Of a stretch of 64,000 nt of DNA, positions 1 to 64,000 are shown piece after piece. The notes under the pieces were generated by a model. It was not told the DNA's origin and searched no databases. It worked only from the letters and a program-made list of their open reading frames with translations. A program made the position numbers and the translations under genes. The DNA is from Thioclava marina (GTDB lineage: Bacteria > Pseudomonadota > Alphaproteobacteria > Rhodobacterales > Rhodobacteraceae). The stretch's first letter is position 1. Each line of letters begins with the position of its first letter. Where the stretch lies: NCBI RefSeq assembly GCF_002020135.1, contig NZ_MPZS01000001.1:248001-312000 (forward strand), read 5' to 3'.

Positions 1-198
1 GGACCAGGCGGGCATCACGTCGCGATAGAGCCCCGGCTCGGGCTTCTCGCCATACCAGGCCACCCCGAACCCGTCCGCATTGATCGCGGTATGGCCCAGC
101 GTGGCGGACTGGCTTTGGTGAATGAGCGAGTGGCTGGGCCGCGCGACGATCTCTTCGAGAAAGATCGGATCCCCGATATAAGCGGCCCAGCGACACAT
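1..198 (-). CDS. Class II glutamine amidotransferase, N-terminal fragment
   Basis: Only the first 66 residues are present; the gene runs off the left edge. The protein begins Met-Cys-Arg-Trp, so removal of Met would expose Cys2 as the nucleophile of a class II (Ntn) glutamine amidotransferase. NADGFGVAWYG at about residues 40-50 matches the glutamine-site segment of the YafJ/EgtC-like branch. Such domains release ammonia from glutamine; the acceptor reaction cannot be told from this fragment. It lies 28 nt below the DUF1330 gene on the same strand and could be the last gene of the alaS transcript. Confidence 0.8.
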   Translation of the reverse strand, partial: MCRWAAYIGDPIFLEEIVARPSHSLIHQSQSATLGHTAINADGFGVAWYGEKPEPGLYRDVMPAWS

Positions 199-226
199 TT
201 CAGTTCAATACCTTACAGGGCAAAGC

Positions 227-532
227 TCAACCGAAAGACACGTCTTCCATCGCCTCGACGATGACCAGATCGCGCTCGGAAGCGCCCTTCGCATGGGCGA
301 GCGCGGCCTGATAATCGTTGGAGTGATAGCAGGTCTCGGCGGCCTCCAGCGAGGGGAACCAGGCGACCACGTTGCGCGCCCGGTCATTGCCTTCAAGCTG
401 CACGTAACGCGCGCCGCGCGCCAGGAAGCGCCCGCCATGTTTTGCAATCGCCGGCCCCGCACCTTCGGCATATTTTCCGTACGCCTCGGCATCGAGAACC
501 TTCACATGTGCAATCCAGAACGCACCCGCCAT
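227..532 (-). CDS. DUF1330 family protein
   Basis: Small soluble protein of about 101 residues with the dimeric alpha-beta barrel pattern of DUF1330: an N-terminal WIAHVKVLD strand, a YGKYAEGAGPAI helix, GGRFLARG, then VVAWFPSLEAAETCY and HSNDYQAA. No enzymatic function is established for the family. The ATG at 532 overlaps the last base of the alaS stop codon (TGATG), so translation is probably coupled to alaS; a GTG at 535 is an alternative start one codon earlier. The tight coupling is the only hint of a shared role and may be no more than operon convenience. Confidence 0.85.
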   Translation of the reverse strand: MAGAFWIAHVKVLDAEAYGKYAEGAGPAIAKHGGRFLARGARYVQLEGNDRARNVVAWFPSLEAAETCYHSNDYQAALAHAKGASERDLVIVEAMEDVSFG

Positions 533-3186
533 CACAGCCCCTCCAGAAAAGATTTCACAGCCGCCACGGCCTCATCGGCCTTCGACGGATCGGCCCCACC
601 GGCCTGCGCCATGTCCGGACGGCCACCGCCGCCCTTGCCACCCAGCGCCTGCGCCGCGGCCTTCACCAGATCGACGGCGCTGACCTTGTCGGTCAGGTCC
701 TTGGTGACGCCCGCCGCCACCGCCGCCTTGCCGCCCGCATCCGCGACAACGAGGATCACGCCCGAGCCGACCTTCTCCTTCAGCTCGTCCACGATGCCGG
801 GAAGATCCTTGCCCGTGACGCCCGAAACCACTTGAGGAACGAACTTCATCCCATTGATTTCGCTCACTTCCGGTCCACCCGAAGCACCGCCGCCCATCGC
901 CAGTTCACGGCGCAGCTGCGCCACTTCATTGGCAAGCGTCTTGCGCTCATCGAGGATCGCCTGGAGCCGCGACAGAACATCGGCCTCCGAGGTCTTCATC
1001 AACCCCTCGATCTCGCCCAGCAGCGCATCGCGGCGGCGCAGCTCGGCCATCGCGACATCGCCGGTGAGCGCCTCGATCCGGCGCACACCGGCCGAGGAGG
1101 CGCTCTCGCCCGTCAGAACGAAGGTGCCGATATCGCCGGTGCGCTTCACATGGGTGCCGCCGCAGAGTTCGAGCGAATAGACATTGCCGCTCGTGCCCTT
1201 GCCGGAATTGCTCAGCTCACCCATCGAGACGACACGGACCTCATCGCCGTATTTCTCGCCGAACAGCGCCTGCGCGCCAAGATCGCGCGCATCGTCGGGC
1301 GTCATGATCCGCGTTTCCACAGGCGTGTTTTGGCGAATGAAATCATTCACTTCACGCTCGATCTTCGCAATCTCGTCGGGCGAGAGCGCCTTGTTATGCG
1401 AGAAGTCAAACCGCAGACGATCCTCGGCGTTGAGCGAGCCACGCTGAGCGACATGCTCGCCCAGCGTCCGGCGCAGCGCCTCGTGCAGAAGGTGCGTCGC
1501 CGAGTGGTTCGCCCGGATCGAGCTACGGCGGGCATGATCCACCTCCAGTTTCGCACCCTGCCCCTTGGCGATCTCGCCCTCGGTCACCTTCGCGAAATGG
1601 ATGAAGACGCCCGCGACCTTTTTCGTGTCGGTCACTTCGGCCTTGCCGGTCTCGGTCACGATCCAGCCGCGATCGCCGACCTGGCCACCGCTTTCGGCAT
1701 AGAACGGGGTCTGGTTGACCACGATCTGCACTTCCCCATTGCTCTTGGCGATCTCGGCCCCGTCCGCCACCAGCGCGGTGATCTGACCCTCGGCCGTTTC
1801 GGTGTCGTAGCCCAGGAACTCGGTCGCCCCGAGCTTTTCGGCAATGTCGAACCAGATCGCGGCATTCGCCGCCTCGCCCGAACCCGACCAGCTGGCGCGC
1901 GCCTTGGCCTTCTGCTCTTCCATCGCGGCGTCGAAGCCTTCGGTATCGACCTCACGATCTCGCTCACGCAGCGCATCCTGCGTCAGATCGAGCGGGAAGC
2001 CGTAGGTATCATAGAGCTTGAACGCGGTTTCGCCCGGCAGCTTGTCGCCCTCGGGCAGATCCACGAGCGCCTCGTCGAGCAGCTTCAGCCCGCGATCGAG
2101 CGTGGTCTTGAAGCGCGTTTCTTCCGAATGCAGCGTTTCCTCGATCAACGCCTGCGCGCGACCAAGCTCGGGATACGCCGCGCCCATCTCGCGCACCAGC
2201 GCCGGCACCAGGCGGTGCATGACTGGATCCTTCGCGCCCAGCAGATGCGCGTGGCGCATCGCGCGGCGCATGATGCGGCGCAGCACATAGCCGCGCCCGT
2301 CGGCCGAGGGCATCACCCCATCCGCGATCAGGAACGAAGTCGAGCGCAGGTGATCCGCGATCACGCGGTGATGCACGTTGCCCGGCCCGTCCGGCGCACC
2401 ATCGGTCACATTGGCCGAGGCTTCGATCAGGTGGCGCATCAGGTCGGTGTCATAGTTGTCGTGCTTGCCCTGCAAGAGCGCGCCGATCCGCTCGAGCCCC
2501 ATGCCCGTGTCGATCGACTGCATGTCGAGCGCGCGCATCGAGCCATCCTCGAACTGCTCGTTCTGCATGAAGACGAGGTTCCAGATCTCGATGAAGCGAT
2601 CGCCATCTTCTTCGGGCGACCCGGGCGGACCGCCCCAGATCTTGTCGCCATGATCGAAGAAGATCTCGGTGCAGGGGCCGCAAGGCCCGGTCGGGCCCAT
2701 CTGCCAGAAATTGTCCGAGGTCGGGATGCGGATGATCCGCTCGTCGGGAAGGCCCGCAACCTTCTTCCAGATCTCGGCCGCCTCGTCATCGGTATGGTAG
2801 ACAGTGACCAGCAGACGATCCTTCGGGATGTCGAAATCCTTGGTCAGAAGTTCCCAGGCGAAGGGGATCGCGCCTTCCTTGAAATAATCGCCGAAGGAGA
2901 AATTCCCCAGCATCTCGAAAAAGGTATGGTGGCGCGCGGTGTAGCCCACATTGTCGAGGTCATTGTGCTTGCCGCCCGCGCGGACGCATTTCTGCGCGGT
3001 CGTGGCGCGGTTGTAGTCGCGCTTCTCCACCCCGGTGAAGCAGTTCTTGAACTGCACCATGCCGGAATTGGTGAACATCAGCGTCGGGTCGTTGCGCGGA
3101 ACGAGGGGCGAGCTGTCGACGACCCGGTGGCCGTTGCGTTCGAAGAAATTGAGGAAAGTGGAGCGGATTTCGTTAAGGCTGGGCAT
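532..3186 (-). CDS. alaS: Alanine--tRNA ligase
   Basis: Full-length cytosolic alanyl-tRNA synthetase of 884 residues, the normal size for bacteria. The class II catalytic domain starts at the N terminus ([14 protein letters not shown], motif 1 region), the central editing domain carries HSATHLLH and the CGGTHV zinc/editing motif, and the C-Ala region with Gly-rich [15 protein letters not shown] ends the protein. It charges tRNA-Ala, and also charges the tRNA-like part of tmRNA, whose gene is in this window with the G3-U70 pair that AlaRS reads. It is followed by DUF1330 with a 1-nt overlap. The ATG start matches the conserved MPSLNEIR N terminus. Confidence 0.98.
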
Positions 3187-3258
3187 ATCGTCCTGTCTCG
3201 CCTGATCGGGCTGGTTCGAACCCGTTTAACGCCGCCCCCGCGCCCTGTCCAGCAATCG

Positions 3259-3290
3259 AAAAAGGCCGGGACGTCGCGGTCCCGGCCTTT
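3259..3290 (-). terminator. Rho-independent terminator of recA
   Basis: A 9-bp perfect stem (3264-3272 with 3279-3287) closes a 6-nt loop; on the minus strand it is followed by five U residues (A run at 3259-3263). It lies 20 nt below the recA stop and separates recA from alaS. Confidence 0.9.
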
Positions 3291-3310
3291 GCAATCCCTG
3301 TATGCGCCGA

Positions 3311-4378
3311 TCAGTCTTCGGTCAGCGCATCATCTTCCGACATATTGTCGAATTCGAGCCCGTGGCAGGCGCGGATCTTGTCCTCGATCTCATAGGCGAT
3401 ATCGGGATGCTCGCGCAGGAACGTCTTCGCATTTTCGCGGCCCTGACCAATGCGCTCGTCACCGTAGGAATACCAGGCGCCCGATTTCTCGACGACTCCG
3501 GCTTTCACGCCCAGATCGACAAGCTCGCCCATCTTCGAGATGCCCTCGCCATACATGATGTCGAACTCGACCTGCTTGAAGGGCGGTGCGACCTTGTTCT
3601 TCACCACTTTCACGCGGGTCTGGTTGCCCACGACCTCGTCACGATCCTTGATCGCACCGATGCGGCGAATGTCGAGGCGCACGGAGGCGTAGAATTTCAG
3701 CGCATTCCCGCCCGAGGTGGTTTCCGGCGAGCCGAACATCACGCCGATCTTCATGCGGATCTGGTTAATGAAGATCACCATGCAGTTCGAGCGCCCGATC
3801 GAGGCGGTCAGCTTGCGCATCGCCTGGCTCATCAGGCGGGCCTGGGCGCCGACGGTGTGATCGCCCATATCGCCTTCGATCTCGGATTTCGGCGTCAGTG
3901 CCGCGACGGAGTCGACCACGACGAGGCTCACCGCGCCCGAACGCACCAGCGTATCGACGATTTCCAACGCCTGCTCGCCCGTGTCGGGCTGCGAAATCAG
4001 CAACTCGTCGAGATCTACGCCGAGCTTGCGCGCATAATGCGGATCGAGCGCATGTTCGGCATCGACAAAGGCGCAAACGCCGCCCTTCTTCTGCTCTTCC
4101 GCGATCGCATGCAGCGTCAGCGTCGTCTTGCCCGAGCTCTCCGGCCCATAGATCTCGATGATCCGCCCCTTGGGCAGACCGCCGATCCCGAGCGCGATAT
4201 CGAGGCCCAGCGAGCCGGTCGAGGTCGCCTCGATCTCGCGCGCGGGCGTGTCGCCGCCGAGCTTCATGATCGAGCCCTTGCCGAATTGCCGCTCGATCTG
4301 CGCAAGCGCCGAGTCGAGCGCCTTTTGCTTGTCTGCCTTGGAGTTCTTGTCCATCTCGAAAAGCTTCGCTACTGCCAT
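3311..4378 (-). CDS. recA: Recombinase RecA
   Basis: 355-residue RecA: strand exchange in homologous recombination and co-protease for LexA self-cleavage in the SOS response. Walker A is GPESSGKTT near residue 65-75, Walker [13 protein letters not shown], followed by loop L1/L2 segments ([27 protein letters not shown]). The acidic tail SEDDALTED is typical. I choose the ATG at 4378 because AAGGAAG lies 6 nt upstream and the protein then begins [12 protein letters not shown]; a further in-frame ATG upstream (4417) would add 13 unusual residues. A LexA-box-like element lies 60-74 nt upstream. Confidence 0.98.
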
Positions 4379-4437
4379 TGTCCGCTTCCTTATTCCATAA
4401 CCGAGGCGTGGCGGCAATGCAGCCCGGTCGCCCGCTT

Positions 4438-4452
4438 GTTTCTATAATGTTC
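4438..4452 (-). promoter_or_regulatory. Putative LexA (SOS) box of recA
   Basis: Read on the minus strand this is GAAC-ATTATAG-AAAC, seven of the eight fixed bases of the alphaproteobacterial LexA box GAAC-N7-GAAC. The AT-rich spacer could double as the -10 region, which would explain repression by occlusion. Position 60-74 nt above the recA start fits. One mismatch keeps confidence moderate. Confidence 0.55.
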
Positions 4453-4524
4453 TCTTTTGCACCATGCGCACGAAACAAGAACATTTCAATCAATTTCTTC
4501 GGAGTTCATCCTGCGCGTGCATGG

Positions 4525-4540
4525 TTAAAGAACGGTTTAC
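4525..4540 (+). promoter_or_regulatory. CtrA-box-like element upstream of a sulfotransferase gene
   Basis: TTAA-N7-TTTAC, one mismatch from the CtrA consensus TTAA-N7-TTAAC, 55-70 nt upstream of the start at 4595. Short degenerate motifs arise by chance, so this is only a candidate. Confidence 0.3.
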
Positions 4541-4594
4541 GCCGAACGGGCCGGCAATTATGACGGGAACAAATTTTCGACCAATGCGGGACAG

Positions 4595-5191
4595 ATGCTG
4601 ATTTTCTGGAAACAAAGGCTGGCTTTTCTTGCGACGCCCAAAGCGGGATCTTCCGCAATCGAGGCTGCGCTGGAGCCACTCGCCGAACTTGCCGTGACGC
4701 GCCCGCCCGAACTCAAACATGTCAGCGCCCGCGATTTTCGCACCCATTTCGCCCCCTTTCTGAGCGCACAGGCGGGGGCTCCGTTCACAACGATCGCCTT
4801 GATGCGCGAACCGATCGACTGGTTGCGGTCGTGGTATCGCTTCCGTCTCTTCGATGGCGGCGCGAGCGACCCGGCCCTAGCGTCCGCCTACAGTTTCGAG
4901 CAATTCGCGCGCGATTTCATGGCGGGCCCGAAACCGGGATCTATCGACATCCCGACCCAAGCGGAGTTTCTTTGCGACGCATCCGGGACGCCGCTGGTGG
5001 ATCGCATTTTCCCCTATGAGCGCATCGGGGATTTCGTGCATTTCCTCGAAGACAATCTCGATTTCGCCATCACGCTGCCGCGCGTGAACGTGCCGCCCGC
5101 CGCAGATGTCGGGCTGAGCGCTGAAACCGAAGTCGCCTTGCGTGAAACGATGGCCCGCGATCTCGCGCTCTACGCGCAGATTTGCCAGTGA
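4595..5191 (+). CDS. Sulfotransferase-family protein
   Basis: 198-residue protein with the two PAPS-binding signatures of the sulfotransferase fold: a 5'-phosphosulfate loop near the N terminus (ATPKAGSSAIEA, residues 13-24) and a 3'-phosphate site (LMREPIDWLRSWYRFRLF, about 69-86). Members transfer sulfate from PAPS to sugars, lipids or peptides; the acceptor is unknown. It lacks a signal peptide, so it would act in the cytosol. It stands alone between divergent recA and convergent cckA; three other sulfotransferase-like genes occur at 10.9-12.4 and 19.8 kb. A CtrA-like box precedes it. Confidence 0.75.
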   Translation: MLIFWKQRLAFLATPKAGSSAIEAALEPLAELAVTRPPELKHVSARDFRTHFAPFLSAQAGAPFTTIALMREPIDWLRSWYRFRLFDGGASDPALASAYSFEQFARDFMAGPKPGSIDIPTQAEFLCDASGTPLVDRIFPYERIGDFVHFLEDNLDFAITLPRVNVPPAADVGLSAETEVALRETMARDLALYAQICQ

Positions 5192-5197
5192 CTGCGG

Positions 5198-7606
5198 TCA
5201 TCCCAATTGCTCTTGCACCGTCGCGGTCAACTCGCTGAGCGAGAAGGGTTTCGGAAGGAAAACGGAGTTCTCGACCGGTGAGGTGCCGTTCTGGAACGCG
5301 TCCTCGGCATAGCCGGACATGAAAACGGTGCGCGTACCGGGACGTGCCTTGAGAGCCTCGCGCACCCAGCTTGGTCCGTCGCGCCCGGGCATGATCACGT
5401 CCGTGACGAAAATATCGACGGCCAGCCCCGGATCTTCGAGCAATTCAAGCGCCTCTTCCGCGCTGTCGGCCTCGAGCACCGTGTAGCCGCGCAACTTGAG
5501 CGCACGCGACGCGAAGGCGCGCACGGGCGCCTCATCCTCGACAAGGAGCACCGTCGCATCTGCGCGCATCGCGGGGCCGGGCCGGGCCTCTCCCCCAGCC
5601 TGCTCCGCTTCGGCCTCGCTCCGCCGCGACGCAAAGGCGGGCCCCGCGGCTTGCGCATTGGCCGCAAGCCGATCGGACGTGAGACCGAGGGGCAGATCCT
5701 TCGGCTCGGAATCATCCGCCTCGGCGAGCTGGTCGAAGGCGGGCAGCAGGATCGTGAAGCTCGTCCCCGTCCCCACCACTGAATCGCAAAAGATGTAACC
5801 GCCGGTCTGCTTGACGATCCCGTAAGCCGTCGACAGCCCGAGCCCGGTCCCCTCGCCCGTCCGTTTCGTGGTGAAGAATGGCTCGAAGATCTTGCTGCGT
5901 TTATCGGTCGGAATGCCGATCCCCTCGTCATCAACCTTGATCACGACATAATCGCCCTGGGGCACCGTGACGCGATCGCGCAACTCGTCGCCGTCAACCC
6001 GGCGCATCCCCGTCTCTACCCTTATCTGCCCGCCTCCCGGCATCGCGTCCCGGGCATTCACGACAAGGTTCATGATCACCTGCTCGAGTTGACGCTTGTC
6101 GGCCCGGACGGGTAACAACTCGGGCGCATGAGAGATGCTGAGCGAGACCTTTTCTCCCACAAGACGATTGAGCAGATGGGTCAGCTCAGAGAGCGTATCG
6201 CGCAGGTCCAGGATCTGCGGCTTGAGTGTCTGCTTGCGAGAGAATGCGAGCAACTGCCCGACCAGAGCCGCGGCGCGGTTCGCATTCTGGCTGATCTGGT
6301 CGAGATCGGCATAATCGGGATCGCCCTTGTCGTGGCGAAGCATCAAGAGGTCGCAATGGCCTGAAATCGCGGTCAGCAAGTTGTTGAAATCATGTGCGAC
6401 ACCACCAGCAAGCTGGCCGATGGCCTGCATTTTCTGGCTTTGCACGAATTGCGCCTCGAGCGTCTTGAGCTGGGTCGCGTCCGAGAGCACCGCAAGCAGC
6501 CCTGCGCGCCCGTTTTCGAGGATACGCGACAAGGTCACCTGAAGGAAAACTTCCCGATCGCCACGCCGGACGCGCAAGACCTCGGGGCGTCCGTCCGCGC
6601 GCCCCGCGAGAGCCTCGTTCACCCAATCCGAGACCGGCCGCCCCAGCCCTTCGAGCAGATCCGAGAGCCGCAGCTGCGGCTCGACCCGCCCAAGCAGCCC
6701 GCGCGCCGCGCGGTTCGCCGCGCGCACTTTCCCGTGCGCGCTGAGTTTCAAGAGCGCCACGGGCAGCGCTTCGAAATTCGCGCCCTCTGCGCCGCGCCGC
6801 GGCCCCGCGATGGGCAGCAGATAGACCTCGGACCGTCCCGCCGCCCCCTCAATCTGCGCCACGACGGCGCTCACCGCTCCCTCTTCGGTGCGGATCTCAT
6901 GCTCTTCGCCCGAGCGCAGCGGTAAATCCGCGAAGATCCGGTCGAGCGATCGCACCCGCTCCCCCACGAGGCGACGCAACGCCTCGTTCATGAACAGGAT
7001 GGTTCCGCCCTTGGAAACCGTCAGCATCGGCAGGCTGATCGTCTCGGCGCCGCGCCCGCCGATCACCCGCTCCGCCATATCCTCCAGTCGCCAGAGGAAG
7101 CCAGCCTCACCGATGCGATGAACCGAGAGACGCAGATGCCCGCGCCGGGTAACGAGATCCTCCCGGGCTGCCCCCATCGCAGCGGCCTTGTTCTGCAAGC
7201 GCCGCAGCACCGCCGCGGGATCGGCGAACAGCTCCGCCAGCGTGCGCGCCAGCGCCTGCCCGCCCCGCGAGCCAAACCGCTCGAGCGCCGCGCGGTTCTG
7301 ATAGCCGATCTCACCCGCCTCATCGGTGGAGAAACTGGGCGACGCGTCATGCGAGATGAATTGCGCCAACGCATCTTGCAGTTTCGACTGGCGTGCGCGC
7401 TGCGCCACGAATGCCACCCGCATCACCAGCGAGGTCACCAGCAGCGTTCCCGCCACCGAAAGCAACAGCCAAGTCGTCAACCGGTCGGGCACAACCACCG
7501 CCGCCCCCGCCGCAACCAGAGCCGCGAGCGCAAGATAGACCGCCCCCGGGGCGAGCGTCGCCAAGGTTTTCGACAGGGGTTGCAGCGCCAGCTCGTTTCG
7601 CGCCAC
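5198..7606 (-). CDS. cckA: Hybrid sensor histidine kinase CckA
   Basis: 802-residue hybrid kinase of the cell-cycle/motility phosphorelay CckA-ChpT-CtrA. Two membrane helices lie near the N terminus (about residues 15-65 in two blocks), followed by PAS-like sensing domains, the HisKA H-box GGVAHDFNNLL (His near residue 405), ATPase boxes (NLVVNARDAM, DEGIGIP, GTGLGLS) and a C-terminal receiver domain with LLVEDE and the phospho-acceptor in VTDVIMPG. The GTG at 7606 has a perfect AAGGAGG 5 nt upstream; a TTG 11 codons earlier lacks one. A consensus CtrA box lies 50-65 nt upstream, so CtrA may feed back on its own kinase. Confidence 0.93.
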   Translation of the reverse strand: MARNELALQPLSKTLATLAPGAVYLALAALVAAGAAVVVPDRLTTWLLLSVAGTLLVTSLVMRVAFVAQRARQSKLQDALAQFISHDASPSFSTDEAGEIGYQNRAALERFGSRGGQALARTLAELFADPAAVLRRLQNKAAAMGAAREDLVTRRGHLRLSVHRIGEAGFLWRLEDMAERVIGGRGAETISLPMLTVSKGGTILFMNEALRRLVGERVRSLDRIFADLPLRSGEEHEIRTEEGAVSAVVAQIEGAAGRSEVYLLPIAGPRRGAEGANFEALPVALLKLSAHGKVRAANRAARGLLGRVEPQLRLSDLLEGLGRPVSDWVNEALAGRADGRPEVLRVRRGDREVFLQVTLSRILENGRAGLLAVLSDATQLKTLEAQFVQSQKMQAIGQLAGGVAHDFNNLLTAISGHCDLLMLRHDKGDPDYADLDQISQNANRAAALVGQLLAFSRKQTLKPQILDLRDTLSELTHLLNRLVGEKVSLSISHAPELLPVRADKRQLEQVIMNLVVNARDAMPGGGQIRVETGMRRVDGDELRDRVTVPQGDYVVIKVDDEGIGIPTDKRSKIFEPFFTTKRTGEGTGLGLSTAYGIVKQTGGYIFCDSVVGTGTSFTILLPAFDQLAEADDSEPKDLPLGLTSDRLAANAQAAGPAFASRRSEAEAEQAGGEARPGPAMRADATVLLVEDEAPVRAFASRALKLRGYTVLEADSAEEALELLEDPGLAVDIFVTDVIMPGRDGPSWVREALKARPGTRTVFMSGYAEDAFQNGTSPVENSVFLPKPFSLSELTATVQEQLG

Positions 7607-7655
7607 GCGAACCTCCTTGGATGAATCGTCTCGCCCCAATAGCGCGTCAAAAGCG

Positions 7656-7671
7656 TTAAGGCCGCATTAAC
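7656..7671 (-). promoter_or_regulatory. CtrA box upstream of cckA
   Basis: TTAA-GGCCGCA-TTAAC is an exact match to the CtrA consensus TTAA-N7-TTAAC. It sits 50-65 nt above the chosen cckA start. Confidence 0.6.
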
Positions 7672-7702
7672 AAGAGCAGACATTCCACCTTGAGGCGAGT
7701 CT

Positions 7703-7718
7703 TTAAGGGCGCGTTTAC
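7703..7718 (-). promoter_or_regulatory. Second, imperfect CtrA-like box upstream of cckA
   Basis: TTAA-N7-TTTAC, one mismatch from consensus, about 32 nt beyond the perfect box and overlapping the 3' end of rsmB. Paired sites would fit cooperative binding. Confidence 0.35.
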
Positions 7719-8881
7719 GCTTTGCGTTCAAATTGAGCGACGAAGAATCCGTCACCGCCTGTCGCGGGGCTGTAGGACCGTTGCGAGACCAGATCCCAGC
7801 CTGTGCGCCCGGCGAATGCCGCAGCCTGCGCGTCGTTTTCATCCGCAAGGAGCGAACATGTCATGTAGACCAGCCGCCCGCCCGGCGCGACCAGCGCCGA
7901 CGCCTCATCGAGGATGCGCGCCTGAAGCGCGACGAGATCACCAAGCCGTTCCGGTGTCAGGCGCCATTTCGCCTCGGGCGTGCGTCGCCAGGTCCCCGAC
8001 CCCGAACACGGCGCATCGACAAGAACGAAGTCGTAGCCCGCCCCCGGCTTACCCGGTGCACAGATCGAGACCCGGGCCCCCGCCCGGTCCGCGCGCAGTG
8101 GCAGATCGCGCATGCGACCGGCATCGATGTCATGCGCGCAGATCTCGCAATCTGGGCACGCCGCGACCAGAGCAAGAGCCTTGCCCCCACCTCCGGCGCA
8201 ATAGTCGAGGATCCGCATCCCCGGCGCGAGTGGGATTTGCCCGACAGCCGCCTGTGACGAGACATCCTGCAATTCGACGAACCCCTCCTGATAGGCCCGC
8301 GACTGCTGGATCCGGCGTGCGCCTTCGCCAAGTTGCAGGGCGCTCGGGCTCAGGGGATGCGCCTCCGCCTGGATCCCGTCCTCGGCCAGAACGGCGATCG
8401 CCGCGTCGGGCGTGGTGCGCGCGATATTCACCCGGACGAAAACCGGCGCGCGGGCGCGCATTGCCTCGGTCACGGTGTCGAACTCAGATCCCAGCCGCTG
8501 GGTCAGCGGCGCGAGCAACCACTCCGGCCAGTCGCGCCGCGCAAGATCGGGCGGCGCGGGTTTATCGAGGGCGGCGCGCTCGTCGGGGCCAAGCGGCTCG
8601 GGGGCAAAACGCTCGCCAGTGAAGATCGTCTCGGGATCGACGCCTTGCGCGCGCAACAAGCCCAATATCAGCGCCCGGCCGCCCTGCCCGCCCCCCAGGG
8701 CGGCAAAGCTTCCCCTGCAACGCAGGACATCGAAGACATGATCGCGGATCGCGGCGCGATCCTTCGATCCGGCAAAACGATGGGCACGCGCCCAGTTGGT
8801 CAACGCCTTCTCGGAGGGCTCTCCGGTCGTGATCCGGTCGAGAATTTCGATCGCGGCGGCAATGCGTGCGGCTGGGGTCAT
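7715..8881 (-). CDS. rsmB: RsmB-type 16S rRNA cytosine-C5 methyltransferase
   Basis: 388-residue RsmB/NOP-family RNA methyltransferase, which puts a 5-methyl on a cytosine of 16S rRNA using SAM. An N-terminal NusB-like helical domain is followed by the Rossmann domain: SAM site ILDYCAGGGGKALAL, catalytic motif IV VDAPCSGSGTWRR and motif VI VYMTCSLLADEN, each with its Cys. The ATG at 8881 is chosen because AGGA lies 8 nt upstream and the protein starts MTPAARIAAAIEIL; the open frame continues 41 codons upstream without family similarity. It lies upstream of cckA on the same strand, 108 nt from the cckA start. Confidence 0.88.
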   Translation of the reverse strand: MTPAARIAAAIEILDRITTGEPSEKALTNWARAHRFAGSKDRAAIRDHVFDVLRCRGSFAALGGGQGGRALILGLLRAQGVDPETIFTGERFAPEPLGPDERAALDKPAPPDLARRDWPEWLLAPLTQRLGSEFDTVTEAMRARAPVFVRVNIARTTPDAAIAVLAEDGIQAEAHPLSPSALQLGEGARRIQQSRAYQEGFVELQDVSSQAAVGQIPLAPGMRILDYCAGGGGKALALVAACPDCEICAHDIDAGRMRDLPLRADRAGARVSICAPGKPGAGYDFVLVDAPCSGSGTWRRTPEAKWRLTPERLGDLVALQARILDEASALVAPGGRLVYMTCSLLADENDAQAAAFAGRTGWDLVSQRSYSPATGGDGFFVAQFERKA

Positions 8882-9078
8882 GACGATGTTCCTGATGGCC
8901 TCGCCCGTCTCTAGCCCTCGCGATCCTTCAGCGCAACGCATCGGACCGACGCGGCCATGCCCTGGCCTTGATCGACTGGTCGAAACAATTCTCAGTTTTG
9001 CCATATTTCAGACCCGATCTCGCTCTTATTCGCCCGCAACTTGGCGAGAGCGAAATGTAAGTGAGTCAGGGGTGAGCC

Positions 9079-9468
9079 ATGCGTATCCTGCGACGCCTAA
9101 TCAGAGATGAAGAGGGATCGGCGACGATCGAAGGCCTGCTTTGGCTGCCTCTTTTCGTCGGCCTGATGGGGATCACCGTCGACGTCTCGATGGTCTTCAA
9201 CGCGCATGCGCGGATCAAGGGTGTGCTGGAAGACGTCGACCGCGCCTATTCGGTAGGTCGGCTCGAATCGACAGCGCAAGTCGAAGAGCGGGTCGCCGCC
9301 CTTCTGGCGCATTACGGCGACACCGTCACCGTCTCTACGACCGAGGTTGATGGCATCATCGGCACCACCGTCACCGTGCCGATGTCCAAACTCGTTGCGA
9401 CGAAATTTCTTCCCAAAATTCTCGACATGACCCTGACGGTTCAGGATTACCGGTACAAGGAGGCGTAA
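9079..9468 (+). CDS. TadE-like pilus-assembly protein
   Basis: 129 residues with the TadE layout: a short basic N terminus, RDEEGSATIEGLLWLPLFVG at residues 9-28 containing the Glu used in prepilin-like processing, one membrane helix, then a small beta-rich exported domain (VTVSTTEVDG, TTVTVPMSKL). TadE-like pseudopilins belong to Flp/Tad pilus systems in the envelope. The rest of a tad locus (ATPase TadA, TadB/C, RcpA/C) is not in the window. It is followed after 1 nt by the TadG-like gene, so the two form an operon. Confidence 0.7.
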   Translation: MRILRRLIRDEEGSATIEGLLWLPLFVGLMGITVDVSMVFNAHARIKGVLEDVDRAYSVGRLESTAQVEERVAALLAHYGDTVTVSTTEVDGIIGTTVTVPMSKLVATKFLPKILDMTLTVQDYRYKEA

Positions 9469-9469
9469 C

Positions 9470-10786
9470 GTGTCCAGCGGCGATATCAAACATTTCGCGC
9501 GATCCGAAGAAGGCGCGCTCACTCAATTCTCCCTGCTCTGGCTCGTCCTGACGCTCGCCGTCGGCGGCCTCGCCGTGGACGTGTCGAACGGCTATCGCGA
9601 GCGGGCCCGGATGCAGGATGCGGCGGACTCGGCCGCGCTCGGTGCGATCTACCTCGCCTCCGATCCGACCACGACGCTCGAGGTTGCGACCGACAAGGCG
9701 ATCGCGCTGGCCCAGCAGAATCTCGGGAATGGATCGGACCAGGTCGTGACCAACAGCGACGTTGTCTTCGGTTATTTCAACGAGGACACCGGCAGCTTCC
9801 AGACGAATTACAGCGACGACGAAAACCTCAATCGCGCCGTCAAGGTGACTGCGAGCCGCAGCTCGGACCGCCAGAACGAAACCCCGACCTTCCTGACGCG
9901 CTTTGCGGGACATGACGGTTGGGAAATCAACACTTCCGCCGTGGCCGAGGCCTATCTTCCGGCCTGCCTTGTGGAGGGTCTGAGCGCGAACGGCGTGATC
10001 GACCTGCAGTCGGGCAACACCTTCGCCTCGGGCTTCTGCCTCTACGCGAAGGATTACGTGTCGCTCAACCAGAACAACGTGTTCGAGCCCGGCGCGATCG
10101 TTTCGATGCCCGATGTCAGCAAGCTCGACATTCCGGCTTCGGGCTTCACCAAGAACGACGGTCTGAAAGACTCGCTGCGCACCGCTTTCTACAAGTTGCG
10201 CATCATCGATCGCATCAACGAGATTATCAACTCGCTAGAGGCCGGCAGCTCCTTCCTGCCCGATTACATCACCGACAAGACGATCTACACGCTCACGCCC
10301 AAGGCTGGCAAAGTCCTGACCACCAGCTTTGAGTCCGGCAAGATGTACCGCCTCAGCTGTCCGGGCAACTCGGTCACGATCGACGGCGATCTGCTGCGCG
10401 ACACCGTGGTCTTCGCGAGTTGCCCGATCAAGTTCGCTCAGGCGGCGGGGCTGGAAAACGTGATCTTCACCAACACCTCGACCGACGCCAAGAGCTTCTC
10501 CGCCCCGAGTGGCCTGCGTCTGGGCGAAAATGACAACTGCGCCGAAGGCGGTGGGGCCCAGCTCATCACCATGGGCGGCGTATCGAACGCAGCCAAGATG
10601 GAATTCTATGGCGGCCAGATCATCGCAGCGGGCGACGTCTCCTTCTCCGCCCAGTCGAACGGGATCGACGGGATCGCCATCGTCTCCGGCGGCGGTATCG
10701 ACGGCACCTCCAATTCGACCTTTGGCCATTGCGGCTCGGGCATGGAAGACAATATCGCGCTGAGCTACTTCCGCCTGCGCCTCTGA
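9470..10786 (+). CDS. TadG-like protein (Tad N-terminal domain)
   Basis: 438 residues. Residues 10-60 match the Flp pilus-assembly TadE/TadG N-terminal domain: EEGALTQFSLLWLVLTLAVG forms the processed/hydrophobic helix, followed by VDVSNGYRERARMQDAADSA. The remaining 370 residues are an exported domain with several Cys (VEGLSANGV ... FCLYAKDY; RLSCPGNSV; FASCPIKF; GHCGSGM) that may form disulfides. No von Willebrand domain can be recognised, unlike full TadG proteins, so the function of the exterior is unknown. The GTG start has AAGGAGG 6 nt upstream inside the end of the TadE-like gene. A terminator follows 28 nt after the stop. Confidence 0.72.
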   Translation: MSSGDIKHFARSEEGALTQFSLLWLVLTLAVGGLAVDVSNGYRERARMQDAADSAALGAIYLASDPTTTLEVATDKAIALAQQNLGNGSDQVVTNSDVVFGYFNEDTGSFQTNYSDDENLNRAVKVTASRSSDRQNETPTFLTRFAGHDGWEINTSAVAEAYLPACLVEGLSANGVIDLQSGNTFASGFCLYAKDYVSLNQNNVFEPGAIVSMPDVSKLDIPASGFTKNDGLKDSLRTAFYKLRIIDRINEIINSLEAGSSFLPDYITDKTIYTLTPKAGKVLTTSFESGKMYRLSCPGNSVTIDGDLLRDTVVFASCPIKFAQAAGLENVIFTNTSTDAKSFSAPSGLRLGENDNCAEGGGAQLITMGGVSNAAKMEFYGGQIIAAGDVSFSAQSNGIDGIAIVSGGGIDGTSNSTFGHCGSGMEDNIALSYFRLRL

Positions 10787-10814
10787 TCTCCAAGATCGCA
10801 GCCAGATCCCGAAA

Positions 10815-10839
10815 GGCCCGCCTCATCGGCGGGCCTTTT
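10815..10839 (+). terminator. Terminator of the TadE/TadG-like operon
   Basis: 8-bp GC stem (10815-10822 with 10828-10835), 5-nt loop, four T residues. Confidence 0.88.
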
Positions 10840-10929
10840 GTCATGGCCTGCCCGCAGCGCTTGCGCGATTGCGTCACCGGGCCAAGAATGAGATAGCTTC
10901 CCGCGCCGCCCGCAAGACGAAAGACCCGC

Positions 10930-11631
10930 ATGACCGATCCAGCCCAAAGCCAAACCCTGCCCCGCCAAGCCTTGCCTCGCGTCGTGGCGATCGGCTTCAA
11001 CAAATGCGGCACGAGATCGCTGGCGGAGCTGTTTCGCGCGGCCGGTCACCGGGTCATCCACCACAAGATCCGCGACCGATGGCCCGTGCCGCGCCGGATC
11101 GGCAAGGTGATGCGCGACAACCTCGACGCCGGGCGAAAGGTCTTCGACAGTGCCGAGGACTATACTTTCTATTGCGACCTGATCGTGAATGACGGACGCT
11201 CCACCTGGGATGGTGCAGGCGCCTTTCGTGAAATCCTGCGCGACTATCCCGATACGATCTTGCTGCTGAACCTGCGCGACCGCGAACAGTGGATCGCCTC
11301 ACGCCTCAAGCATGGCCACGGCGAATTCGCCAAGCGCGAGATGGCCGCGCGGGGCCTGAGCGATCTCGAGGCGCTGAAGGATGAATGGCGCGCCGAATGG
11401 GATCGCCATCTGTCGGACGTGCGCGCCTTCATGGTCGACAAGCCCGCGCATTACATCGAATTCAATTTCGACAACGACGACCCGGCCGAGCTTTCCGCTA
11501 AGCTGCCCGCCTACCACCTCGACCCGGAATCGCTGCGCGATATCGGTCGAAGCCGGGGCAAGAAAATGAGCCCGCTCAAGCGCGCCGCGAAAAAACTCAA
11601 CGCGCATCTGCGCCCGCGGTTCTTCCGCTAG
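10930..11631 (+). CDS. Sulfotransferase-family protein
   Basis: 233-residue cytosolic sulfotransferase-like protein. The 5'-phosphosulfate loop is VAIGFNKCGTRSLAELF (about residues 19-35); the downstream segment LLNLRDREQWIASRL (about 114-128) fits the 3'-phosphate site. The basic C terminus (RSRGKKMSPLKRAAKKL) might contact membrane or acidic glycan. The acceptor is unknown. First gene of a three-gene set in which the next sulfotransferase follows 9 nt later, with its ribosome site just after this stop. Confidence 0.75.
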   Translation: MTDPAQSQTLPRQALPRVVAIGFNKCGTRSLAELFRAAGHRVIHHKIRDRWPVPRRIGKVMRDNLDAGRKVFDSAEDYTFYCDLIVNDGRSTWDGAGAFREILRDYPDTILLLNLRDREQWIASRLKHGHGEFAKREMAARGLSDLEALKDEWRAEWDRHLSDVRAFMVDKPAHYIEFNFDNDDPAELSAKLPAYHLDPESLRDIGRSRGKKMSPLKRAAKKLNAHLRPRFFR

Positions 11632-11640
11632 GAGGTCACA

Positions 11641-12405
11641 ATGATCCTCAGCCACGCCCATCGCTTCATCTTCCTTCACAACCGCAAGACCGCCGGCAGT
11701 TCGATCTCCGTCGCCCTCGCGCGCTATCTCGGTCCCGAGGATCTCCAGCTCAGCGCAATCGTCGAGACCCTGCGCGAGGGCATCCCACTGACTGCGCGAG
11801 TCAAACGCGAAGCAAACCGCCAGATGAACGGAACGCTGCCGCTCTTTCGGCTGCTCGGGCCAAAACTCTACGGGCGGGTCGTGACGCGCGCGATCGACCA
11901 TAGCTACCGCCCGTTGCTTGGCCGAAAACCGCCCCACAGCCCGGCCGCGACGATCGAGCGGGCCTTCCCGCAGGAATGGCGCGGCTACACCAAATTCTGT
12001 GTGGTGCGAAATCCCTGGGACAAAACAGTTTCCGACTATTTCTGGCGTATCAAGGGCAAGGACAGCCCCCCGAGTTTTTCCGATTACGTCCACGCGCTTG
12101 CCAAAGGGGATACGCTCGGTGGCATCGTCCCTCTGGAGTTCCATGACAACTGGCCCCTGTATTCGATCAACAACCAGATCGCCGCCGACCGCATCATCCG
12201 CTACGAGACACTCGCGGAGGGCTTGAAGGATACGCTCGCCGCGATCGGGATCGACTGGGATGGCTGGCTGCCCCACGCAAAGAGCGGCACACGCAAGAGC
12301 GCCGCGCGAAAGGGCGATTACCGAAGCCATTACGATGACGAGACCTCCGCCCTCGTCGCCGAACTTTACGCCCCCGAAATTGCCGCGCACGGATATGCCT
12401 TCTGA
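11641..12405 (+). CDS. Sulfotransferase family 2-like protein
   Basis: 254 residues. The N-terminal loop FLHNRKTAGSSISVALAR (about residues 11-28) is the PAPS 5'-phosphosulfate site of the Sulfotransfer_2 (carbohydrate sulfotransferase) type, and FCVVRNPWDKTVSDYFW (about 119-135) is the 3'-phosphate site, an especially clear match. Carbohydrate sulfation is the usual role of this subfamily; the acceptor here is an inference from the adjacent glycosyltransferases. AGGAGG lies 5 nt before the ATG. Confidence 0.82.
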   Translation: MILSHAHRFIFLHNRKTAGSSISVALARYLGPEDLQLSAIVETLREGIPLTARVKREANRQMNGTLPLFRLLGPKLYGRVVTRAIDHSYRPLLGRKPPHSPAATIERAFPQEWRGYTKFCVVRNPWDKTVSDYFWRIKGKDSPPSFSDYVHALAKGDTLGGIVPLEFHDNWPLYSINNQIAADRIIRYETLAEGLKDTLAAIGIDWDGWLPHAKSGTRKSAARKGDYRSHYDDETSALVAELYAPEIAAHGYAF

Positions 12406-12470
12406 GCTCGACCCATTGCCTCCGCCCACCCTGCAAGGGTAAGCAGGGCCCGACAAAGGCGAGGCGCGAC

Positions 12471-13283
12471 ATGAAAAAACAAGTCATCTGCATCCGTTGG
12501 GGCGAGAAATACGGCGTGGATTACGTCAACCGCCTTTACGCGATGGTCGCCCGCAACATCACGCCGCCCTTCGATTTCTACTGTTTCACCGACACGTTCG
12601 AAGGGCTCGATCCGGGCATCACAGCTATGGAGCTGCCCGATCTCGGCTGCGACATGCCGAAGGTGCGCCAGGGGATCTGGGGCAAGTCCCGGCTCTGGCG
12701 CGCGGATCTCGGCGGGCTGTCGGGGCCGGTCCTGTTTCTCGATCTCGATGTCGTCGTGACGGGCAATCTCGACGCGATGTTCGAACATGGATCGCCCGAT
12801 GACGTGATCCTCACCCGCAACCCCAACACCCCGTTCGAGCGGCTGGGCCAAACCTCGCTCTATCGCTTTCCGATCGGAAAACTGGCGCCGCTGCGCGAAG
12901 AGTTTCTCGCCGATCCGCAGGGCACGGCCGAGAAATATGTCTTCGAGCAACGCTTCGTCACGCGCCGCACTCCGGGCGGGGTCAAATTCTGGCCGAGAGG
13001 CTGGATCGCCACCTTCAAGTGGCACTGCATTCGACTGTTTCCGATCAATTTCTTCGCGCCACCCAAACTGCCCGAGGGCACCAAAGTCGTGATCTTCCCC
13101 GGGGCGCTCAATCCGCCCGACGCGATCGCGGGACGCTGGAACAACCGCACAAGCCACATGAGCCCTTGGGAGCATCTCAAGGCGGGCCTGCGCGGCGAAC
13201 GCGAGGGCAGCCTGTTCCGGCACCTGCGCCACTTCCTTTGGCCCACCAAATGGGTCGAGGACGCCTGGCGCAAGAAGCCCTAA
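12471..13283 (+). CDS. Glycosyltransferase-like protein (GT-A type)
   Basis: 270 residues. LFLDLDVVVTGNLDAMF (about residues 86-102) contains the DxD metal/nucleotide-sugar motif seen in GT-A enzymes of the GT8-like group, and the N terminus (KKQVICIRWGEKYGVDYVNRLY) has the pattern of cytosolic glycosyltransferases in polysaccharide loci. Donor and acceptor are not deducible. It runs in the same direction as the two sulfotransferases, 65 nt below the second. Its stop overlaps the stop of the convergent glycosyltransferase by 3 nt. Confidence 0.7.
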   Translation: MKKQVICIRWGEKYGVDYVNRLYAMVARNITPPFDFYCFTDTFEGLDPGITAMELPDLGCDMPKVRQGIWGKSRLWRADLGGLSGPVLFLDLDVVVTGNLDAMFEHGSPDDVILTRNPNTPFERLGQTSLYRFPIGKLAPLREEFLADPQGTAEKYVFEQRFVTRRTPGGVKFWPRGWIATFKWHCIRLFPINFFAPPKLPEGTKVVIFPGALNPPDAIAGRWNNRTSHMSPWEHLKAGLRGEREGSLFRHLRHFLWPTKWVEDAWRKKP

Positions 13284-14185
13284 TCGATCAGCCCGAGCCG
13301 GCGCGCCAGATCGCGGGCGCGCAGATCCTCGACCGTCTCGGCCTCGATGCTGTTGACCGTGCGCATGACCTTGCGCCGATATTGATCGGTCTTTGCGACG
13401 AGGTTCGGCCCACGCGCGATCTTCGCCTCGAGATCGGCCTTCGAGCGCGTGTAATAATGATTGAGCTGCACGGCCTGCGTCGAATAGAACCCCGGCTTTT
13501 CACGCGCCTCGAGCGTGGCCTTCACCCCCGCGTCATTCCAGGTCTCGCTGCTTGCGTCACTTTCCATCGAGTGCACCCGAACTGCGGTCAGCCGACAGGG
13601 ATCGACGAGCATCTTGAAGGCACGGATCCCGGGGGCGTCGCTCATCGGATCGCGCACGCGCATCAGGTAATTCGCGAGCACCCCTCCGTCGGGGGCGGTC
13701 TCATGGCCGGAAAAGCCGAACATATGCCAGGGGAGCGAGACATTCGGTATGTCGCCGAGCGGCTCGAGTGACTGCACAAGGCTGTTCGAGGCGGTGGGCA
13801 CGAGGAACTCGTCGACATCGACAAAGGCCATCCAGCGGAATTCAGACCCGAAATTTCCGGCCGCATGGGCATAGGCGAGCACCTGGTTATGAATTTCCCG
13901 GCCCAGACGGATGTCGCTCAGCCGCTGCGCCCAAGGGATGATCGTGAGCGCTTCGGGCGCAAGCACATCGCGCAGGATGTCCCGCGTGGCATCGGTGCTC
14001 GCGTCGTCATAGATCACGAAATGACGCACACCGACCGCGTGATGAAACCGCGCCCATTCCTCGATGTAGCGCGCCTCGTTGCGCACGATCGCTGCGATGG
14101 CAACGCCATGACGGCCGGGTGCAGGCTGCGGCGTGCGCAAGCCCAGTTTCGAGATCTTCGCCCGGCTGAGCAGTTTTCGCAGCAT
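13280..14185 (-). CDS. Glycosyltransferase family 2/92-like protein
   Basis: 301 residues of the Glyco_tranf_2_4/GT92 type. IAAIVRNEARYIEEWARFHH (about residues 30-49) is the hallmark N-terminal motif, FVIYDDASTDATRDIL follows, and AFVDVDEFLVP supplies the DxD metal site. Members are often sugar transferases for surface glycans. It is transcribed towards the upstream gene set and away from manC, whose stop lies 108 nt above its start; the same orientation suggests a manC-GT transcript. Confidence 0.78.
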   Translation of the reverse strand: MLRKLLSRAKISKLGLRTPQPAPGRHGVAIAAIVRNEARYIEEWARFHHAVGVRHFVIYDDASTDATRDILRDVLAPEALTIIPWAQRLSDIRLGREIHNQVLAYAHAAGNFGSEFRWMAFVDVDEFLVPTASNSLVQSLEPLGDIPNVSLPWHMFGFSGHETAPDGGVLANYLMRVRDPMSDAPGIRAFKMLVDPCRLTAVRVHSMESDASSETWNDAGVKATLEAREKPGFYSTQAVQLNHYYTRSKADLEAKIARGPNLVAKTDQYRRKVMRTVNSIEAETVEDLRARDLARRLGLID

Positions 14186-14293
14186 CGCGCGCCCCTTCCT
14201 TCGCGGGCCCGCATCGGCCCGACGGATATCCCTCAGGCCTTCCTATAGCGCGGCGCGGCGCGTGCCGCCATAAGCGGGCGGGGATTTTGCCAC

Positions 14294-15712
14294 TCAGGCG
14301 CGCGCGTAGACATCCTCGTAGCGGATGATGTCATCCTCACCGAGATAGATGCCGGTCTGCACCTCGATCAATGTCAGAGGAACCTTGCCGGGATTTTCCA
14401 TGCGGTGGACAGCCCCGAGCGGAATGTAAATGGACTCGTTCTCGGTCACCAGATTCACATGATCATCCACCGTCACCTTCGCGGTTCCCTGCACGACGAT
14501 CCAGTGCTCGGCCCGATGATGGTGGCTTTGCAGCGACAGGGCGGCGCCAGGATTCACCACGATCCGCTTCACCTGAAAGCGATCTCCCGTGACGAGGCTT
14601 TCGAACCAGCCCCAGGGACGGTGATCGCGCGGGAAGGTCGTCGCCTGTCCGGCATTGCGCGCCTTGAGCGCGCTGACCGCCTGTTTCACATCCTGGCTGC
14701 GCGAGCGATCGGCGACGAGCACCGCATCGGGCATGGCGATCGCGATGATGCCTTCGAGCCCTATCCCGACGATCTCGAGCCCGCTATCTTCCGAGCGCAG
14801 AAGGCTGTCACGGCAGTCGATCGCCGTGGCCGCTCCCGAAAGCGCAACCCCCTCACGTCCGCCCGGAAGGCTGCGCCGAACCGCCTCCCAATCGCCAAGA
14901 TCGGACCAGCCACCGGCGAAAGGCACGACGACCAGATCGGGCGACTTTTCCATCACCGCGTAATCGATCGAAATCTCCTCGGCCTCCGCCCAGGCGGTGG
15001 GATCGAGGCGCAGGAAACCCAGATCGGCGCGTGCCCGCGCCACCGCATCCGTCACCGGTGCCAGCAGTTGGGGCGCAAACTGTTCGAAGGCCGCGACGAT
15101 CGCTTTCGCGCTGAACAGAAAAATCCCAGCATTCCAAAGGTGTCGGCCGCTTTCACACATGCGTTGCGCGCTGACCGCATCGGGTTTTTCAACGAAGCGC
15201 CGCAACGGGATCGGGCCGCCTTGCGCCCGTGCATCCTCGACAAGTTCGAGATAGCCATATCCTGTCTCGGGCCGATCGGGCGTGACGCCGAAGGTCACGA
15301 GCTTGCCGTTCCGCGCGGCGGGAACGCCGGATGCAACTGCCTTATGGAAGGCTTCCGCGTCGGGGATGACATGATCGGACGGCGAAACCAGCATCAGAGC
15401 ATCGGGATCGTCTTGCGCCAGCCAGAGCGCGGCCGCGAGAATCGCGGGCGCGGTGTTGCGCCCCGCGGGTTCGAGTAGAACCGCCCCCGGCTCCTGCCCG
15501 ATCGCCGAAAGTTGCTCCGTCACGATGAAACGGAATTCGGCATTGGTCAGTATGACGGGATCCGCGAACCCGGCGCCGGAGAGCCTGCGCGCGCTGGCCT
15601 GAAACAGTGTCTCCTCCCCGATCATCGGCGTGAATTGTTTGGGGTAGGAGCGTCGCGAGAGCGGCCAGAGCCGGGTTCCGGACCCACCCGCCAAGAGAAT
15701 CGGTGTGATCAA
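14294..15712 (-). CDS. manC: Mannose-1-phosphate guanylyltransferase / mannose-6-phosphate isomerase
   Basis: 472-residue bifunctional ManC/AlgA/CpsB-type enzyme supplying GDP-mannose. The nucleotidyltransferase domain opens with LLAGGSGTRLWPLSR and YPKQF (residues 5-26) and includes FVEKPD; the C-terminal cupin isomerase domain shows LQSHHHRAEHWIVVQG and YIPLGAVHRMENPG with metal-binding His residues. The TTG at 15712 is taken as start because GGGAGG lies 6 nt upstream and no ATG is in register. GDP-mannose could feed the four glycosyltransferases in the window. A CtrA-like box lies 64-79 nt upstream. Confidence 0.93.
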   Translation of the reverse strand: MITPILLAGGSGTRLWPLSRRSYPKQFTPMIGEETLFQASARRLSGAGFADPVILTNAEFRFIVTEQLSAIGQEPGAVLLEPAGRNTAPAILAAALWLAQDDPDALMLVSPSDHVIPDAEAFHKAVASGVPAARNGKLVTFGVTPDRPETGYGYLELVEDARAQGGPIPLRRFVEKPDAVSAQRMCESGRHLWNAGIFLFSAKAIVAAFEQFAPQLLAPVTDAVARARADLGFLRLDPTAWAEAEEISIDYAVMEKSPDLVVVPFAGGWSDLGDWEAVRRSLPGGREGVALSGAATAIDCRDSLLRSEDSGLEIVGIGLEGIIAIAMPDAVLVADRSRSQDVKQAVSALKARNAGQATTFPRDHRPWGWFESLVTGDRFQVKRIVVNPGAALSLQSHHHRAEHWIVVQGTAKVTVDDHVNLVTENESIYIPLGAVHRMENPGKVPLTLIEVQTGIYLGEDDIIRYEDVYARA

Positions 15713-15775
15713 AAGCGCCTCCCGTCATCGCGCGAGCGCCTTCTGCGCCCGTTTCGAAGACTGGCATACGCATCC

Positions 15776-15791
15776 CTAACGCTACGTTAAC
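15776..15791 (-). promoter_or_regulatory. CtrA-box-like element upstream of manC
   Basis: On the plus strand CTAA-N7-TTAAC; on the minus strand TTAA-N7-TTAG. One mismatch from consensus, 64-79 nt above the manC start. Candidate only. Confidence 0.3.
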
Positions 15792-15866
15792 GCGTTTTGC
15801 CGACACACTATTTCCGCCCCGGTTGCGCGGAAAGAGGCTCGCTGCCGCACGAGACGACCGGCGCGC

Positions 15867-17279
15867 TTACCCCTTGTGACGCTGATAGGCCTCGAGCGCG
15901 CGCTCGCGGCCATCCTTCAGATCGACGATCGGATCGGGATAGGGCGCATTCGGTGACAGCGCCCAGCTTTCTGGCACCGCGTCGAAATAGGACAGCGCCG
16001 TTTTCGTCGGACGGGCGCGACCTTCGGCGATGAAATCGCGGCGATAGCGCTGATCGGGGTCGAATTTCTCTGCCTGCGTCGCAGGATTGAAGACGCGGAA
16101 ATAGGGCGCGGCATCCGGGCCCGGCCCTGCCACCCATTGCCAGCCCATAGCGTTCGAAGCCGGATCCCAGTCGGTCAGGCACTCTTCGAACCAGCGCAGC
16201 CCGACCCGCCAATCGGTCATCAGGTGCTTGGTGAGATACGAGGCCACGATCATGCGCGCGCGGTTATGCATTGTCCCGGTCACATACATCTCGCGCATCG
16301 CGGCATCGACGAAAGGCTCGCCGGTCATCCCGCGCCGCCACGCCTCGGCATCGCTGTTGTCGGGCCGCCAGTCGAAACCGTTCCATTCCTCCCGCCAGTT
16401 CCGGGAGGCCATGTCCGGCCAGTGGTAAAAGAGATGCCAGGCGAATTCGCGCCAGACGAGTTCCTTGAGGAAATGCTCGGCGCCCTGCGCGCCTTCTTCC
16501 ATGTGCCGATAACCCGCATGCCAGATCGTGCGCGGGGAAATCTCGCCATAGGTGAGGTTTTCGGACAGGCCCGAAGTCGCCCCGGACGCAGGGAAATCAC
16601 GCTCGGATTTGTAATGTCCGATATGGTCGCGCAGGAATGCCGAAAGCCGCGCCCGGGCGGTTTTCTCTCCGACATGGACATGCTCGGCCACCACCGCCGC
16701 GCCTCGGCGCATGGCTGCCCCCATGCTCCAATCCCCGAGCTTTTCGCTTATAGGCCAACTGCTTGGCGCGCGAAGCTCAGACACCGTCCCAATCTCGGGC
16801 GCAATCTCGCGACCCTTCACCGCGCGCCAGTACGGGGAATAGACCTTGTAGGGCTCGCCCTGCCCCGTCTCGACTGTCCAGGGTTCGAAAAGCAGATGGC
16901 CCGGATGGCTCTCGACCTCGATCCCGTCCGCCTTGAGGGCCGATTTCACCTCCGTGTCGCGATCGCGTCCGGGCTTGTCGTAGAGGCGCGACCAGTGCAC
17001 CGCTCCTGCCCCCGTCTCCTCGATCAGCGCGCGCAGCACCGTGAGAGGTTTACCCTGACGCAAGACCAGCCGCGAGCCCTTCTCTTCGAGCGCCCTCGCA
17101 AAACTCTCGATCGCGAGCCCGAGCCGCCATTTCGCCGCCGCTCCCAGCGCTTCGACCTGCGCGTCATGGATGAAGACGGGGATCACCGGCCCGCCCGACG
17201 TCGCCGCCGCCGCCATTGCCGCGTTGTCGTGGAACCGAAAATCGCGTCGTAGCCACAGCAGGACCGGTGTTTCGCGCAT
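15867..17279 (-). CDS. phrB: Deoxyribodipyrimidine photolyase
   Basis: 470-residue class I CPD photolyase, which uses blue light and reduced FAD to reverse cyclobutane pyrimidine dimers. The N-terminal antenna domain begins LLWLRRDFRFHDNAAM; the FAD domain contains LTYGEISPRTIW, LKELVWREFAWHLFYHWPD, and the C-terminal VASYLTKHLMTDWR ... NAMGWQWVAGPGPDAAPYFR, with the conserved Asn/Trp cluster that binds FAD and lesion. The start at 17279 has GGAGG 6 nt upstream; 27 codons of extra open frame upstream look non-coding. Transcribed divergently from the solute-binding protein gene. Confidence 0.95.
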   Translation of the reverse strand: MRETPVLLWLRRDFRFHDNAAMAAAATSGGPVIPVFIHDAQVEALGAAAKWRLGLAIESFARALEEKGSRLVLRQGKPLTVLRALIEETGAGAVHWSRLYDKPGRDRDTEVKSALKADGIEVESHPGHLLFEPWTVETGQGEPYKVYSPYWRAVKGREIAPEIGTVSELRAPSSWPISEKLGDWSMGAAMRRGAAVVAEHVHVGEKTARARLSAFLRDHIGHYKSERDFPASGATSGLSENLTYGEISPRTIWHAGYRHMEEGAQGAEHFLKELVWREFAWHLFYHWPDMASRNWREEWNGFDWRPDNSDAEAWRRGMTGEPFVDAAMREMYVTGTMHNRARMIVASYLTKHLMTDWRVGLRWFEECLTDWDPASNAMGWQWVAGPGPDAAPYFRVFNPATQAEKFDPDQRYRRDFIAEGRARPTKTALSYFDAVPESWALSPNAPYPDPIVDLKDGRERALEAYQRHKG

Positions 17280-17423
17280 GCTTGCCTCCAAAATCTTTCC
17301 ACAAACTACGCGCGCATCCCGCTCCGGTTCACTCGCGCCCAAAATTTCACCAGCGCACACCGAAGCGGCATCACACGTGAGCGATACGCGATCAATTCTG
17401 CCTAGCGATCACGCAAATGCCTC

Positions 17424-17452
17424 TTGCGAGGGCGAAACTCCCGCTCTAGCGT
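17424..17452 (+). promoter_or_regulatory. Possible sigma70-type promoter of the solute-binding protein gene
   Basis: TTGCGA, 17-nt spacer, TAGCGT, about 37 nt upstream of the ATG. The -10 element is poor, so this is tentative. Confidence 0.3.
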
Positions 17453-17488
17453 TCTCACAAAACAATGACATCCAACAGGGAATACGTG

Positions 17489-18541
17489 ATGAAAAAATCT
17501 GCACTTCTTCTGGCCGGTATCGCCGTCGCCGCGCTGAGCACACCGGTACGCGCCGCCGATCCCGACCTGACCGTGTTCGACTGGGCGGGCTTCGAGGTTC
17601 CGGGCCTGTTCCAGCCCTATATCGACAAATACGGCGACAGCCCGACCTATGCCTTCTTCGGCGACGATGACGAGGCCTATCAGAAGCTCGCTTCGGGTTT
17701 CAAAGCCGACACGGCGCATCCGTGCTCGCAAATGATCTCGAAATACAAGGATGCCGGCCTGATCGAGCCCTGGGACGTCTCGAAGATCCCGCAATACAAG
17801 AATATCGACCCCAAGTTCCTGAATTCGAAGATCTTCGTCGATGACGACAAGAACGTCTGGTACATCCCCACCGACTGGGGCGCGACTGCGATCGCCTATA
17901 ACCCCGAAAAGGTTCCGGCCGAAGACGTGGCCAGCCTCGACGTGTTCGTGAACCCGAAATATGCCGGGCGCACCTCGCTGCCCGACAGCTCGGATGACGT
18001 CTGGGCGCTGGCCTATCTCGCGACCGGCGTGACCGACTGGACCGAGGTGACCGACGAGCAATTCCAGGCCGCCGCCGCCTGGCTGCGCGAGGCCAACAAG
18101 AACGTGCAAAGCTACTGGACCGATCCCTCGCAGCAGGCGCAGCTGATGGCCTCGGGCGAGGTTCTGGTGGCCTGGTCGTGGAATGACGGCGTGGCCTACC
18201 TGCAGGACGACAACTACCCGGTCGCCTTCCAGCGCGAAGCGAAAGAGGGCTCCTCGACCTGGTTCTGCGGTTTCGTGAACCTCAAGGACGGCCCCGGCTC
18301 GGAAGACAAGCTCTATGACTTCATCAACGCCTGGACCCGCCCCGAGGCAGGCCCGGTCCTCGTCGACGAGATCGGCTATGGCCACACCAATGTCGAGGCG
18401 ATGAAGCTCGTGCCGGAAGAAGAACTCGTGACTGCGGGCCTGACCCCGATCAACGCGCCGATCCTCGCCCAGACGCCGAACGCGCCCGAACTGCGCGAGA
18501 AGCAACTGGCGGAGTTCGAGAAAATCAAGGCCGGCTTCTGA
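17489..18541 (+). CDS. Extracellular solute-binding protein, PotD-like
   Basis: 350-residue periplasmic substrate-binding protein of an ABC importer, related to spermidine/putrescine-type PotD. The signal peptide MKKSALLLAGIAVAALSTPVRA is followed by mature DPDLTVFDWAGFEVPGLF; later segments WYIPTDWGATAIAYNPEKV and MASGEVLVAWSWNDGVAYL are typical of the bilobed fold. The ATG at 17489 begins the signal peptide with AGGGA 8 nt upstream. No permease or ATPase genes are adjacent and a strong terminator follows, so it is expressed as a single gene and its transporter must be encoded elsewhere. Ligand unknown; polyamine-like is an inference from family. Confidence 0.85.
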   Translation: MKKSALLLAGIAVAALSTPVRAADPDLTVFDWAGFEVPGLFQPYIDKYGDSPTYAFFGDDDEAYQKLASGFKADTAHPCSQMISKYKDAGLIEPWDVSKIPQYKNIDPKFLNSKIFVDDDKNVWYIPTDWGATAIAYNPEKVPAEDVASLDVFVNPKYAGRTSLPDSSDDVWALAYLATGVTDWTEVTDEQFQAAAAWLREANKNVQSYWTDPSQQAQLMASGEVLVAWSWNDGVAYLQDDNYPVAFQREAKEGSSTWFCGFVNLKDGPGSEDKLYDFINAWTRPEAGPVLVDEIGYGHTNVEAMKLVPEEELVTAGLTPINAPILAQTPNAPELREKQLAEFEKIKAGF

Positions 18542-18567
18542 TCGGCGCCTGATTTCAGCCATTCAAA

Positions 18568-18595
18568 GGGCCGCGGCAGACCGCGGCCCTTTTTT
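18568..18595 (+). terminator. Strong Rho-independent terminator after the solute-binding protein gene
   Basis: 9-bp perfect GC stem (18568-18576 with 18581-18589), 4-nt loop CAGA, then six T residues. Confidence 0.93.
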
Positions 18596-18647
18596 CCGGG
18601 ACCAACAATGGTAAGTGTCGCAAATTCCTCCTGCGACTCCCGAACCG

Positions 18648-19829
18648 ATGCTCCTTGATCTTGCGATTTTTCTTTCGGCCCTTCTCGTGCTTGGCGCGAT
18701 GTTCCTGCCCCAGCTGCGCAACCGTCCCCGCTGGCGCGCGATGGTTACGCCCCTCGCCTCGATCATCGGCTCGGGCTTTCTGGTTCTCGGCCCCATTCTC
18801 GAGGCCCGGTTCGGAGCGATGGCGCCTGTCGCGATGGCGGGCCTGTGTCTCGCGGGTTGGCTCTTCGGTTCGGCAGTGCGCGCCAATATCGCGATCGAGC
18901 AACAGCCCGACACGCGGATAATCGCCCGTCTCGAAGACTTCGCCCAGCTCTCCCTCGCCTTCGCCTATGTGATCTCTGTCGCCTATTACCTCAATCTTTT
19001 CGGGGCGTTCGCGGTCTCGCTCACGCCGTGGAACTCGCCAGTGGCGGCGAAGAGCGTCACGACGGTCATGCTTGCCGTCGTCGCGGTTGCAGGCTTTGCG
19101 GGCGGCTTTCGCGCGCTCGAGCGGATGGAATACGGCTCCGTCGCGATCAAGCTTGCGATCATCGCGGGGTTGCTTCTGGGGCTTGCGGTCTATTTCTCCC
19201 AGAAAGCCGTCGCAGGTGCGCTGATCATCGATCCGCCGACGCTGCCCCCCTGGGATGCGCTGCGCCTGATGTTCGGGCTGATCGTCACGGTTCAGGGCTT
19301 CGAGACAGCGCGCTATCTGGGCAAAAGTTATGACGCGCCCACGCGGATCGCGGCGATGAAATGGGCGCAAATGCTCTCCACCGCGATCTACATGGTTTAC
19401 ATCGCGTTGCTCGCCTACCTCTTCACCCCCGATGCGCACAAGCTGACCGAGACCTCGATCATCGACGTGATGCGCGTCGTCGCGCCGATCCTGCCCGCCA
19501 TGCTGGTTGCCGCGGCGCTGGCGGCGCAATTCTCGGCAGCGGTTGCCGATACCGGGGGCGCAGGCGGGCTGATCTCGGAATTCTCCCGGGGCAAGATCGC
19601 GCCCAAGGCAGCCTATCTCGTGCTTACGAGCGCCGGGATCGCCCTGACGTGGTCGGCCGACCTGTTTTCCATCATTGCCTATGCCTCGCGTGCCTTCGCC
19701 GCGTATTACGCGCTTCAGGCGGCCCTTGCCGCCCTGCGGAGCGAGGGAGCGCGAAGCTACGGCTTCTGGGCGCTTGCGGCTCTGGGAGTGGTGATCACCC
19801 TCCTCGGCACCCCCGCCGAAGGGGATTAA
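18648..19829 (+). CDS. Polytopic membrane protein, APC-superfamily-like
   Basis: About 393 residues with ten or so hydrophobic helices. A GSGFLVLGPIL segment near residue 40 resembles the unwound helix 1 of amino-acid/polyamine/organocation transporters, and FGLIVTVQGFETARYLGK resembles a helix 6 segment of the same fold; this is pattern similarity, not a firm assignment. No ligand can be named. The ATG at 18648 is used; a GTG at 18615 would add 11 residues, and neither has a good ribosome site. Its 3' end overlaps the stop of the convergent sulfotransferase gene by 4 nt. Confidence 0.6.
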   Translation: MLLDLAIFLSALLVLGAMFLPQLRNRPRWRAMVTPLASIIGSGFLVLGPILEARFGAMAPVAMAGLCLAGWLFGSAVRANIAIEQQPDTRIIARLEDFAQLSLAFAYVISVAYYLNLFGAFAVSLTPWNSPVAAKSVTTVMLAVVAVAGFAGGFRALERMEYGSVAIKLAIIAGLLLGLAVYFSQKAVAGALIIDPPTLPPWDALRLMFGLIVTVQGFETARYLGKSYDAPTRIAAMKWAQMLSTAIYMVYIALLAYLFTPDAHKLTETSIIDVMRVVAPILPAMLVAAALAAQFSAAVADTGGAGGLISEFSRGKIAPKAAYLVLTSAGIALTWSADLFSIIAYASRAFAAYYALQAALAALRSEGARSYGFWALAALGVVITLLGTPAEGD

Positions 19830-20839
19830 CTTTCAGCCCGCGCCTTCTGGTGAAGCTGGAAATCGAGCGCGTAATAATCGCCGATGAAGCCGCGAATGTC
19901 CTCGGTCAGAAAGGCCGCATAGGGTGGGTTGCGCTCGCCCAGCCATTCCCCGGGCAAGGCCTCGGAGAGGTCGCGGACGGGCGGCTTCGTCGCCTTTTCC
20001 ACCGCATTGGTCATCCCCAGCCCGATTTCGCGCAGCGCGGGCGGCAGACGGTCGCGCAGGAACGCCTCGAAACTCTCGATCTTCTCGAGCGCGAAGAGCC
20101 GGTCCCAGCGACGGTTCTGAAGATAGCTCCACTGCGCCGCCCAATGTGAATCCTGCACCTCGCGCGCGGTGGCGTTGATGTAGAAACAGAACTGCCGGAA
20201 ACTGAGGCCGCGCGCGACCGTCTCCGCATCCGGCTCCTTTCCTCCGTTGAAGAAAGCATAGACCGCGCGGGTGTGATGGAGCACCGGATCCTGCGCGCGA
20301 TTGCGGCCGAACTTGTCGCAATAGCAGCTCACCAACCGGTCGACCGGATCGCGCAGCAGCGCCACCGAGACCCAATCGGGATCGCGCGCCACCCGGTCGC
20401 GCAGCGCGAAAGCCCAATGGCGCGCCTGCATCTTGTTCTGCCCGGAATCGAGCCAGTAATGCGACATGCCCGGATTCGGCCGCCCGTCCCCCGAGAGCCG
20501 AAGCGCCCAGTCCTTCACCGAAGTGTTCGCCACTTTCGCGATCGGGCAGAACATCACCCGCGCGGGCGCGACATAGAGCATCGCCCCGTCATATTGCGTG
20601 CGATCCTGATCGCGCAGGAGCCGCGCCTTGCCCTGATATTCCCGCGATCCGCGCAACTCGCGCTCGACCTGGGCAACAGTCGCATTGCGGTCTTTCAAAG
20701 CCGCTTGCGCTCCCTCTTTCGCAGGCCGTCCGAGCCAGGCCCGAAACAGCGCGTCGATCACTTCAGGGCTTGCTGGCGCGCGCGCCTCGAAACCCGGATC
20801 GGCGAAATCGCCCCGGGGCATCTGGGGAAGGTCTTTCAT
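19826..20839 (-). CDS. Sulfotransferase with DUF4214-like N-terminal segment
   Basis: 337 residues. The PAPS 5'-phosphosulfate loop is FCPIAKVANTSVKDWAL (about residues 96-112) and the 3'-phosphate site VALLRDPVDRLVSCYCDKFG (about 159-178), matching Sulfotransfer_2 carbohydrate sulfotransferases. Residues 28-70 (IDALFRAWLGRPAKEGAQ ... LRGSREYQ) resemble the short helical DUF4214 repeat, which ends in a similar S-x-E-Y/F motif; this would be an unusual fusion. It is translationally coupled (4-nt ATGA overlap) to the upstream glycosyltransferase, itself coupled to another, giving a three-gene operon likely acting on one surface glycan. Confidence 0.75.
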   Translation of the reverse strand: MKDLPQMPRGDFADPGFEARAPASPEVIDALFRAWLGRPAKEGAQAALKDRNATVAQVERELRGSREYQGKARLLRDQDRTQYDGAMLYVAPARVMFCPIAKVANTSVKDWALRLSGDGRPNPGMSHYWLDSGQNKMQARHWAFALRDRVARDPDWVSVALLRDPVDRLVSCYCDKFGRNRAQDPVLHHTRAVYAFFNGGKEPDAETVARGLSFRQFCFYINATAREVQDSHWAAQWSYLQNRRWDRLFALEKIESFEAFLRDRLPPALREIGLGMTNAVEKATKPPVRDLSEALPGEWLGERNPPYAAFLTEDIRGFIGDYYALDFQLHQKARAES

Positions 20840-21987
20840 GTCAGGACACTCTCGTAACGGGTAATCATGGGGGCGAGTTGCGCAGGCCAGCCATAGCGCG
20901 CGGTCTCGGCCACAGTGCGCCGCGAGACGAGCGTTCCGGTCATCGCATCGCGCAGCAGGGTGCGGAATTGCTTCGGGTCATCGGCGACATAGACGCCGCT
21001 CATCGCTTCGGCCTCTTCGTAACCGCGCAGCGCCGGACGCATCGCAACCACCGGCTTGCGCCACATCAGCGCCTCGGCGGTCTTGAGATTTGTGCCACCC
21101 CCTTCGGTGATCGGCAGGCAGATGACTTTCGCGTGGTGCAGCAAGGCGCTCAAAACCTCTTCATCCACGGCCCCGAGCGTAGCAACGAATTCCGCGTTCA
21201 TCCGCTGGTAGCGCTGGAAGCGGTCATCGCCGGTGATCAGGTCGTTCATGCCCCCCGCGATCGCGAGGCGCGAACCCGGTGAAAGGAAGCCGGGGATCTC
21301 ACCAAAGCTTTCCCAATAGCCGGTCGCATTGGGTGGATGGGCAGAGCCGACGACAAGCGCGAAAGCCCCCTCGAGCGGCGCAGCTGGCGCGGCGGACAGA
21401 TCGGGCGGCCAGCAGCCGTTCGGAGCGACGATGCAGGGCCGTTTCCCGTAATCGCGCCAGCCGTCGAAGACCCGCGCATCCTCGGTGCTGACCGCGATCA
21501 CCAGATCGGCGCGGGTGACAAGGTCGCGTTCGAGCGCCAGCGCCTCCGCACGCCAGCGCGGGTCGATCAGATCGGCCTCGACGTTATGGGCGGAATAGAT
21601 CAGCTTCGCGCCGCGCAACGCGGGATCACATGCCAGCGCCTCGGCGAAAAGCGGATAGAGCCACGGGTGTTCGAACTGAACCGCATCGGGAGCAAAGCGG
21701 CGCAAGTCATCAAGGAGGCGTTCGACCAGCGGATCACCGGCAAGCGTTTGCGCCAGATGCAGATCCTCGCGCCGCTGCGGATCATGCATCCGGGCAAGCA
21801 AGGCCTCGGACACGGCGGTCTTGCGCTCGTCCGGCGAGCCGTCGGGATAACCGCGCGTGGAATAGACCGGCACATAACGAAAGACATGGTCCGCCGCGCG
21901 CGCCTGAGCCGCAATCGCGGCAACCCGGCGCTGCCCGCCATGCAGGGGGCGGTGGATCGGGTAATGACCGAAGGCTGCGATCTTCAT
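20836..21987 (-). CDS. Glycosyltransferase, GT4-like
   Basis: 383 residues with a GT-B layout. The N terminus IAAFGHYPIHRPLHGGQRRV holds the Gly-rich acceptor-domain loop; the C-terminal half has IVAPNGCWPPD, LVVGSAHPPNATGYW, KVICLPITEGGGTNLKTAEAL and KPVVAMRPALRGYEE, the nucleotide-sugar E-x7-E-like region of family 4. It overlaps both neighbours by 4 nt, so all three genes are translated from one mRNA. Cytosolic face enzyme; sugar unknown. Confidence 0.8.
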   Translation of the reverse strand: MKIAAFGHYPIHRPLHGGQRRVAAIAAQARAADHVFRYVPVYSTRGYPDGSPDERKTAVSEALLARMHDPQRREDLHLAQTLAGDPLVERLLDDLRRFAPDAVQFEHPWLYPLFAEALACDPALRGAKLIYSAHNVEADLIDPRWRAEALALERDLVTRADLVIAVSTEDARVFDGWRDYGKRPCIVAPNGCWPPDLSAAPAAPLEGAFALVVGSAHPPNATGYWESFGEIPGFLSPGSRLAIAGGMNDLITGDDRFQRYQRMNAEFVATLGAVDEEVLSALLHHAKVICLPITEGGGTNLKTAEALMWRKPVVAMRPALRGYEEAEAMSGVYVADDPKQFRTLLRDAMTGTLVSRRTVAETARYGWPAQLAPMITRYESVLT

Positions 21988-23507
21988 GCGGCATCCTCCG
22001 TCAAAAGACCCCCGGCCTCGCTTTCGGACGCCTCGAAACTGGCAGTGAGATCGTTGCGAAACGCCGTCCAGCTGCGCGCCCGAAACCGTGCTGCGCGTGC
22101 CAGCGCGCCAGCATAGGCAGCCTCATCTGTCATCAGGGCGTGGCAGCGCGCCAGCCAGCGCTCTCCCTCGAAAAGCCCGATCGGCTCGGACGCGCCGCCG
22201 CCCGCTTCGATCAGCGCGGGCGCATCCGAGCTCAGGCAGGGTTTGCCATGCGAGAGCGCTTCGACCACCGGTAGCCCCCACCCTTCGTAATGCGAAGCAT
22301 AGATCGTGAAGCGGCAGGCGCGGTAAAGCTCGGCCAGTTCGGCATCTTCGACATCCGAGAGGATCCGGATCGCCCCATGGGGCAGCCCTGTATCGTTGCG
22401 CACCATCTCGAGCAGCGGCCCGATCGACCAGCCGGGCTGACCGACCCAGACCAGCGGCATCACCTCGCCCGGATGGCGCTCGTTCAGCGCGCGCCACAGC
22501 CTGTAGACGAAATCGTAATTCTTGCGCGGCTCCTGCGTGCCGACCATCAGCACGAACCGTCCCGGCTCCAGCTGACGATGGGCGAAGATCCCGGCACGGG
22601 TCGTATCCTCGCCCGCTCCGCGTGCGGCATCCGCCCCGAGAAGGACCGGTGCGACCAGCGCGGGATCAAGCGCGGGATATCCATGCGCCTGCGCGTGGTC
22701 GAGCAGGTCGCGCCGGGTCGTCTCGGAATTCGTCCAGACCTGATCGACGCCCCAGAGCATCCAGTGCAGGGCGGGCGGATAGGTCTTGCGCGTTGTCGGC
22801 TCGGCCAGATGTCCCCAGAGCACCGGAATGAGATCGTGGACATAGTAGCGCAACCGCCAGCCATGAGTGGCGCGCATCCAGTAGGCGCAACGATAGCGAT
22901 CATCCGACCAGAACCCGCCCGCCGAGACATAATCGCCAACGTTGCGGGGATCGATCCGGTTCTCGTCGGTGCAGATTTCTTCGTGGACGGTGCGGATAAG
23001 CCCGTAATGGGCCCTATGGTTGAGCGCATCGAGCTGCTGGATCCGGGCGGAAAGCGCCGGGTGGATCCGTTCCAGCGCGACCAGAGCGCGGCGCATCCGT
23101 GCGTATTCCTCCGCGCTCAGCCGCAGCAACTCGCCAGCAATCGCCCCTTCACGCGCAGACCGCGCCGTCTCGTCAGTGCCGCGAAACCGTTTGCGACTGC
23201 GTTGAGCGCGCCATAGAAACCGCCCGATCCGCGCCCAGCTGCCCAAGCGGGTGCGCGCGCTTTCGGCGCGCGCGGGTGCGACCGGATGGCAGCCGTTGCG
23301 AAAGATCAGCTCGTCGAAGATCTCTTGCGGAATGCGATAGAACCCGTCGCGTGAGGCGTCATAAATCACGCCGCAGACGCGCGCCCCGAAGCGCATGCGA
23401 AAGGCGCGCCAGACCTCATGCTCGACGCGCAGAATGCCCATCGGTTTCCAGTGCCGGAACGCGTAGCTCGTCGTCAGGTCGATCAGGATCGTCTTTTCGG
23501 TCATCAT
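21984..23507 (-). CDS. Glycosyltransferase, GT4-like, long form
   Basis: About 507 residues. The C-terminal 200 residues carry the GT4 signature: FVLMVGTQEPRKNYDFVYR, ILSDVEDAELAELYRACRF, then YASHYEGWGLPVVEALSHGK with the E-x7-E motif. The N-terminal half (ILIDLTTSYAFRHWKPMGILRVEHEVWRAF opening, then VHDLIPVLW) is as in mannosyl/rhamnosyl transferases of surface polysaccharide loci. The start at 23507 (MMTEKT) has GAGG upstream; the open frame continues into the tmRNA region, which is not coding on this strand. First gene of the GT-GT-sulfotransferase operon. Confidence 0.82.
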   Translation of the reverse strand: MMTEKTILIDLTTSYAFRHWKPMGILRVEHEVWRAFRMRFGARVCGVIYDASRDGFYRIPQEIFDELIFRNGCHPVAPARAESARTRLGSWARIGRFLWRAQRSRKRFRGTDETARSAREGAIAGELLRLSAEEYARMRRALVALERIHPALSARIQQLDALNHRAHYGLIRTVHEEICTDENRIDPRNVGDYVSAGGFWSDDRYRCAYWMRATHGWRLRYYVHDLIPVLWGHLAEPTTRKTYPPALHWMLWGVDQVWTNSETTRRDLLDHAQAHGYPALDPALVAPVLLGADAARGAGEDTTRAGIFAHRQLEPGRFVLMVGTQEPRKNYDFVYRLWRALNERHPGEVMPLVWVGQPGWSIGPLLEMVRNDTGLPHGAIRILSDVEDAELAELYRACRFTIYASHYEGWGLPVVEALSHGKPCLSSDAPALIEAGGGASEPIGLFEGERWLARCHALMTDEAAYAGALARAARFRARSWTAFRNDLTASFEASESEAGGLLTEDAA

Positions 23508-23588
23508 CCATCCTCGCCGGTCATTCCTTGACCTCGACTCGGTGATAGACCCGCATTGGTTAACAAAGCGCTCAACGCGATCGATACC

Positions 23589-23617
23589 TTGAAGCCCGCC
23601 CGCACCCCGCCTATATT
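23589..23617 (+). promoter_or_regulatory. Sigma70-type promoter of ssrA
   Basis: TTGAAG, exactly 17 nt, TATATT. Predicted start near 23624 coincides with the beginning of the tmRNA acceptor piece. Confidence 0.7.
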
Positions 23618-23623
23618 CGCCTT

Positions 23624-23938
23624 GTTCCCGATCTCGGGGACTATGGACATAAACGCGCTCGTAATAAGCGGATCGGACCCGGGGGCGGTACCCGGCGGCT
23701 CCACCAAAACTCCCTCGTTGGGGGCACATGGGGCCGAAACAGGATCGACGAACGTCTAAAGGGGTTTGCTTTGTCCCGGTGAGCTACCACCGTTATCGGT
23801 GCAAAACGTACAGTTGCCAACGACAACCGTGCTCCGGTCGCTCTGGCTGCGTAAGCAGCTCGGGTAACCGAAACCTAACTCCTTGCGCTTAGCAGCGTAA
23901 GGCGGGGCCCGCAGGAGCCTTGCAACAGAATCCTGCAC
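23624..23938 (+). ncRNA. ssrA: Circularly permuted (two-piece) tmRNA
   Basis: Acceptor piece about 23624-23706 ending GGCTCCACCA; 23-nt intervening sequence 23707-23729; coding piece from GGGGCCGA at 23730. The 7-bp acceptor stem 23730-23736 pairs with 23696-23702 and includes the G3-U wobble read by AlaRS. The T stem is 23679-23683 with 23691-23695. The resume codon GCC is at 23816 and the tag frame 23816-23851 reads ANDNRAPVALAA, stop TAA 23852-23854. GTCCC in the coding piece can pair with GGGGAC in the acceptor piece. 3' hairpins at 23881-23900 and 23911-23936 close the coding piece. Exact ends are estimates. It rescues stalled ribosomes and tags the product for ClpXP. Confidence 0.95.
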
Positions 23939-24045
23939 CTTCCCCACTCTGTTTCCCGAATAATTCGCGAAATGCGATCGGCGTTAACCGATCTGCAAGC
24001 TTGCGTTGCGACGATCCTGCGAGCCGTGCAGGAAAGGAGTGGCGC

Positions 24046-24471
24046 ATGTCCCGACGCGAGAGGATCGAAACCTGGTTGAATGCCGTCTGGGGCAAGGGAG
24101 AACTCGACCGGATTGATGCGTTGTTCGAAGACAGCGCGCAGGCCAACGGGTTGATGCCCGGGCTCGAATTGCGCCCGGAGGAATTTCACGAACTCGTGCC
24201 CGCGCTGCGCGCGCATCTCAAAGACATCGAGATCACCATTCTGCGCCAGTTCGAGACCTCGGACTGGCTCTGGCTCTTGCTGCGGATCGAAGGGCGTTCC
24301 TCCCAGACCGGGCAGTCTGCCTGTTTTACCGGGCAGCTCTCGATGCGTTTCGCGGGCGAAAAGATCGTGGAAGCCTATAACAATTTCGACGTGGTGGCGC
24401 TGTTCGAAGCTCTGGGCGTGATGCCGCGAGACACGGTCGCATTGTGCTTGTCGGGCGAAAGTTTCGTGTAG
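24046..24471 (+). CDS. SnoaL/NTF2-like small protein
   Basis: 141 residues with the NTF2-like cone pattern: an N-terminal helix RERIETWLNAVWGKGELDRIDALF, then EFHELVPALRAHLKDIEITIL, DWLWLLLRIEGRS and MRFAGEKIVEAYNNFDVVALFEALG, typical of SnoaL-type cyclase/dehydratase-fold proteins. No catalytic residues can be assigned; many family members have unknown ligands. The ATG at 24046 has AAGGAG 6 nt upstream; open frame extending upstream overlaps the tmRNA 3' end and is not coding. It lies between ssrA and sspB on the same strand. Confidence 0.75.
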   Translation: MSRRERIETWLNAVWGKGELDRIDALFEDSAQANGLMPGLELRPEEFHELVPALRAHLKDIEITILRQFETSDWLWLLLRIEGRSSQTGQSACFTGQLSMRFAGEKIVEAYNNFDVVALFEALGVMPRDTVALCLSGESFV

Positions 24472-24737
24472 GTCGCGACCACTGAGGTGTCGGCCGTCAG
24501 CCCCGGGATTACACGGGCGCGGGCCCGAATGCAGGGCCGTTCGGGGCCCTCGGAACCCGGTATGACCGAACCTGCGCGGCCCCGACGCCAAAGTCCGCCT
24601 CTGCGCTGAGGACCAAACCGGTCACGGAATTCGCCTTGAAGGTTTTTCGCGTCGAGGCGCGCCCCGGACCGCCGCTCACCCCCCTTTTCTCTTCCGGCGA
24701 ATCCCCTATGCTGACCGGAAGACGAGAGGGATGGGCC

Positions 24738-25199
24738 ATGACGCGATCGATCGATTACGGGAACCTGATGCACGACGCGATGCGCGGGCTCATTCAGACC
24801 GTGCTGCGCGACATCGCGGCAAACGGTCTACCGGGCGAGCATCACTTCTTCATCACCTTCGACACCCGCCATCCCGATGCCGAACTCGCTGACTGGCTGC
24901 GTGAGCGTTATCCCGAAGAGATGACCATCGTGATCCAGCACTGGTACGACAATCTCGAGGTCGGCGAGGATGAATTCTCGATCACCCTCAATTTCGGCAA
25001 TTCGCCCGAACCGCTGGTCGTGCCCTTCGATGCGATCACCACCTTCGTCGACCCTTCCGTCGAGTTCGGCCTGCGTTTCGAGACGCAGGATTACGAAGAC
25101 GACGAAGAAGAGGACGACTTCGAGGATGAGGACGAACCCGAGGAGACCGCGCCGCGTGGCGAGGCCGAAGTGGTCAGCCTCGACAAGTTCCGCAAATAA
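24738..25199 (+). CDS. sspB: ClpXP adaptor SspB, alphaproteobacterial type
   Basis: 153 residues. The substrate-binding domain includes YGNLMHDAMRGLIQTVL, GLPGEHHFFITFDT and FSITLNFGNSPEPLVVPFDAITTFVDPSVEFGLRF, the conserved SspB core that grips ssrA tags. A strongly acidic linker (DDEEEDDFEDEDEPEE) leads to the C-terminal EVVSLDKFRK tail that docks on ClpX. It increases degradation of tmRNA-tagged proteins, and the tmRNA gene lies 0.8 kb upstream on the same strand. The ATG at 24738 has AGAGGGA 7 nt before it; 34 upstream in-frame codons lack similarity. Confidence 0.93.
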   Translation: MTRSIDYGNLMHDAMRGLIQTVLRDIAANGLPGEHHFFITFDTRHPDAELADWLRERYPEEMTIVIQHWYDNLEVGEDEFSITLNFGNSPEPLVVPFDAITTFVDPSVEFGLRFETQDYEDDEEEDDFEDEDEPEETAPRGEAEVVSLDKFRK

Positions 25200-25385
25200 C
25201 TGATCGATCAAGGCGCCGACGTCCCTCTTGGGTGTCGCGCTCGGCGCGATCCTGCTGCGCCATTCAAGCGCAGGCCAGCGTGCGACCGCGCCCCCGCCCC
25301 GCACAAGGATCACCCTGCGGCTGCCCTCGCTTACAGCCCATGCGGAGATCGGCCCGCATAGCTCCCGTATACCTTCGCATACCGA

Positions 25386-25414
25386 TTGCAGAATCCCCGC
25401 CATCGTCCTATGAC
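25386..25414 (+). promoter_or_regulatory. Sigma70-type promoter of fumC
   Basis: TTGCAG, 17-nt spacer, TATGAC, placing transcription start about 28 nt before the fumC ATG. Confidence 0.5.
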
Positions 25415-25448
25415 CTGCGCGACCATGTTGCTTATTGGAGGCCCACCG

Positions 25449-26843
25449 ATGACCGCGACCCGCACCGAGACTGACAGCTTCGGCCCGCTCGAAGTTCCCG
25501 CCGACAAATATTGGGGCGCGCAGACGCAGCGCTCGATCCTGAACTTCCCGATCGGCTGGGAGCGCCAGCCCGTCCCGATCATCCGCGCGCTCGGTGTGAT
25601 CAAGAAAGCCTGCGCGATGGCCAACAAGGCTCAGGGCAAGCTCGACGCGAAGATCGCCGATGCGATCATCGAGGCCGCCGGCGAAGTGATCGAGGGCAAG
25701 TTCGACGACAACTTCCCGCTCGTCGTCTGGCAGACCGGCTCGGGCACCCAGTCGAACATGAACGCCAACGAGGTGATCGGCAACCGCGCGATCGAGATCC
25801 TGGGCGGCGTGATGGGCACGAAAGACCCGGTCCACCCCAACGATCACTGCAACATGGGCCAGTCCTCGAACGACACCTTCCCGACCGCGATGCATGTCGG
25901 CATCGCGATGCAGGCGCGCGACGTTCTTCTGCCCGGTCTGCGCAAGCTGCACGCCGCGCTCGAGGCCAAATCCGAGGCCTTCAAGGATATCATCAAGATC
26001 GGCCGCACCCATACGCAGGATGCGACGCCCCTGACGCTGGGCCAGGAATTCTCGGGCTACGCGCATCAGGTCAAGAAAGGTATCGAGCGCATCGAAGCCT
26101 GCCTTGGCGACATCTACGAGCTGGCCCAGGGCGGCACCGCCGTCGGCACCGGTCTGAACACCCAAGTCGGCTGGGCCGAGACGGTCGCCGCGAACATGGC
26201 TGAGATCACCGGCCTGCCCTTCGTCACCGCGCCGAACAAGTTCGAAGCGCTCGCCGCCCATGACGCGATGGTGATGTTCTCGGGCGCGCTGAAGACCGTG
26301 GCCGCTTCGCTCTTCAAGATCGCCAATGACATCCGCCTGCTCGGCTCGGGCCCGCGCTGCGGTCTGGGCGAGCTGATCCTGCCGGAAAACGAGCCGGGCT
26401 CGTCAATCATGCCCGGCAAGGTGAACCCGACCCAGGCCGAGGCGCTGACCATGGTCTGCGCCCATGTCATGGGCAACGATGCCGCCGTCGGTTTCGCGGG
26501 CTCGCAGGGCCATTTCGAGCTCAACGTCTACAACCCGATGATGAGCTACAACGTGCTGCAATCCATGCAGCTTCTGGGCGACAGCGCCTCGGCCTTCACC
26601 GACAACATGGTGGTGGGCATCGAGGCCAACGAGCCGCGGATCGAAAAGCTGCTGCACGAGTCGCTGATGCTGGTCACCGCGCTCGCGCCGACCATCGGCT
26701 ATGACAACGCCACCAAGGTCGCCAAGACCGCGCACAAGAACGGGACGACGCTGAAGGAAGAGGCGATCAAGCTCGGCTTCGTGGACGCGGAAACCTTCGA
26801 CAAGGTAGTGCGCCCCGAGCAGATGATCGGCCCGAAGGCCTGA
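25449..26843 (+). CDS. fumC: Class II fumarate hydratase
   Basis: 464-residue iron-independent fumarase of the TCA cycle, converting fumarate and malate; homotetramer in the cytosol. Signatures: [52 protein letters not shown], and the lyase fingerprint [16 protein letters not shown]. Length is normal. The ATG at 25449 has GGAGG 8 nt upstream; additional upstream codons are not family-like. Single-gene transcript between its own promoter and terminator. Confidence 0.97.
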
Positions 26844-26863
26844 TCTTCTCTTGAAATCATGCG

Positions 26864-26889
26864 AAGGGCGGTCCTGCGGGGCCGCCCTT
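26864..26889 (+). terminator. Terminator of fumC
   Basis: 8-bp stem (26864-26871 with 26882-26889), 10-nt loop, T-rich tail TTCGTTT. Confidence 0.75.
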
Positions 26890-26968
26890 TTCGTTTCGCG
26901 CCGCCCCGATTTGACTGCCGCGCAACCTTCCTGACGCGACGCGCGTCCACCTTCTGCCCTATCGACGA

Positions 26969-26997
26969 TTGCACCAGCCGCTTGCGGCCTTTATAAA
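26969..26997 (+). promoter_or_regulatory. Sigma70-type promoter of gyrA
   Basis: TTGCAC, 17-nt spacer, TATAAA; predicted start about 28 nt before the GTG of gyrA. Confidence 0.55.
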
Positions 26998-27032
26998 GTG
27001 CGACAACAATATCTAGAGAATTCGAGGCGCGC

Positions 27033-29819
27033 GTGACCGACACCCCTGAAACGCCGGAAACCGAAGAAAACGGCCCGGAGACGCCTCAGCGTCCGACCTA
27101 TCTCGGCCCCACCGTTTCCATCGCCGACGAGATGAAAACCGCCTATCTCGATTACGCGATGAGCGTGATCGTGAGCCGCGCGATTCCCGATCTGCGCGAC
27201 GGTCTGAAACCCGTTCACCGGCGCATCCTTTTCGCGATGCACGAGACCGGGAACACCTTCGACAAGCCCTACCGCAAATCGGCGCGCCCGGTCGGCGACG
27301 TAATGGGTCAATATCACCCGCATGGCGATGCCGCGATCTATGACGCCTTGGTGCGCATGGCGCAGCCCTTCTCGATGTCGCTGCCGCTGCTCGATGGTCA
27401 GGGCAACTTCGGCTCGATGGATGGCGATAACGCGGCGGCGATGCGCTACACCGAAGTGCGCATGGCGAAACCGGCCAATTACATTCTCGCCGATATCGAG
27501 AAGGATACGGTCGATTTCCAGGACAACTACGACGGCAAGCAGCAGGAGCCGACGGTTCTTCCCGCGCGCTTCCCGAACATGCTCGTCAATGGCGCGGGCG
27601 GTATCGCGGTCGGCATGGCCACGAACATCCCCCCGCATAACCTTGGCGAGGTGGTCGACGCCACGCTCGCGCTGATCGAAAACCCGGACATGTCGGACGA
27701 GGCGATCATGGAGATCGTCCCCGCCCCCGACTTCCCCACGGGCGGTCAGATCATGGGCCGGGGCGGCGCGCGCAAGGCTTACCTCGAAGGGCGCGGCTCG
27801 GTCATCATCCGCGCCAAGACCCGGATCGAGGAAATCCGCAAGGACCGCTACGCGATCGTCGTCGACGAGATCCCCTATCAGGTGAACAAGGCCGCGATGA
27901 TCGAGAAGATCGCCGATCTCGTGCGCGAAAAGAAACTCGAAGGCATCTCCAACATCGCCGACGAGTCGGACCGTGTGGGCGTGCGCGTGGTGATCGAGCT
28001 CAAGCGCGACGCGACGCCGGATGTGGTGCTCAACCAGCTCTACCGCTTCACCCAGCTGCAGACCTCCTTCGGCTGCAACATGCTGGCGCTCAACGGTGGC
28101 CGCCCCGAACAGCTGACGCTTCGCCAGTTCTTGAGCTATTTCATTACCTTCCGCGAGGAAGTCGTTGCTCGTCGCACCGCCTTCGAGCTGCGCAAAGCAC
28201 GCGAGCGCAGCCACATCCTCTGCGGTCTCGCGGTTGCGGTGTCGAATGTCGATGAGGTTGTGGCCACGATCCGCAGCTCTGCCGATGCCGCTGAGGCGCG
28301 CGCCCGGCTGATGGAGCGGCGCTGGCCCGCCCATGAGATCGTCGAATATCTGCGCCTGATCGACGACCCGCTGCATCCCGTGAACGACGATGGCACCTAT
28401 AACCTGTCGGAAACGCAGGCCCGCGCGATCCTCGATCTGCGCCTGCAGCGCCTGACCCAGATCGGCGTCAAGGAAGTCACGGATGAACTGGCCGAACTGG
28501 CCGAGAAGATCCGCGACTACCTCGCCATCCTCGCCTCGCGCGAGCGCATCATGGCGATCATCTCGGACGAGCTGCGCGAGGTGCGCGAGCTTTTCGCCGT
28601 GCCGCGCCGCACCGAGATCATCGACTGGGCGGGCGACCTCGACGACGAGGACTTGATCGAGCGCGAGGACATGGTCGTGACGATCACCCAGGGCGGCTAT
28701 ATCAAGCGCACGCCGCTGGCCGATTTCCGCGCCCAGAAGCGTGGCGGCAAGGGACTCTCGGGTGGCGCGCTGAAGGATGACGACACGGTCACCACCCTGT
28801 TCGTCGCCAACACCCACACGCAGCTTCTGTTCTTCACCACCGACGGGATGGTCTATTCACTCAAGTGCTGGCGCCTGCCGCTCGGCTCGCGCCAGTCCAA
28901 GGGCAAGGCGATCGTGAATATCCTGCCGATCCCGACCGGGGTCTCCATCGCCGCGATCATGCCGGTCGATGCGCCCGAGGAGGAATGGGAAAACACCCAG
29001 GTCTTCTTCGCGACCTCGGACGGGTCCGTGCGCCGCAATGCGCTCTCGGACTTCACCAATATCAAGCGCAACGGCAAGATCGCGATGAAGCTGCCCGAGG
29101 GCGTGAGCCTCGTGAACGTGCGTCCGTGCACCGAGGAAGACGACGTGATGCTGGTGACCGCAAAGGGTCGTGCGATCCGCTTCCCGGTGCCGGAGGTCCG
29201 CATCTTCAAGGGCCGCGACTCGACGGGCGTGCGCGGCATCCGTCTGGCCGATGACGATATCGTCGTCTCGATGTCGGTGATCCGCCACTTCGAGGCCACG
29301 TCCGAAGAACGCGCCGCCTATCTCAAGCAGCGCCGCCTGATGGCCGGCGTGACCGAGGACGAGGTCGACGAGGACGAAGAACCCGTAACCGAAGGCCAAC
29401 TCAGCCCCGAGCGCTATGCCGAAATGTCGGCCGCCGAGGATCTGATCCTCACGATCACGGCGGGCGGCTCGGGCAAGATCAGCTCGTCGCATGACTACCC
29501 GACCCGCGGCCGTGGCGGCCAAGGCGTCACCGCGATCGACAAGGCGATGCGCGGCGGGGCGCTGGTGGCCTCCTTCCCGGTCGAGATGGGCGATCAGATC
29601 ATGCTCGCCACCTCGACGGGCCAGTCGATCCGTTGCCCGGTAGAGGATATCTCCTTCCGGTCGCGCTCGGCCGGGGGCGTGCGCGTCTTCAACACCGCGA
29701 AGGGCGAGCATGTCGTCTCGGTCGCTCGGATCGCCGATCAGGGCGACGAGGAAGACGAGCTGGACGTCACGGAAGCGCCGGAAACCGGCGACGAGAGCCC
29801 GCCTGCGACCGAGGAATAA
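27033..29819 (+). CDS. gyrA: DNA gyrase subunit A
   Basis: 928 residues; the A2B2 type II topoisomerase introduces negative supercoils. N-terminal breakage-reunion domain with the catalytic Tyr in [11 protein letters not shown], the quinolone region [14 protein letters not shown] (about residues 92-105), and the C-terminal beta-pinwheel with the GyrA box-like [11 protein letters not shown] near residue 570 and an extended acidic insertion ([10 protein letters not shown], about 776-785) and acidic tail. The residue equal to E. coli Ser83 is Ala100; the Asp87 equivalent is kept at 104. GTG start is in register with the conserved [14 protein letters not shown] strong terminator follows. Confidence 0.97.
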
Positions 29820-29885
29820 AACCTGCCGGGAAACGGAATTTCGGTTTCCCGAAGGCAACAACCCGAGATCGTTTCCAATGCTCGA

Positions 29886-29915
29886 GCCCCCGTTCCTGCC
29901 GAACGGGGGCTTTTT
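29886..29915 (+). terminator. Strong terminator of gyrA
   Basis: 10-bp perfect stem (29886-29895 with 29901-29910), 5-nt loop, five T residues. Confidence 0.95.
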
Positions 29916-29997
29916 CATTCGATCTGAAGACATCCATTGAGGATGCAGTGCGCGAATGGGGACGAACTCGCGTCTGTCACAGATCAAAGGGGACACA

Positions 29998-30529
29998 ATG
30001 ATCAAGAAACTGATCGCGGCGGCGTTGCTTTGCCCGACGGCCAGCGGCGCACTTGCCTTCGAGTTCGAAGGCGCCGAAGCCGGCATGTCCTACAGCAAGC
30101 TGGAATTCACCGACTATCCGGACGGGTAGAAATACAAGGAAGGCTACGTCACCGCCGCAGGCTGGTTCACGCCAAAACTTGGCGTTCAGATCGGCAACAA
30201 TCACGGCTTCATCAAGGGCGATTGCGACAGTTACGATTTCGACAGCGTGCAAATCCACGGCTTGTGGCAGCAGAGCGAGACCCTGCGCCTTGGCGTGATG
30301 GGCGCCCATGAAAAATATGATGGCTGGCATTACAACCATCTCGGGCTTGAAGCGCTCTACACGCCCGGCCGCTGGAAGATCGAGTGCAGATCTATGCCGG
30401 CCGTGGCGAAACCGACAGCTATGGCAAAAGCTGGGGCTATGACGGATTCGACATGGGAATGTCGTGCTGCGGATTGGCCTCGGCAAGGGCGACGCGGGCA
30501 AGCTCTTCCATTACTGCCCCATTTTCTGA
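29998..30529 (+). pseudogene. Decayed outer-membrane beta-barrel-like gene
   Basis: Reading from ATG 29998 gives a signal peptide (MIKKLIAAALLCPTASGALA) and barrel-like alternating strands, but TAG interrupts at 30127-30129 after codon 43. The same frame continues with YVTAAGWFTPKLGVQIG and LRLGVMGAHEKYDGWHYNHLG. Near 30384 a 1-base loss shifts the frame to QIYAGRGETDSYGKSWGYDG, and near 30463 another shift leads to VVLRIGLGKGDAGKLFHYC and a stop at 30527-30529. One nonsense and two frameshifts make it a clear pseudogene. The next gene looks like a diverged paralogue. GGGGACACA precedes the start. Confidence 0.8.
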
Positions 30530-30549
30530 GATTTCATGATCTCGCGAAA

Positions 30550-30575
30550 GGCCCGGCCCGCGCCGGGCCTTTTTC
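30550..30575 (+). terminator. Terminator between the two barrel-like genes
   Basis: 8-bp stem (30550-30557 with 30562-30569), CCGC loop, six T residues. Confidence 0.93.
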
Positions 30576-30738
30576 TTACGCGCCCCACGCGCACGGCATT
30601 AACCCTCTGTAAAGTTTATGCCTTCTTTAACGCCCCGCGATCTGGGAGAAAGCCTCCAGACAGTCGCGCACCGCTCCTGCAGAGGTGGCCGCGCAGCCGG
30701 CGGAGACCGGCCTTGCCACATTTGCCGAGGTGCCCTCC

Positions 30739-31495
30739 ATGTTCAAAGCCGCTCTTCCCGCCGCGCTCCTTCTCTCTGCCCTGCCCCAGATCGCTGCGGC
30801 ACAAAGTGCGCTCGGTTTCACCGGGGCGCGTTTCTCGCTCGAGAAAGGCACCGGCGATTTCGGCGTCACGCGCGCCGATCTGAACGCCGATTTCGCGATT
30901 ACCGAAGCGCATGGGCTGCAAATCGATCTGGGCGCCTCTCGCGGGGCCGCGCTGGCGCGGCGATCTCGCGGCGCATCTTTACATGGCGCCGACCGAGCGC
31001 GCCAAATACGGGGTCTTCGCGGCCCTGGGCGATACCAGCCACGAAAGCCAGACGTCATGGGCGATCGGCGCCGAGGCGATCTGGGCGGTGGGCGCGCGTA
31101 GCTCCATTTCCGCGCGCGCGGGGCTTGGCAGCGTCAGCCCGGGCAGCAATGATTTTGTCTTTGCCCGCCTCTCGACGCGCTATGGCTTGAGCGAGCGCAC
31201 CGCGCTCACCGCGAGCCTCGCGGTCACGGATATCGACGAGTTCAGCTTTTCCGCGCGCGAAACCACCGCGAGCCTCGGGTTGGCCCACCGCATTGGCCAC
31301 GGGCCGGTGACCGTCTCGGCGCGGATCGAGAACTCGGCCCTCTCCGGCAGCTTCGCCTCAAAAGACGAAACCCGCGTGGTGATCGGGCTGACCACGCGCT
31401 TCGGTGCCACGGGCCACGGCATCCGCAATCAACCCTTCGCGCCTGTGCGCCCTCTCGACACTCTCTTCGCGCGTGGAACCTTCGCGCTCGACTGA
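30739..31495 (+). pseudogene. Outer-membrane beta-barrel-like gene with one frameshift
   Basis: ATG 30739 opens a signal peptide (FKAALPAALLLSALPQIAAAQ) and residues up to DLGASRG in frame; coding then continues one base later in another frame as PRWRGDLAAHLYMAPTERAKYG through to the stop at 31495. The switch falls in a GGGG run at 30943-30946; removing one G restores a continuous protein of about 251 residues. Strand patterns (YGLSERTALTASLAVTDI, GPVTVSARIENSALSG, TRVVIGLTTRFG) suggest a secreted barrel. A single homopolymer error or phase variation is as likely as true decay. Function unknown. Confidence 0.7.
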
Positions 31496-31604
31496 CCCAT
31501 ACTCTGCGCGCCTGCGTCACATGGCCGGGCGCGCGCCACCGCGTTAACACAGGGCACCGCCACCGGGACGCAACCTCGGCGGGACCAACTGCAAAGGTGT
31601 TCTG

Positions 31605-32009
31605 ATGGAGCATTTTCTCCAGCGTCTCGACCCGTTCCTGTCACTTCTCGCCCGGATCCTCATGGCCACGCTCTTCGTGATGGCCGGCATGGATGTGGCG
31701 ATGGATTTCGCGAAATTCTCCGCCCGGCTCGAGGCTGACGGGCTCTCGGGCTATCTCACCGGCCCGGTCTTCTGGTTCCTGATCGGCACGGGCTTGCTGC
31801 TCCTCGTCGGCGCCTGGACGCGGCTTGTGGCTCTCGCGATGGCGGGTTTCGCCCTCGCCTCCGGCATCATCGATTACGGAGATTTCGCACATGCGACCGA
31901 CATGGTGATGCTGCTCAAGAATATCGCGCTTACCGGCGGTTACCTCTATGTCGCGCTGCACGGGTCGGGGCGCTGGTCGGTCGATGCGCTTTTCGGGCGT
32001 GCAGGCTGA
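31605..32009 (+). CDS. DoxX-family membrane protein
   Basis: 134 residues with four predicted membrane helices (about 11-30, 53-70, 72-90, 104-122). The first helix region LLARILMATLFVMAGMDVAMDF matches the DoxX pattern, in which a small conserved Arg-containing helix 1 is followed by a Gly-rich helix 2 (FLIGTGLLLLVGAWTRLVAL). Roles of DoxX proteins vary (redox, detoxification) and none can be assigned. It is 39 nt upstream of trmFO on the same strand. Confidence 0.8.
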   Translation: MEHFLQRLDPFLSLLARILMATLFVMAGMDVAMDFAKFSARLEADGLSGYLTGPVFWFLIGTGLLLLVGAWTRLVALAMAGFALASGIIDYGDFAHATDMVMLLKNIALTGGYLYVALHGSGRWSVDALFGRAG

Positions 32010-32048
32010 CGCTTCCCTTTTCCCGCGCGGGCCACTAAATGAGCGGCC

Positions 32049-33389
32049 ATGACACAGGAACTCCATATCGTCGGCGGTGGCATGGCAGGCTCGGAAGCGG
32101 CCTGGCAAGCGGCCAATGCCGGCATCCGCGTGGTGCTGCACGAGATGCGGCCCAAGGTCGAGACCTTCGCGCACCAGACCGGCAATTTCGCCGAGATGGT
32201 CTGTTCGAACTCATTCCGCTCCGACGATGACGAGCGCAACGCCGTGGGCCAACTCCATTGGGAGATGGGCGCGGCGAACGGTCTGATCATGGAGATGGCG
32301 CGCAAACATCGCCTTCCGGCGGGTGGCGCGTTGGCCGTGGATCGTGAGGCCTTCTCACAGGCCGTGACCGAAGCGTTGCGCGCACATGAGAATATTTCCT
32401 TTGTAGAAGAAGAAGTTACGGATCTTCCTTCAACCGGCCACTGGATTTTTGCCACCGGTCCTCTGACCTCCGAAACCTTGGGCAAAGCGATCCGTGAAGC
32501 CAGTGGCGAAGAACGCCTCGCCTTCTTCGACGCCATCGCCCCCATCGTCTATGCCGAGACGATCGACATGAACGTCGCCTGGCGTCAGTCGCGCTACGAC
32601 AAGGGCGAGACGGAAGAAGAACGCACTGCCTATATCAACTGTCCGATGACGAAGGATGAATACGAGGCCTTCATCGACGCGCTTCTCGAAGCCGACAAGA
32701 CCGAGTTCCACGAGGGCGAGACGGCGGGATATTTCGACGGTTGCCTCCCGATCGAGGTGATGGCCGAACGCGGACGCGAGACGCTGCGCCACGGCCCAAT
32801 GAAGCCGGTCGGTCTGACGAACGCGCATGATCCGCAAACCAAGGCCTATGCCGTCGTGCAGCTGCGTCGCGACAATGCGCTCGGCACGCTCTACAATATC
32901 GTCGGCTTTCAAACCAAGATGAGGTATGGTGCGCAAGCTTCTGTTTTCCGGATGATTCCCGGCCTGAAGCAGGCAAAATTCGCGCGTCTCGGCGGCATCC
33001 ACCGCAACACGTTCATCAACTCGCCGACACTTCTTGATGCGCAGATGCGGCTGAAATCGCATCCCAATCTGCGCTTCGCGGGCCAGATCACCGGGGTCGA
33101 GGGCTATGTGGAAAGCGCCGCGATGGGGCTCCTCGCAGGCCGTATGGCGGCCGCGGAGCTGCAAGGCAGCGATCTCCCGCCGCCCGACCCCGATACGGCC
33201 ATGGGCGCGCTTGTCACGCACATCACCGGAGGCGCCGAGGCCAAGACCTTCCAGCCGATGAACGTCAATTTCGGCCTCTTCCCGCCGATCGACGCCAAAG
33301 GCGGGCGGCGCGGCCGCAAGGATCGCTACAAGGCCTATACGGATCGCGCTAAATTTTCGTTTACCCAATGGCTTGAAGGTCAAAGCTGA
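32049..33389 (+). CDS. trmFO: Folate/FAD-dependent tRNA (uracil-54-C5)-methyltransferase
   Basis: 446-residue TrmFO, which makes T54 in tRNA with methylenetetrahydrofolate as carbon donor. The FAD dinucleotide loop is [14 protein letters not shown] (residues 7-20); the catalytic Cys regions are [11 protein letters not shown] (about 53-63) and [12 protein letters not shown] (about 199-210); [15 protein letters not shown] and [22 protein letters not shown] close the fold. Its last 17 bases overlap or abut the gluQ reading frame, so the two tRNA-modification genes are probably co-transcribed. Confidence 0.95.
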
Positions 33390-33390
33390 G

Positions 33391-34242
33391 GTGATCACCC
33401 GGTTCGCGCCATCGCCCACCGGGCCCCTTCATCTCGGCCACGCCTATAGCGCGATCCTCGCCCATGACATGGCGCGCAAGGCGGGCGGCCGGTTTCTGCT
33501 GCGCATCGAAGATATCGATCAAAGCCGCGCCCGTCCGCATTGGGAAGACCAGATCTATGACGATCTGCGCTGGCTCGGGCTCAGCTGGGACGGCCCCGTT
33601 TTGCGCCAGTCCGAACGCCTCAACATCTACCGCGAAGTCCTTGATATCCTGTGGCAACGAGATCTCCTCTTTGCCTGCAGCTGCACGCGCCGCGACATCG
33701 AAGCCGCCATATCCGCCCCGCAGGAAGGCGTGAGCTACGGCCCAGACGGGCTTATCTACCCCCGCACCTGCCGCGAAAGCGGCGCGCGCAAACCCGGCCA
33801 AATCCTCCCTGACGCCGCCCTACGCCTGAACATGGCCCGCGCGGCTCAAGATATCGCGTTCGAAGAGATTTGCGAACTCCACCGCGGTACGCATCGCATC
33901 AGCCGGACCGATCTGATCGCAAAGGTCGGCGACGTGGTTCTCGCCCGACGCGATATGGGCACGTCCTACCACCTCGCCGTGGTGCTCGACGACGCGGCCC
34001 AGGGGATCACCCATGTCACCCGAGGCGCGGATCTTTTCGAGGCCACACAGATCCATGTCCTGCTTCAGAAGACACTTGAACTCCCGACGCCAGCCTATTG
34101 CCATCATGACCTTATTCGCGATGGCAATGGCAAGCGCCTGGCCAAACGCGACGACGCTCGCGCGATCGCGAAATACCGTGCAGACGGGGCCAGCCCGGAC
34201 GATATCCGCCGAATGGTCGGTCTACACCCTTCCTCTTGGTGA
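33391..34242 (+). CDS. gluQ: Glutamyl-Q tRNA(Asp) synthetase
   Basis: 283 residues, a class I GluRS paralogue lacking the anticodon-binding domain. It attaches glutamate to queuosine at position 34 of tRNA-Asp. HIGH-like PTGPLHLGHAYSA near residue 10, the zinc-binding cysteines in FACSCTRRD and YPRTCRES, and the KMSKS-like GKRLAKRDDA near residue 245 are all present. The GTG at 33391 gives the family-typical V/M-I-T-R-F-A-P start with GAAGG 9 nt upstream; a TTG at 33373 inside trmFO is possible. It follows the trmFO stop directly. Confidence 0.92.
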   Translation: MITRFAPSPTGPLHLGHAYSAILAHDMARKAGGRFLLRIEDIDQSRARPHWEDQIYDDLRWLGLSWDGPVLRQSERLNIYREVLDILWQRDLLFACSCTRRDIEAAISAPQEGVSYGPDGLIYPRTCRESGARKPGQILPDAALRLNMARAAQDIAFEEICELHRGTHRISRTDLIAKVGDVVLARRDMGTSYHLAVVLDDAAQGITHVTRGADLFEATQIHVLLQKTLELPTPAYCHHDLIRDGNGKRLAKRDDARAIAKYRADGASPDDIRRMVGLHPSSW

Positions 34243-34268
34243 CAAATATCCTCCCCGAAGGGCCGCTC

Positions 34269-34631
34269 TCAGCCCTCCATCGGCCTGAGGATCTCGACTT
34301 CCTCGCCCTCGCGGATCGCGGTGTAGAAGCACGAGCGCCGGTTCGTGTGGCAGGCCGGACCTTCCTGCTCGACCAGCACCAGCAGGCAATCGCGGTCGCA
34401 ATCGACGCGCATCTCGCGCAGCACCTGCACATGGCCCGAGGTTTCACCCTTCACCCAGAATGAGTTTCGCGAACGCGACCAATAGGTTACACGACCCGTT
34501 TCAAGCGTCCGCGCGACGCTTTCGGCGTTCATCCAGGCCATCATCAGGACATCTCCCGAGAGCGCATCCTGCGCAATCGCGGGGATCAAACCGTTGGCGT
34601 CATATCTCAGGCTGGCGGGGTCGAATGGCAT
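34269..34631 (-). CDS. hisI: Phosphoribosyl-AMP cyclohydrolase
   Basis: 120 residues; third step of histidine biosynthesis, opening the adenine ring of PR-AMP. Zn/Mg ligands lie in VDCDRDCLLVLVEQ and GPACHTNRRSCFY; the N terminus LRYDANGLIPAIAQ and MMAWMNAESV and TYWSRSRNSFWVKGETSG are hallmark segments. HisE is not fused. The ATG at 34631 follows AGGAAAGAG; upstream open frame overlaps the divergent IscU-like gene's promoter region. Its 3' end faces gluQ, 26 nt apart. Confidence 0.95.
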   Translation of the reverse strand: MPFDPASLRYDANGLIPAIAQDALSGDVLMMAWMNAESVARTLETGRVTYWSRSRNSFWVKGETSGHVQVLREMRVDCDRDCLLVLVEQEGPACHTNRRSCFYTAIREGEEVEILRPMEG

Positions 34632-34692
34632 CGGCTCTTTCCTTCCTTGGGCACACGTCCTATCTACGCCGGACGGGCCGAAGGGAAAAGCC

Positions 34693-35121
34693 ATGAGCGA
34701 CGCCGATCTGATCAAGCTCTATTCGCAGCGCATCCTCGCGCTGGCAGCCGACATGCCCGCGACCGATCCGCTGCCCGCTCCCGATGCGACCGTGCGCAAA
34801 CGCGCGCCGTTGTGCGGCTCGACGGTCGAGGTGTCGATCAGCTGCAAGGACGGGCGCGTGACCGGCTATAGCCAGAACGTGCACGCCTGTGCGCTCGGGC
34901 AAGCTTCGGCCGCGATCTTCGGGGCAAATGTGATCGGGCGCACGAAAGACGAAGTTCGGACCCTGCGCGATCAGCTTGCCACGATGCTCAAGGGCGGGCC
35001 GGTGCCGGATGCGCCCTTTGGCGAGTATGAGGTTCTGACCGCCGCGCGCGAGTATCCGAACCGCCACGGCTCGATCCTGCTGGCCCCCGAGGCCACACTC
35101 GAAGCGCTTGAGAGCTGTTAA
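34693..35121 (+). CDS. IscU/NifU-like Fe-S scaffold-family protein
   Basis: 142 residues resembling the IscU/SufU fold: LIKLYSQRILALAADM start, RAPLCGSTVEVSISCKDGRV with a first Cys, NVHACALGQASAAIFG with a second, and RHGSILLAPEATLEALESC with a Cys at the very end. The spacing is related to but not the same as canonical IscU (C-x(n)-C-x(n)-C), so scaffold function is plausible but unproven. Divergent from hisI with 61 nt between start codons. Cytosolic. Confidence 0.75.
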   Translation: MSDADLIKLYSQRILALAADMPATDPLPAPDATVRKRAPLCGSTVEVSISCKDGRVTGYSQNVHACALGQASAAIFGANVIGRTKDEVRTLRDQLATMLKGGPVPDAPFGEYEVLTAAREYPNRHGSILLAPEATLEALESC

Positions 35122-35144
35122 GCCTCTCGTAACCCTCTGCATGA

Positions 35145-35177
35145 TAAAAAAAGCCGCCACTCGTAAGAGCGGCGGCT
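35145..35177 (-). terminator. Terminator of the SOS-linked small gene
   Basis: Stem 35152-35158 with 35171-35177, extended by an inner CTC/GAG pairing around a GTAA loop. Read on the minus strand it ends in a run of U (A run 35146-35152). Confidence 0.88.
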
Positions 35178-35284
35178 AAGGAAGCGCTTCCGGACAGGCG
35201 GGCCTTGGGACAGGCGGTGCCGCAGGTTTGGGACAGGTGCGGCGGCCAAAAAGCGCGAGGCAGTAGGTAAAAATCAGGTCGGGA

Positions 35285-35407
35285 TCAGAACATCCCCGGC
35301 AGCCAGAGCGCGATGACGAAGCTCGCGCAGATCGTGATGCCACCGATCGCGTCAATCAGAAGCGTGCCGTGATTACGGTCGAGAATATCTTTGATTTCCT
35401 TGGCCAT
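35285..35407 (-). CDS. 40-residue single-pass membrane protein under a LexA box
   Basis: ATG 35405-35407, stop TGA 35285-35287. The product starts MAKEIKDILDRNHG (charged, cytosolic) and continues with one hydrophobic helix, TLLIDAIGGITICASFVIAL, ending WLPGMF. AAGGAG lies 7 nt before the ATG and codon choice matches neighbouring genes. A perfect GAAC-N7-GAAC LexA box is 59-73 nt upstream and a strong terminator 108 nt downstream, so it forms its own transcription unit below recG. Family unknown. By design it recalls SidA, the tiny SOS-induced inner-membrane division inhibitor of Caulobacter; that functional parallel is inference only. Confidence 0.7.
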   Translation of the reverse strand: MAKEIKDILDRNHGTLLIDAIGGITICASFVIALWLPGMF

Positions 35408-35419
35408 CTGGCATCTCCT

Positions 35420-35446
35420 TCACCCGTGTTGCTTATTTGTTCTCAT
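35420..35446 (-). CDS. Possible 8-codon leader ORF before the small SOS-linked gene
   Basis: ATG at 35446 with GGAGGG about 6 nt upstream reads MRTNKQHG and stops at 35420-35422, just before the AAGGAG of the 40-codon gene. It could couple translation or be accidental; too short for coding statistics. Confidence 0.3.
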   Translation of the reverse strand: MRTNKQHG

Positions 35447-35465
35447 ATTTCGCCCTCCCTGTAAA

Positions 35466-35490
35466 GAACTTTTTAAGAACATTTGAGAAC
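35466..35490 (-). promoter_or_regulatory. LexA box with a third GAAC half-site
   Basis: GAAC (35466-35469), 7 nt, GAAC (35477-35480): an exact match to the alphaproteobacterial LexA operator. A third GAAC at 35487-35490 follows after 6 nt. It lies between the recG stop and the small gene, so it controls the latter. Confidence 0.75.
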
Positions 35491-35519
35491 ACGGGGGCGG
35501 AACGCCGGGAAACCAGGGG

Positions 35520-39802
<4,283 letters not shown>

Positions 39803-39822
39803 TCATCGGCCGGAGGGAAGGT

Positions 39823-40536
39823 TCATGCGCCCATCGCGACGCGGCGTTCCATCTCGGACGGATCGGGATCGCGCAGGACATAGCCGCGCCCCCAGACCGT
39901 TTCGATATAGTTCTCGCCTTCTGTCGCGTCGGCGAGTTTCTTGCGCAATTTGCAGATGAAGACATCGATGATCTTCAATTCGGGCTCGTCCATCCCGCCA
40001 TAGAGATGGTTGAGGAACATTTCCTTGGTCAGCGTCGTGCCCTTGCGCAGGCTGAGCAGCTCGAGCATCTGGTATTCCTTGCCGGTCAGATGCACGGGTT
40101 TGCTGTCGACATCGACGGTTTTCGCATCGAGATTGACCGCGATCTTGCCGGTGCGGATGATCGACTGGGCATGCCCTTTCGAGCGGCGGATGATCGCGTG
40201 GATGCGGGCGACGAGCTCCTCACGGTGGAAGGGTTTCGTCATGTAATCATCTGCGCCGAAACCGAAGCCCTTGATCTTGTTCTCCGTATCGTCGGCGCCG
40301 GTGAGGATCAGGATCGGCGTGTCGACCTTGGCCAGACGGAGCTGACGCAGAACCTCGTGCCCGTTCATGTCGGGCAGGTTCAGGTCCAGCAGGATCAAAT
40401 CGTAATCATAGAGCTTGGCGAGATCGATGCCCTCTTCGCCCAGATCCGTACAATAAACATTCAAATTGGCATGGGTGAGCATCAATTCGATGCTGCGCGA
40501 CGTGGTCGGGTCATCCTCCACCAGCAAAATCCGCAT
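39823..40536 (-). CDS. ctrA: Cell-cycle/motility response regulator CtrA
   Basis: 237-residue OmpR-family regulator. The receiver domain has [10 protein letters not shown] with acidic residues, phospho-Asp in [13 protein letters not shown], and TGADD and KPF at the expected places; the C-terminal winged helix includes [17 protein letters not shown] and [12 protein letters not shown] ... [10 protein letters not shown], near-identical in pattern to CtrA. Phosphorylated through CckA-ChpT, it controls motility, gene-transfer-agent or cell-cycle genes in this family. Upstream is sciP on the same strand and a TTAA-N8-TTAA element that may serve autoregulation. Confidence 0.95.
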
Positions 40537-40551
40537 CCTGGGTACTCCGCG

Positions 40552-40567
40552 TTAATCCCTCGATTAA
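40552..40567 (-). promoter_or_regulatory. CtrA-box-like element upstream of ctrA
   Basis: TTAA-N8-TTAA, 16-31 nt above the ctrA start; spacing is one base longer than the consensus. Another TTAACC half-site lies near 40588-40593 on the minus strand. Confidence 0.3.
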
Positions 40568-40631
40568 AACCGAGATATACATCAATTGGTTAATACCCCC
40601 TTACCTTGGCAGGTTTTTGCCGGGTTTCAAC

Positions 40632-40910
40632 TCAAAGTTGTTTGTTTTTCTGAATTGCCGTCACCTTCAACCCCTGCATTCCATGTCGGGCGATTCCCTC
40701 GATCCACAGATCGAGCTCTTCATCCGACAACGCGTAGCGATCAATTACCTCACCGCGCGAGATCAACCCGTGAGCGACCGCCTGGACGATCGTCGCCTTG
40801 CGGCTGGCGACCCAGCGACGGGTCTCTTTCGGAGGCAGGTCCGCCCGGGTCAGGATGGTGCCATCGGCGAGCGTCACCGCCCGCGGACCATCGACTTTCT
40901 TGAGATACAT
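40632..40910 (-). CDS. sciP: SciP, CtrA-inhibiting DUF1153 protein
   Basis: 92 residues matching DUF1153/SciP: MYLKKVDGPRAVTLADGT, LTRADLPPKETRRWVASRKATIV and the helix-turn-helix GLISRGEVIDRYALSDEELDLW. SciP binds CtrA at promoters and blocks activation in Caulobacter. It is 95 nt upstream of ctrA and on the same strand, so the two could be read from one mRNA. Its length is about the family norm. Confidence 0.92.
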   Translation of the reverse strand: MYLKKVDGPRAVTLADGTILTRADLPPKETRRWVASRKATIVQAVAHGLISRGEVIDRYALSDEELDLWIEGIARHGMQGLKVTAIQKNKQL

Positions 40911-40982
40911 GGGCTCACCCCCTCGTCGTCTTCACCTGGCAAGATTGGCCGCAGCGGGCTTAACAGCGGGTGAAACGCGGGG

Positions 40983-41010
40983 TTGTGAGTAGCTCGCATT
41001 TTCCTATATT
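40983..41010 (+). promoter_or_regulatory. Sigma70-type promoter of mnmA
   Basis: TTGTGA, 16-nt spacer, TATATT; predicted start about 24 nt before the mnmA ATG. Confidence 0.5.
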
Positions 41011-41040
41011 CCTGCGGATCTCGTTAAAGGACGCTTCACC

Positions 41041-42177
41041 ATGCCCAAGGATCAGCCGCTCAACTCGCTGGGCTTTGCCAAACCGCCCGCACAAACCCGC
41101 GTCGTCGTCGCCATGTCGGGTGGTGTCGACAGTTCGGTCGTGGCCGCGCAACTGGCCGAGGAAGGCTATGACGTGGTGGGCGTGACGCTTCAGCTTTACG
41201 ATCACGGCGCCGCGCTGGCGAAAAAGGGTGCGTGCTGCGCGGGTCAGGACATCCATGACGCGCGCCGGGTGGCCGAGGAAATGGGCTTTCCCCATTACGT
41301 ACTCGATTACGAAAACACCTTCCGCGAGGCGGTGATCGAGGAATTTGCCGACGCTTATCTGGGCGGGGCGACCCCGGTGCCCTGCATTCGCTGCAACGAA
41401 CGGGTGAAGTTCAAGGATCTGCTCGAGACCGCCAAGGATCTCGATGCCGATTGCATGGCGACGGGCCATTACATCCAGCGCAAGATGGGCGCGAGCGGGC
41501 CGGAGCTGCATTGCGCGGCCGATCCGAACCGCGACCAGAGCTATTTCCTGTTCTCGACCACCCCCGAGCAGCTCGACTACCTGCGCTTCCCGCTGGGTCA
41601 CCTGCCCTCGAAGGATGCGACGCGGGAACTCGCGGCGAAATACGGGCTGGCGGTGGCCGACAAGCCCGACAGTCAGGATATCTGCTTCGTGCCGAACGGG
41701 AATTACGCGAGCGTCATCGAGAAGCTGCGCCCCGGCGCGGCCGATCCGGGCGATATCGTGGATATGGAGGGCAATGTGCTCGGCCAGCATCGCGGCGTGA
41801 TCCATTACACGATCGGCCAGCGGCGCGGGCTTGGCATCGGCGGGCTCGAAGATCCGCTCTATGTGGTCAAGCTCGATCCCGACACCCGCCACGTGGTCGT
41901 GGGCCCGAAAGAGGCGCTCTCCACCCGCACGATCCCGGTGCGCGAGATCAACTGGCTGGGCGACGAGCCCTTCACTTCGCGCCCCGAATGGCATCTGCGG
42001 GTCAAGGTCCGCTCGACCCGTCCGCCGCGTGACGCGATCCTCCGTCCGATCTCGGAAACGGAAGCCGAGGTCGAGCTGATCGAAGCGGAGGAAGGCGTCA
42101 GCCCCGGTCAGGCCTGCGTCTTCTACGCACCCGAGGGCAGCCGCATCTTCGGCGGCGGCTGGATCTACAAGAAATAA
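41041..42177 (+). CDS. mnmA: tRNA-specific 2-thiouridylase MnmA
   Basis: 378 residues; thiolates U34 of tRNA-Lys/Glu/Gln. PP-loop [15 protein letters not shown] (about residues 21-35), the conserved [16 protein letters not shown] segment, catalytic Cys in [13 protein letters not shown], and the second Cys in [14 protein letters not shown] are present, as is [15 protein letters not shown]. Length fits the family. The ATG at 41041 follows a leader of about 24 nt from the predicted promoter. Confidence 0.96.
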
Positions 42178-42679
42178 CGCCCGGCGGATTGCGATCTTCG
42201 AAACGGCCCATGGATTTGGGCCGATCCTGGCTTTTGGCTCGCGCCGCGCATGTCAGCTTGGAAACGTATCGCGATCGGGTCGTTTCCCGCTCTCGCGCCT
42301 GTGCCGAACGCCTTGCCCCTGCGCGGCTCCGGAAGACGGAAGCGATGGCCGGTTTCGACGTCGAGGCGATGACAGGGCGGATGATGATGCGGCTAATACG
42401 GATTGCGTCCGACAACGGCCCCCGCTCCACGAGGATCAAGACGACCAGATCGACACGCGTCTTTTCGGAAGACGTTTGTTGCGCCATCGAAGCAAACCAT
42501 GGCGGCGCAGGGCCAGACCCTCGCGTGAATGTCCCCTTGAGGCATTCATCGCGCGGGCCAGCGCGAAACGAACACGCGCGGCGCACCCGGACCGGGGCGC
42601 GCCGCGCTCTCGTGGCTGGATCCGTTTCCTCAGACCGGCACGTCGCCGAGGCTCACCTCGTGGCGACCGGTCCGAGTTG
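42178..42679. other. About 500 nt without a recognised gene
   Basis: Region between mnmA and the phasin gene. Open frames on both strands are low-complexity, Arg-rich and lack ribosome sites. A weak hairpin at 42458-42474 (6-bp stem) followed by TTTGTT could end mnmA transcription. No RNA gene or repeat seen. Confidence 0.5.
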
Positions 42680-43051
42680 CTACTTTCCCGAGGTCGCCTT
42701 CGCGATCGCCTCCCCTTCCTCGGTGGCCGTACGTACGGCGCGTTCAGCGATGCTGGTCATGGAGGTCGCGAGCTTCGACATCTCGGTCGCGTAATCGCTT
42801 GCGGTGCGCTGCCAGAACTCGCCCCACAGCCCCATCGCCTTGAGCGGGTCGGCCTCGTCTGCAAGCCGGCCCACCATCTCCTGATCACGTTCGAAGCGCG
42901 CTTTGAGGAAATCGAGCACTTCGATATTTTGCGAGATCAGCGCCTCCATCATTTTCAGCTGAGGCGCCATTACCAAACTCATTCCCCCCATATCGGGGAC
43001 CGGCATGCAGCCGGCCATATTCATCCCCGGAGGGCTCTTCTTCGTTGCCAT
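42680..43051 (-). CDS. phaP: Phasin-family protein
   Basis: 123 residues with the phasin helical region: MEALISQNIEVLDFLKARFERDQEMV and GLWGEFWQRTASDYATEMSKLATSMTSIAERAVRTATEEG. Phasins coat polyhydroxyalkanoate granules; PHA synthase is encoded 3 kb away. The N terminus is rich in Met/Gly/Pro. The ATG at 43051 has GGGAGG 6 nt upstream; upstream frame is not coding-like. Two palindromic TCGCGCGA sites precede it. Confidence 0.75.
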   Translation of the reverse strand: MATKKSPPGMNMAGCMPVPDMGGMSLVMAPQLKMMEALISQNIEVLDFLKARFERDQEMVGRLADEADPLKAMGLWGEFWQRTASDYATEMSKLATSMTSIAERAVRTATEEGEAIAKATSGK

Positions 43052-43089
43052 CACAGCCTCCCTTGCAAGATTGAAAGACCTTACCACGC

Positions 43090-43144
43090 TTTTCGCGCGA
43101 CTCCTTTGATTTGGAACAACCTATCGCGCGAAAAAATTACCTAG
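43090..43144. repeat. 11-bp inverted repeat upstream of the phasin gene
   Basis: TTTTCGCGCGA (43090-43100) and its exact complement TCGCGCGAAAA (43134-43144). Each arm contains the 8-bp palindrome TCGCGCGA, 41 bp apart, so the pair could be two operator sites on the same helix face. Confidence 0.6.
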
Positions 43145-43219
43145 CGTAAGGTGCTGCGAAAATGAGCTAAATCGCGTCGGCTGCGTTTACTTCCCAAGCA
43201 ATGCACTAAGTGAATCCCG

Positions 43220-44221
43220 ATGCCCGAGCCGCTTTTGACCCCGCGTCCCGAGGGGCTGTATTGCCCTGCGGGCGATTTCTTCATCGACCCGAGTCGCCCG
43301 GTGACGCGCGCGCTGATCACGCATGGTCATGCCGATCATGCACGCGCAGGGCACGGCGCGGTTCTGGCCACGCGCCAGACGCTCGAGATCATGGCGATCC
43401 GTTATGGCGAGGATTTCGCAGGCCGGCGGCAGGCCTATGAAGGGCCGCTATCGCTGGGCGGCGTCGAGGTCAGCTTTCACCCGGCAGGCCACATTCTGGG
43501 ATCTGCGCAGATCGCAGTCACTGCGGGAGGGCAGCGGGTCGTGGCGTCCGGCGATTACGCGCGCGTCGCAAATCCCTCCTGTGCGCCGTTTGAACCGGTA
43601 CCCTGCGACACGTTCATCACCGAGGCCACTTTCGCGCTGCCGGTTTTCAAACACCCCGACCCGTCCGATGAAATCGCAAAACTCCTCGCCTCGATGCACG
43701 CCGCCCCCGAGCGCGCCCATCTGATCGGCGCCTATGCTCTGGGCAAGGCACAGCGCGTCATCATGTTGGCGCGCGAGGCAGGCTATGATGCACCGATCTA
43801 CATCCACGGCGCGTTGCAGAAGCTGTGCGACTATCACATCGAGCAGGGCATCCCACTTGGCGATCTGCGCCCCGCCACGATGGATAAGGCGCAAGCAGCC
43901 GACCTGCGCGAGGCGCTTGTGATTGCGCCGCCTTCGGCCTTCGCCTCGCCATGGGTGCAGCGTTTCGCGGATCCGGTGATCGGTTTCGCCTCGGGCTGGA
44001 TGCAGATCCGGGCGCGGGCGCGTCAGAGGGGCGTGGAACTGCCGCTGGTGATCTCGGACCATGTGGACTGGACCGATCTGACCCGCACCGTGACCGAGAT
44101 CGACCCGGGCGAACTCTGGATCACCCATGGCCGCGAAGAGGCGCTTATGCGTTGGGCCGAGCTGGAGGGACGGAGCGCGCGCCCGCTCCATCTCGTGGGC
44201 TACGAGGAGGAGCCGGAATGA
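43220..44221 (+). CDS. Ligase-associated DNA exonuclease (MBL/beta-CASP)
   Basis: 333 residues of the metallo-beta-lactamase/beta-CASP family that travels with ATP-dependent ligases. Metal motifs ITHGHADHARAGH (about residues 34-46), FHPAGHILGSAQI and SGDYAR follow in order, with late ISDHVDW and WITHGRE. These enzymes are thought to process DNA ends before ligation. Its stop overlaps the ligase start by 4 nt (ATGA). The usual third and fourth partners, a DEXH helicase and a metallophosphoesterase, are not adjacent. Confidence 0.9.
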   Translation: MPEPLLTPRPEGLYCPAGDFFIDPSRPVTRALITHGHADHARAGHGAVLATRQTLEIMAIRYGEDFAGRRQAYEGPLSLGGVEVSFHPAGHILGSAQIAVTAGGQRVVASGDYARVANPSCAPFEPVPCDTFITEATFALPVFKHPDPSDEIAKLLASMHAAPERAHLIGAYALGKAQRVIMLAREAGYDAPIYIHGALQKLCDYHIEQGIPLGDLRPATMDKAQAADLREALVIAPPSAFASPWVQRFADPVIGFASGWMQIRARARQRGVELPLVISDHVDWTDLTRTVTEIDPGELWITHGREEALMRWAELEGRSARPLHLVGYEEEPE

Positions 44222-45786
44222 AGGCCTTCGCCCGCCTTCTCGAGCGGCTCGCCTTCACGCCGGGGCGCAATGCCAAGCTCGACGCGCTGGCCGATTACCT
44301 CCGCCATGCGCCCGATCCCGAGCGCGGCTATGCGCTCGCCGCGCTGACCGGAGAACTGGAGCTGGGACGCGCACAACCCGCCGTTCTTCGTGCAATGGTG
44401 GGCGAGCGGGTCGATCCCGAGCTGTTCGCACTGAGCTACGACTATGTGGGCGATCTGGCGGAGACCATCGCGCTGATCTGGCCTGCTGAGGCAACGCCGG
44501 AAGATCTCGATCTGCCGATGATCGTCGAGACATTGCAGGACACGCCCAAGACCCGCACAGGGCCGCTGATCGCGAAATGGCTCGACCGGCTGGCACCGTC
44601 GGAACGCTACGCACTTCTGAAACTCGCAACCGGTGGTCTGCGCGTCGGAGTCTCGGCGAGGCTTGCCCGGGTGGCGCTGGCGCGGCTCGGGACGCCGGGG
44701 CTGGAAGAGATCGAGGAGATCTGGCACGGGCTCACCCCACCCTATCGGCCGCTGTTCGACTGGATCGAAGGCGGAGAGAAGCCCGAACGCGCGGGGCTTG
44801 CACCCTTCCGACCGGTGATGCTGTCTACCCCGATCGACCGCGCGGGGCTCAATGCGCTCGATCCCTCCGCCTTCACCGCCGAATGGAAATGGGACGGCAT
44901 CCGCGTGCAGGCCGTGGCCGAGGGCGGCGAGCGGCGGCTCTATTCGCGCACCGGCGAGGATATCTCCGCGGCTTTCCCCGATATCGTCGCGCATATGGGG
45001 TTCGAAGGCGCGCTCGATGGCGAGCTGATCGTGCGGCGCGGCGCCGAGGTCGCGCCCTTCGGCGATCTGCAAAAGCGGCTCGGGCGGAAATCGCCGGGCA
45101 AGGCGCTTCTGGCCTCGCATCCAGCGGCGCTGCGGCTGTACGACGTGCTGCATTGGGAAGGCGAGAACCTGCGCCCCCTGCCCTTCGATGCGCGCCGCGA
45201 CCGCCTCGAGGCCGTCGTTGCGACCCTCCCGCCCGAACGCTTCGACATCTCCGAAATCCTGCCCTTCGAAGATTGGGAAACGCTCGCCGGCCTGCGCGAG
45301 GCCCCGCCGCAAGCGGTGATCGAAGGCGTCATGCTCAAGCGCCGCGACACGCCCTACATGGCGGGCCGCCCCAAAGGGCAATGGTTCAAATGGAAGCGCG
45401 ACCCGTTCATCATCGACGCGGTGCTGCTTTATGCCCAACGCGGGCATGGCAAACGCTCGGGTTTCTATTCCGATTTCACCTTCGGCGTCTGGGAGGGCGA
45501 TCAACTCGTGCCCGTCGGCAAGGCCTATTCCGGCTTTACCGACGAGGAACTGCGCCGCCTCGACCGCTTCGTGCGCAACAACACCCGCGAGCGCTTCGGC
45601 CCGGTGCGTTCGCTCGCGCCCGAACTGGTGGTGGAGGTGGCGTTCGAAGGGCTCAACCGCTCCACCCGGCACAAATCGGGCGTGGCGATGCGCTTCCCGC
45701 GGATCTCGCGCATCCGCTGGGACAAGCCCGCGCCCGAGGCCGACCGGATCGAGACCTTGCGCGAGATGCTGGCAACACAGCGTTGA
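44218..45786 (+). CDS. ATP-dependent DNA ligase (ligase-exonuclease operon type)
   Basis: 522 residues. An N-terminal helical DNA-binding domain, then adenylation motif I EWKWDGIRVQA (Lys near residue 224), motif III RRLYSRTGEDIS, motif IV ALDGELIV, and motif V QWFKWKRDPF, followed by an OB domain ending in RFPRISRIRWDKPAPEAD. Seals nicks using ATP; distinct from NAD-dependent LigA in this window. GAGGAG lies 6 nt before the ATG, and the 4-nt overlap with the exonuclease gene means joint translation. Transcription ends against phaC. Confidence 0.93.
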   Translation: MKAFARLLERLAFTPGRNAKLDALADYLRHAPDPERGYALAALTGELELGRAQPAVLRAMVGERVDPELFALSYDYVGDLAETIALIWPAEATPEDLDLPMIVETLQDTPKTRTGPLIAKWLDRLAPSERYALLKLATGGLRVGVSARLARVALARLGTPGLEEIEEIWHGLTPPYRPLFDWIEGGEKPERAGLAPFRPVMLSTPIDRAGLNALDPSAFTAEWKWDGIRVQAVAEGGERRLYSRTGEDISAAFPDIVAHMGFEGALDGELIVRRGAEVAPFGDLQKRLGRKSPGKALLASHPAALRLYDVLHWEGENLRPLPFDARRDRLEAVVATLPPERFDISEILPFEDWETLAGLREAPPQAVIEGVMLKRRDTPYMAGRPKGQWFKWKRDPFIIDAVLLYAQRGHGKRSGFYSDFTFGVWEGDQLVPVGKAYSGFTDEELRRLDRFVRNNTRERFGPVRSLAPELVVEVAFEGLNRSTRHKSGVAMRFPRISRIRWDKPAPEADRIETLREMLATQR

Positions 45787-45896
45787 GGCCGGAAAGGCGG
45801 TCTCTGTGCGAAGGTCTGAGCGATGCGCCTTCCAGCGCAAAGGGTCAGGCGCGGCGTCGGTAAGACACCCGCGCCAAGGTCACGAAAATCGCCCGC

Positions 45897-47684
45897 TCAC
45901 CGCCCCAGCACATAGTCGCCGGGCGCATCCGCCAACGCGCGATATTTCCGCCCCTTGCCCATCGTCGGCGGAGTGATCAGCGCCCCGCCATCCTTATCGG
46001 CAAGCCATTTCGCCCAAGGCTCCCACCACGAGCCGGGAATTGTCTCGCTCGTCTCCGCCCACTCCCCCGGTCCCGGATGGGTCGCGCCCGCGTGATGCTC
46101 CATCAGGCGGTAGCGTGCCCGGTTCGAGCCCGGCGGCGCGACGATGCCGGTGTTATGGCCACCCGAAACCAGCGCGAAATTCACCTCTCCGGGCAGCGCC
46201 CAGGTCAGCTTGTAGACCGATTGCCAGGGCGCGATATGGTCGGCTTCGGTGGCCACCGCAAAGACCGGCGTCGAGATGTCCTGCAAGAAGACCGGCTGCC
46301 CGCCCGCCTGCATCCGCCCCTCGGCCAGATCATTGTCGAGGAAGAGCTTGCGCAGATATTCCGAATGCATCTTGTAGGGCATTCGCGTCGCATCATGGCT
46401 CCACGAGGCCAAGGCGCTATCCTCCTCGCGCTCACCCATCAGATAGGTATGCACCGCCTGAGACCACACGAGGTCTTTCGATTTCAGCATCGAGAAGGTT
46501 CCGGCCATCGCGGATTTGTCGAGATAGCCCTCTTCCCACATCATGTCTTCGATCAGTGCGAGCTGGTCCTCGTTGGTGAAGAGGCTCAGCTCCCCGGCCT
46601 CGGTGAAATCGACCTGAGCGGCGAGCATGGTGAGCGAGGCAAGCCGCGTATCGCCGTCGCGCGCCATCGCTGCGGCGGCCACGGACAGCAAGGTGCCGCC
46701 CAGACAATAGCCCAGGCCATGCACCTTCTCGGCCCCCGTGATCTCGGTCACCGCATCAAGCGCGGCCATCACCCCAAGCTCGCGGTAATCGTCGAAACCG
46801 AGGCAACGATCTTCTTCGCCCGGATTCTTCCAGGAGACCGTGAAGACAGTAAAGCCCTGCCCCACGAGCCAGCTGATCAGCGAATTGGTCCGCTCGAGAT
46901 CGAGGATGTAATATTTCATGATCCATGCCGGTACGATCAGCAGCGGCACCGAATGCACCTCCTCGGTCGTGGGCGCATATTGGATCAGCTCGATCAGCTG
47001 GTTGCGCAGCACCACCTTGCCGGGGCTGAGCGCGACATGCTCACCGGGGATCAGACTTGGTTCGGGTTCGCCATTGCCGCCCATCGCCTTGAGCATGTCT
47101 TCAAACAGGTATGTCGCCCCGCGCACGAGGTTCGCGCCCCCCTCTTTGCGGGTGCGCGCGATCAACTGCGGGTTGGTTGCGAGGAAATTCGAGGGCGCGG
47201 CCATGTCGAGAAACTGGCGCGCGGTAAATTCCATCATCTGGAGATGACGATCCTCGACCCCGTGAATGCCCGTGGTCGCGTTGTGCCACCATTGCTGCGC
47301 GTGAAGGAAGCTTTGCGCATAGAGCGAGAAAGGCCAGTTCTGCCATTCGGGCGCCTTGAAGCGCCGGTCTTGCGGCAGGGGCTCAAGCGGCTGCGCCTCC
47401 GGGTCGTCGGCGCGGTGCGGCCCCATCTCGCGCATCAGGTGGAGCCATTTGCGCCCCGCCTTCCAGCCCAGCTCCGACTGTTTGCCGGGGCTCATCGCGA
47501 GATGCGTCGCCCAATCGGCCCAGGCCATCCCGAGCGCGACCGGCGAAAGACCGCCCTCTGCCCGCCCGAGAAGCGCGTGAAAAGCCCGATCAAGCCGCGC
47601 GAAGGATTCCTCTGCCGCCGCACGCGCCTCTTGCGCCTCGCGCTCTGTCGCGTCGGCGCCTGACCGTTTGCCGAAATCTTTCAT
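45897..47684 (-). CDS. phaC: Class I poly(3-hydroxyalkanoate) synthase
   Basis: 595 residues; polymerises (R)-3-hydroxyacyl-CoA into PHA on granule surfaces. Lipase-box GYCLGG (nucleophile Cys near residue 310), catalytic Asp in ATEADHIAPWQS and His in VSGGHNTGIV, with the W-rich EWQNWPFSLYAQSFLH region and the C-terminal GSWWEPWAKWL. The ATG at 47684 follows AGGAGG by 6 nt; an ATG 7 codons upstream also has an SD. No other pha biosynthesis genes are adjacent, and phasin is 3 kb away. Confidence 0.95.
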   Translation of the reverse strand: MKDFGKRSGADATEREAQEARAAAEESFARLDRAFHALLGRAEGGLSPVALGMAWADWATHLAMSPGKQSELGWKAGRKWLHLMREMGPHRADDPEAQPLEPLPQDRRFKAPEWQNWPFSLYAQSFLHAQQWWHNATTGIHGVEDRHLQMMEFTARQFLDMAAPSNFLATNPQLIARTRKEGGANLVRGATYLFEDMLKAMGGNGEPEPSLIPGEHVALSPGKVVLRNQLIELIQYAPTTEEVHSVPLLIVPAWIMKYYILDLERTNSLISWLVGQGFTVFTVSWKNPGEEDRCLGFDDYRELGVMAALDAVTEITGAEKVHGLGYCLGGTLLSVAAAAMARDGDTRLASLTMLAAQVDFTEAGELSLFTNEDQLALIEDMMWEEGYLDKSAMAGTFSMLKSKDLVWSQAVHTYLMGEREEDSALASWSHDATRMPYKMHSEYLRKLFLDNDLAEGRMQAGGQPVFLQDISTPVFAVATEADHIAPWQSVYKLTWALPGEVNFALVSGGHNTGIVAPPGSNRARYRLMEHHAGATHPGPGEWAETSETIPGSWWEPWAKWLADKDGGALITPPTMGKGRKYRALADAPGDYVLGR

Positions 47685-47763
47685 CGCTGCCTCCTGCCTA
47701 CTCATCGCACCCACTCCTGTCGCGCGGGGACTTTAGCACCCATGGGCTAACAGGAGTTTGACA

Positions 47764-47801
47764 TGCAGCAAATACAATCCCTTTTTTCGGCACTGCAGCA
47801 A
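47764..47801. promoter_or_regulatory. TGCAGCAA direct repeats in the phaC upstream region
   Basis: TGCAGCAA at 47764-47771 and 47794-47801, 30 bp apart, in the 250-nt gap between the divergent genes phaC and the oxidoreductase. PhaR regulators of this group bind TGC-rich sites, so these may be PhaR operators; unproven. Confidence 0.3.
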
Positions 47802-47935
47802 GACGCAGGATCGTCTGTTCACGGCCGATCCCGGCAACTCACAACGCCGGGAGAGCGCTGAAATATCGGAACTGCGACCTTCCCGCATCGGTTTTGATCC
47901 CCAGATCAGGCCGAGAAGGCAAAGGAGTAACGACG

Positions 47936-49219
47936 ATGAACAAGCGTTTCGCCAAACCACAGGTTCTTGTTCTCGGTGGCAATTTCGCCGGGCTGGGTGC
48001 GGCCCAGAAGATCCGGGATTACGCGGGCGACGCCTGCGACATCACCGTGATCGACCGCAAGGGCTATCTCGATTTCATCCCCAATATCCCGCTCGAGGTC
48101 TTCGAGGGGCGCGATCCGGCCGTGACGATGCACATGAACCTCGTCGAGGTGCTCGCCAAGGACGATATCGCCTTCAAGCAGGCCGAGATCACCGGCATCG
48201 ACATTGCGGCCAGAACGGTCCGGATGCGCCCCTCCGAGCGCCCCGGCGCGCCGGAATACACGATGCGCTACGACTATGTCGTGATCGCGCTCGGCGCGCG
48301 TCTCGCCTATGACGATATCGAGGGGTTCGCCGAATACGGCCATACCATCTCGGATGCCTTCCACGCCAACCGGATGATCGATTACCTGAAACACGACTAT
48401 CAGGGCGGGCCGATCGTCGTGGGCTCGGACCGGTTCGAACAGGGCCAAAAGGGTCGCCCGGACTGGCTGCCCACCGCTCTGGCCGCCTGCGAGGGCCCAC
48501 CGGTCGAGGTCTCGCTCTCGCTAGCCCATTGGCTCGAGGAAAACGGCAAGGGCGGCGCGAAGGATATCACCATCTTCACCCCGGCCGAGCTGATCGCGGA
48601 AGACGCGGGCGAGAAAGTCGTGGGGCAGCTGCTGGACGCTGCGGGCGCGATGGGGTTCGGCTATGTCAACAAGGTCGAGGGGATCAAGCGCCTGACCAAA
48701 GACACGATCGAATTCACCGATGGCCGCAGCCTGCCCGCCGAGATGAAGGTGATCTTCCCGAACTGGAAGCCGCATGACTTCCTCAAAGGGCTGCCGGTTT
48801 CCGACGAGGTGGGCTTCATCATCACCGACATGCGGATGCGCAACCCCGATCACCCAGAGGTCTTCGCCTGTGGTGACGCGGCCGCGATCACGGTGCCGAA
48901 GCTTGGCGCGATCGGCCACCAGGAATGCGATGTGGTCGGTCGTCAGATCGCGGGCGATCTGGGCAAGCTCTCGAGCGCCGAGGCCAACAAGGAATGGCAC
49001 CCCGAGGTCGTCTGCATCGGAGATATGGGCGGCGGCAAGGCCTTCTACATTCACGCGAACAGCTGGTTCGGCGGCGATATCCAGGAACTCCGCATGGGCA
49101 AGATCCCCTATATGCAGAAGGTCGCCTACAAGGAGCTGTTCTTCCGCAATCACGGTCGCGTTCCGGGCTGGGGCGTGCCCCTTGCCGAATGGAGCGCGGA
49201 AAACCTGATCCGGGCCTGA
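47936..49219 (+). CDS. FAD-dependent pyridine nucleotide-disulfide-type oxidoreductase (SQR/NDH-2-like)
   Basis: 427 residues. N-terminal FAD loop VLVLGGNFAGLGAAQKI (about residues 9-25), second dinucleotide region VVIALGARLAYDDIEGF, and the FAD-closing FACGDAAAITVPKLGAIGHQECDVVGRQIAGDL. Overall pattern is that of sulfide:quinone reductase and type II NADH dehydrogenase relatives; Cys are present (e.g. CEGPP, ACGDA, QECDV) but whether they form an SQR disulfide cannot be told. Substrate unknown. AAAGGAG lies 8 nt before the ATG. Transcribed divergently from phaC. Confidence 0.78.
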   Translation: MNKRFAKPQVLVLGGNFAGLGAAQKIRDYAGDACDITVIDRKGYLDFIPNIPLEVFEGRDPAVTMHMNLVEVLAKDDIAFKQAEITGIDIAARTVRMRPSERPGAPEYTMRYDYVVIALGARLAYDDIEGFAEYGHTISDAFHANRMIDYLKHDYQGGPIVVGSDRFEQGQKGRPDWLPTALAACEGPPVEVSLSLAHWLEENGKGGAKDITIFTPAELIAEDAGEKVVGQLLDAAGAMGFGYVNKVEGIKRLTKDTIEFTDGRSLPAEMKVIFPNWKPHDFLKGLPVSDEVGFIITDMRMRNPDHPEVFACGDAAAITVPKLGAIGHQECDVVGRQIAGDLGKLSSAEANKEWHPEVVCIGDMGGGKAFYIHANSWFGGDIQELRMGKIPYMQKVAYKELFFRNHGRVPGWGVPLAEWSAENLIRA

Positions 49220-49299
49220 GCCCGCACGGATACGGATGCGCGGGGCGGTTTCTCTCTCCCTTTCCACCCCCGGTTACCCAAGGGGACCTCGCGCGCCGT

Positions 49300-49394
49300 C
49301 CCGACCTGCTTCCGGGCGTCTCTCTCGCTCCTGTCTCGCGTCCGGAAGCAGGCTCTCACTCCCAACTCCCCGCCTGTGCAAAGGGCGGGGTTTT
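49300..49394 (+). ncRNA. Candidate structured 3' RNA: 11-bp hairpin plus terminator
   Basis: CCTGCTTCCGG (49305-49315) pairs perfectly with 49342-49352 around a pyrimidine-rich 26-nt loop containing CTCCTGTCTC, which could pair with ribosome binding sites. A Rho-independent terminator follows: 49368-49374 with 49384-49390 then TTTT. It begins about 80 nt after the oxidoreductase stop. It may be that gene's 3' UTR or a small RNA released from it; the terminator part is secure, the RNA function is not. Confidence 0.45.
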
Positions 49395-49622
49395 GTCCTG
49401 CCAAAGCCCTCTTGCGACAGGCCTGCGCGCGGACGCACACAACGGCGTGTCCCTCGGGAACACGGCCCCCGCTGACCGCTTTTCCTTTCAACACGACCAA
49501 GGCTTCGCACCAGGCGTCGGCTCACCCTCGAATCCCGTCCATGGCACAAGCGGCACAGATATACCCCCTTGGTAGAAATGCATTTTCTGGCCCTCTCGGG
49601 CTGCTAGCAATGGAGTAGAAAG

Positions 49623-49790
49623 ATGATATTCACAGGCTCGATGTTGATGGTCGCGCCGGTTCTGGCGCTTTTCGCAGGGGTGCTGATCCTGATCTTCCCG
49701 AGGCTCCTAAGCTATATCGTGGCGGCCTATCTGATCGCGATCGGGCTGGCGGGTCTGTTTCCGGTGCTTGCAAGCTCCACGATGGGGTGA
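49623..49790 (+). CDS. DUF3096-like two-helix membrane protein
   Basis: 55 residues, ATG 49623, TGA 49788-49790, GGAG 8 nt upstream. Two hydrophobic helices: MVAPVLALFAGVLILIFPRL and SYIVAAYLIAIGLAGLFPVLA, with the IFPRLLSYIVAAYLI joint typical of DUF3096. Function unknown. It lies 33 nt before the MFS transporter on the same strand. Confidence 0.75.
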   Translation: MIFTGSMLMVAPVLALFAGVLILIFPRLLSYIVAAYLIAIGLAGLFPVLASSTMG

Positions 49791-49823
49791 CGGAAGCGAA
49801 AACCGCGCTAGCTTTGCCGGGTC

Positions 49824-51302
49824 ATGCTGAGCAGGCTTCGTGAAAATATCATTCCGTTGACGGTGGCGCTTTCGCTTCTGATGGAGCTGATCGACGCCAC
49901 CGTCCTGGCCACCGCGATCCCGGTCATCGCGCGTGATCTCTCCGTGCCGGTGCTGTCGCTGAAAATGGCGATGGCGACCTATCTGATTGCGCTTGCGGCC
50001 TTCGTGCCGATTTCGGGCTGGATTGCGGATCGCTTCGGCGCGCGCCGCACCTTTGTCGCGGCGATGGGTGTCTTTCTCGTGGCCTCGCTGCTTTGCGCCA
50101 TCCAGACGAGCTTGACCGGGCTGGTGCTCGCGCGCGCGCTGCAAGGGATCGGCGCCGCGATGATGAGCCCCGTGGGGCGTCTGATCGTCTTGCGCCACAC
50201 TTCCAAGACCGAGATGACGCGCGCGATGGTCTATGTCACCTTGCCCGCGATGATCGGACCTGCGATCGGGCCTTTCGTCGGCGCGACGGTGACGACGTTC
50301 CTGGGCTGGCGTTCGATCTTTCTGATGAACCTGCCCCTCGGCGCGCTGGCGATCTGGTTGACGATGCGCCACATGTCCGCCGATGGCCCGCCCGAGCCCA
50401 AACCCTTCGATTTCCCCGGTTTTCTCCTCTCCGCCCTCGGACTCGCCGCCGTCATGACCGGGTTTTCCGCCTTGGGGGAGCATATCCTCCCCTGGCAGGT
50501 GGCCGCTGGGCTGAGCGTGACGGGCGTGGGTCTGCTGATCCTCTACTGGTTGCGTGCGCGGCGCACGCCCGAGCCGCTTTTGGACCTGCGCCTCTTCCGG
50601 CACCGCACCTTCGACGTCTCGATCACAGGCGGGCTGATTTTCCGGCTGTCGAACGGGGCGATCTCGCTGCTGCTGCCGCTCTTCTTCCAGCTGGGCCTTG
50701 GGGCGTCTGTCATGCTCTCGGGCGCTCTGACCGGGCTCAACGCGTTGGGCGCGGTCAGCTTGCGCAGCTTCGTGCCGCGCATCCTCGACCGGTTCGGTTT
50801 CAAATGGGTCATGATCTGGGCGGCGGTGGCCCGCGGTGCCGCGATCTTCGGCTTCGCGACCGTCACCAGCCTCACCGACTGGCAGCTGATCCCGCTCCTG
50901 CTGATCGGGGGCGCGGCGCAATCGGTGGTCTTCACCGCCTTGAACTCCATCGGTTTCGCCGATCTCGACACGCCCGAGATGAGCCCCGCAACTGCCTTCA
51001 CCGCGATGAGCCGACAGGTCTCGCTCGCGCTCGGGATCGCGCTGGCGGGCGTGGTTCTCGAACTCACGGCAGGATCAGCGGCGGCGACCACGGGGGCAGA
51101 GATGATCCCGGTCTCGGCCTTCGTCTGGGGCTTTTTGATCGCTGGCGCGACCGGTCCCCTCTCGGCCGCCTATTTCCTGCGCTTGCGCCGGGACGATGCG
51201 GACGGTCTGCGCCGCAAGCGCCAGCCGGTCGAACCCTATGGCAGTTCGCGCGAACGGTTCCGCGCACCTGCCGAGGATGAACGGCGCGAGGCGGCGGAAT
51301 AA
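49824..51302 (+). CDS. MFS transporter, DHA2/EmrB-QacA type
   Basis: 492 residues with about 14 membrane helices, proton-driven drug exporter family. LLMELIDATVLATAIPVIARDL (motif D1 region), GWIADRFGARRTF (motif A, about residues 65-77), LARALQGIGAAMMSPVGR (motif B) and PAIGPFVGATVTTFLGWRSIFLMNLP (motif C) are in order. A basic cytosolic C-terminal tail ends the protein. No membrane-fusion partner is adjacent. Substrate unknown. Confidence 0.9.
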   Translation: MLSRLRENIIPLTVALSLLMELIDATVLATAIPVIARDLSVPVLSLKMAMATYLIALAAFVPISGWIADRFGARRTFVAAMGVFLVASLLCAIQTSLTGLVLARALQGIGAAMMSPVGRLIVLRHTSKTEMTRAMVYVTLPAMIGPAIGPFVGATVTTFLGWRSIFLMNLPLGALAIWLTMRHMSADGPPEPKPFDFPGFLLSALGLAAVMTGFSALGEHILPWQVAAGLSVTGVGLLILYWLRARRTPEPLLDLRLFRHRTFDVSITGGLIFRLSNGAISLLLPLFFQLGLGASVMLSGALTGLNALGAVSLRSFVPRILDRFGFKWVMIWAAVARGAAIFGFATVTSLTDWQLIPLLLIGGAAQSVVFTALNSIGFADLDTPEMSPATAFTAMSRQVSLALGIALAGVVLELTAGSAAATTGAEMIPVSAFVWGFLIAGATGPLSAAYFLRLRRDDADGLRRKRQPVEPYGSSRERFRAPAEDERREAAE

Positions 51303-51306
51303 TCGA

Positions 51307-51371
51307 GCCAGAAAATCAGGCGGGAAAATCAGGCCAGAAAATCAGGCCGGAAAATCAGGCCAGAAAATCAG
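51307..51371. repeat. Five tandem copies of a 13-bp unit
   Basis: Unit GCCRGAAAATCAG repeated five times without spacers (51307, 51320, 51333, 51346, 51359), with differences only at bases 3-4. It lies between the MFS stop and the Lrp start. Confidence 0.95.
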
Positions 51372-51408
51372 GGATGCAGAGCGGCTTGACCCGGTGTAGC
51401 GTGGCGCC

Positions 51409-51894
51409 ATGATCAAGCTCGACCCCCGCGATATCGAGATCCTGCGCGTGCTGGCGCGCGAAGGCCGCATCACCAAGGCGGCGCTGGCCGAGAAGATCAA
51501 CCTCTCGCCCACCCCTGCCTGGGAACGGCTGAAGAAGCTGGAAAAAGCGGGGCTCATCGCGGGCTATCGCGCAACCTTCAACCTCAAGAAACTCGGGCCG
51601 CATGTGACGCTGTTCGTGGCCGCCGAACTGGCCGATCACACCGCCGCCAGCTTCCAGACCTTCGAGCGTTCGCTCGATCAGCACCGAGAGGTGGTGGGGT
51701 GCTGGGCTTTGGGCGGCGGCTTCGATTACCTGATGCAGATCGTCACGCGCGATATCGACGCCTATCAGAGGCTGATCGACTCGATGCTCGACGCCCGGAT
51801 CGGGATCGCGCGTTATTTCACCTATATCGTCACGAAAGAGGTGAAATCCGCAGCGATCCCGCCCTTCGAACTCTTTGCAGACCAAATGGACTAG
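51409..51894 (+). CDS. Lrp/AsnC-family transcriptional regulator
   Basis: 161 residues. N-terminal helix-turn-helix LDPRDIEILRVLAREGRITKAALAEKINLSPTPAWERLKKLEKAGLI (split here as HTH about residues 4-50) followed by the RAM ligand-binding domain (VTLFVAAELADH, VVGCWALGGGFDYLMQIVTRDIDAYQRLID). Such regulators sense amino acids and often control an adjacent catabolic gene. The dehydrogenase and transaminase genes follow 100 nt downstream on the same strand, with operator-like palindromes between. No near-perfect SD is seen before the ATG. Confidence 0.9.
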   Translation: MIKLDPRDIEILRVLAREGRITKAALAEKINLSPTPAWERLKKLEKAGLIAGYRATFNLKKLGPHVTLFVAAELADHTAASFQTFERSLDQHREVVGCWALGGGFDYLMQIVTRDIDAYQRLIDSMLDARIGIARYFTYIVTKEVKSAAIPPFELFADQMD

Positions 51895-51911
51895 GGCGGG
51901 CGCGTATTTCA

Positions 51912-51945
51912 GCCCAAATTGGGCGCATCGACAGCCCATTTGGCC
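51912..51945 (+). promoter_or_regulatory. Two operator-like palindromes upstream of the dehydrogenase gene
   Basis: GCCCAAATTGGGC (51912-51924) is a perfect palindrome with a central A; a related GCCCATTTGGCC starts 22 bp later at 51934. Two sites two helical turns apart suit an Lrp-type octamer. Confidence 0.5.
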
Positions 51946-51997
51946 TGATCTTCTGGCCGGGCCGGGCGAGAGTGATCTCATCAAGGAGGTCCCGCCC

Positions 51998-53473
51998 ATG
52001 CTCGACACCGCCATTTCCGCCCGCCCCGACATTGCCGACAAGCGCCTGCTGCGCAGCTTTGCCTATGTGAACGGCCGCTGGATCGCGGGGGAGACGGGCG
52101 AGGCGATCCCGGTCACCAACCCCGCCAATGGTGAGCGCCTGGGCGACGTCACGGCGCTGAGCCGCGCCCAGTCCCGCGCGGCCGTGGACGCCGCGCAGAC
52201 GGCCTTTCTCGACTGGTCGCTGACCCTGCCGCAAGAGCGCGCAAGCATCCTGCGCCGCTGGTTCGATCTGATCATTGCGGCGAAGGACGACCTCGCCCGG
52301 ATCATGGTGCTCGAACAGGGCAAGCCACTGAGCGAGGCGCGCGGCGAGATCGACTATGCGGCAAGCTTCATCGAATATTACGCCGAAGAAGCGAAGCGCC
52401 CGAATATCGAGGGCGTCACCTCGCATCTGCATGATGCCGAGGTCGAGCTGTGGCTGGAACCCGTGGGCGTCGTTGGCCTCATCACCCCGTGGAATTTCCC
52501 CGCCGCGATGCTGACCCGCAAGGCTGCCGCCGCGATCGCGGCTGGCTGCACCGTGGTGGCCCATCCCTCGCACGAAACGCCCTTCTCGGCCTTGGCGCTG
52601 GCGGAACTGGCCGAACGCGCGGGACTTCCGGCGGGGGTGTTCAACGTGCTGACCGGCCATGCGCCGGACATCGTCGAGCCGTGGTGCGAAGACACCCGTG
52701 TGCGCGCGCTCTCCTTCACCGGCTCGACCGAGGTGGGCCGCCTGCTCTATCGTCAATCGGCGGAAACCGTGAAACGGCTGGTGCTGGAACTTGGCGGCCA
52801 CGCGCCGGTCATCGTCTTCAAGGGGGCCGATCTCGATCAGGCGGTCGCGGAGGTCATCAAGGCAAAATTCGCGACCTCCGGGCAGGACTGCCTCGGTGCG
52901 AACCGGATCTATGTCGAACGGCCCGTCTATGAGGAATTTTGCCGCCGCTTCACCGAGGCCACACAAGCGCTTACCGTCGGCATCGGCATGGACGACCCCG
53001 ATATCGGCCCGCTGATGAACGAAAAGGCGGTGGCCAAACAGGAAGAACACGTGGCCGACGCGCTCGCGAAAGGCGCGAAGCTCGCCTGCGGTGGCAAGCG
53101 GCTGGATCGCGGCCCGCTGTTCTTCGCGCCAACCGTTCTGACCGATGTGCCGGACGAGGCAAAAATAATGCGCGAAGAAACCTTCGGCCCGGTCGCGCCC
53201 ATCGCGCCGTTTGACACCGAAGAAGAGGTCTTCGCCAAGGCCAACGCCACCGAATACGGGCTCGTGGCCTATGTCCACTCCCAGAACCCAAAACGCATCT
53301 ACCGTGCCACGCGCGCGCTGCAATTCGGCATGGTCGCGGTCAACCGCACCAAGGTCACCGGCGCGCCCATCCCGTTCGGCGGCATGAAGCAATCCGGCCT
53401 TGGCCGCGAAGGCTCCCGCCGCGGAATGGAAGAGTTCATGGAAATCAAATACGTCTGTCGAGACTGGGGCTGA
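51998..53473 (+). CDS. gabD: Succinate-semialdehyde dehydrogenase-like aldehyde dehydrogenase
   Basis: 491 residues. NAD(P) region TPWNFPAAMLTRKAAAAIAAG, the general-base Glu in LVLELGGHAPVIV, catalytic Cys in GQDCLGANRIYVE (about residue 296), and FTGSTEVGRLLYRQ. This fits NAD(P)-dependent succinate-semialdehyde dehydrogenase, but other semialdehyde substrates of the same group (for example beta-alanine-derived malonate semialdehyde) cannot be excluded. AAGGAGG is 9 nt before ATG 51998. Followed by the transaminase after 44 nt. Confidence 0.85.
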   Translation: MLDTAISARPDIADKRLLRSFAYVNGRWIAGETGEAIPVTNPANGERLGDVTALSRAQSRAAVDAAQTAFLDWSLTLPQERASILRRWFDLIIAAKDDLARIMVLEQGKPLSEARGEIDYAASFIEYYAEEAKRPNIEGVTSHLHDAEVELWLEPVGVVGLITPWNFPAAMLTRKAAAAIAAGCTVVAHPSHETPFSALALAELAERAGLPAGVFNVLTGHAPDIVEPWCEDTRVRALSFTGSTEVGRLLYRQSAETVKRLVLELGGHAPVIVFKGADLDQAVAEVIKAKFATSGQDCLGANRIYVERPVYEEFCRRFTEATQALTVGIGMDDPDIGPLMNEKAVAKQEEHVADALAKGAKLACGGKRLDRGPLFFAPTVLTDVPDEAKIMREETFGPVAPIAPFDTEEEVFAKANATEYGLVAYVHSQNPKRIYRATRALQFGMVAVNRTKVTGAPIPFGGMKQSGLGREGSRRGMEEFMEIKYVCRDWG

Positions 53474-53517
53474 AACCCCCGCCCTCCCGGACGCGATACA
53501 CGAAGAAGGAGAGAAAA

Positions 53518-54888
53518 TTGCTGACCAATGACCAACTCGACAAGTGGGATCGCGAAAGCTTCTTCCACCCCTCGACCCATCTCGCCCAGCACGCGCGCGG
53601 CGAGTCCCCGAACCGCATCGTCACCGGCGGCAAGGGCGTGTTCATCGAGGATCGCGACGGCAACAAGCTGCTCGACGGTTTCGCGGGGCTTTACTGCGTG
53701 AACGTGGGCTATGGCCGCACCGAAATCGCCGACGCCATCGCCGAACAGGCCAAGGAACTGGCCTATTATCACGCCTATGTCGGCCACGGCACCGAAGCCT
53801 CGATCACGCTGGCCCGTATGGTCATGGAGCGCGCGCCCGATCACATGTCGAAAGTCTATTTCGGCCTGTCAGGCTCGGATGCGAACGAGACCAACATCAA
53901 GCTGGTCTGGTATTACAACAACATCCTGAACCGCCCCGAGAAGAAGAAGATCATCTCGCGCTGGCGCGGCTATCACGGCTCCGGGCTGATGACCGGCTCG
54001 CTGACGGGGCTGGAGCTCTTCCACAAGAAGTTCGACCTGCCGCTTTCGCAGGTGATCCATACGGAGGCGCCCTATTACTTCCGCCGCCCCGATGCGGCGA
54101 TGACCGAAGAGGCCTTCACCGCCTATTGCGCGAGCGAGCTCGAGCAGTTGATCGAACGCGAAGGCCCCGACACCATTGCCGCCTTCATCGGCGAGCCGGT
54201 TCTGGGCACGGGCGGCATCGTGCCCCCGCCCGCAGGCTACTGGGACGCGATCCAGAAGGTTCTGAACAAATACGACATCCTTTTGATCGCAGACGAGGTC
54301 GTGACCGGCTTCGGGCGTCTGGGCTCGATGTTCGGCTCGGATCACTACGGCATGAAGCCCGACCTGATCACCATCGCGAAGGGCCTGACCTCGGCCTATG
54401 CGCCGCTCTCGGGAACGATTGTCAGCGACAGGATGTGGAAGGTGCTCGAGCAAGGCACCGACGAGAACGGCCCGATCGGTCACGGCTGGACCTATTCGGC
54501 CCACCCCATCGGGGCGGCGGCAGGGGTCGCGAACCTCGCGCTGATCGACAAGCTCGGGCTGGTCGAGAATGCGGGCAAGGTCGGCGCCTATCTCAACACG
54601 CAGATGAAGGCGGCGATTGGCGAGCATGTCCATGTCGGCGACATCCGTGGCGAAGGGATGCTCTGCGCGGTCGAGTTCGTCTCGGATCGCGACAAGCGGA
54701 CCTTCTTTGACGCCTCCGAGAAAGTCGGCGCGAAGATCGCGGGCGCGATGGTCGAGCGCGGCGTGATCGGGCGCGCGATGCCGCAGGGCGATATTCTGGG
54801 CCTCGCGCCGCCGCTCTGCCTCACCGAGGCCGAGGCCGACAAGATCGTTGAAGTCACCGCTGATGCGGTGAAAGCGGTTCTGGGTTAA
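53518..54888 (+). CDS. Class III PLP-dependent aminotransferase
   Basis: 456 residues. PLP Lys in TIAKGLTSAYAPL, conserved LIADEVVTGFGRLGSMFG, LSGSDANETNIKLVWYYNN and HGWTYSAHPIGAAA. This pattern is that of omega-amino acid:pyruvate transaminases (taurine/GABA/beta-alanine type). TTG start is supported by AAGGAGAG 7 nt upstream and no in-frame ATG nearby. Placed after the semialdehyde dehydrogenase, it would generate that enzyme's aldehyde substrate. Ends 7 nt before the convergent cytochrome gene's stop. Confidence 0.88.
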   Translation: MLTNDQLDKWDRESFFHPSTHLAQHARGESPNRIVTGGKGVFIEDRDGNKLLDGFAGLYCVNVGYGRTEIADAIAEQAKELAYYHAYVGHGTEASITLARMVMERAPDHMSKVYFGLSGSDANETNIKLVWYYNNILNRPEKKKIISRWRGYHGSGLMTGSLTGLELFHKKFDLPLSQVIHTEAPYYFRRPDAAMTEEAFTAYCASELEQLIEREGPDTIAAFIGEPVLGTGGIVPPPAGYWDAIQKVLNKYDILLIADEVVTGFGRLGSMFGSDHYGMKPDLITIAKGLTSAYAPLSGTIVSDRMWKVLEQGTDENGPIGHGWTYSAHPIGAAAGVANLALIDKLGLVENAGKVGAYLNTQMKAAIGEHVHVGDIRGEGMLCAVEFVSDRDKRTFFDASEKVGAKIAGAMVERGVIGRAMPQGDILGLAPPLCLTEAEADKIVEVTADAVKAVLG

Positions 54889-54895
54889 GTCTCTC

Positions 54896-55171
54896 TCAGG
54901 GCTCGTCTTTTCCTGCGAGCCCTGAAAGCCACGCGGCAAGCGTCGCACGATCCCCGGCCTTCGGCGAATGGTGTCTGGCGATGAACACGTCAAACCAGTT
55001 GGCCCGCGTCTCGGCGGTCTCCGTATCGGGCGCCCAGTCCATCTGCGTCACCAATGCCTCGGCGTTCTTGTGACAGCGGCTACAGGATTTCGCGAAAAGC
55101 TGCGCGGGATCGGTTTCGGCCTGTGCGAACCCGGCCGAAAGTGTCAGGGAAATCGCCAGAAAGACCCGCAT
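54896..55171 (-). CDS. Small cytochrome c-like protein
   Basis: 91 residues: signal peptide RVFLAISLTLSAGFAQA and a haem c motif CSRCH (about residues 30-34). After cleavage the mature domain is only about 72 residues; a WLSGLAGKDEP tail ends it, and Met residues (QMDW) could be the axial ligand but that is uncertain. Electron carrier in the periplasm, partner unknown. Its ATG overlaps the last base of the lpxB stop, so it is translationally coupled to the lipid A operon, an unusual placing. Confidence 0.78.
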   Translation of the reverse strand: MRVFLAISLTLSAGFAQAETDPAQLFAKSCSRCHKNAEALVTQMDWAPDTETAETRANWFDVFIARHHSPKAGDRATLAAWLSGLAGKDEP

Positions 55172-56322
55172 CACACCCTCCCGAGAAATTCCAGAACCGA
55201 ACGCGCGGCACGAAGCCCCGGCGCCTCGCCGCCCTCGCCCAGACGCCGCATCGTCTCTTCCATGACCGCGAACTGTTCGCCCCGCGAGGCGTCGTCCTCC
55301 AGCAATTCGAGCATCTTCGCCGAGATCGCGCGCGGTTTGCAATCCGGACCGAGGAACTCGGGGATCACCCGGGTATCCGACACGAGGTTCACCAGCGTGA
55401 CCGTGTCGATCCGCAACATCCGCCAGATGACATGCCACGAGATGAAATTCGCGTCATATGCAATCACCATCGGCACCCGGTTCGCGGCCAGTTCCAGACT
55501 GACCGTGCCGCTCGCCGCCAGCGCGATATCTGCGGCGGCGAAGGCGGCGCGCTTGTCCTCGCTGCTCTCGACCACGATGGGCGCGACCGGCCAGCGAGCG
55601 GTCATCTCACGCACCATCGGCGCCACGCCCCGCACAGTCGGCAGAACCACCCGCAGCCCCGGCTCGCGGTCGCGCAGCTGCATCAGCGCCTCGTCGAAAC
55701 GCGGGCCGAGACGCTTCACCTCGCCCCGGCGCGAGCCCGGCAGGCAGAGCGCCAGCGGTTGATCGGCGTCGATCATGTGCGTCTCGCGGAAGGCCGCCGC
55801 GTCGGCCCGATCGGCGCGCGGCTCGGCAACGACCGGATGGCCGACGAAATCGCAGCTCATGCCGACGGCTTCCATATAGGGCGGCTCGAAAGGCAAAAGC
55901 GCCAGCACATGATCGACGACCTGCGCCATCTTCGCCGCGCGTCCCGGACGCCAGGCCCAGACCGAGGGCGCGACGTAATGGATCACCTTGAGATCGGGGC
56001 GTTTTTCCCTCGCCAGCCGCGCGACGCGCAGGCAGAAATCGGGGCTGTCGATGGTGATCAGCGCATCGGGGGCCATCTCGACCACGGCCTCTGCGGTTTC
56101 GGCGATACGGCGCTTGAGGTGGCGGTATTTCGGCAGGACCTCCATCAGGCCCATCACCGAGAGTTCCTCCATCGGAAAGAGGCTGTCGAGCCCCTGCCCG
56201 CACATCTCCTCGCCACCGATCCCGCGCCACTCTATCCCGGGCGCCAGTTCGGAAAGCCCCGCCATCAGGGCGCCGCCGAGCTTGTCGCCCGAGGCCTCGC
56301 CCGCGATGACGAAAACCCTCAT
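55171..56322 (-). CDS. lpxB: Lipid-A-disaccharide synthase
   Basis: 383 residues; condenses lipid X with UDP-2,3-diacylglucosamine to the disaccharide. FVIAGEASGDKLGGALM start, WRGIGGEEM, LITIDSPDFCLRVARLAR, HYVAPSVWAWRPGRAAKM, LPFEPPYMEAVGMSCDFVGHPVV and LCLPGSRRGEVKRL are the expected GT-B segments. Overlaps lpxI start by 4 nt (ATGA). Confidence 0.96.
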   Translation of the reverse strand: MRVFVIAGEASGDKLGGALMAGLSELAPGIEWRGIGGEEMCGQGLDSLFPMEELSVMGLMEVLPKYRHLKRRIAETAEAVVEMAPDALITIDSPDFCLRVARLAREKRPDLKVIHYVAPSVWAWRPGRAAKMAQVVDHVLALLPFEPPYMEAVGMSCDFVGHPVVAEPRADRADAAAFRETHMIDADQPLALCLPGSRRGEVKRLGPRFDEALMQLRDREPGLRVVLPTVRGVAPMVREMTARWPVAPIVVESSEDKRAAFAAADIALAASGTVSLELAANRVPMVIAYDANFISWHVIWRMLRIDTVTLVNLVSDTRVIPEFLGPDCKPRAISAKMLELLEDDASRGEQFAVMEETMRRLGEGGEAPGLRAARSVLEFLGRV

Positions 56323-57134
56323 GGCACGCAGGCCCAGAGGAAGAGACCGGCCTCTTGCGCGGCCTCGACCACTGCGGCCCGGTCCAGAAGCATCACGCCG
56401 CCCGCCTCGAAGGCGATGCCGGAGAGACCCGCAGCGGCGGCGTTCGCGACGGTCTGGACGCCTATCGCGGGCAGATCGGCGCGTCGGTCCTGAGCGGGTT
56501 TCGGGGCCTTGTAGAAGACCCCCTTGAGCCCTTTAAGATCCGCCCGCAAGCCTTTGTGATAACGCACGAATTCCAGCATTGCATCGGTGCCCGGCAGTGT
56601 CTCGACTGCCAAGCAAAGCCCGCGTGCCACGACCGCGCCCTGACCGATATCCGAGGCGCCAAGCGCGGCCACGATTTCGGCCCCGCGCTGTGCGTCGTGC
56701 TCGTCCACCGCGCTCGGGGTGCCGCAAAGCACGCCCGCCTCGGGCAGCAGATCAGGCGCAATCTCATGGGCACCAATCACCTCGAACTCCCATTCCTCGA
56801 AGACCTCGATCACGGCGCGCAGCGTCGCATCATCGCCCGCCTGCATCGCCATCGCCAGACGCGGAACAAGCTGCGCCGAGCGCGGGTCGAACTGTTCGGG
56901 ATCGATCGCGGGGCGCTGCATCGCGCCAGCAAAGACCACCCGCTTGATGCCGCGATCTGCCAATTCGTCGAGGAAGGGCACCAGCCTCTCGATCCGGAAG
57001 CGCAGATGATCGCCCTTCAGATCGCAGGGCGCGCCGATCATCTCGCAGACCAGAAGATCGGGTTCCGCCTCTTGCAACAGCGTGGGCAAACGGCCCGCCC
57101 CCGCGATCAGCGCGGTATGCAGCCCGCCGCTCAT
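56319..57134 (-). CDS. lpxI: UDP-2,3-diacylglucosamine pyrophosphatase LpxI
   Basis: 271 residues, DUF1009/LpxI, the alphaproteobacterial substitute for LpxH; hydrolyses UDP-2,3-diacylglucosamine to lipid X. LIAGAGRLPTLLQEA start, KRVVFAGAMQRP, and GAVVARGLCLAVETLPGTDAML are family features. It sits between lpxA and lpxB as in relatives, with 4-nt overlaps both sides. Confidence 0.93.
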   Translation of the reverse strand: MSGGLHTALIAGAGRLPTLLQEAEPDLLVCEMIGAPCDLKGDHLRFRIERLVPFLDELADRGIKRVVFAGAMQRPAIDPEQFDPRSAQLVPRLAMAMQAGDDATLRAVIEVFEEWEFEVIGAHEIAPDLLPEAGVLCGTPSAVDEHDAQRGAEIVAALGASDIGQGAVVARGLCLAVETLPGTDAMLEFVRYHKGLRADLKGLKGVFYKAPKPAQDRRADLPAIGVQTVANAAAAGLSGIAFEAGGVMLLDRAAVVEAAQEAGLFLWACVP

Positions 57135-57928
57135 TTGCTCGGCGTCAGGAAGCTGCGATCCGAAGGACCGAGAATGAAATCAAGGACTTCGCGGGCCAGA
57201 TCGCCCTCGACGCCCTCATCGGAGAGCTTGCGCGCGCTTTCGCGGAAACTGCCCTCACTGAGCGCCGCCATCGTCTTGCGCAGCGCTGAGATTTCCTCGC
57301 GCGAGGTGCCGCGCCGCTTGAGACCCACGAGGTTCAACCCCTCGAGCCCCGCACGCGGCCCCGCGACCAGCGCGTGCGGGATGACATCCGCCGTCACCAT
57401 CGACAGCGCCCCGATGATCGCGCCGCGCCCGATGCGCACCCATTGATGCACGCCCGACAGCCCGCCCACGATCACGTCGTCTTCCAGCACGCAATGGCCC
57501 GCGATGGCGACCGAATTCACCAAGATCACCCGATCCCCGATCTGCGCGTCATGAGCGACGTGGCAGGACGACATGAAGAGACCGTCATCGCCCACGCGCG
57601 TGATCCCGCCACCGCCCTCGGTGCCGGAGTTCATCGTCACATATTCGCGGATACGGTTGCGCTTGCCGATCACCAGCCGCGTTTTCTCGCCCTTGAATTT
57701 CAGGTCCTGCGGGATCTGGCCAAGCGAGGCGAAGGGAAACACCACGGTCTCGTCGCCGATCTCGGTCGCGCCCTGCACGACCACATGGGATTGCAGCTCG
57801 ACGCCACGGCCCAGCACGACCTCGGGGCCGATCACGCAGAACGGGCCGATCCGGCACTCCGGACCGATCACCGCCCCCGGCTCGATCACCGCCGAGGGGT
57901 GGATTTGCGCGCTTGCGTCGACGCTCAC
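57131..57928 (-). CDS. lpxA: UDP-N-acetylglucosamine acyltransferase LpxA
   Basis: 265 residues of left-handed beta helix hexapeptide repeats (e.g. IHPSAVIEPGAVIGPECRIG; VHQWVRIGRGAIIGALS); first committed step of lipid A. Catalytic His in MSSCHVAHDAQIGD. GTG at 57928 is the start, 5 nt after the fabZ stop, giving VSVDASAQIHP. A longer open frame upstream overlaps fabZ in another phase and is not coding. Confidence 0.94.
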   Translation of the reverse strand: MSVDASAQIHPSAVIEPGAVIGPECRIGPFCVIGPEVVLGRGVELQSHVVVQGATEIGDETVVFPFASLGQIPQDLKFKGEKTRLVIGKRNRIREYVTMNSGTEGGGGITRVGDDGLFMSSCHVAHDAQIGDRVILVNSVAIAGHCVLEDDVIVGGLSGVHQWVRIGRGAIIGALSMVTADVIPHALVAGPRAGLEGLNLVGLKRRGTSREEISALRKTMAALSEGSFRESARKLSDEGVEGDLAREVLDFILGPSDRSFLTPSK

Positions 57929-57933
57929 CGCGC

Positions 57934-58395
57934 TCAGCCCTTCAGATCCATCATCGCCATGAACTCGGCGGTGGCGGCGAGTTCGCCCTCGACCTCGGCG
58001 CGGCCCTCGAATTTCCAGACCTTGCCGCCGCCGCGCAGCACTTTCACATGCATCTTGAGCACGTCGCCCGGCACTACCATGCGGCGGAACTTGCACTTGT
58101 CGATCGCCATGAAATAGGTGCCAAGCTTCTTGTCGATCGTGTCGGTCGAGATACCCACGACGACCGCCGCCGTCTGCGCCATCGCCTCGACGATCGTCAC
58201 GCCCGGCATGATCGGCTCATCGGGGAAATGGCCCTGGAAATGCGGCTCGTTGCAGGTGACGTTCTTGATGCCGACGGCGCCTTCGTTCGGCACGATATCG
58301 ACCACCTTGTCGATCAGCAGAAACGGGTAGCGATGCGGGATGATCCGCTTGATGAGCGAAAGGTTTGCTTCGGTATAGGGGGCGGGTTCGGTCAT
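57934..58395 (-). CDS. fabZ: 3-hydroxyacyl-ACP dehydratase FabZ
   Basis: 153 residues, hot-dog fold. [21 protein letters not shown], catalytic His/Glu in [23 protein letters not shown], and [14 protein letters not shown] are diagnostic. It makes trans-2-enoyl-ACP in fatty acid synthesis. The ATG at 58395 has GAGGAC upstream; a TTG one codon earlier is disregarded. In many proteobacteria lpxD precedes fabZ, but not here. Confidence 0.96.
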
Positions 58396-58500
58396 CAACT
58401 GTCCTCGTTATCTGGCGGAGCGCTGGAACGCTGTCCGTCGCAGCCCTCTTCTTTTGGTAAGTTGCTAGCAATCGGCGGGCGGCTTGGCAAGGATCAGGGT

Positions 58501-59322
58501 CTAGTTCGACCCGTCTTGAGCGTCCGGCATCGGCAAGCCGAGCGGTGTCTCGGGCGTGGGGGGCGTGCCGCCCTGAAGCACCGGATCCGCACCGGTCTCC
58601 GTGGCGCGATTGGCGCTGTCATCGACAAAGACGCCTTCCTGCTTGGCTGGCGCCGTTGCAGGGTCCGACCCATCGCCCGATGCCGCGACATCCCCGGTCG
58701 AGCCTGTGGTCGCGTCGCTCTTTGTCGACCCCGTCGCGGGCACCGAGGCGGGCACCTGCCCGGCACCGTCGCCGATTTCGGCATCGACCCGCTGAGCCAG
58801 CTCGACGGTGATATCGGCGCTCGCAAGCCCGCGAATGATCACCCGCGAATCCAGCACCACCGCCGCCCCGCGCGCGGCCAGAACTTCGTCGATCAGTGGC
58901 ATCGCCGCGGCAATGAAGGCCTGCCGTTCGGCGTTGAGTTGACGCTGGATCGCATCGGCCTTCGCTTTCTGGGCGGCGCGGATTTCGGTCGCGCGCTTGT
59001 CGAAGGCCTCGGCGGCCGCCTGGAAATCGGCAGATACCATTGTCGCGCGGCGCGTCGTCAGATCCCGCTCTTCGGCCTCGAGCTGGCCCGCAATCCGGTT
59101 GTTTTCCTGACGTAGATCGGCAGAGGCGGCGTCGATCTCCTGCGCCACGCGCTTGCCCCATTGCGACTCCGCATAGAGCCGCTCCCAATCGAGGGTCAGT
59201 ACGGGGCTTTGCGGTTGGGTAACGCCAGCGCTGTCGCTTTGCTGTGCAAAAGTTGCGACGGGCGCAGCGACCAGCACTGCACCCGTCAGCAAAAGCGATA
59301 TCACCCGGCGCAAGCCGCCCAT
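58501..59322 (-). CDS. skp: OmpH/Skp-family periplasmic chaperone
   Basis: 273 residues: signal peptide (ISLLLTGAVLVAAPVATFAQ), an OmpH-like domain with TLDWERLYAESQWGKRVAQEI, a long coiled coil (IDAASADLRQENNRIAGQLE to QKAKADAIQRQLNAERQAFI), LDSRVIIRGLASADITVELAQRVD, and an unusual Ser/Thr/Gly/Pro-rich C-terminal tail of about 80 residues beyond the usual Skp length. It guides barrel proteins to BamA. One nt lies between its start and the bamA stop. Confidence 0.88.
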   Translation of the reverse strand: MGGLRRVISLLLTGAVLVAAPVATFAQQSDSAGVTQPQSPVLTLDWERLYAESQWGKRVAQEIDAASADLRQENNRIAGQLEAEERDLTTRRATMVSADFQAAAEAFDKRATEIRAAQKAKADAIQRQLNAERQAFIAAAMPLIDEVLAARGAAVVLDSRVIIRGLASADITVELAQRVDAEIGDGAGQVPASVPATGSTKSDATTGSTGDVAASGDGSDPATAPAKQEGVFVDDSANRATETGADPVLQGGTPPTPETPLGLPMPDAQDGSN

Positions 59323-59323
59323 G

Positions 59324-61672
59324 TCAGAACTGCGTCGAGAGCGTCAGATCGAAATTCTGGGTCTTGTCGTAGCTCTCTTTCTTGACAGCCTTCGAGAAGT
59401 TCAGGCGCAGCGGGCCGATGCCCGAGTCCCAGAAGATCGAGAAGCCCACCGCCGAACGGATATGCATCGAGTCGTCGACCTCGACGCCGTTCGAACCGGT
59501 CGTGTCGTCGAGCCCCCAGACCGAGCCCACATCCCAGAACACGCCGCCCGTGATACCGTATTCTTCGGGGAAGCCGATCGGGAACTGCGCCTCGACCTTG
59601 CCGACCCAGTAGTAGTTACCGCCCAAGGCATCGTCGTTGACCGCGCCGCCATTGTCGCTGCGGTCACGCGGCCCGATGCCGTAGCTCTGGAAACCGCGGA
59701 TCTGGCTGCCGCTGAAACGTTGCAGGATCGTGGTGCCGCCCGAGGCATGCACCGCACCACCTTCGAGCGAGGCCCGCAGCGTGACCTCCTCATTGAAGAC
59801 CTTGCGCTCACCCTGGATCTTGGCCGAGGTCACGCCGCCGGTCACGTCGCCGCCCACGCCCCAGAAATCCTGCGAGACGCTGAAGCGCCAATCAAAGCGC
59901 GGATCGATCTGCTCGCGCTTGGTGCTGAAGCTGTAGGTGTAACCGAAGCCCGAATAGCGCTGCGTGCCCTTTTCGGCCTCCTCACGCTGGAGGATCTCGG
60001 AGGAATCGGTCGGCACGTTGTTGAGCGAGTCCTCACCGGCCTTGTAGCGCACCGCGAGGCGACCGCGCTCGGAGACGGGGAATTCGAAGGCAGGCGAGAC
60101 GCTGATGCGGCGCGTGTCGAAGCTGTTATTCGACGCCGAGCTCGTCGTCGTATAGCTCGCCCCGAAGCTGAAGCTCACGTCTCGGCCCAGGAAACGGGGC
60201 TCGACGAAACGGACGCTCGAAGTGTTGTTGTCCTTCGTCGTCCCGAGCGAGAGCCCGAGGAACTGGCCACGGCCGAGGAAGTTCGTTTCCTGCAGGCTCG
60301 CGTTGAAGCCCACGCCGTCGCTCTTGGAGAACGACGCACCGAAGCCCAGCGAACCGGTCGGCTGCTCGTCCACGTTCACGTCGACCACGACCTGATCGGG
60401 GCTGGAACCCTGATTGGCGTTCACGTCGACATTGCTGAAGAAACCCGTGTCACGCACGCGGTCGGCCGCGTTCTGGATCGCGCGCGGGTTGAACGCATCA
60501 CCCTCGGCGGTGTCGAACTCGCGGCGGATGACGCGGTCGAGCGTGGTGGTGTTCCCCTCGATGTCGATCCGCTGCACGAAGATGCGCGGGCCGCGCACCA
60601 GCTGGAAGGTCACGTTGACCGATTGCGTGCGCTGATCCTTGGAGATCTGCGGCTGCACGCGCACGAATTGCACGCCCTTCTTGATCGCGAGCTGCTCCAT
60701 CCGGGTGACGGCATAATCGATCGCCTGGGGCGAATAGGTCTGGCCGCTGCGGATCTTCGCGAGCTTGTCGAATTCCGCCGGATCGAGACCGTCGATCTCG
60801 GAAGTGGTCGTGATCTTGTCGAAGTGGAATTTCTGACCCTCGACGATGTTGAAGGTCATGTAGAAGGCGTCACGCGCCCGCGTCATCTGCGAGGACACAC
60901 CAGTGACCTGCACATCCATGAAGCCGCGCTGCTGGTAGAAGTCGATCAGCTTCTGGCGGTCGGCGGGGATGCGACGCTCGTTGAACGTGTCGTCCTTGAC
61001 GAAGGTGCGGAAGATCCCGGCCTGTTTCGAAGCAAGCACCTGACGCAGGCGGCGGTCCGAATACGAGCGGTTCCCGGTAAAGGTGATGCGCTCGATATTG
61101 GTGACCTTGCCTTCCTTGATCTCGAAGGCGATGTCGACGCGATTGTCGGCGCGGCGGATCACCTTCGGCGTCACGCGCGCAGCCATCCGGCCGTCATCGG
61201 AATAGGCCTGGACCAGACGCTGGGCATCGGCCTCGACCTCGGCGGGGTTGAAGACGCGGTTGGGCTTGGTCTGCACGACCTGCGAGAGCACCTCGTCCTT
61301 GACGACCTTGTTGCCCTCGAAATTGATCACGTTGACGGTCGGGTATTCGCGAACCGTGATCTCGAGCGTGGAGCCCTTGGGCGTCAGGGCCACAGTTTCG
61401 AACAGACCCGATCCTGCGATGCGCTGATAGGCGGCGTTGAGATCGGCGGCGGTCACGGGCGTGTTGCGCGCGATTCTCGCGAAGGCCAGAATCGTCGCCG
61501 GTTCGATCCGTTCATTGCCGACGATCACGACCCGGGAGAAGCTGTATTGCTGCGCCTGGGCGATCGCCGGAACCGCGACACAACCCATTGCGATCGCGGG
61601 GAAAACCACGCTTGCGCGCAGGGCCTTTCGCGTTGCGCAAATCTTGAGCACCGTTTGCAAGCCGTTCGCCAT
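59324..61672 (-). CDS. bamA: Outer membrane assembly factor BamA
   Basis: 782 residues: signal peptide, five POTRA domains (first at FSRVVIVGNERIEPATIL; third/fifth with ITFTGNRSYSD and IDIEGNTTTLDRVIRREF), then a 16-strand barrel with the conserved VRFVEPRFLGRDVS and C-terminal GPLRLNFSKA ... LSTQF ending in Phe. It inserts outer-membrane proteins. ATG 61672 follows GAGAGGG; 12 upstream codons are not conserved-looking. Confidence 0.96.
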   Translation of the reverse strand: MANGLQTVLKICATRKALRASVVFPAIAMGCVAVPAIAQAQQYSFSRVVIVGNERIEPATILAFARIARNTPVTAADLNAAYQRIAGSGLFETVALTPKGSTLEITVREYPTVNVINFEGNKVVKDEVLSQVVQTKPNRVFNPAEVEADAQRLVQAYSDDGRMAARVTPKVIRRADNRVDIAFEIKEGKVTNIERITFTGNRSYSDRRLRQVLASKQAGIFRTFVKDDTFNERRIPADRQKLIDFYQQRGFMDVQVTGVSSQMTRARDAFYMTFNIVEGQKFHFDKITTTSEIDGLDPAEFDKLAKIRSGQTYSPQAIDYAVTRMEQLAIKKGVQFVRVQPQISKDQRTQSVNVTFQLVRGPRIFVQRIDIEGNTTTLDRVIRREFDTAEGDAFNPRAIQNAADRVRDTGFFSNVDVNANQGSSPDQVVVDVNVDEQPTGSLGFGASFSKSDGVGFNASLQETNFLGRGQFLGLSLGTTKDNNTSSVRFVEPRFLGRDVSFSFGASYTTTSSASNNSFDTRRISVSPAFEFPVSERGRLAVRYKAGEDSLNNVPTDSSEILQREEAEKGTQRYSGFGYTYSFSTKREQIDPRFDWRFSVSQDFWGVGGDVTGGVTSAKIQGERKVFNEEVTLRASLEGGAVHASGGTTILQRFSGSQIRGFQSYGIGPRDRSDNGGAVNDDALGGNYYWVGKVEAQFPIGFPEEYGITGGVFWDVGSVWGLDDTTGSNGVEVDDSMHIRSAVGFSIFWDSGIGPLRLNFSKAVKKESYDKTQNFDLTLSTQF

Positions 61673-61860
61673 CGCCCTCTCCCGCCGGAAGTTCAAATTC
61701 CCTTGCAAGGTGACTACCGAAGCGGGCGGGCCTTGTCAAAGCCGCGATGGGGCAAGTGCCGCAGGATTTTGTGGATTGAGGGAAGTAGGCCGCAGTGGAT
61801 AGCGGCGACCCGACCGCCGCCTCACAGGCTGGCGACCCGGGTTCAGAGCAAAAGCGCTGC

Positions 61861-62034
61861 TCAGATGCGGTTGAAACCGGCCGGATCGATGGCGAACATG
61901 TCGATCAGCTGCATACCGATCAGCGCCGCGCCGAGAAGCGCGACGATCACCGCCGCGATGAAGAGCAGACGGTCGCCAAGCATGTCGACCAGCGGTCGAA
62001 TGTCATGGTAGCCCTTGGCGATCAATTCGGTCAT
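61861..62034 (-). CDS. 57-residue membrane protein in the bamA operon
   Basis: Start ATG 62034 with AAGGAG 9 nt upstream, stop 61861-61863. MTELIAKGYHDIRPLVDMLGD (split in reading) precedes one hydrophobic helix FIAAVIVALLGAALIGMQLI and DMFAIDPAGFNRI. No family recognised. It sits between rseP (127 nt) and bamA (188 nt) on the same strand, so it probably belongs to the envelope operon. Confidence 0.6.
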   Translation of the reverse strand: MTELIAKGYHDIRPLVDMLGDRLLFIAAVIVALLGAALIGMQLIDMFAIDPAGFNRI

Positions 62035-62160
62035 CGTCTCTCTCCTTGCACGCAACGGATGCGTCCAAGACGAGAGTTAGCCGCCGAAGATGGCTTCATT
62101 TCGGGCCAATTGCGGCAAAATTGTGGCAAGGCGCTCCAACGACAGGCGCCCGGCCCGCGC

Positions 62161-63510
62161 TCAACAGGTCAGATCGTTCCACAAACCGAACAGCATCAGA
62201 GTCAGCACCAGCGCGAGCCCCACCGACATGAAGGCGTTCATCAGCCGATCCGACGGGGGCTTGCCCACGATCGCCTCATAGAGATGGAACATCAGGTGAC
62301 CGCCATCGAGAACCGGGATCGGGAACAGGTTCAGGAAGCCCACGGCCGTCGAGAGCACCGCGATGAACCAGATGAAATCGACCGGACCCGATTTCGCCGC
62401 CGCCGCCGAGGTCTCGGCGATGCGCAGCGCGCCGGTGAGGTTACAGCTCGAGATCTGCTGCGCGATCATCGCCCGGATCCCCGAGATCGACTGCGTGATG
62501 ATCCCCCAGGTCTGGCTCACGCCACTGGTGACGGACTCGAGCAGCCCGACAGGCTCGGTCACCGGCTCGAACATGTAGCTGCCGGTGGCCCCGATCAGGA
62601 AGCGGGTCTCGAAGGTTCCGTCGCCCACGGGCAGATCGGTGCGGCGCGGCACCAGCGTCACCGAGAAACTCTCGCCCTCGGTGCCATCGCGTGACGGGCG
62701 CCAGATATCGAGCGCGACCGGCGCGCCGTTCCCCGCCCTGATCACCTCTTGCAGGTCGATGAACCGCCACGCGGGCGTGCCGTCGATCGCGGTGATCACG
62801 TCGCCGGTGCGCAGACCGGCGTCATAGGCGGCCGAACCCGGCTGGATCCCGGCAAAGCGCGAGGGAAAAAGCTGCGGCCCCGTGACGGTCAGATCCTGTC
62901 CGCCGCGCTCGACCTGATAGGACAGATCCGGGCCGCCCGGCACTTTCTCGATCAGCGCACCGAGCGCTTCGTAATCGGGCGTGGGCGTGCCGTCGACCGC
63001 CTTGATCACATCGCCGCTCTCGAGCCCGCCGGGGCCTTGCGGCAATTCCACGACCGTCTGGATCGCGGGCGTATCGATCGCGCGTCCTGTCCAGAGCGAG
63101 AGACCCGCGATCACAAGGATCGACAGGATGAAGTTGAAGACCGGCCCCGCCGCAACGGTGGCCGCCCGCGCCCAAAGCGGCGCGCCATGCATCGTGTGGC
63201 GACGCTCCTCGGCGCTCAGCTGCGCCATTTCCGCCTCGTCCGCCCCTGCCGAAGCGGCATTCGCATCACCGAGGAACTTCACATAGCCCCCGAGCGGGAT
63301 CGCGGCGATCTGCCAGCGCGTGCCGCGCTTGTCGACGCGGCTGATCAGCTTGGGGCCGAAACCGAGCGAGAAGACCTCCGCCTTGATCCCCGAAAGCCGC
63401 CCGATGATGTAATGGCCGTATTCATGCACCGCCACGATGATCGAAAGCGCGATGACGAAGGCCACGACGGTATACAGCAGATTGCCGAATTGGGGCAGCA
63501 GGTCCAACAC
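62161..63510 (-). CDS. rseP: RIP metalloprotease RseP
   Basis: 449 residues, site-2 protease of envelope stress signalling. Zinc motif VAVHEYGHYIIGR (about residues 27-39), GYVKFLGD, two PDZ domains (QGPGGLESGDVIKAVDGTP; QPGSAAYDAGLRTGDVITAIDG) and the C-terminal LNLFPIPVLDGGHLMFH with the third zinc ligand. GTG start directly follows the dxr stop (TGAGTG). Length is normal. Confidence 0.95.
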   Translation of the reverse strand: MLDLLPQFGNLLYTVVAFVIALSIIVAVHEYGHYIIGRLSGIKAEVFSLGFGPKLISRVDKRGTRWQIAAIPLGGYVKFLGDANAASAGADEAEMAQLSAEERRHTMHGAPLWARAATVAAGPVFNFILSILVIAGLSLWTGRAIDTPAIQTVVELPQGPGGLESGDVIKAVDGTPTPDYEALGALIEKVPGGPDLSYQVERGGQDLTVTGPQLFPSRFAGIQPGSAAYDAGLRTGDVITAIDGTPAWRFIDLQEVIRAGNGAPVALDIWRPSRDGTEGESFSVTLVPRRTDLPVGDGTFETRFLIGATGSYMFEPVTEPVGLLESVTSGVSQTWGIITQSISGIRAMIAQQISSCNLTGALRIAETSAAAAKSGPVDFIWFIAVLSTAVGFLNLFPIPVLDGGHLMFHLYEAIVGKPPSDRLMNAFMSVGLALVLTLMLFGLWNDLTC

Positions 63511-64000
63511 TCAGATCCTTCCCTGTTCACTTATCACCAGCGCACGGGCGCGCGCTTCGGCATCGCAGTCCAGAACCATATCGAGATCGACCGCGGCAAT
63601 TCCAAGACCTTGGCCTTTCGACATATCCTCGAGCACCGCCTCGACCAGCGCGGCCATCTGAAGAAAACCGATCCTACCCGCGATGAAAAGATCGAGCGCG
63701 ATTTCCTTCGCGGCATTGAAGACGGTGCCCGACAGCCCACCGGTCTCCATCACCTCGCGCGCAAGGCGCAAAGCGGGGAAACGCTCGGTGTCGGGGGCGC
63801 GGAATTCGAGACTGCCGATCGCGGCAAGGTCGAGCCGCGCCACCGGCAGTTTCTGCCGCTCGGGCCAGTTCAGCGCATAACCGATCGCATGGCGCATGTC
63901 GGGCACGCCCAGATGCGCCATCAACGCGCCATCGCGGAAGCCCACGATCGAATGCACGATGCTCTGTGGATGGACGAGCACCTCGATCTGCCTAGGCGTG
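63511..64000 (-). CDS. dxr: 1-deoxy-D-xylulose-5-phosphate reductoisomerase, C-terminal part
   Basis: About 163 residues of Dxr are visible, the gene continuing beyond the right edge. VHPQSIVHSIVGFRDGALMAHLG is the substrate-binding segment, followed by GVPDMRHAIGYALNWPER and FNAAKEIALDLFIAGRIGF. Second step of non-mevalonate isoprenoid synthesis, in the cytosol. First visible gene of the rseP-bamA operon. Confidence 0.93.
   Translation of the reverse strand, partial: TPRQIEVLVHPQSIVHSIVGFRDGALMAHLGVPDMRHAIGYALNWPERQKLPVARLDLAAIGSLEFRAPDTERFPALRLAREVMETGGLSGTVFNAAKEIALDLFIAGRIGFLQMAALVEAVLEDMSKGQGLGIAAVDLDMVLDCDAEARARALVISEQGRI

What the first reader, a model, noticed from the sequence alone, without database searches (positions are those of the whole stretch)
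35285..35490. SOS-controlled 40-residue membrane protein below recG
Seen: exact GAAC-N7-GAAC at 35466-35480, a third GAAC at 35487, then 59 nt later a 40-codon ORF with good SD, one membrane helix and its own terminator. Known: alphaproteobacterial LexA binds GAAC-N7-GAAC; Caulobacter SidA is a tiny inner-membrane protein induced by SOS that blocks division. Inference: a SidA-like checkpoint peptide or another damage-induced membrane effector, unannotated because of size.
Basis: partly seen in the sequence, partly recalled or inferred. Interest (0 to 1): 0.82.

Follow-up and report, generated by a model that had tools for sequence, protein, structure and literature searches.

The report
SOS-controlled membrane mini-gene with structured RNA
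Next to the repair gene recG, nearly all the Rhodobacteraceae examined carry a tiny, unannotated gene that looks switched on by DNA damage and makes a 40-residue membrane protein and, in many of them, a folded RNA, probably to pause cell division.

Summary
Window 35285-35407 (-), in a Thioclava-like genome, encodes a conserved 40-residue protein with one predicted membrane helix. A profile finds it in 342 of 394 Rhodobacteraceae genomes; reading the neighbourhood of the misses raises this to 373 of 394. No Pfam or NCBIfam family fits it. The LexA box alone is near chance, but 100 of 101 distinct loci have it (0.45 expected), and 96 of 101 have a second, facing LexA-like box, 23 nt away in 85, so that the pair brackets the presumed promoter. 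The joint pattern occurs in 259 of 394 genomes; its control finds none. No Rfam family reaches its threshold there. The Thioclava copy is short and fits weakly. Best reading: a family-wide SOS transcript giving a SidA-like division-pausing peptide plus a regulatory 3' RNA. LexA control and both products are inferred from conservation; nothing was measured, and division arrest is inference.

The parts
35487..35490 (-). extra upstream GTTC half-site (GTTC-N6-GTTC before operator 1)
   Evidence: read; GTTC-N6/7-GTTC-N7-GTTC in 89 of 101 distinct loci
35466..35480 (-). operator 1, LexA-type box GTTCTTAAAAAGTTC
   Evidence: exact GTTC-N7-GTTC in 100 of 101 distinct relatives, shuffled mean 0.45
35460..35465 (-). 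presumed -35 element TTTACA (TTGACA in several diverged members)
   Evidence: conserved in the 100-locus alignment; diverged members; assignment as -35 is inference
35428..35442 (-). operator 2, facing LexA-like box GAACAAATAAGCAAC, presumed to overlap the -10 region
   Evidence: GAAC-N7-[CG]AAC in 96 of 101 distinct loci, shuffled mean 0.85; gap to operator 1 of 23 nt in 85, 22-24 nt in 93
35415..35420 (-). Shine-Dalgarno-like AAGGAG
   Evidence: SD-like sequence in 96 of 98 leaders
35285..35407 (-). ORF for the 40-residue single-helix membrane protein
   Evidence: profile match in 342 of 394 family genomes; pooled pN/pS 0.31 among Thioclava loci
35147..35263 (-). short Thioclava version of the conserved 3' RNA, with CTGCCTC at 35257-35263 and CCTGTCC motifs at 35230-35237, 35207-35214 and 35192-35198
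   Evidence: weak match to model R2, 24.7 bits, E 0.028, right place and strand; motif positions; strong evidence comes from other genera
35146..35177 (-). intrinsic terminator
   Evidence: similar terminator hairpin with compensatory changes in the 45-sequence alignment
35520..37634 (-). recG, the conserved upstream neighbour
   Evidence: recG upstream on the same strand in 104 of 105 loci

Best explanation
A single-copy, LexA-repressed transcription unit of the family Rhodobacteraceae. In undamaged cells LexA probably sits on two facing operators that bracket the promoter and keeps it tightly shut. After DNA damage, RecA-stimulated cleavage of LexA would release a transcript of roughly 300 nt. 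It (a) is translated into a ~40-residue inner-membrane helix, N-terminus in the cytoplasm, with near-invariant Asp19, Gly22, Leu34 and Pro37, which most likely pauses cell division by docking in the membrane on the septal synthase (FtsW/FtsI/FtsN), as SidA does in Caulobacter; and (b) ends, in many genera, in a multi-branched RNA that exposes CUGUCC/CUGCCU loops and most likely acts on other mRNAs or binds a protein. Shown by sequence comparison: conserved ORF, paired operators, place behind recG, covarying RNA. Inferred: LexA binding, damage induction, translation, division arrest, action of the RNA.
For: 342 of 394 family genomes match the protein profile; with neighbourhood reading 373 of 394. 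Operator 1 in 100 of 101 and operator 2 in 96 of 101 distinct loci, fixed spacing. Joint promoter pattern in 259 of 394 genomes, control pattern none. Own lexA promoter has GAAC-N7-GAAC-N7-GAAC. Coding-type substitutions and positive-inside charge. RNA: covariation score 0.501 against 0.156 shuffled, one match per genome in 47 of 224 genomes. SulA over its cut-off in 0 of 394. Small membrane inhibitors of late septal synthesis are described as a widespread SOS device (passages of PMC13396833 and PMC4211646). Of 9 genomes without the gene at recG, 3 also lack lexA, against 2 of 31 rescued carriers.
Against: No binding, expression, translation or phenotype data. The division target is analogy only. 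Six of the 9 gene-negative genomes keep lexA, and two carriers (assemblies 74% and 84% complete) show no lexA. The usual operator 2 is GAAC-N7-CAAC, one base off the box; only 2 of 101 distinct loci have the exact form at this spacing. The RNA model misses 34 of 97 sources at E<=0.01, the window among them, is not reported in any of the 16 genomes of the window's genus in whole-genome mode, and matches only 4 of the 31 diverged carriers.
Confidence: 0.5

Rival explanations
1. An SOS-induced membrane toxin of the TisB/DinQ type: the peptide perturbs or depolarises the inner membrane and slows growth, and the operators are paired because leakage is harmful.
For: Size, single hydrophobic helix, LexA-type control. 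DinQ is an SOS-regulated toxic single-transmembrane peptide (start of the abstract of PMC3567139 in the listing). TisB is recalled.
Against: Near-universal, single-copy, fixed place behind recG across the family is unlike a mobile toxin module (inference). The known cases rely on an antisense RNA and a long leader; here leaders are short (about 28 nt on average after operator 2; one search counts 40 nt including 12 nt of coding sequence) and no antisense gene was identified, though none was specifically sought. None in the phage or plasmid collections.
Confidence: 0.2
2. The 3' RNA is the main product: an SOS-induced regulatory RNA that changes translation of other mRNAs or titrates an RNA-binding protein, with the peptide as a helper.
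For: Strong covariation; motif bases unpaired with probability 0.73 against 0.40 elsewhere; 3'-UTR sRNAs matured by RNase E are known in R. sphaeroides (passages of PMC8625941).
Against: The protein profile matches 342 of 394 genomes, while the RNA model is found in fewer and is weak in Thioclava; the diverged carriers mostly keep the peptide and not a recognisable RNA.
Confidence: 0.13
3. The peptide adjusts another membrane system after damage, for example the CckA/CtrA phosphorelay, gene transfer agent production or respiration, rather than division.
For: LexA is reported to control cckA and gene transfer agents in R. capsulatus (passages of PMC6473078).
Against: No sequence evidence for any such partner; no solved-structure relative by sequence.
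Confidence: 0.13
4. The boxes are bound by a regulator other than LexA, or the small ORF is not translated.
For: LexA binding is not shown; 6 of 9 gene-negative genomes keep lexA.
Against: The own lexA promoter carries the same kind of box; GTTC-N7-GTTC is the published Caulobacter consensus (passage of PMC12700426); coding-type substitution pattern.
Confidence: 0.04

Closest known systems
SidA of Caulobacter crescentus (29 residues, SOS-induced, acts on FtsW; passages of PMC4211646)
   Same: tiny single-helix inner-membrane protein predicted under LexA control in an alphaproteobacterium
   Different: 40 residues, fixed place behind recG, paired facing operators, structured 3' RNA; homology to SidA not compared; no phenotype known
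YneA, SosA, ChiZ and DidA (damage-induced membrane division inhibitors; passages of PMC13396833 and PMC4211646)
   Same: small membrane proteins induced by damage, thought to block late septal synthesis
   Different: larger, some with a LysM domain, other phyla; DidA is SOS-independent
DinQ and TisB of E. coli (DinQ: start of an abstract; TisB recalled)
   Same: SOS-controlled single-helix membrane peptide
   Different: those have antisense RNAs; here the structured RNA lies in the sense 3' end
UdsC from the RSP_7527 mRNA of R. sphaeroides (PMC9779115, PMC8625941, PMC6238624)
   Same: sRNA carried in the 3' end of a small-protein mRNA
   Different: another place and another protein; its promoter is reported as RpoHII-dependent

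Membership tests
LexA (SOS) regulon | GTTC-N7-GTTC box in the promoter, conserved in relatives | tested here: met
   100 of 101 distinct loci; same kind of box at own lexA
LexA (SOS) regulon | LexA binding and recA-dependent induction by damage | not testable with these tools
   needs footprint and RNA measurements
LexA (SOS) regulon | gene lost where lexA is lost | tested here: inconclusive
   lexA missing in 3 of 9 gene-negative genomes and 2 of 31 rescued carriers; looked for only in the 52 profile-negative genomes
SidA | sequence homology to SidA | not tested
   SidA sequence not in hand; the profile found nothing credible outside the family in a class sample of 385 genomes, but whether Caulobacter was in it is not known
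SidA | very small single-pass inner-membrane protein | tested here: met
   by prediction only: charge pattern, single helix 2-39
SidA | blocks division through FtsW/FtsN | not testable with these tools
   no experiment or complex model
SulA (PF03846) | match over the Pfam cut-off | tested here: not met
   P0001 matches no Pfam family; PF03846 over cut-off in 0 of 394 family genomes, two weak matches with stops inside; E. coli control positive
type I toxin-antitoxin (TisB/DinQ kind) | antisense RNA gene and structured leader | tested here: inconclusive
   leaders short, no pairing of 3' loops to the leader above chance; no dedicated antisense search
known Rfam RNA family | match over the gathering score at the 3' RNA | tested here: not met
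   window region: four sub-threshold matches, best ncS54 25.6 bits against 43; 14 relatives: only sub-threshold Ysr141, none of them a 3' RNA match over threshold
UdsC / RSP_7527 | same locus in R. sphaeroides 2.4.1 | tested here: not met
   that genome G090 is strain 2.4.1 is inferred from a contig length I recall

The most novel reading that the evidence does not exclude
Rhodobacteraceae have a dedicated, family-wide DNA-damage checkpoint made by one dual-function SOS transcript: a 40-residue membrane helix that stops septation, and a covarying multi-hairpin 3' RNA whose CUGUCC/CUGCCU loops reprogram translation or titrate an RNA-binding protein, both kept silent by a pair of facing LexA operators.
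Probability: 0.38. Interest if true: 0.88.

Novelty: new variant of a known kind. Interest (0 to 1): 0.77.

Why it matters
SulA is over its cut-off in none of 394 genomes of this family, and my paper searches turned up no SOS division inhibitor for it (open-licence library only). This gene is nearly universal there, sits at one place and is missed by the annotation libraries tried, so a deletion or controlled expression in Rhodobacter sphaeroides or R. capsulatus makes the checkpoint question directly testable. A conserved facing pair of LexA operators, and an SOS mRNA with a strongly covarying 3' RNA, would be unusual features: in Caulobacter about 97% of SOS promoters carry one box (passage of PMC12700426).

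Tried and rejected
The single box as evidence: near chance in window and genome. Plasmid and phage relatives: none with one query each. Solved structures by sequence: none at E<=10. PHROGs: one match at E 0.16 for one of two peptides, not taken. Pfam and NCBIfam over the 62 aligned members: only scattered matches at E 0.03-0.1 in one or two members. Homologues elsewhere in the class: two weak matches inside frames of 495 and 290 residues, not taken. UdsC/RSP_7527 as the same gene: rejected. 3' loops masking the own ribosome-binding site: four complementary hexamers seen in 1, 1, 4 and 1 of 98 leaders against 2.1-2.5 expected each, and duplex energy no better than shuffled. RNAalifold on the broad alignment A5 showed only the terminator; a structure-guided model was needed, its starting structure drawn by hand from one folded sequence. 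Kuchinski 2016 and Erill 2004 are not held, so their LexA site lists could not be checked for this gene.

Statements that the gene, the operator pair or the RNA are undescribed rest on Pfam and NCBIfam, Rfam and the paper searches in an open-licence library; supplements could not be read.

Full report
What is there. The ORF 35285-35407 (-) reads MAKEIKDILDRNHGTLLIDAIGGITICASFVIALWLPGMF. On its strand the upstream DNA reads GTTC-N6-GTTC-N7-GTTC, then TTTACA, then GAAC-N7-CAAC, then AAGGAG and ATG; a strong terminator follows the ORF. It lies behind recG on the same strand. The best named relative is Thioclava pacifica (93% over 40 residues; six of the eight named loci carry a Thioclava name), so the window is from Thioclava or very near it.

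Is it more than chance? The exact box alone is not: 3 in the window against 1.85 expected, 84 in the genome against 69 for the pattern read backwards. Conservation decides. Of 105 fetched loci, 104 have an exact GTTC-N7-GTTC within 200 nt upstream (L044 does not) and 104 have recG upstream on the same strand (L092 does not). With duplicates removed, 100 of 101 have operator 1 (shuffled mean 0.45, maximum 5) and 96 of 101 a facing GAAC-N7-[CG]AAC (shuffled mean 0.85, maximum 4); the gap is 23 nt in 85 and 22-24 nt in 93. These loci were picked from the better-scoring protein matches, so they are not a random sample.

How wide is it? A 13-sequence profile matches 342 of 394 family genomes (393 genera) at E<=0.01, 13 of them with E above 0.001. 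I went back to the 52 misses. A 62-sequence profile at the lax limit E<=1 gave matches in 28 of 52; 17 of these loci have LexA-type boxes and a small hydrophobic ORF, 15 with recG visible in the locus. Of the other 35 genomes, 31 were given to a recG search (G259, G311, G339 and G372 were not), which gave 23 true recG loci. Fourteen have a hydrophobic mini-ORF behind recG, 13 with an exact LexA-type box and one (L193) without; nine have no such pair. So 373 of 394 carry it by these criteria, 9 lack it at recG and 12 are unresolved; the 31 rescued cases rest on position, box and hydrophobicity more than on sequence similarity. In a 385-genome class sample 7 genomes matched: 5 of the same family and two weak matches inside long frames.

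The protein. Among Thioclava loci pooled pN/pS is 0.31; third codon positions are least conserved; over 102 ORFs (duplicates kept) residues 1-18 carry 2.6 Lys+Arg on average and residues 19-40 carry 0.01, which predicts an N-in single-pass protein. Asp19, Gly22, Leu34 and Pro37 are invariant in 62 aligned sequences. The AlphaFold model is one helix, residues 2-39, mean pLDDT 79. Pfam, NCBIfam and the PDB sequences give no relative. The most diverged carriers keep little more than the box, the hydrophobic helix and the place.

The promoter. Over 100 aligned loci the block from the first GTTC to the end of operator 2 is conserved. In several diverged members operator 2 is an exact GAAC-N7-GAAC and the -35 is TTGAC (for example L177, L182 and L189; L167), which is why I read the usual GAAC-N7-CAAC as a weakened LexA site. 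The joint pattern occurs in 259 of 394 genomes; in the table I saw no genome with more than one, and the control columns are zero. The own lexA promoter has three GAAC at 11-bp spacing; boxes also stand before genes that look like dprA and imuB, named by eye only. About 97% of Caulobacter SOS promoters carry one box (passage of PMC12700426), so a conserved facing pair suggests tight repression; that is inference.

lexA and loss. lexA was looked for only in the 52 profile-negative genomes. Of the 9 that lack the gene at recG, 3 show no lexA (G206, G234, G023; 100%, 93% and 82% complete). Of the 31 rescued carriers 2 show none (G072, G382; 74% and 84% complete). Six of the 9 keep lexA. The trend fits but proves nothing.

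The unexpected RNA. Between stop and terminator relatives carry CUGCCU and CUGUCC motifs: CCTGTCC 1.19 per 3' region against 0.04 in mononucleotide shuffles, CTGCCT 1.54 against 0.12, CTGTCC in 85 of 98 (3 of 101 loci dropped for want of a recognised terminator). Stems of 6 or more pairs enclose the first CTGTCC in 61% against 19% in shuffles; the closing stem is 7 or more pairs in 72% against 47%. With the terminator cut off, 98 regions fold better than dinucleotide shuffles (mean z -2.02; mean -0.33 for same-length pieces taken 500 nt upstream of the ORF, mostly recG), and motif bases are unpaired with probability 0.73 against 0.40 elsewhere. A covariance model from 12 sequences matches 63 of 97 sources at E<=0.01, one match each, behind the mini-gene and on its strand; 51 of these 63 were not used to build it. 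On the resulting alignment 90.7% of cells are paired, all 28 pairs show changes on both sides, 332 cells change on both sides against 78 shuffled, and the covariation score is 0.501 against 0.156 shuffled and 0.06-0.09 when slid. That alignment is fitted to the model, which favours it. In whole genomes the second model gives one match each in 47 of 224, all of the same family; 25 of the 47 were not in the model, and for 20 of those the printed ORF or promoter position confirms that they lie together. The shape is a single-stranded CUGCCU, a closing stem, three hairpins with CUGUCCC, CUGCCUGUCC and UGCCUC in their loops, then the terminator. Against it: 34 of 97 sources, the window among them, do not match R1; in Thioclava the element is shortened, scores 24.7 bits (E 0.028) and is not reported in whole-genome mode; of the 31 diverged carriers only L138, L148, L149 and L167 match. 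Rfam has no match over its threshold in the window stretch or in 14 relatives. The loops do not pair with the own leader above chance.

How it probably works. LexA-type control and a membrane helix make division pausing the most likely role: SulA is over its cut-off in 0 of 394 genomes, and small membrane inhibitors of late septal synthesis are described as a widespread SOS device (passages of PMC13396833 and PMC4211646). The 3' RNA is most likely a trans-acting or protein-binding module; 3'-UTR sRNAs matured by RNase E are known in R. sphaeroides (passages of PMC8625941). It is not UdsC: RSP_7527 starts at 1,289,874 (passage of PMC6238624), the mini-gene lies near 1,264,690 of the contig that I take for chromosome 1 of strain 2.4.1, and the ORFs differ.

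Literature seen. Passages: PMC6473078, PMC4211646, PMC12700426, PMC8625941, PMC6238624, PMC13396833. PMC9779115: abstract and outline, passages (70), first part of section 9 (72), section 7 (73). PMC5107571: five terms sought, none present (98). PMC3567139: listing with the start of its abstract. TisB, the length of the 2.4.1 chromosome and general LexA biology are recalled.

Limits. No binding, expression, translation or phenotype was measured. The division target is analogy. SidA was not compared. After checking, I lowered the probability of the bold reading from 0.40 to 0.38 and interest from 0.78 to 0.77, because the RNA is recognisable in few of the diverged carriers.

Noticed in passing
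window 4438-4482: The recA promoter in this window has a similar facing arrangement: GTTC at 4479-4482 and GAAC-N7-GAAA (one base off the box) at 4438-4452.
   Followed up: no
genomes G206, G234 and G023 (loci L174, L173, L186): Rhodobacteraceae genomes with no match to the lexA model and no mini-gene behind recG; possible natural losses of the SOS repressor. G068 and G339 also show no lexA, mini-gene unresolved.
   Followed up: partly
closing stem of the 3' RNA, model R2: The bulge between the two halves of the closing stem reads UCCC in the consensus, a further C-rich unpaired stretch beside the three loops.
   Followed up: no
G000:C1:358578 (L117) and G000:C1:944139 (L135): AT-rich GTTC-N7-GTTC boxes stand before ORFs that look like dprA and imuB; named by eye, not scanned.
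   Followed up: no
L189 (G287): A very diverged carrier has two exact facing boxes with complementary spacers (GTTCTCACTTTGTTC and GAACAAAGTGAGAAC) 12 nt apart around TTGACG.
   Followed up: no
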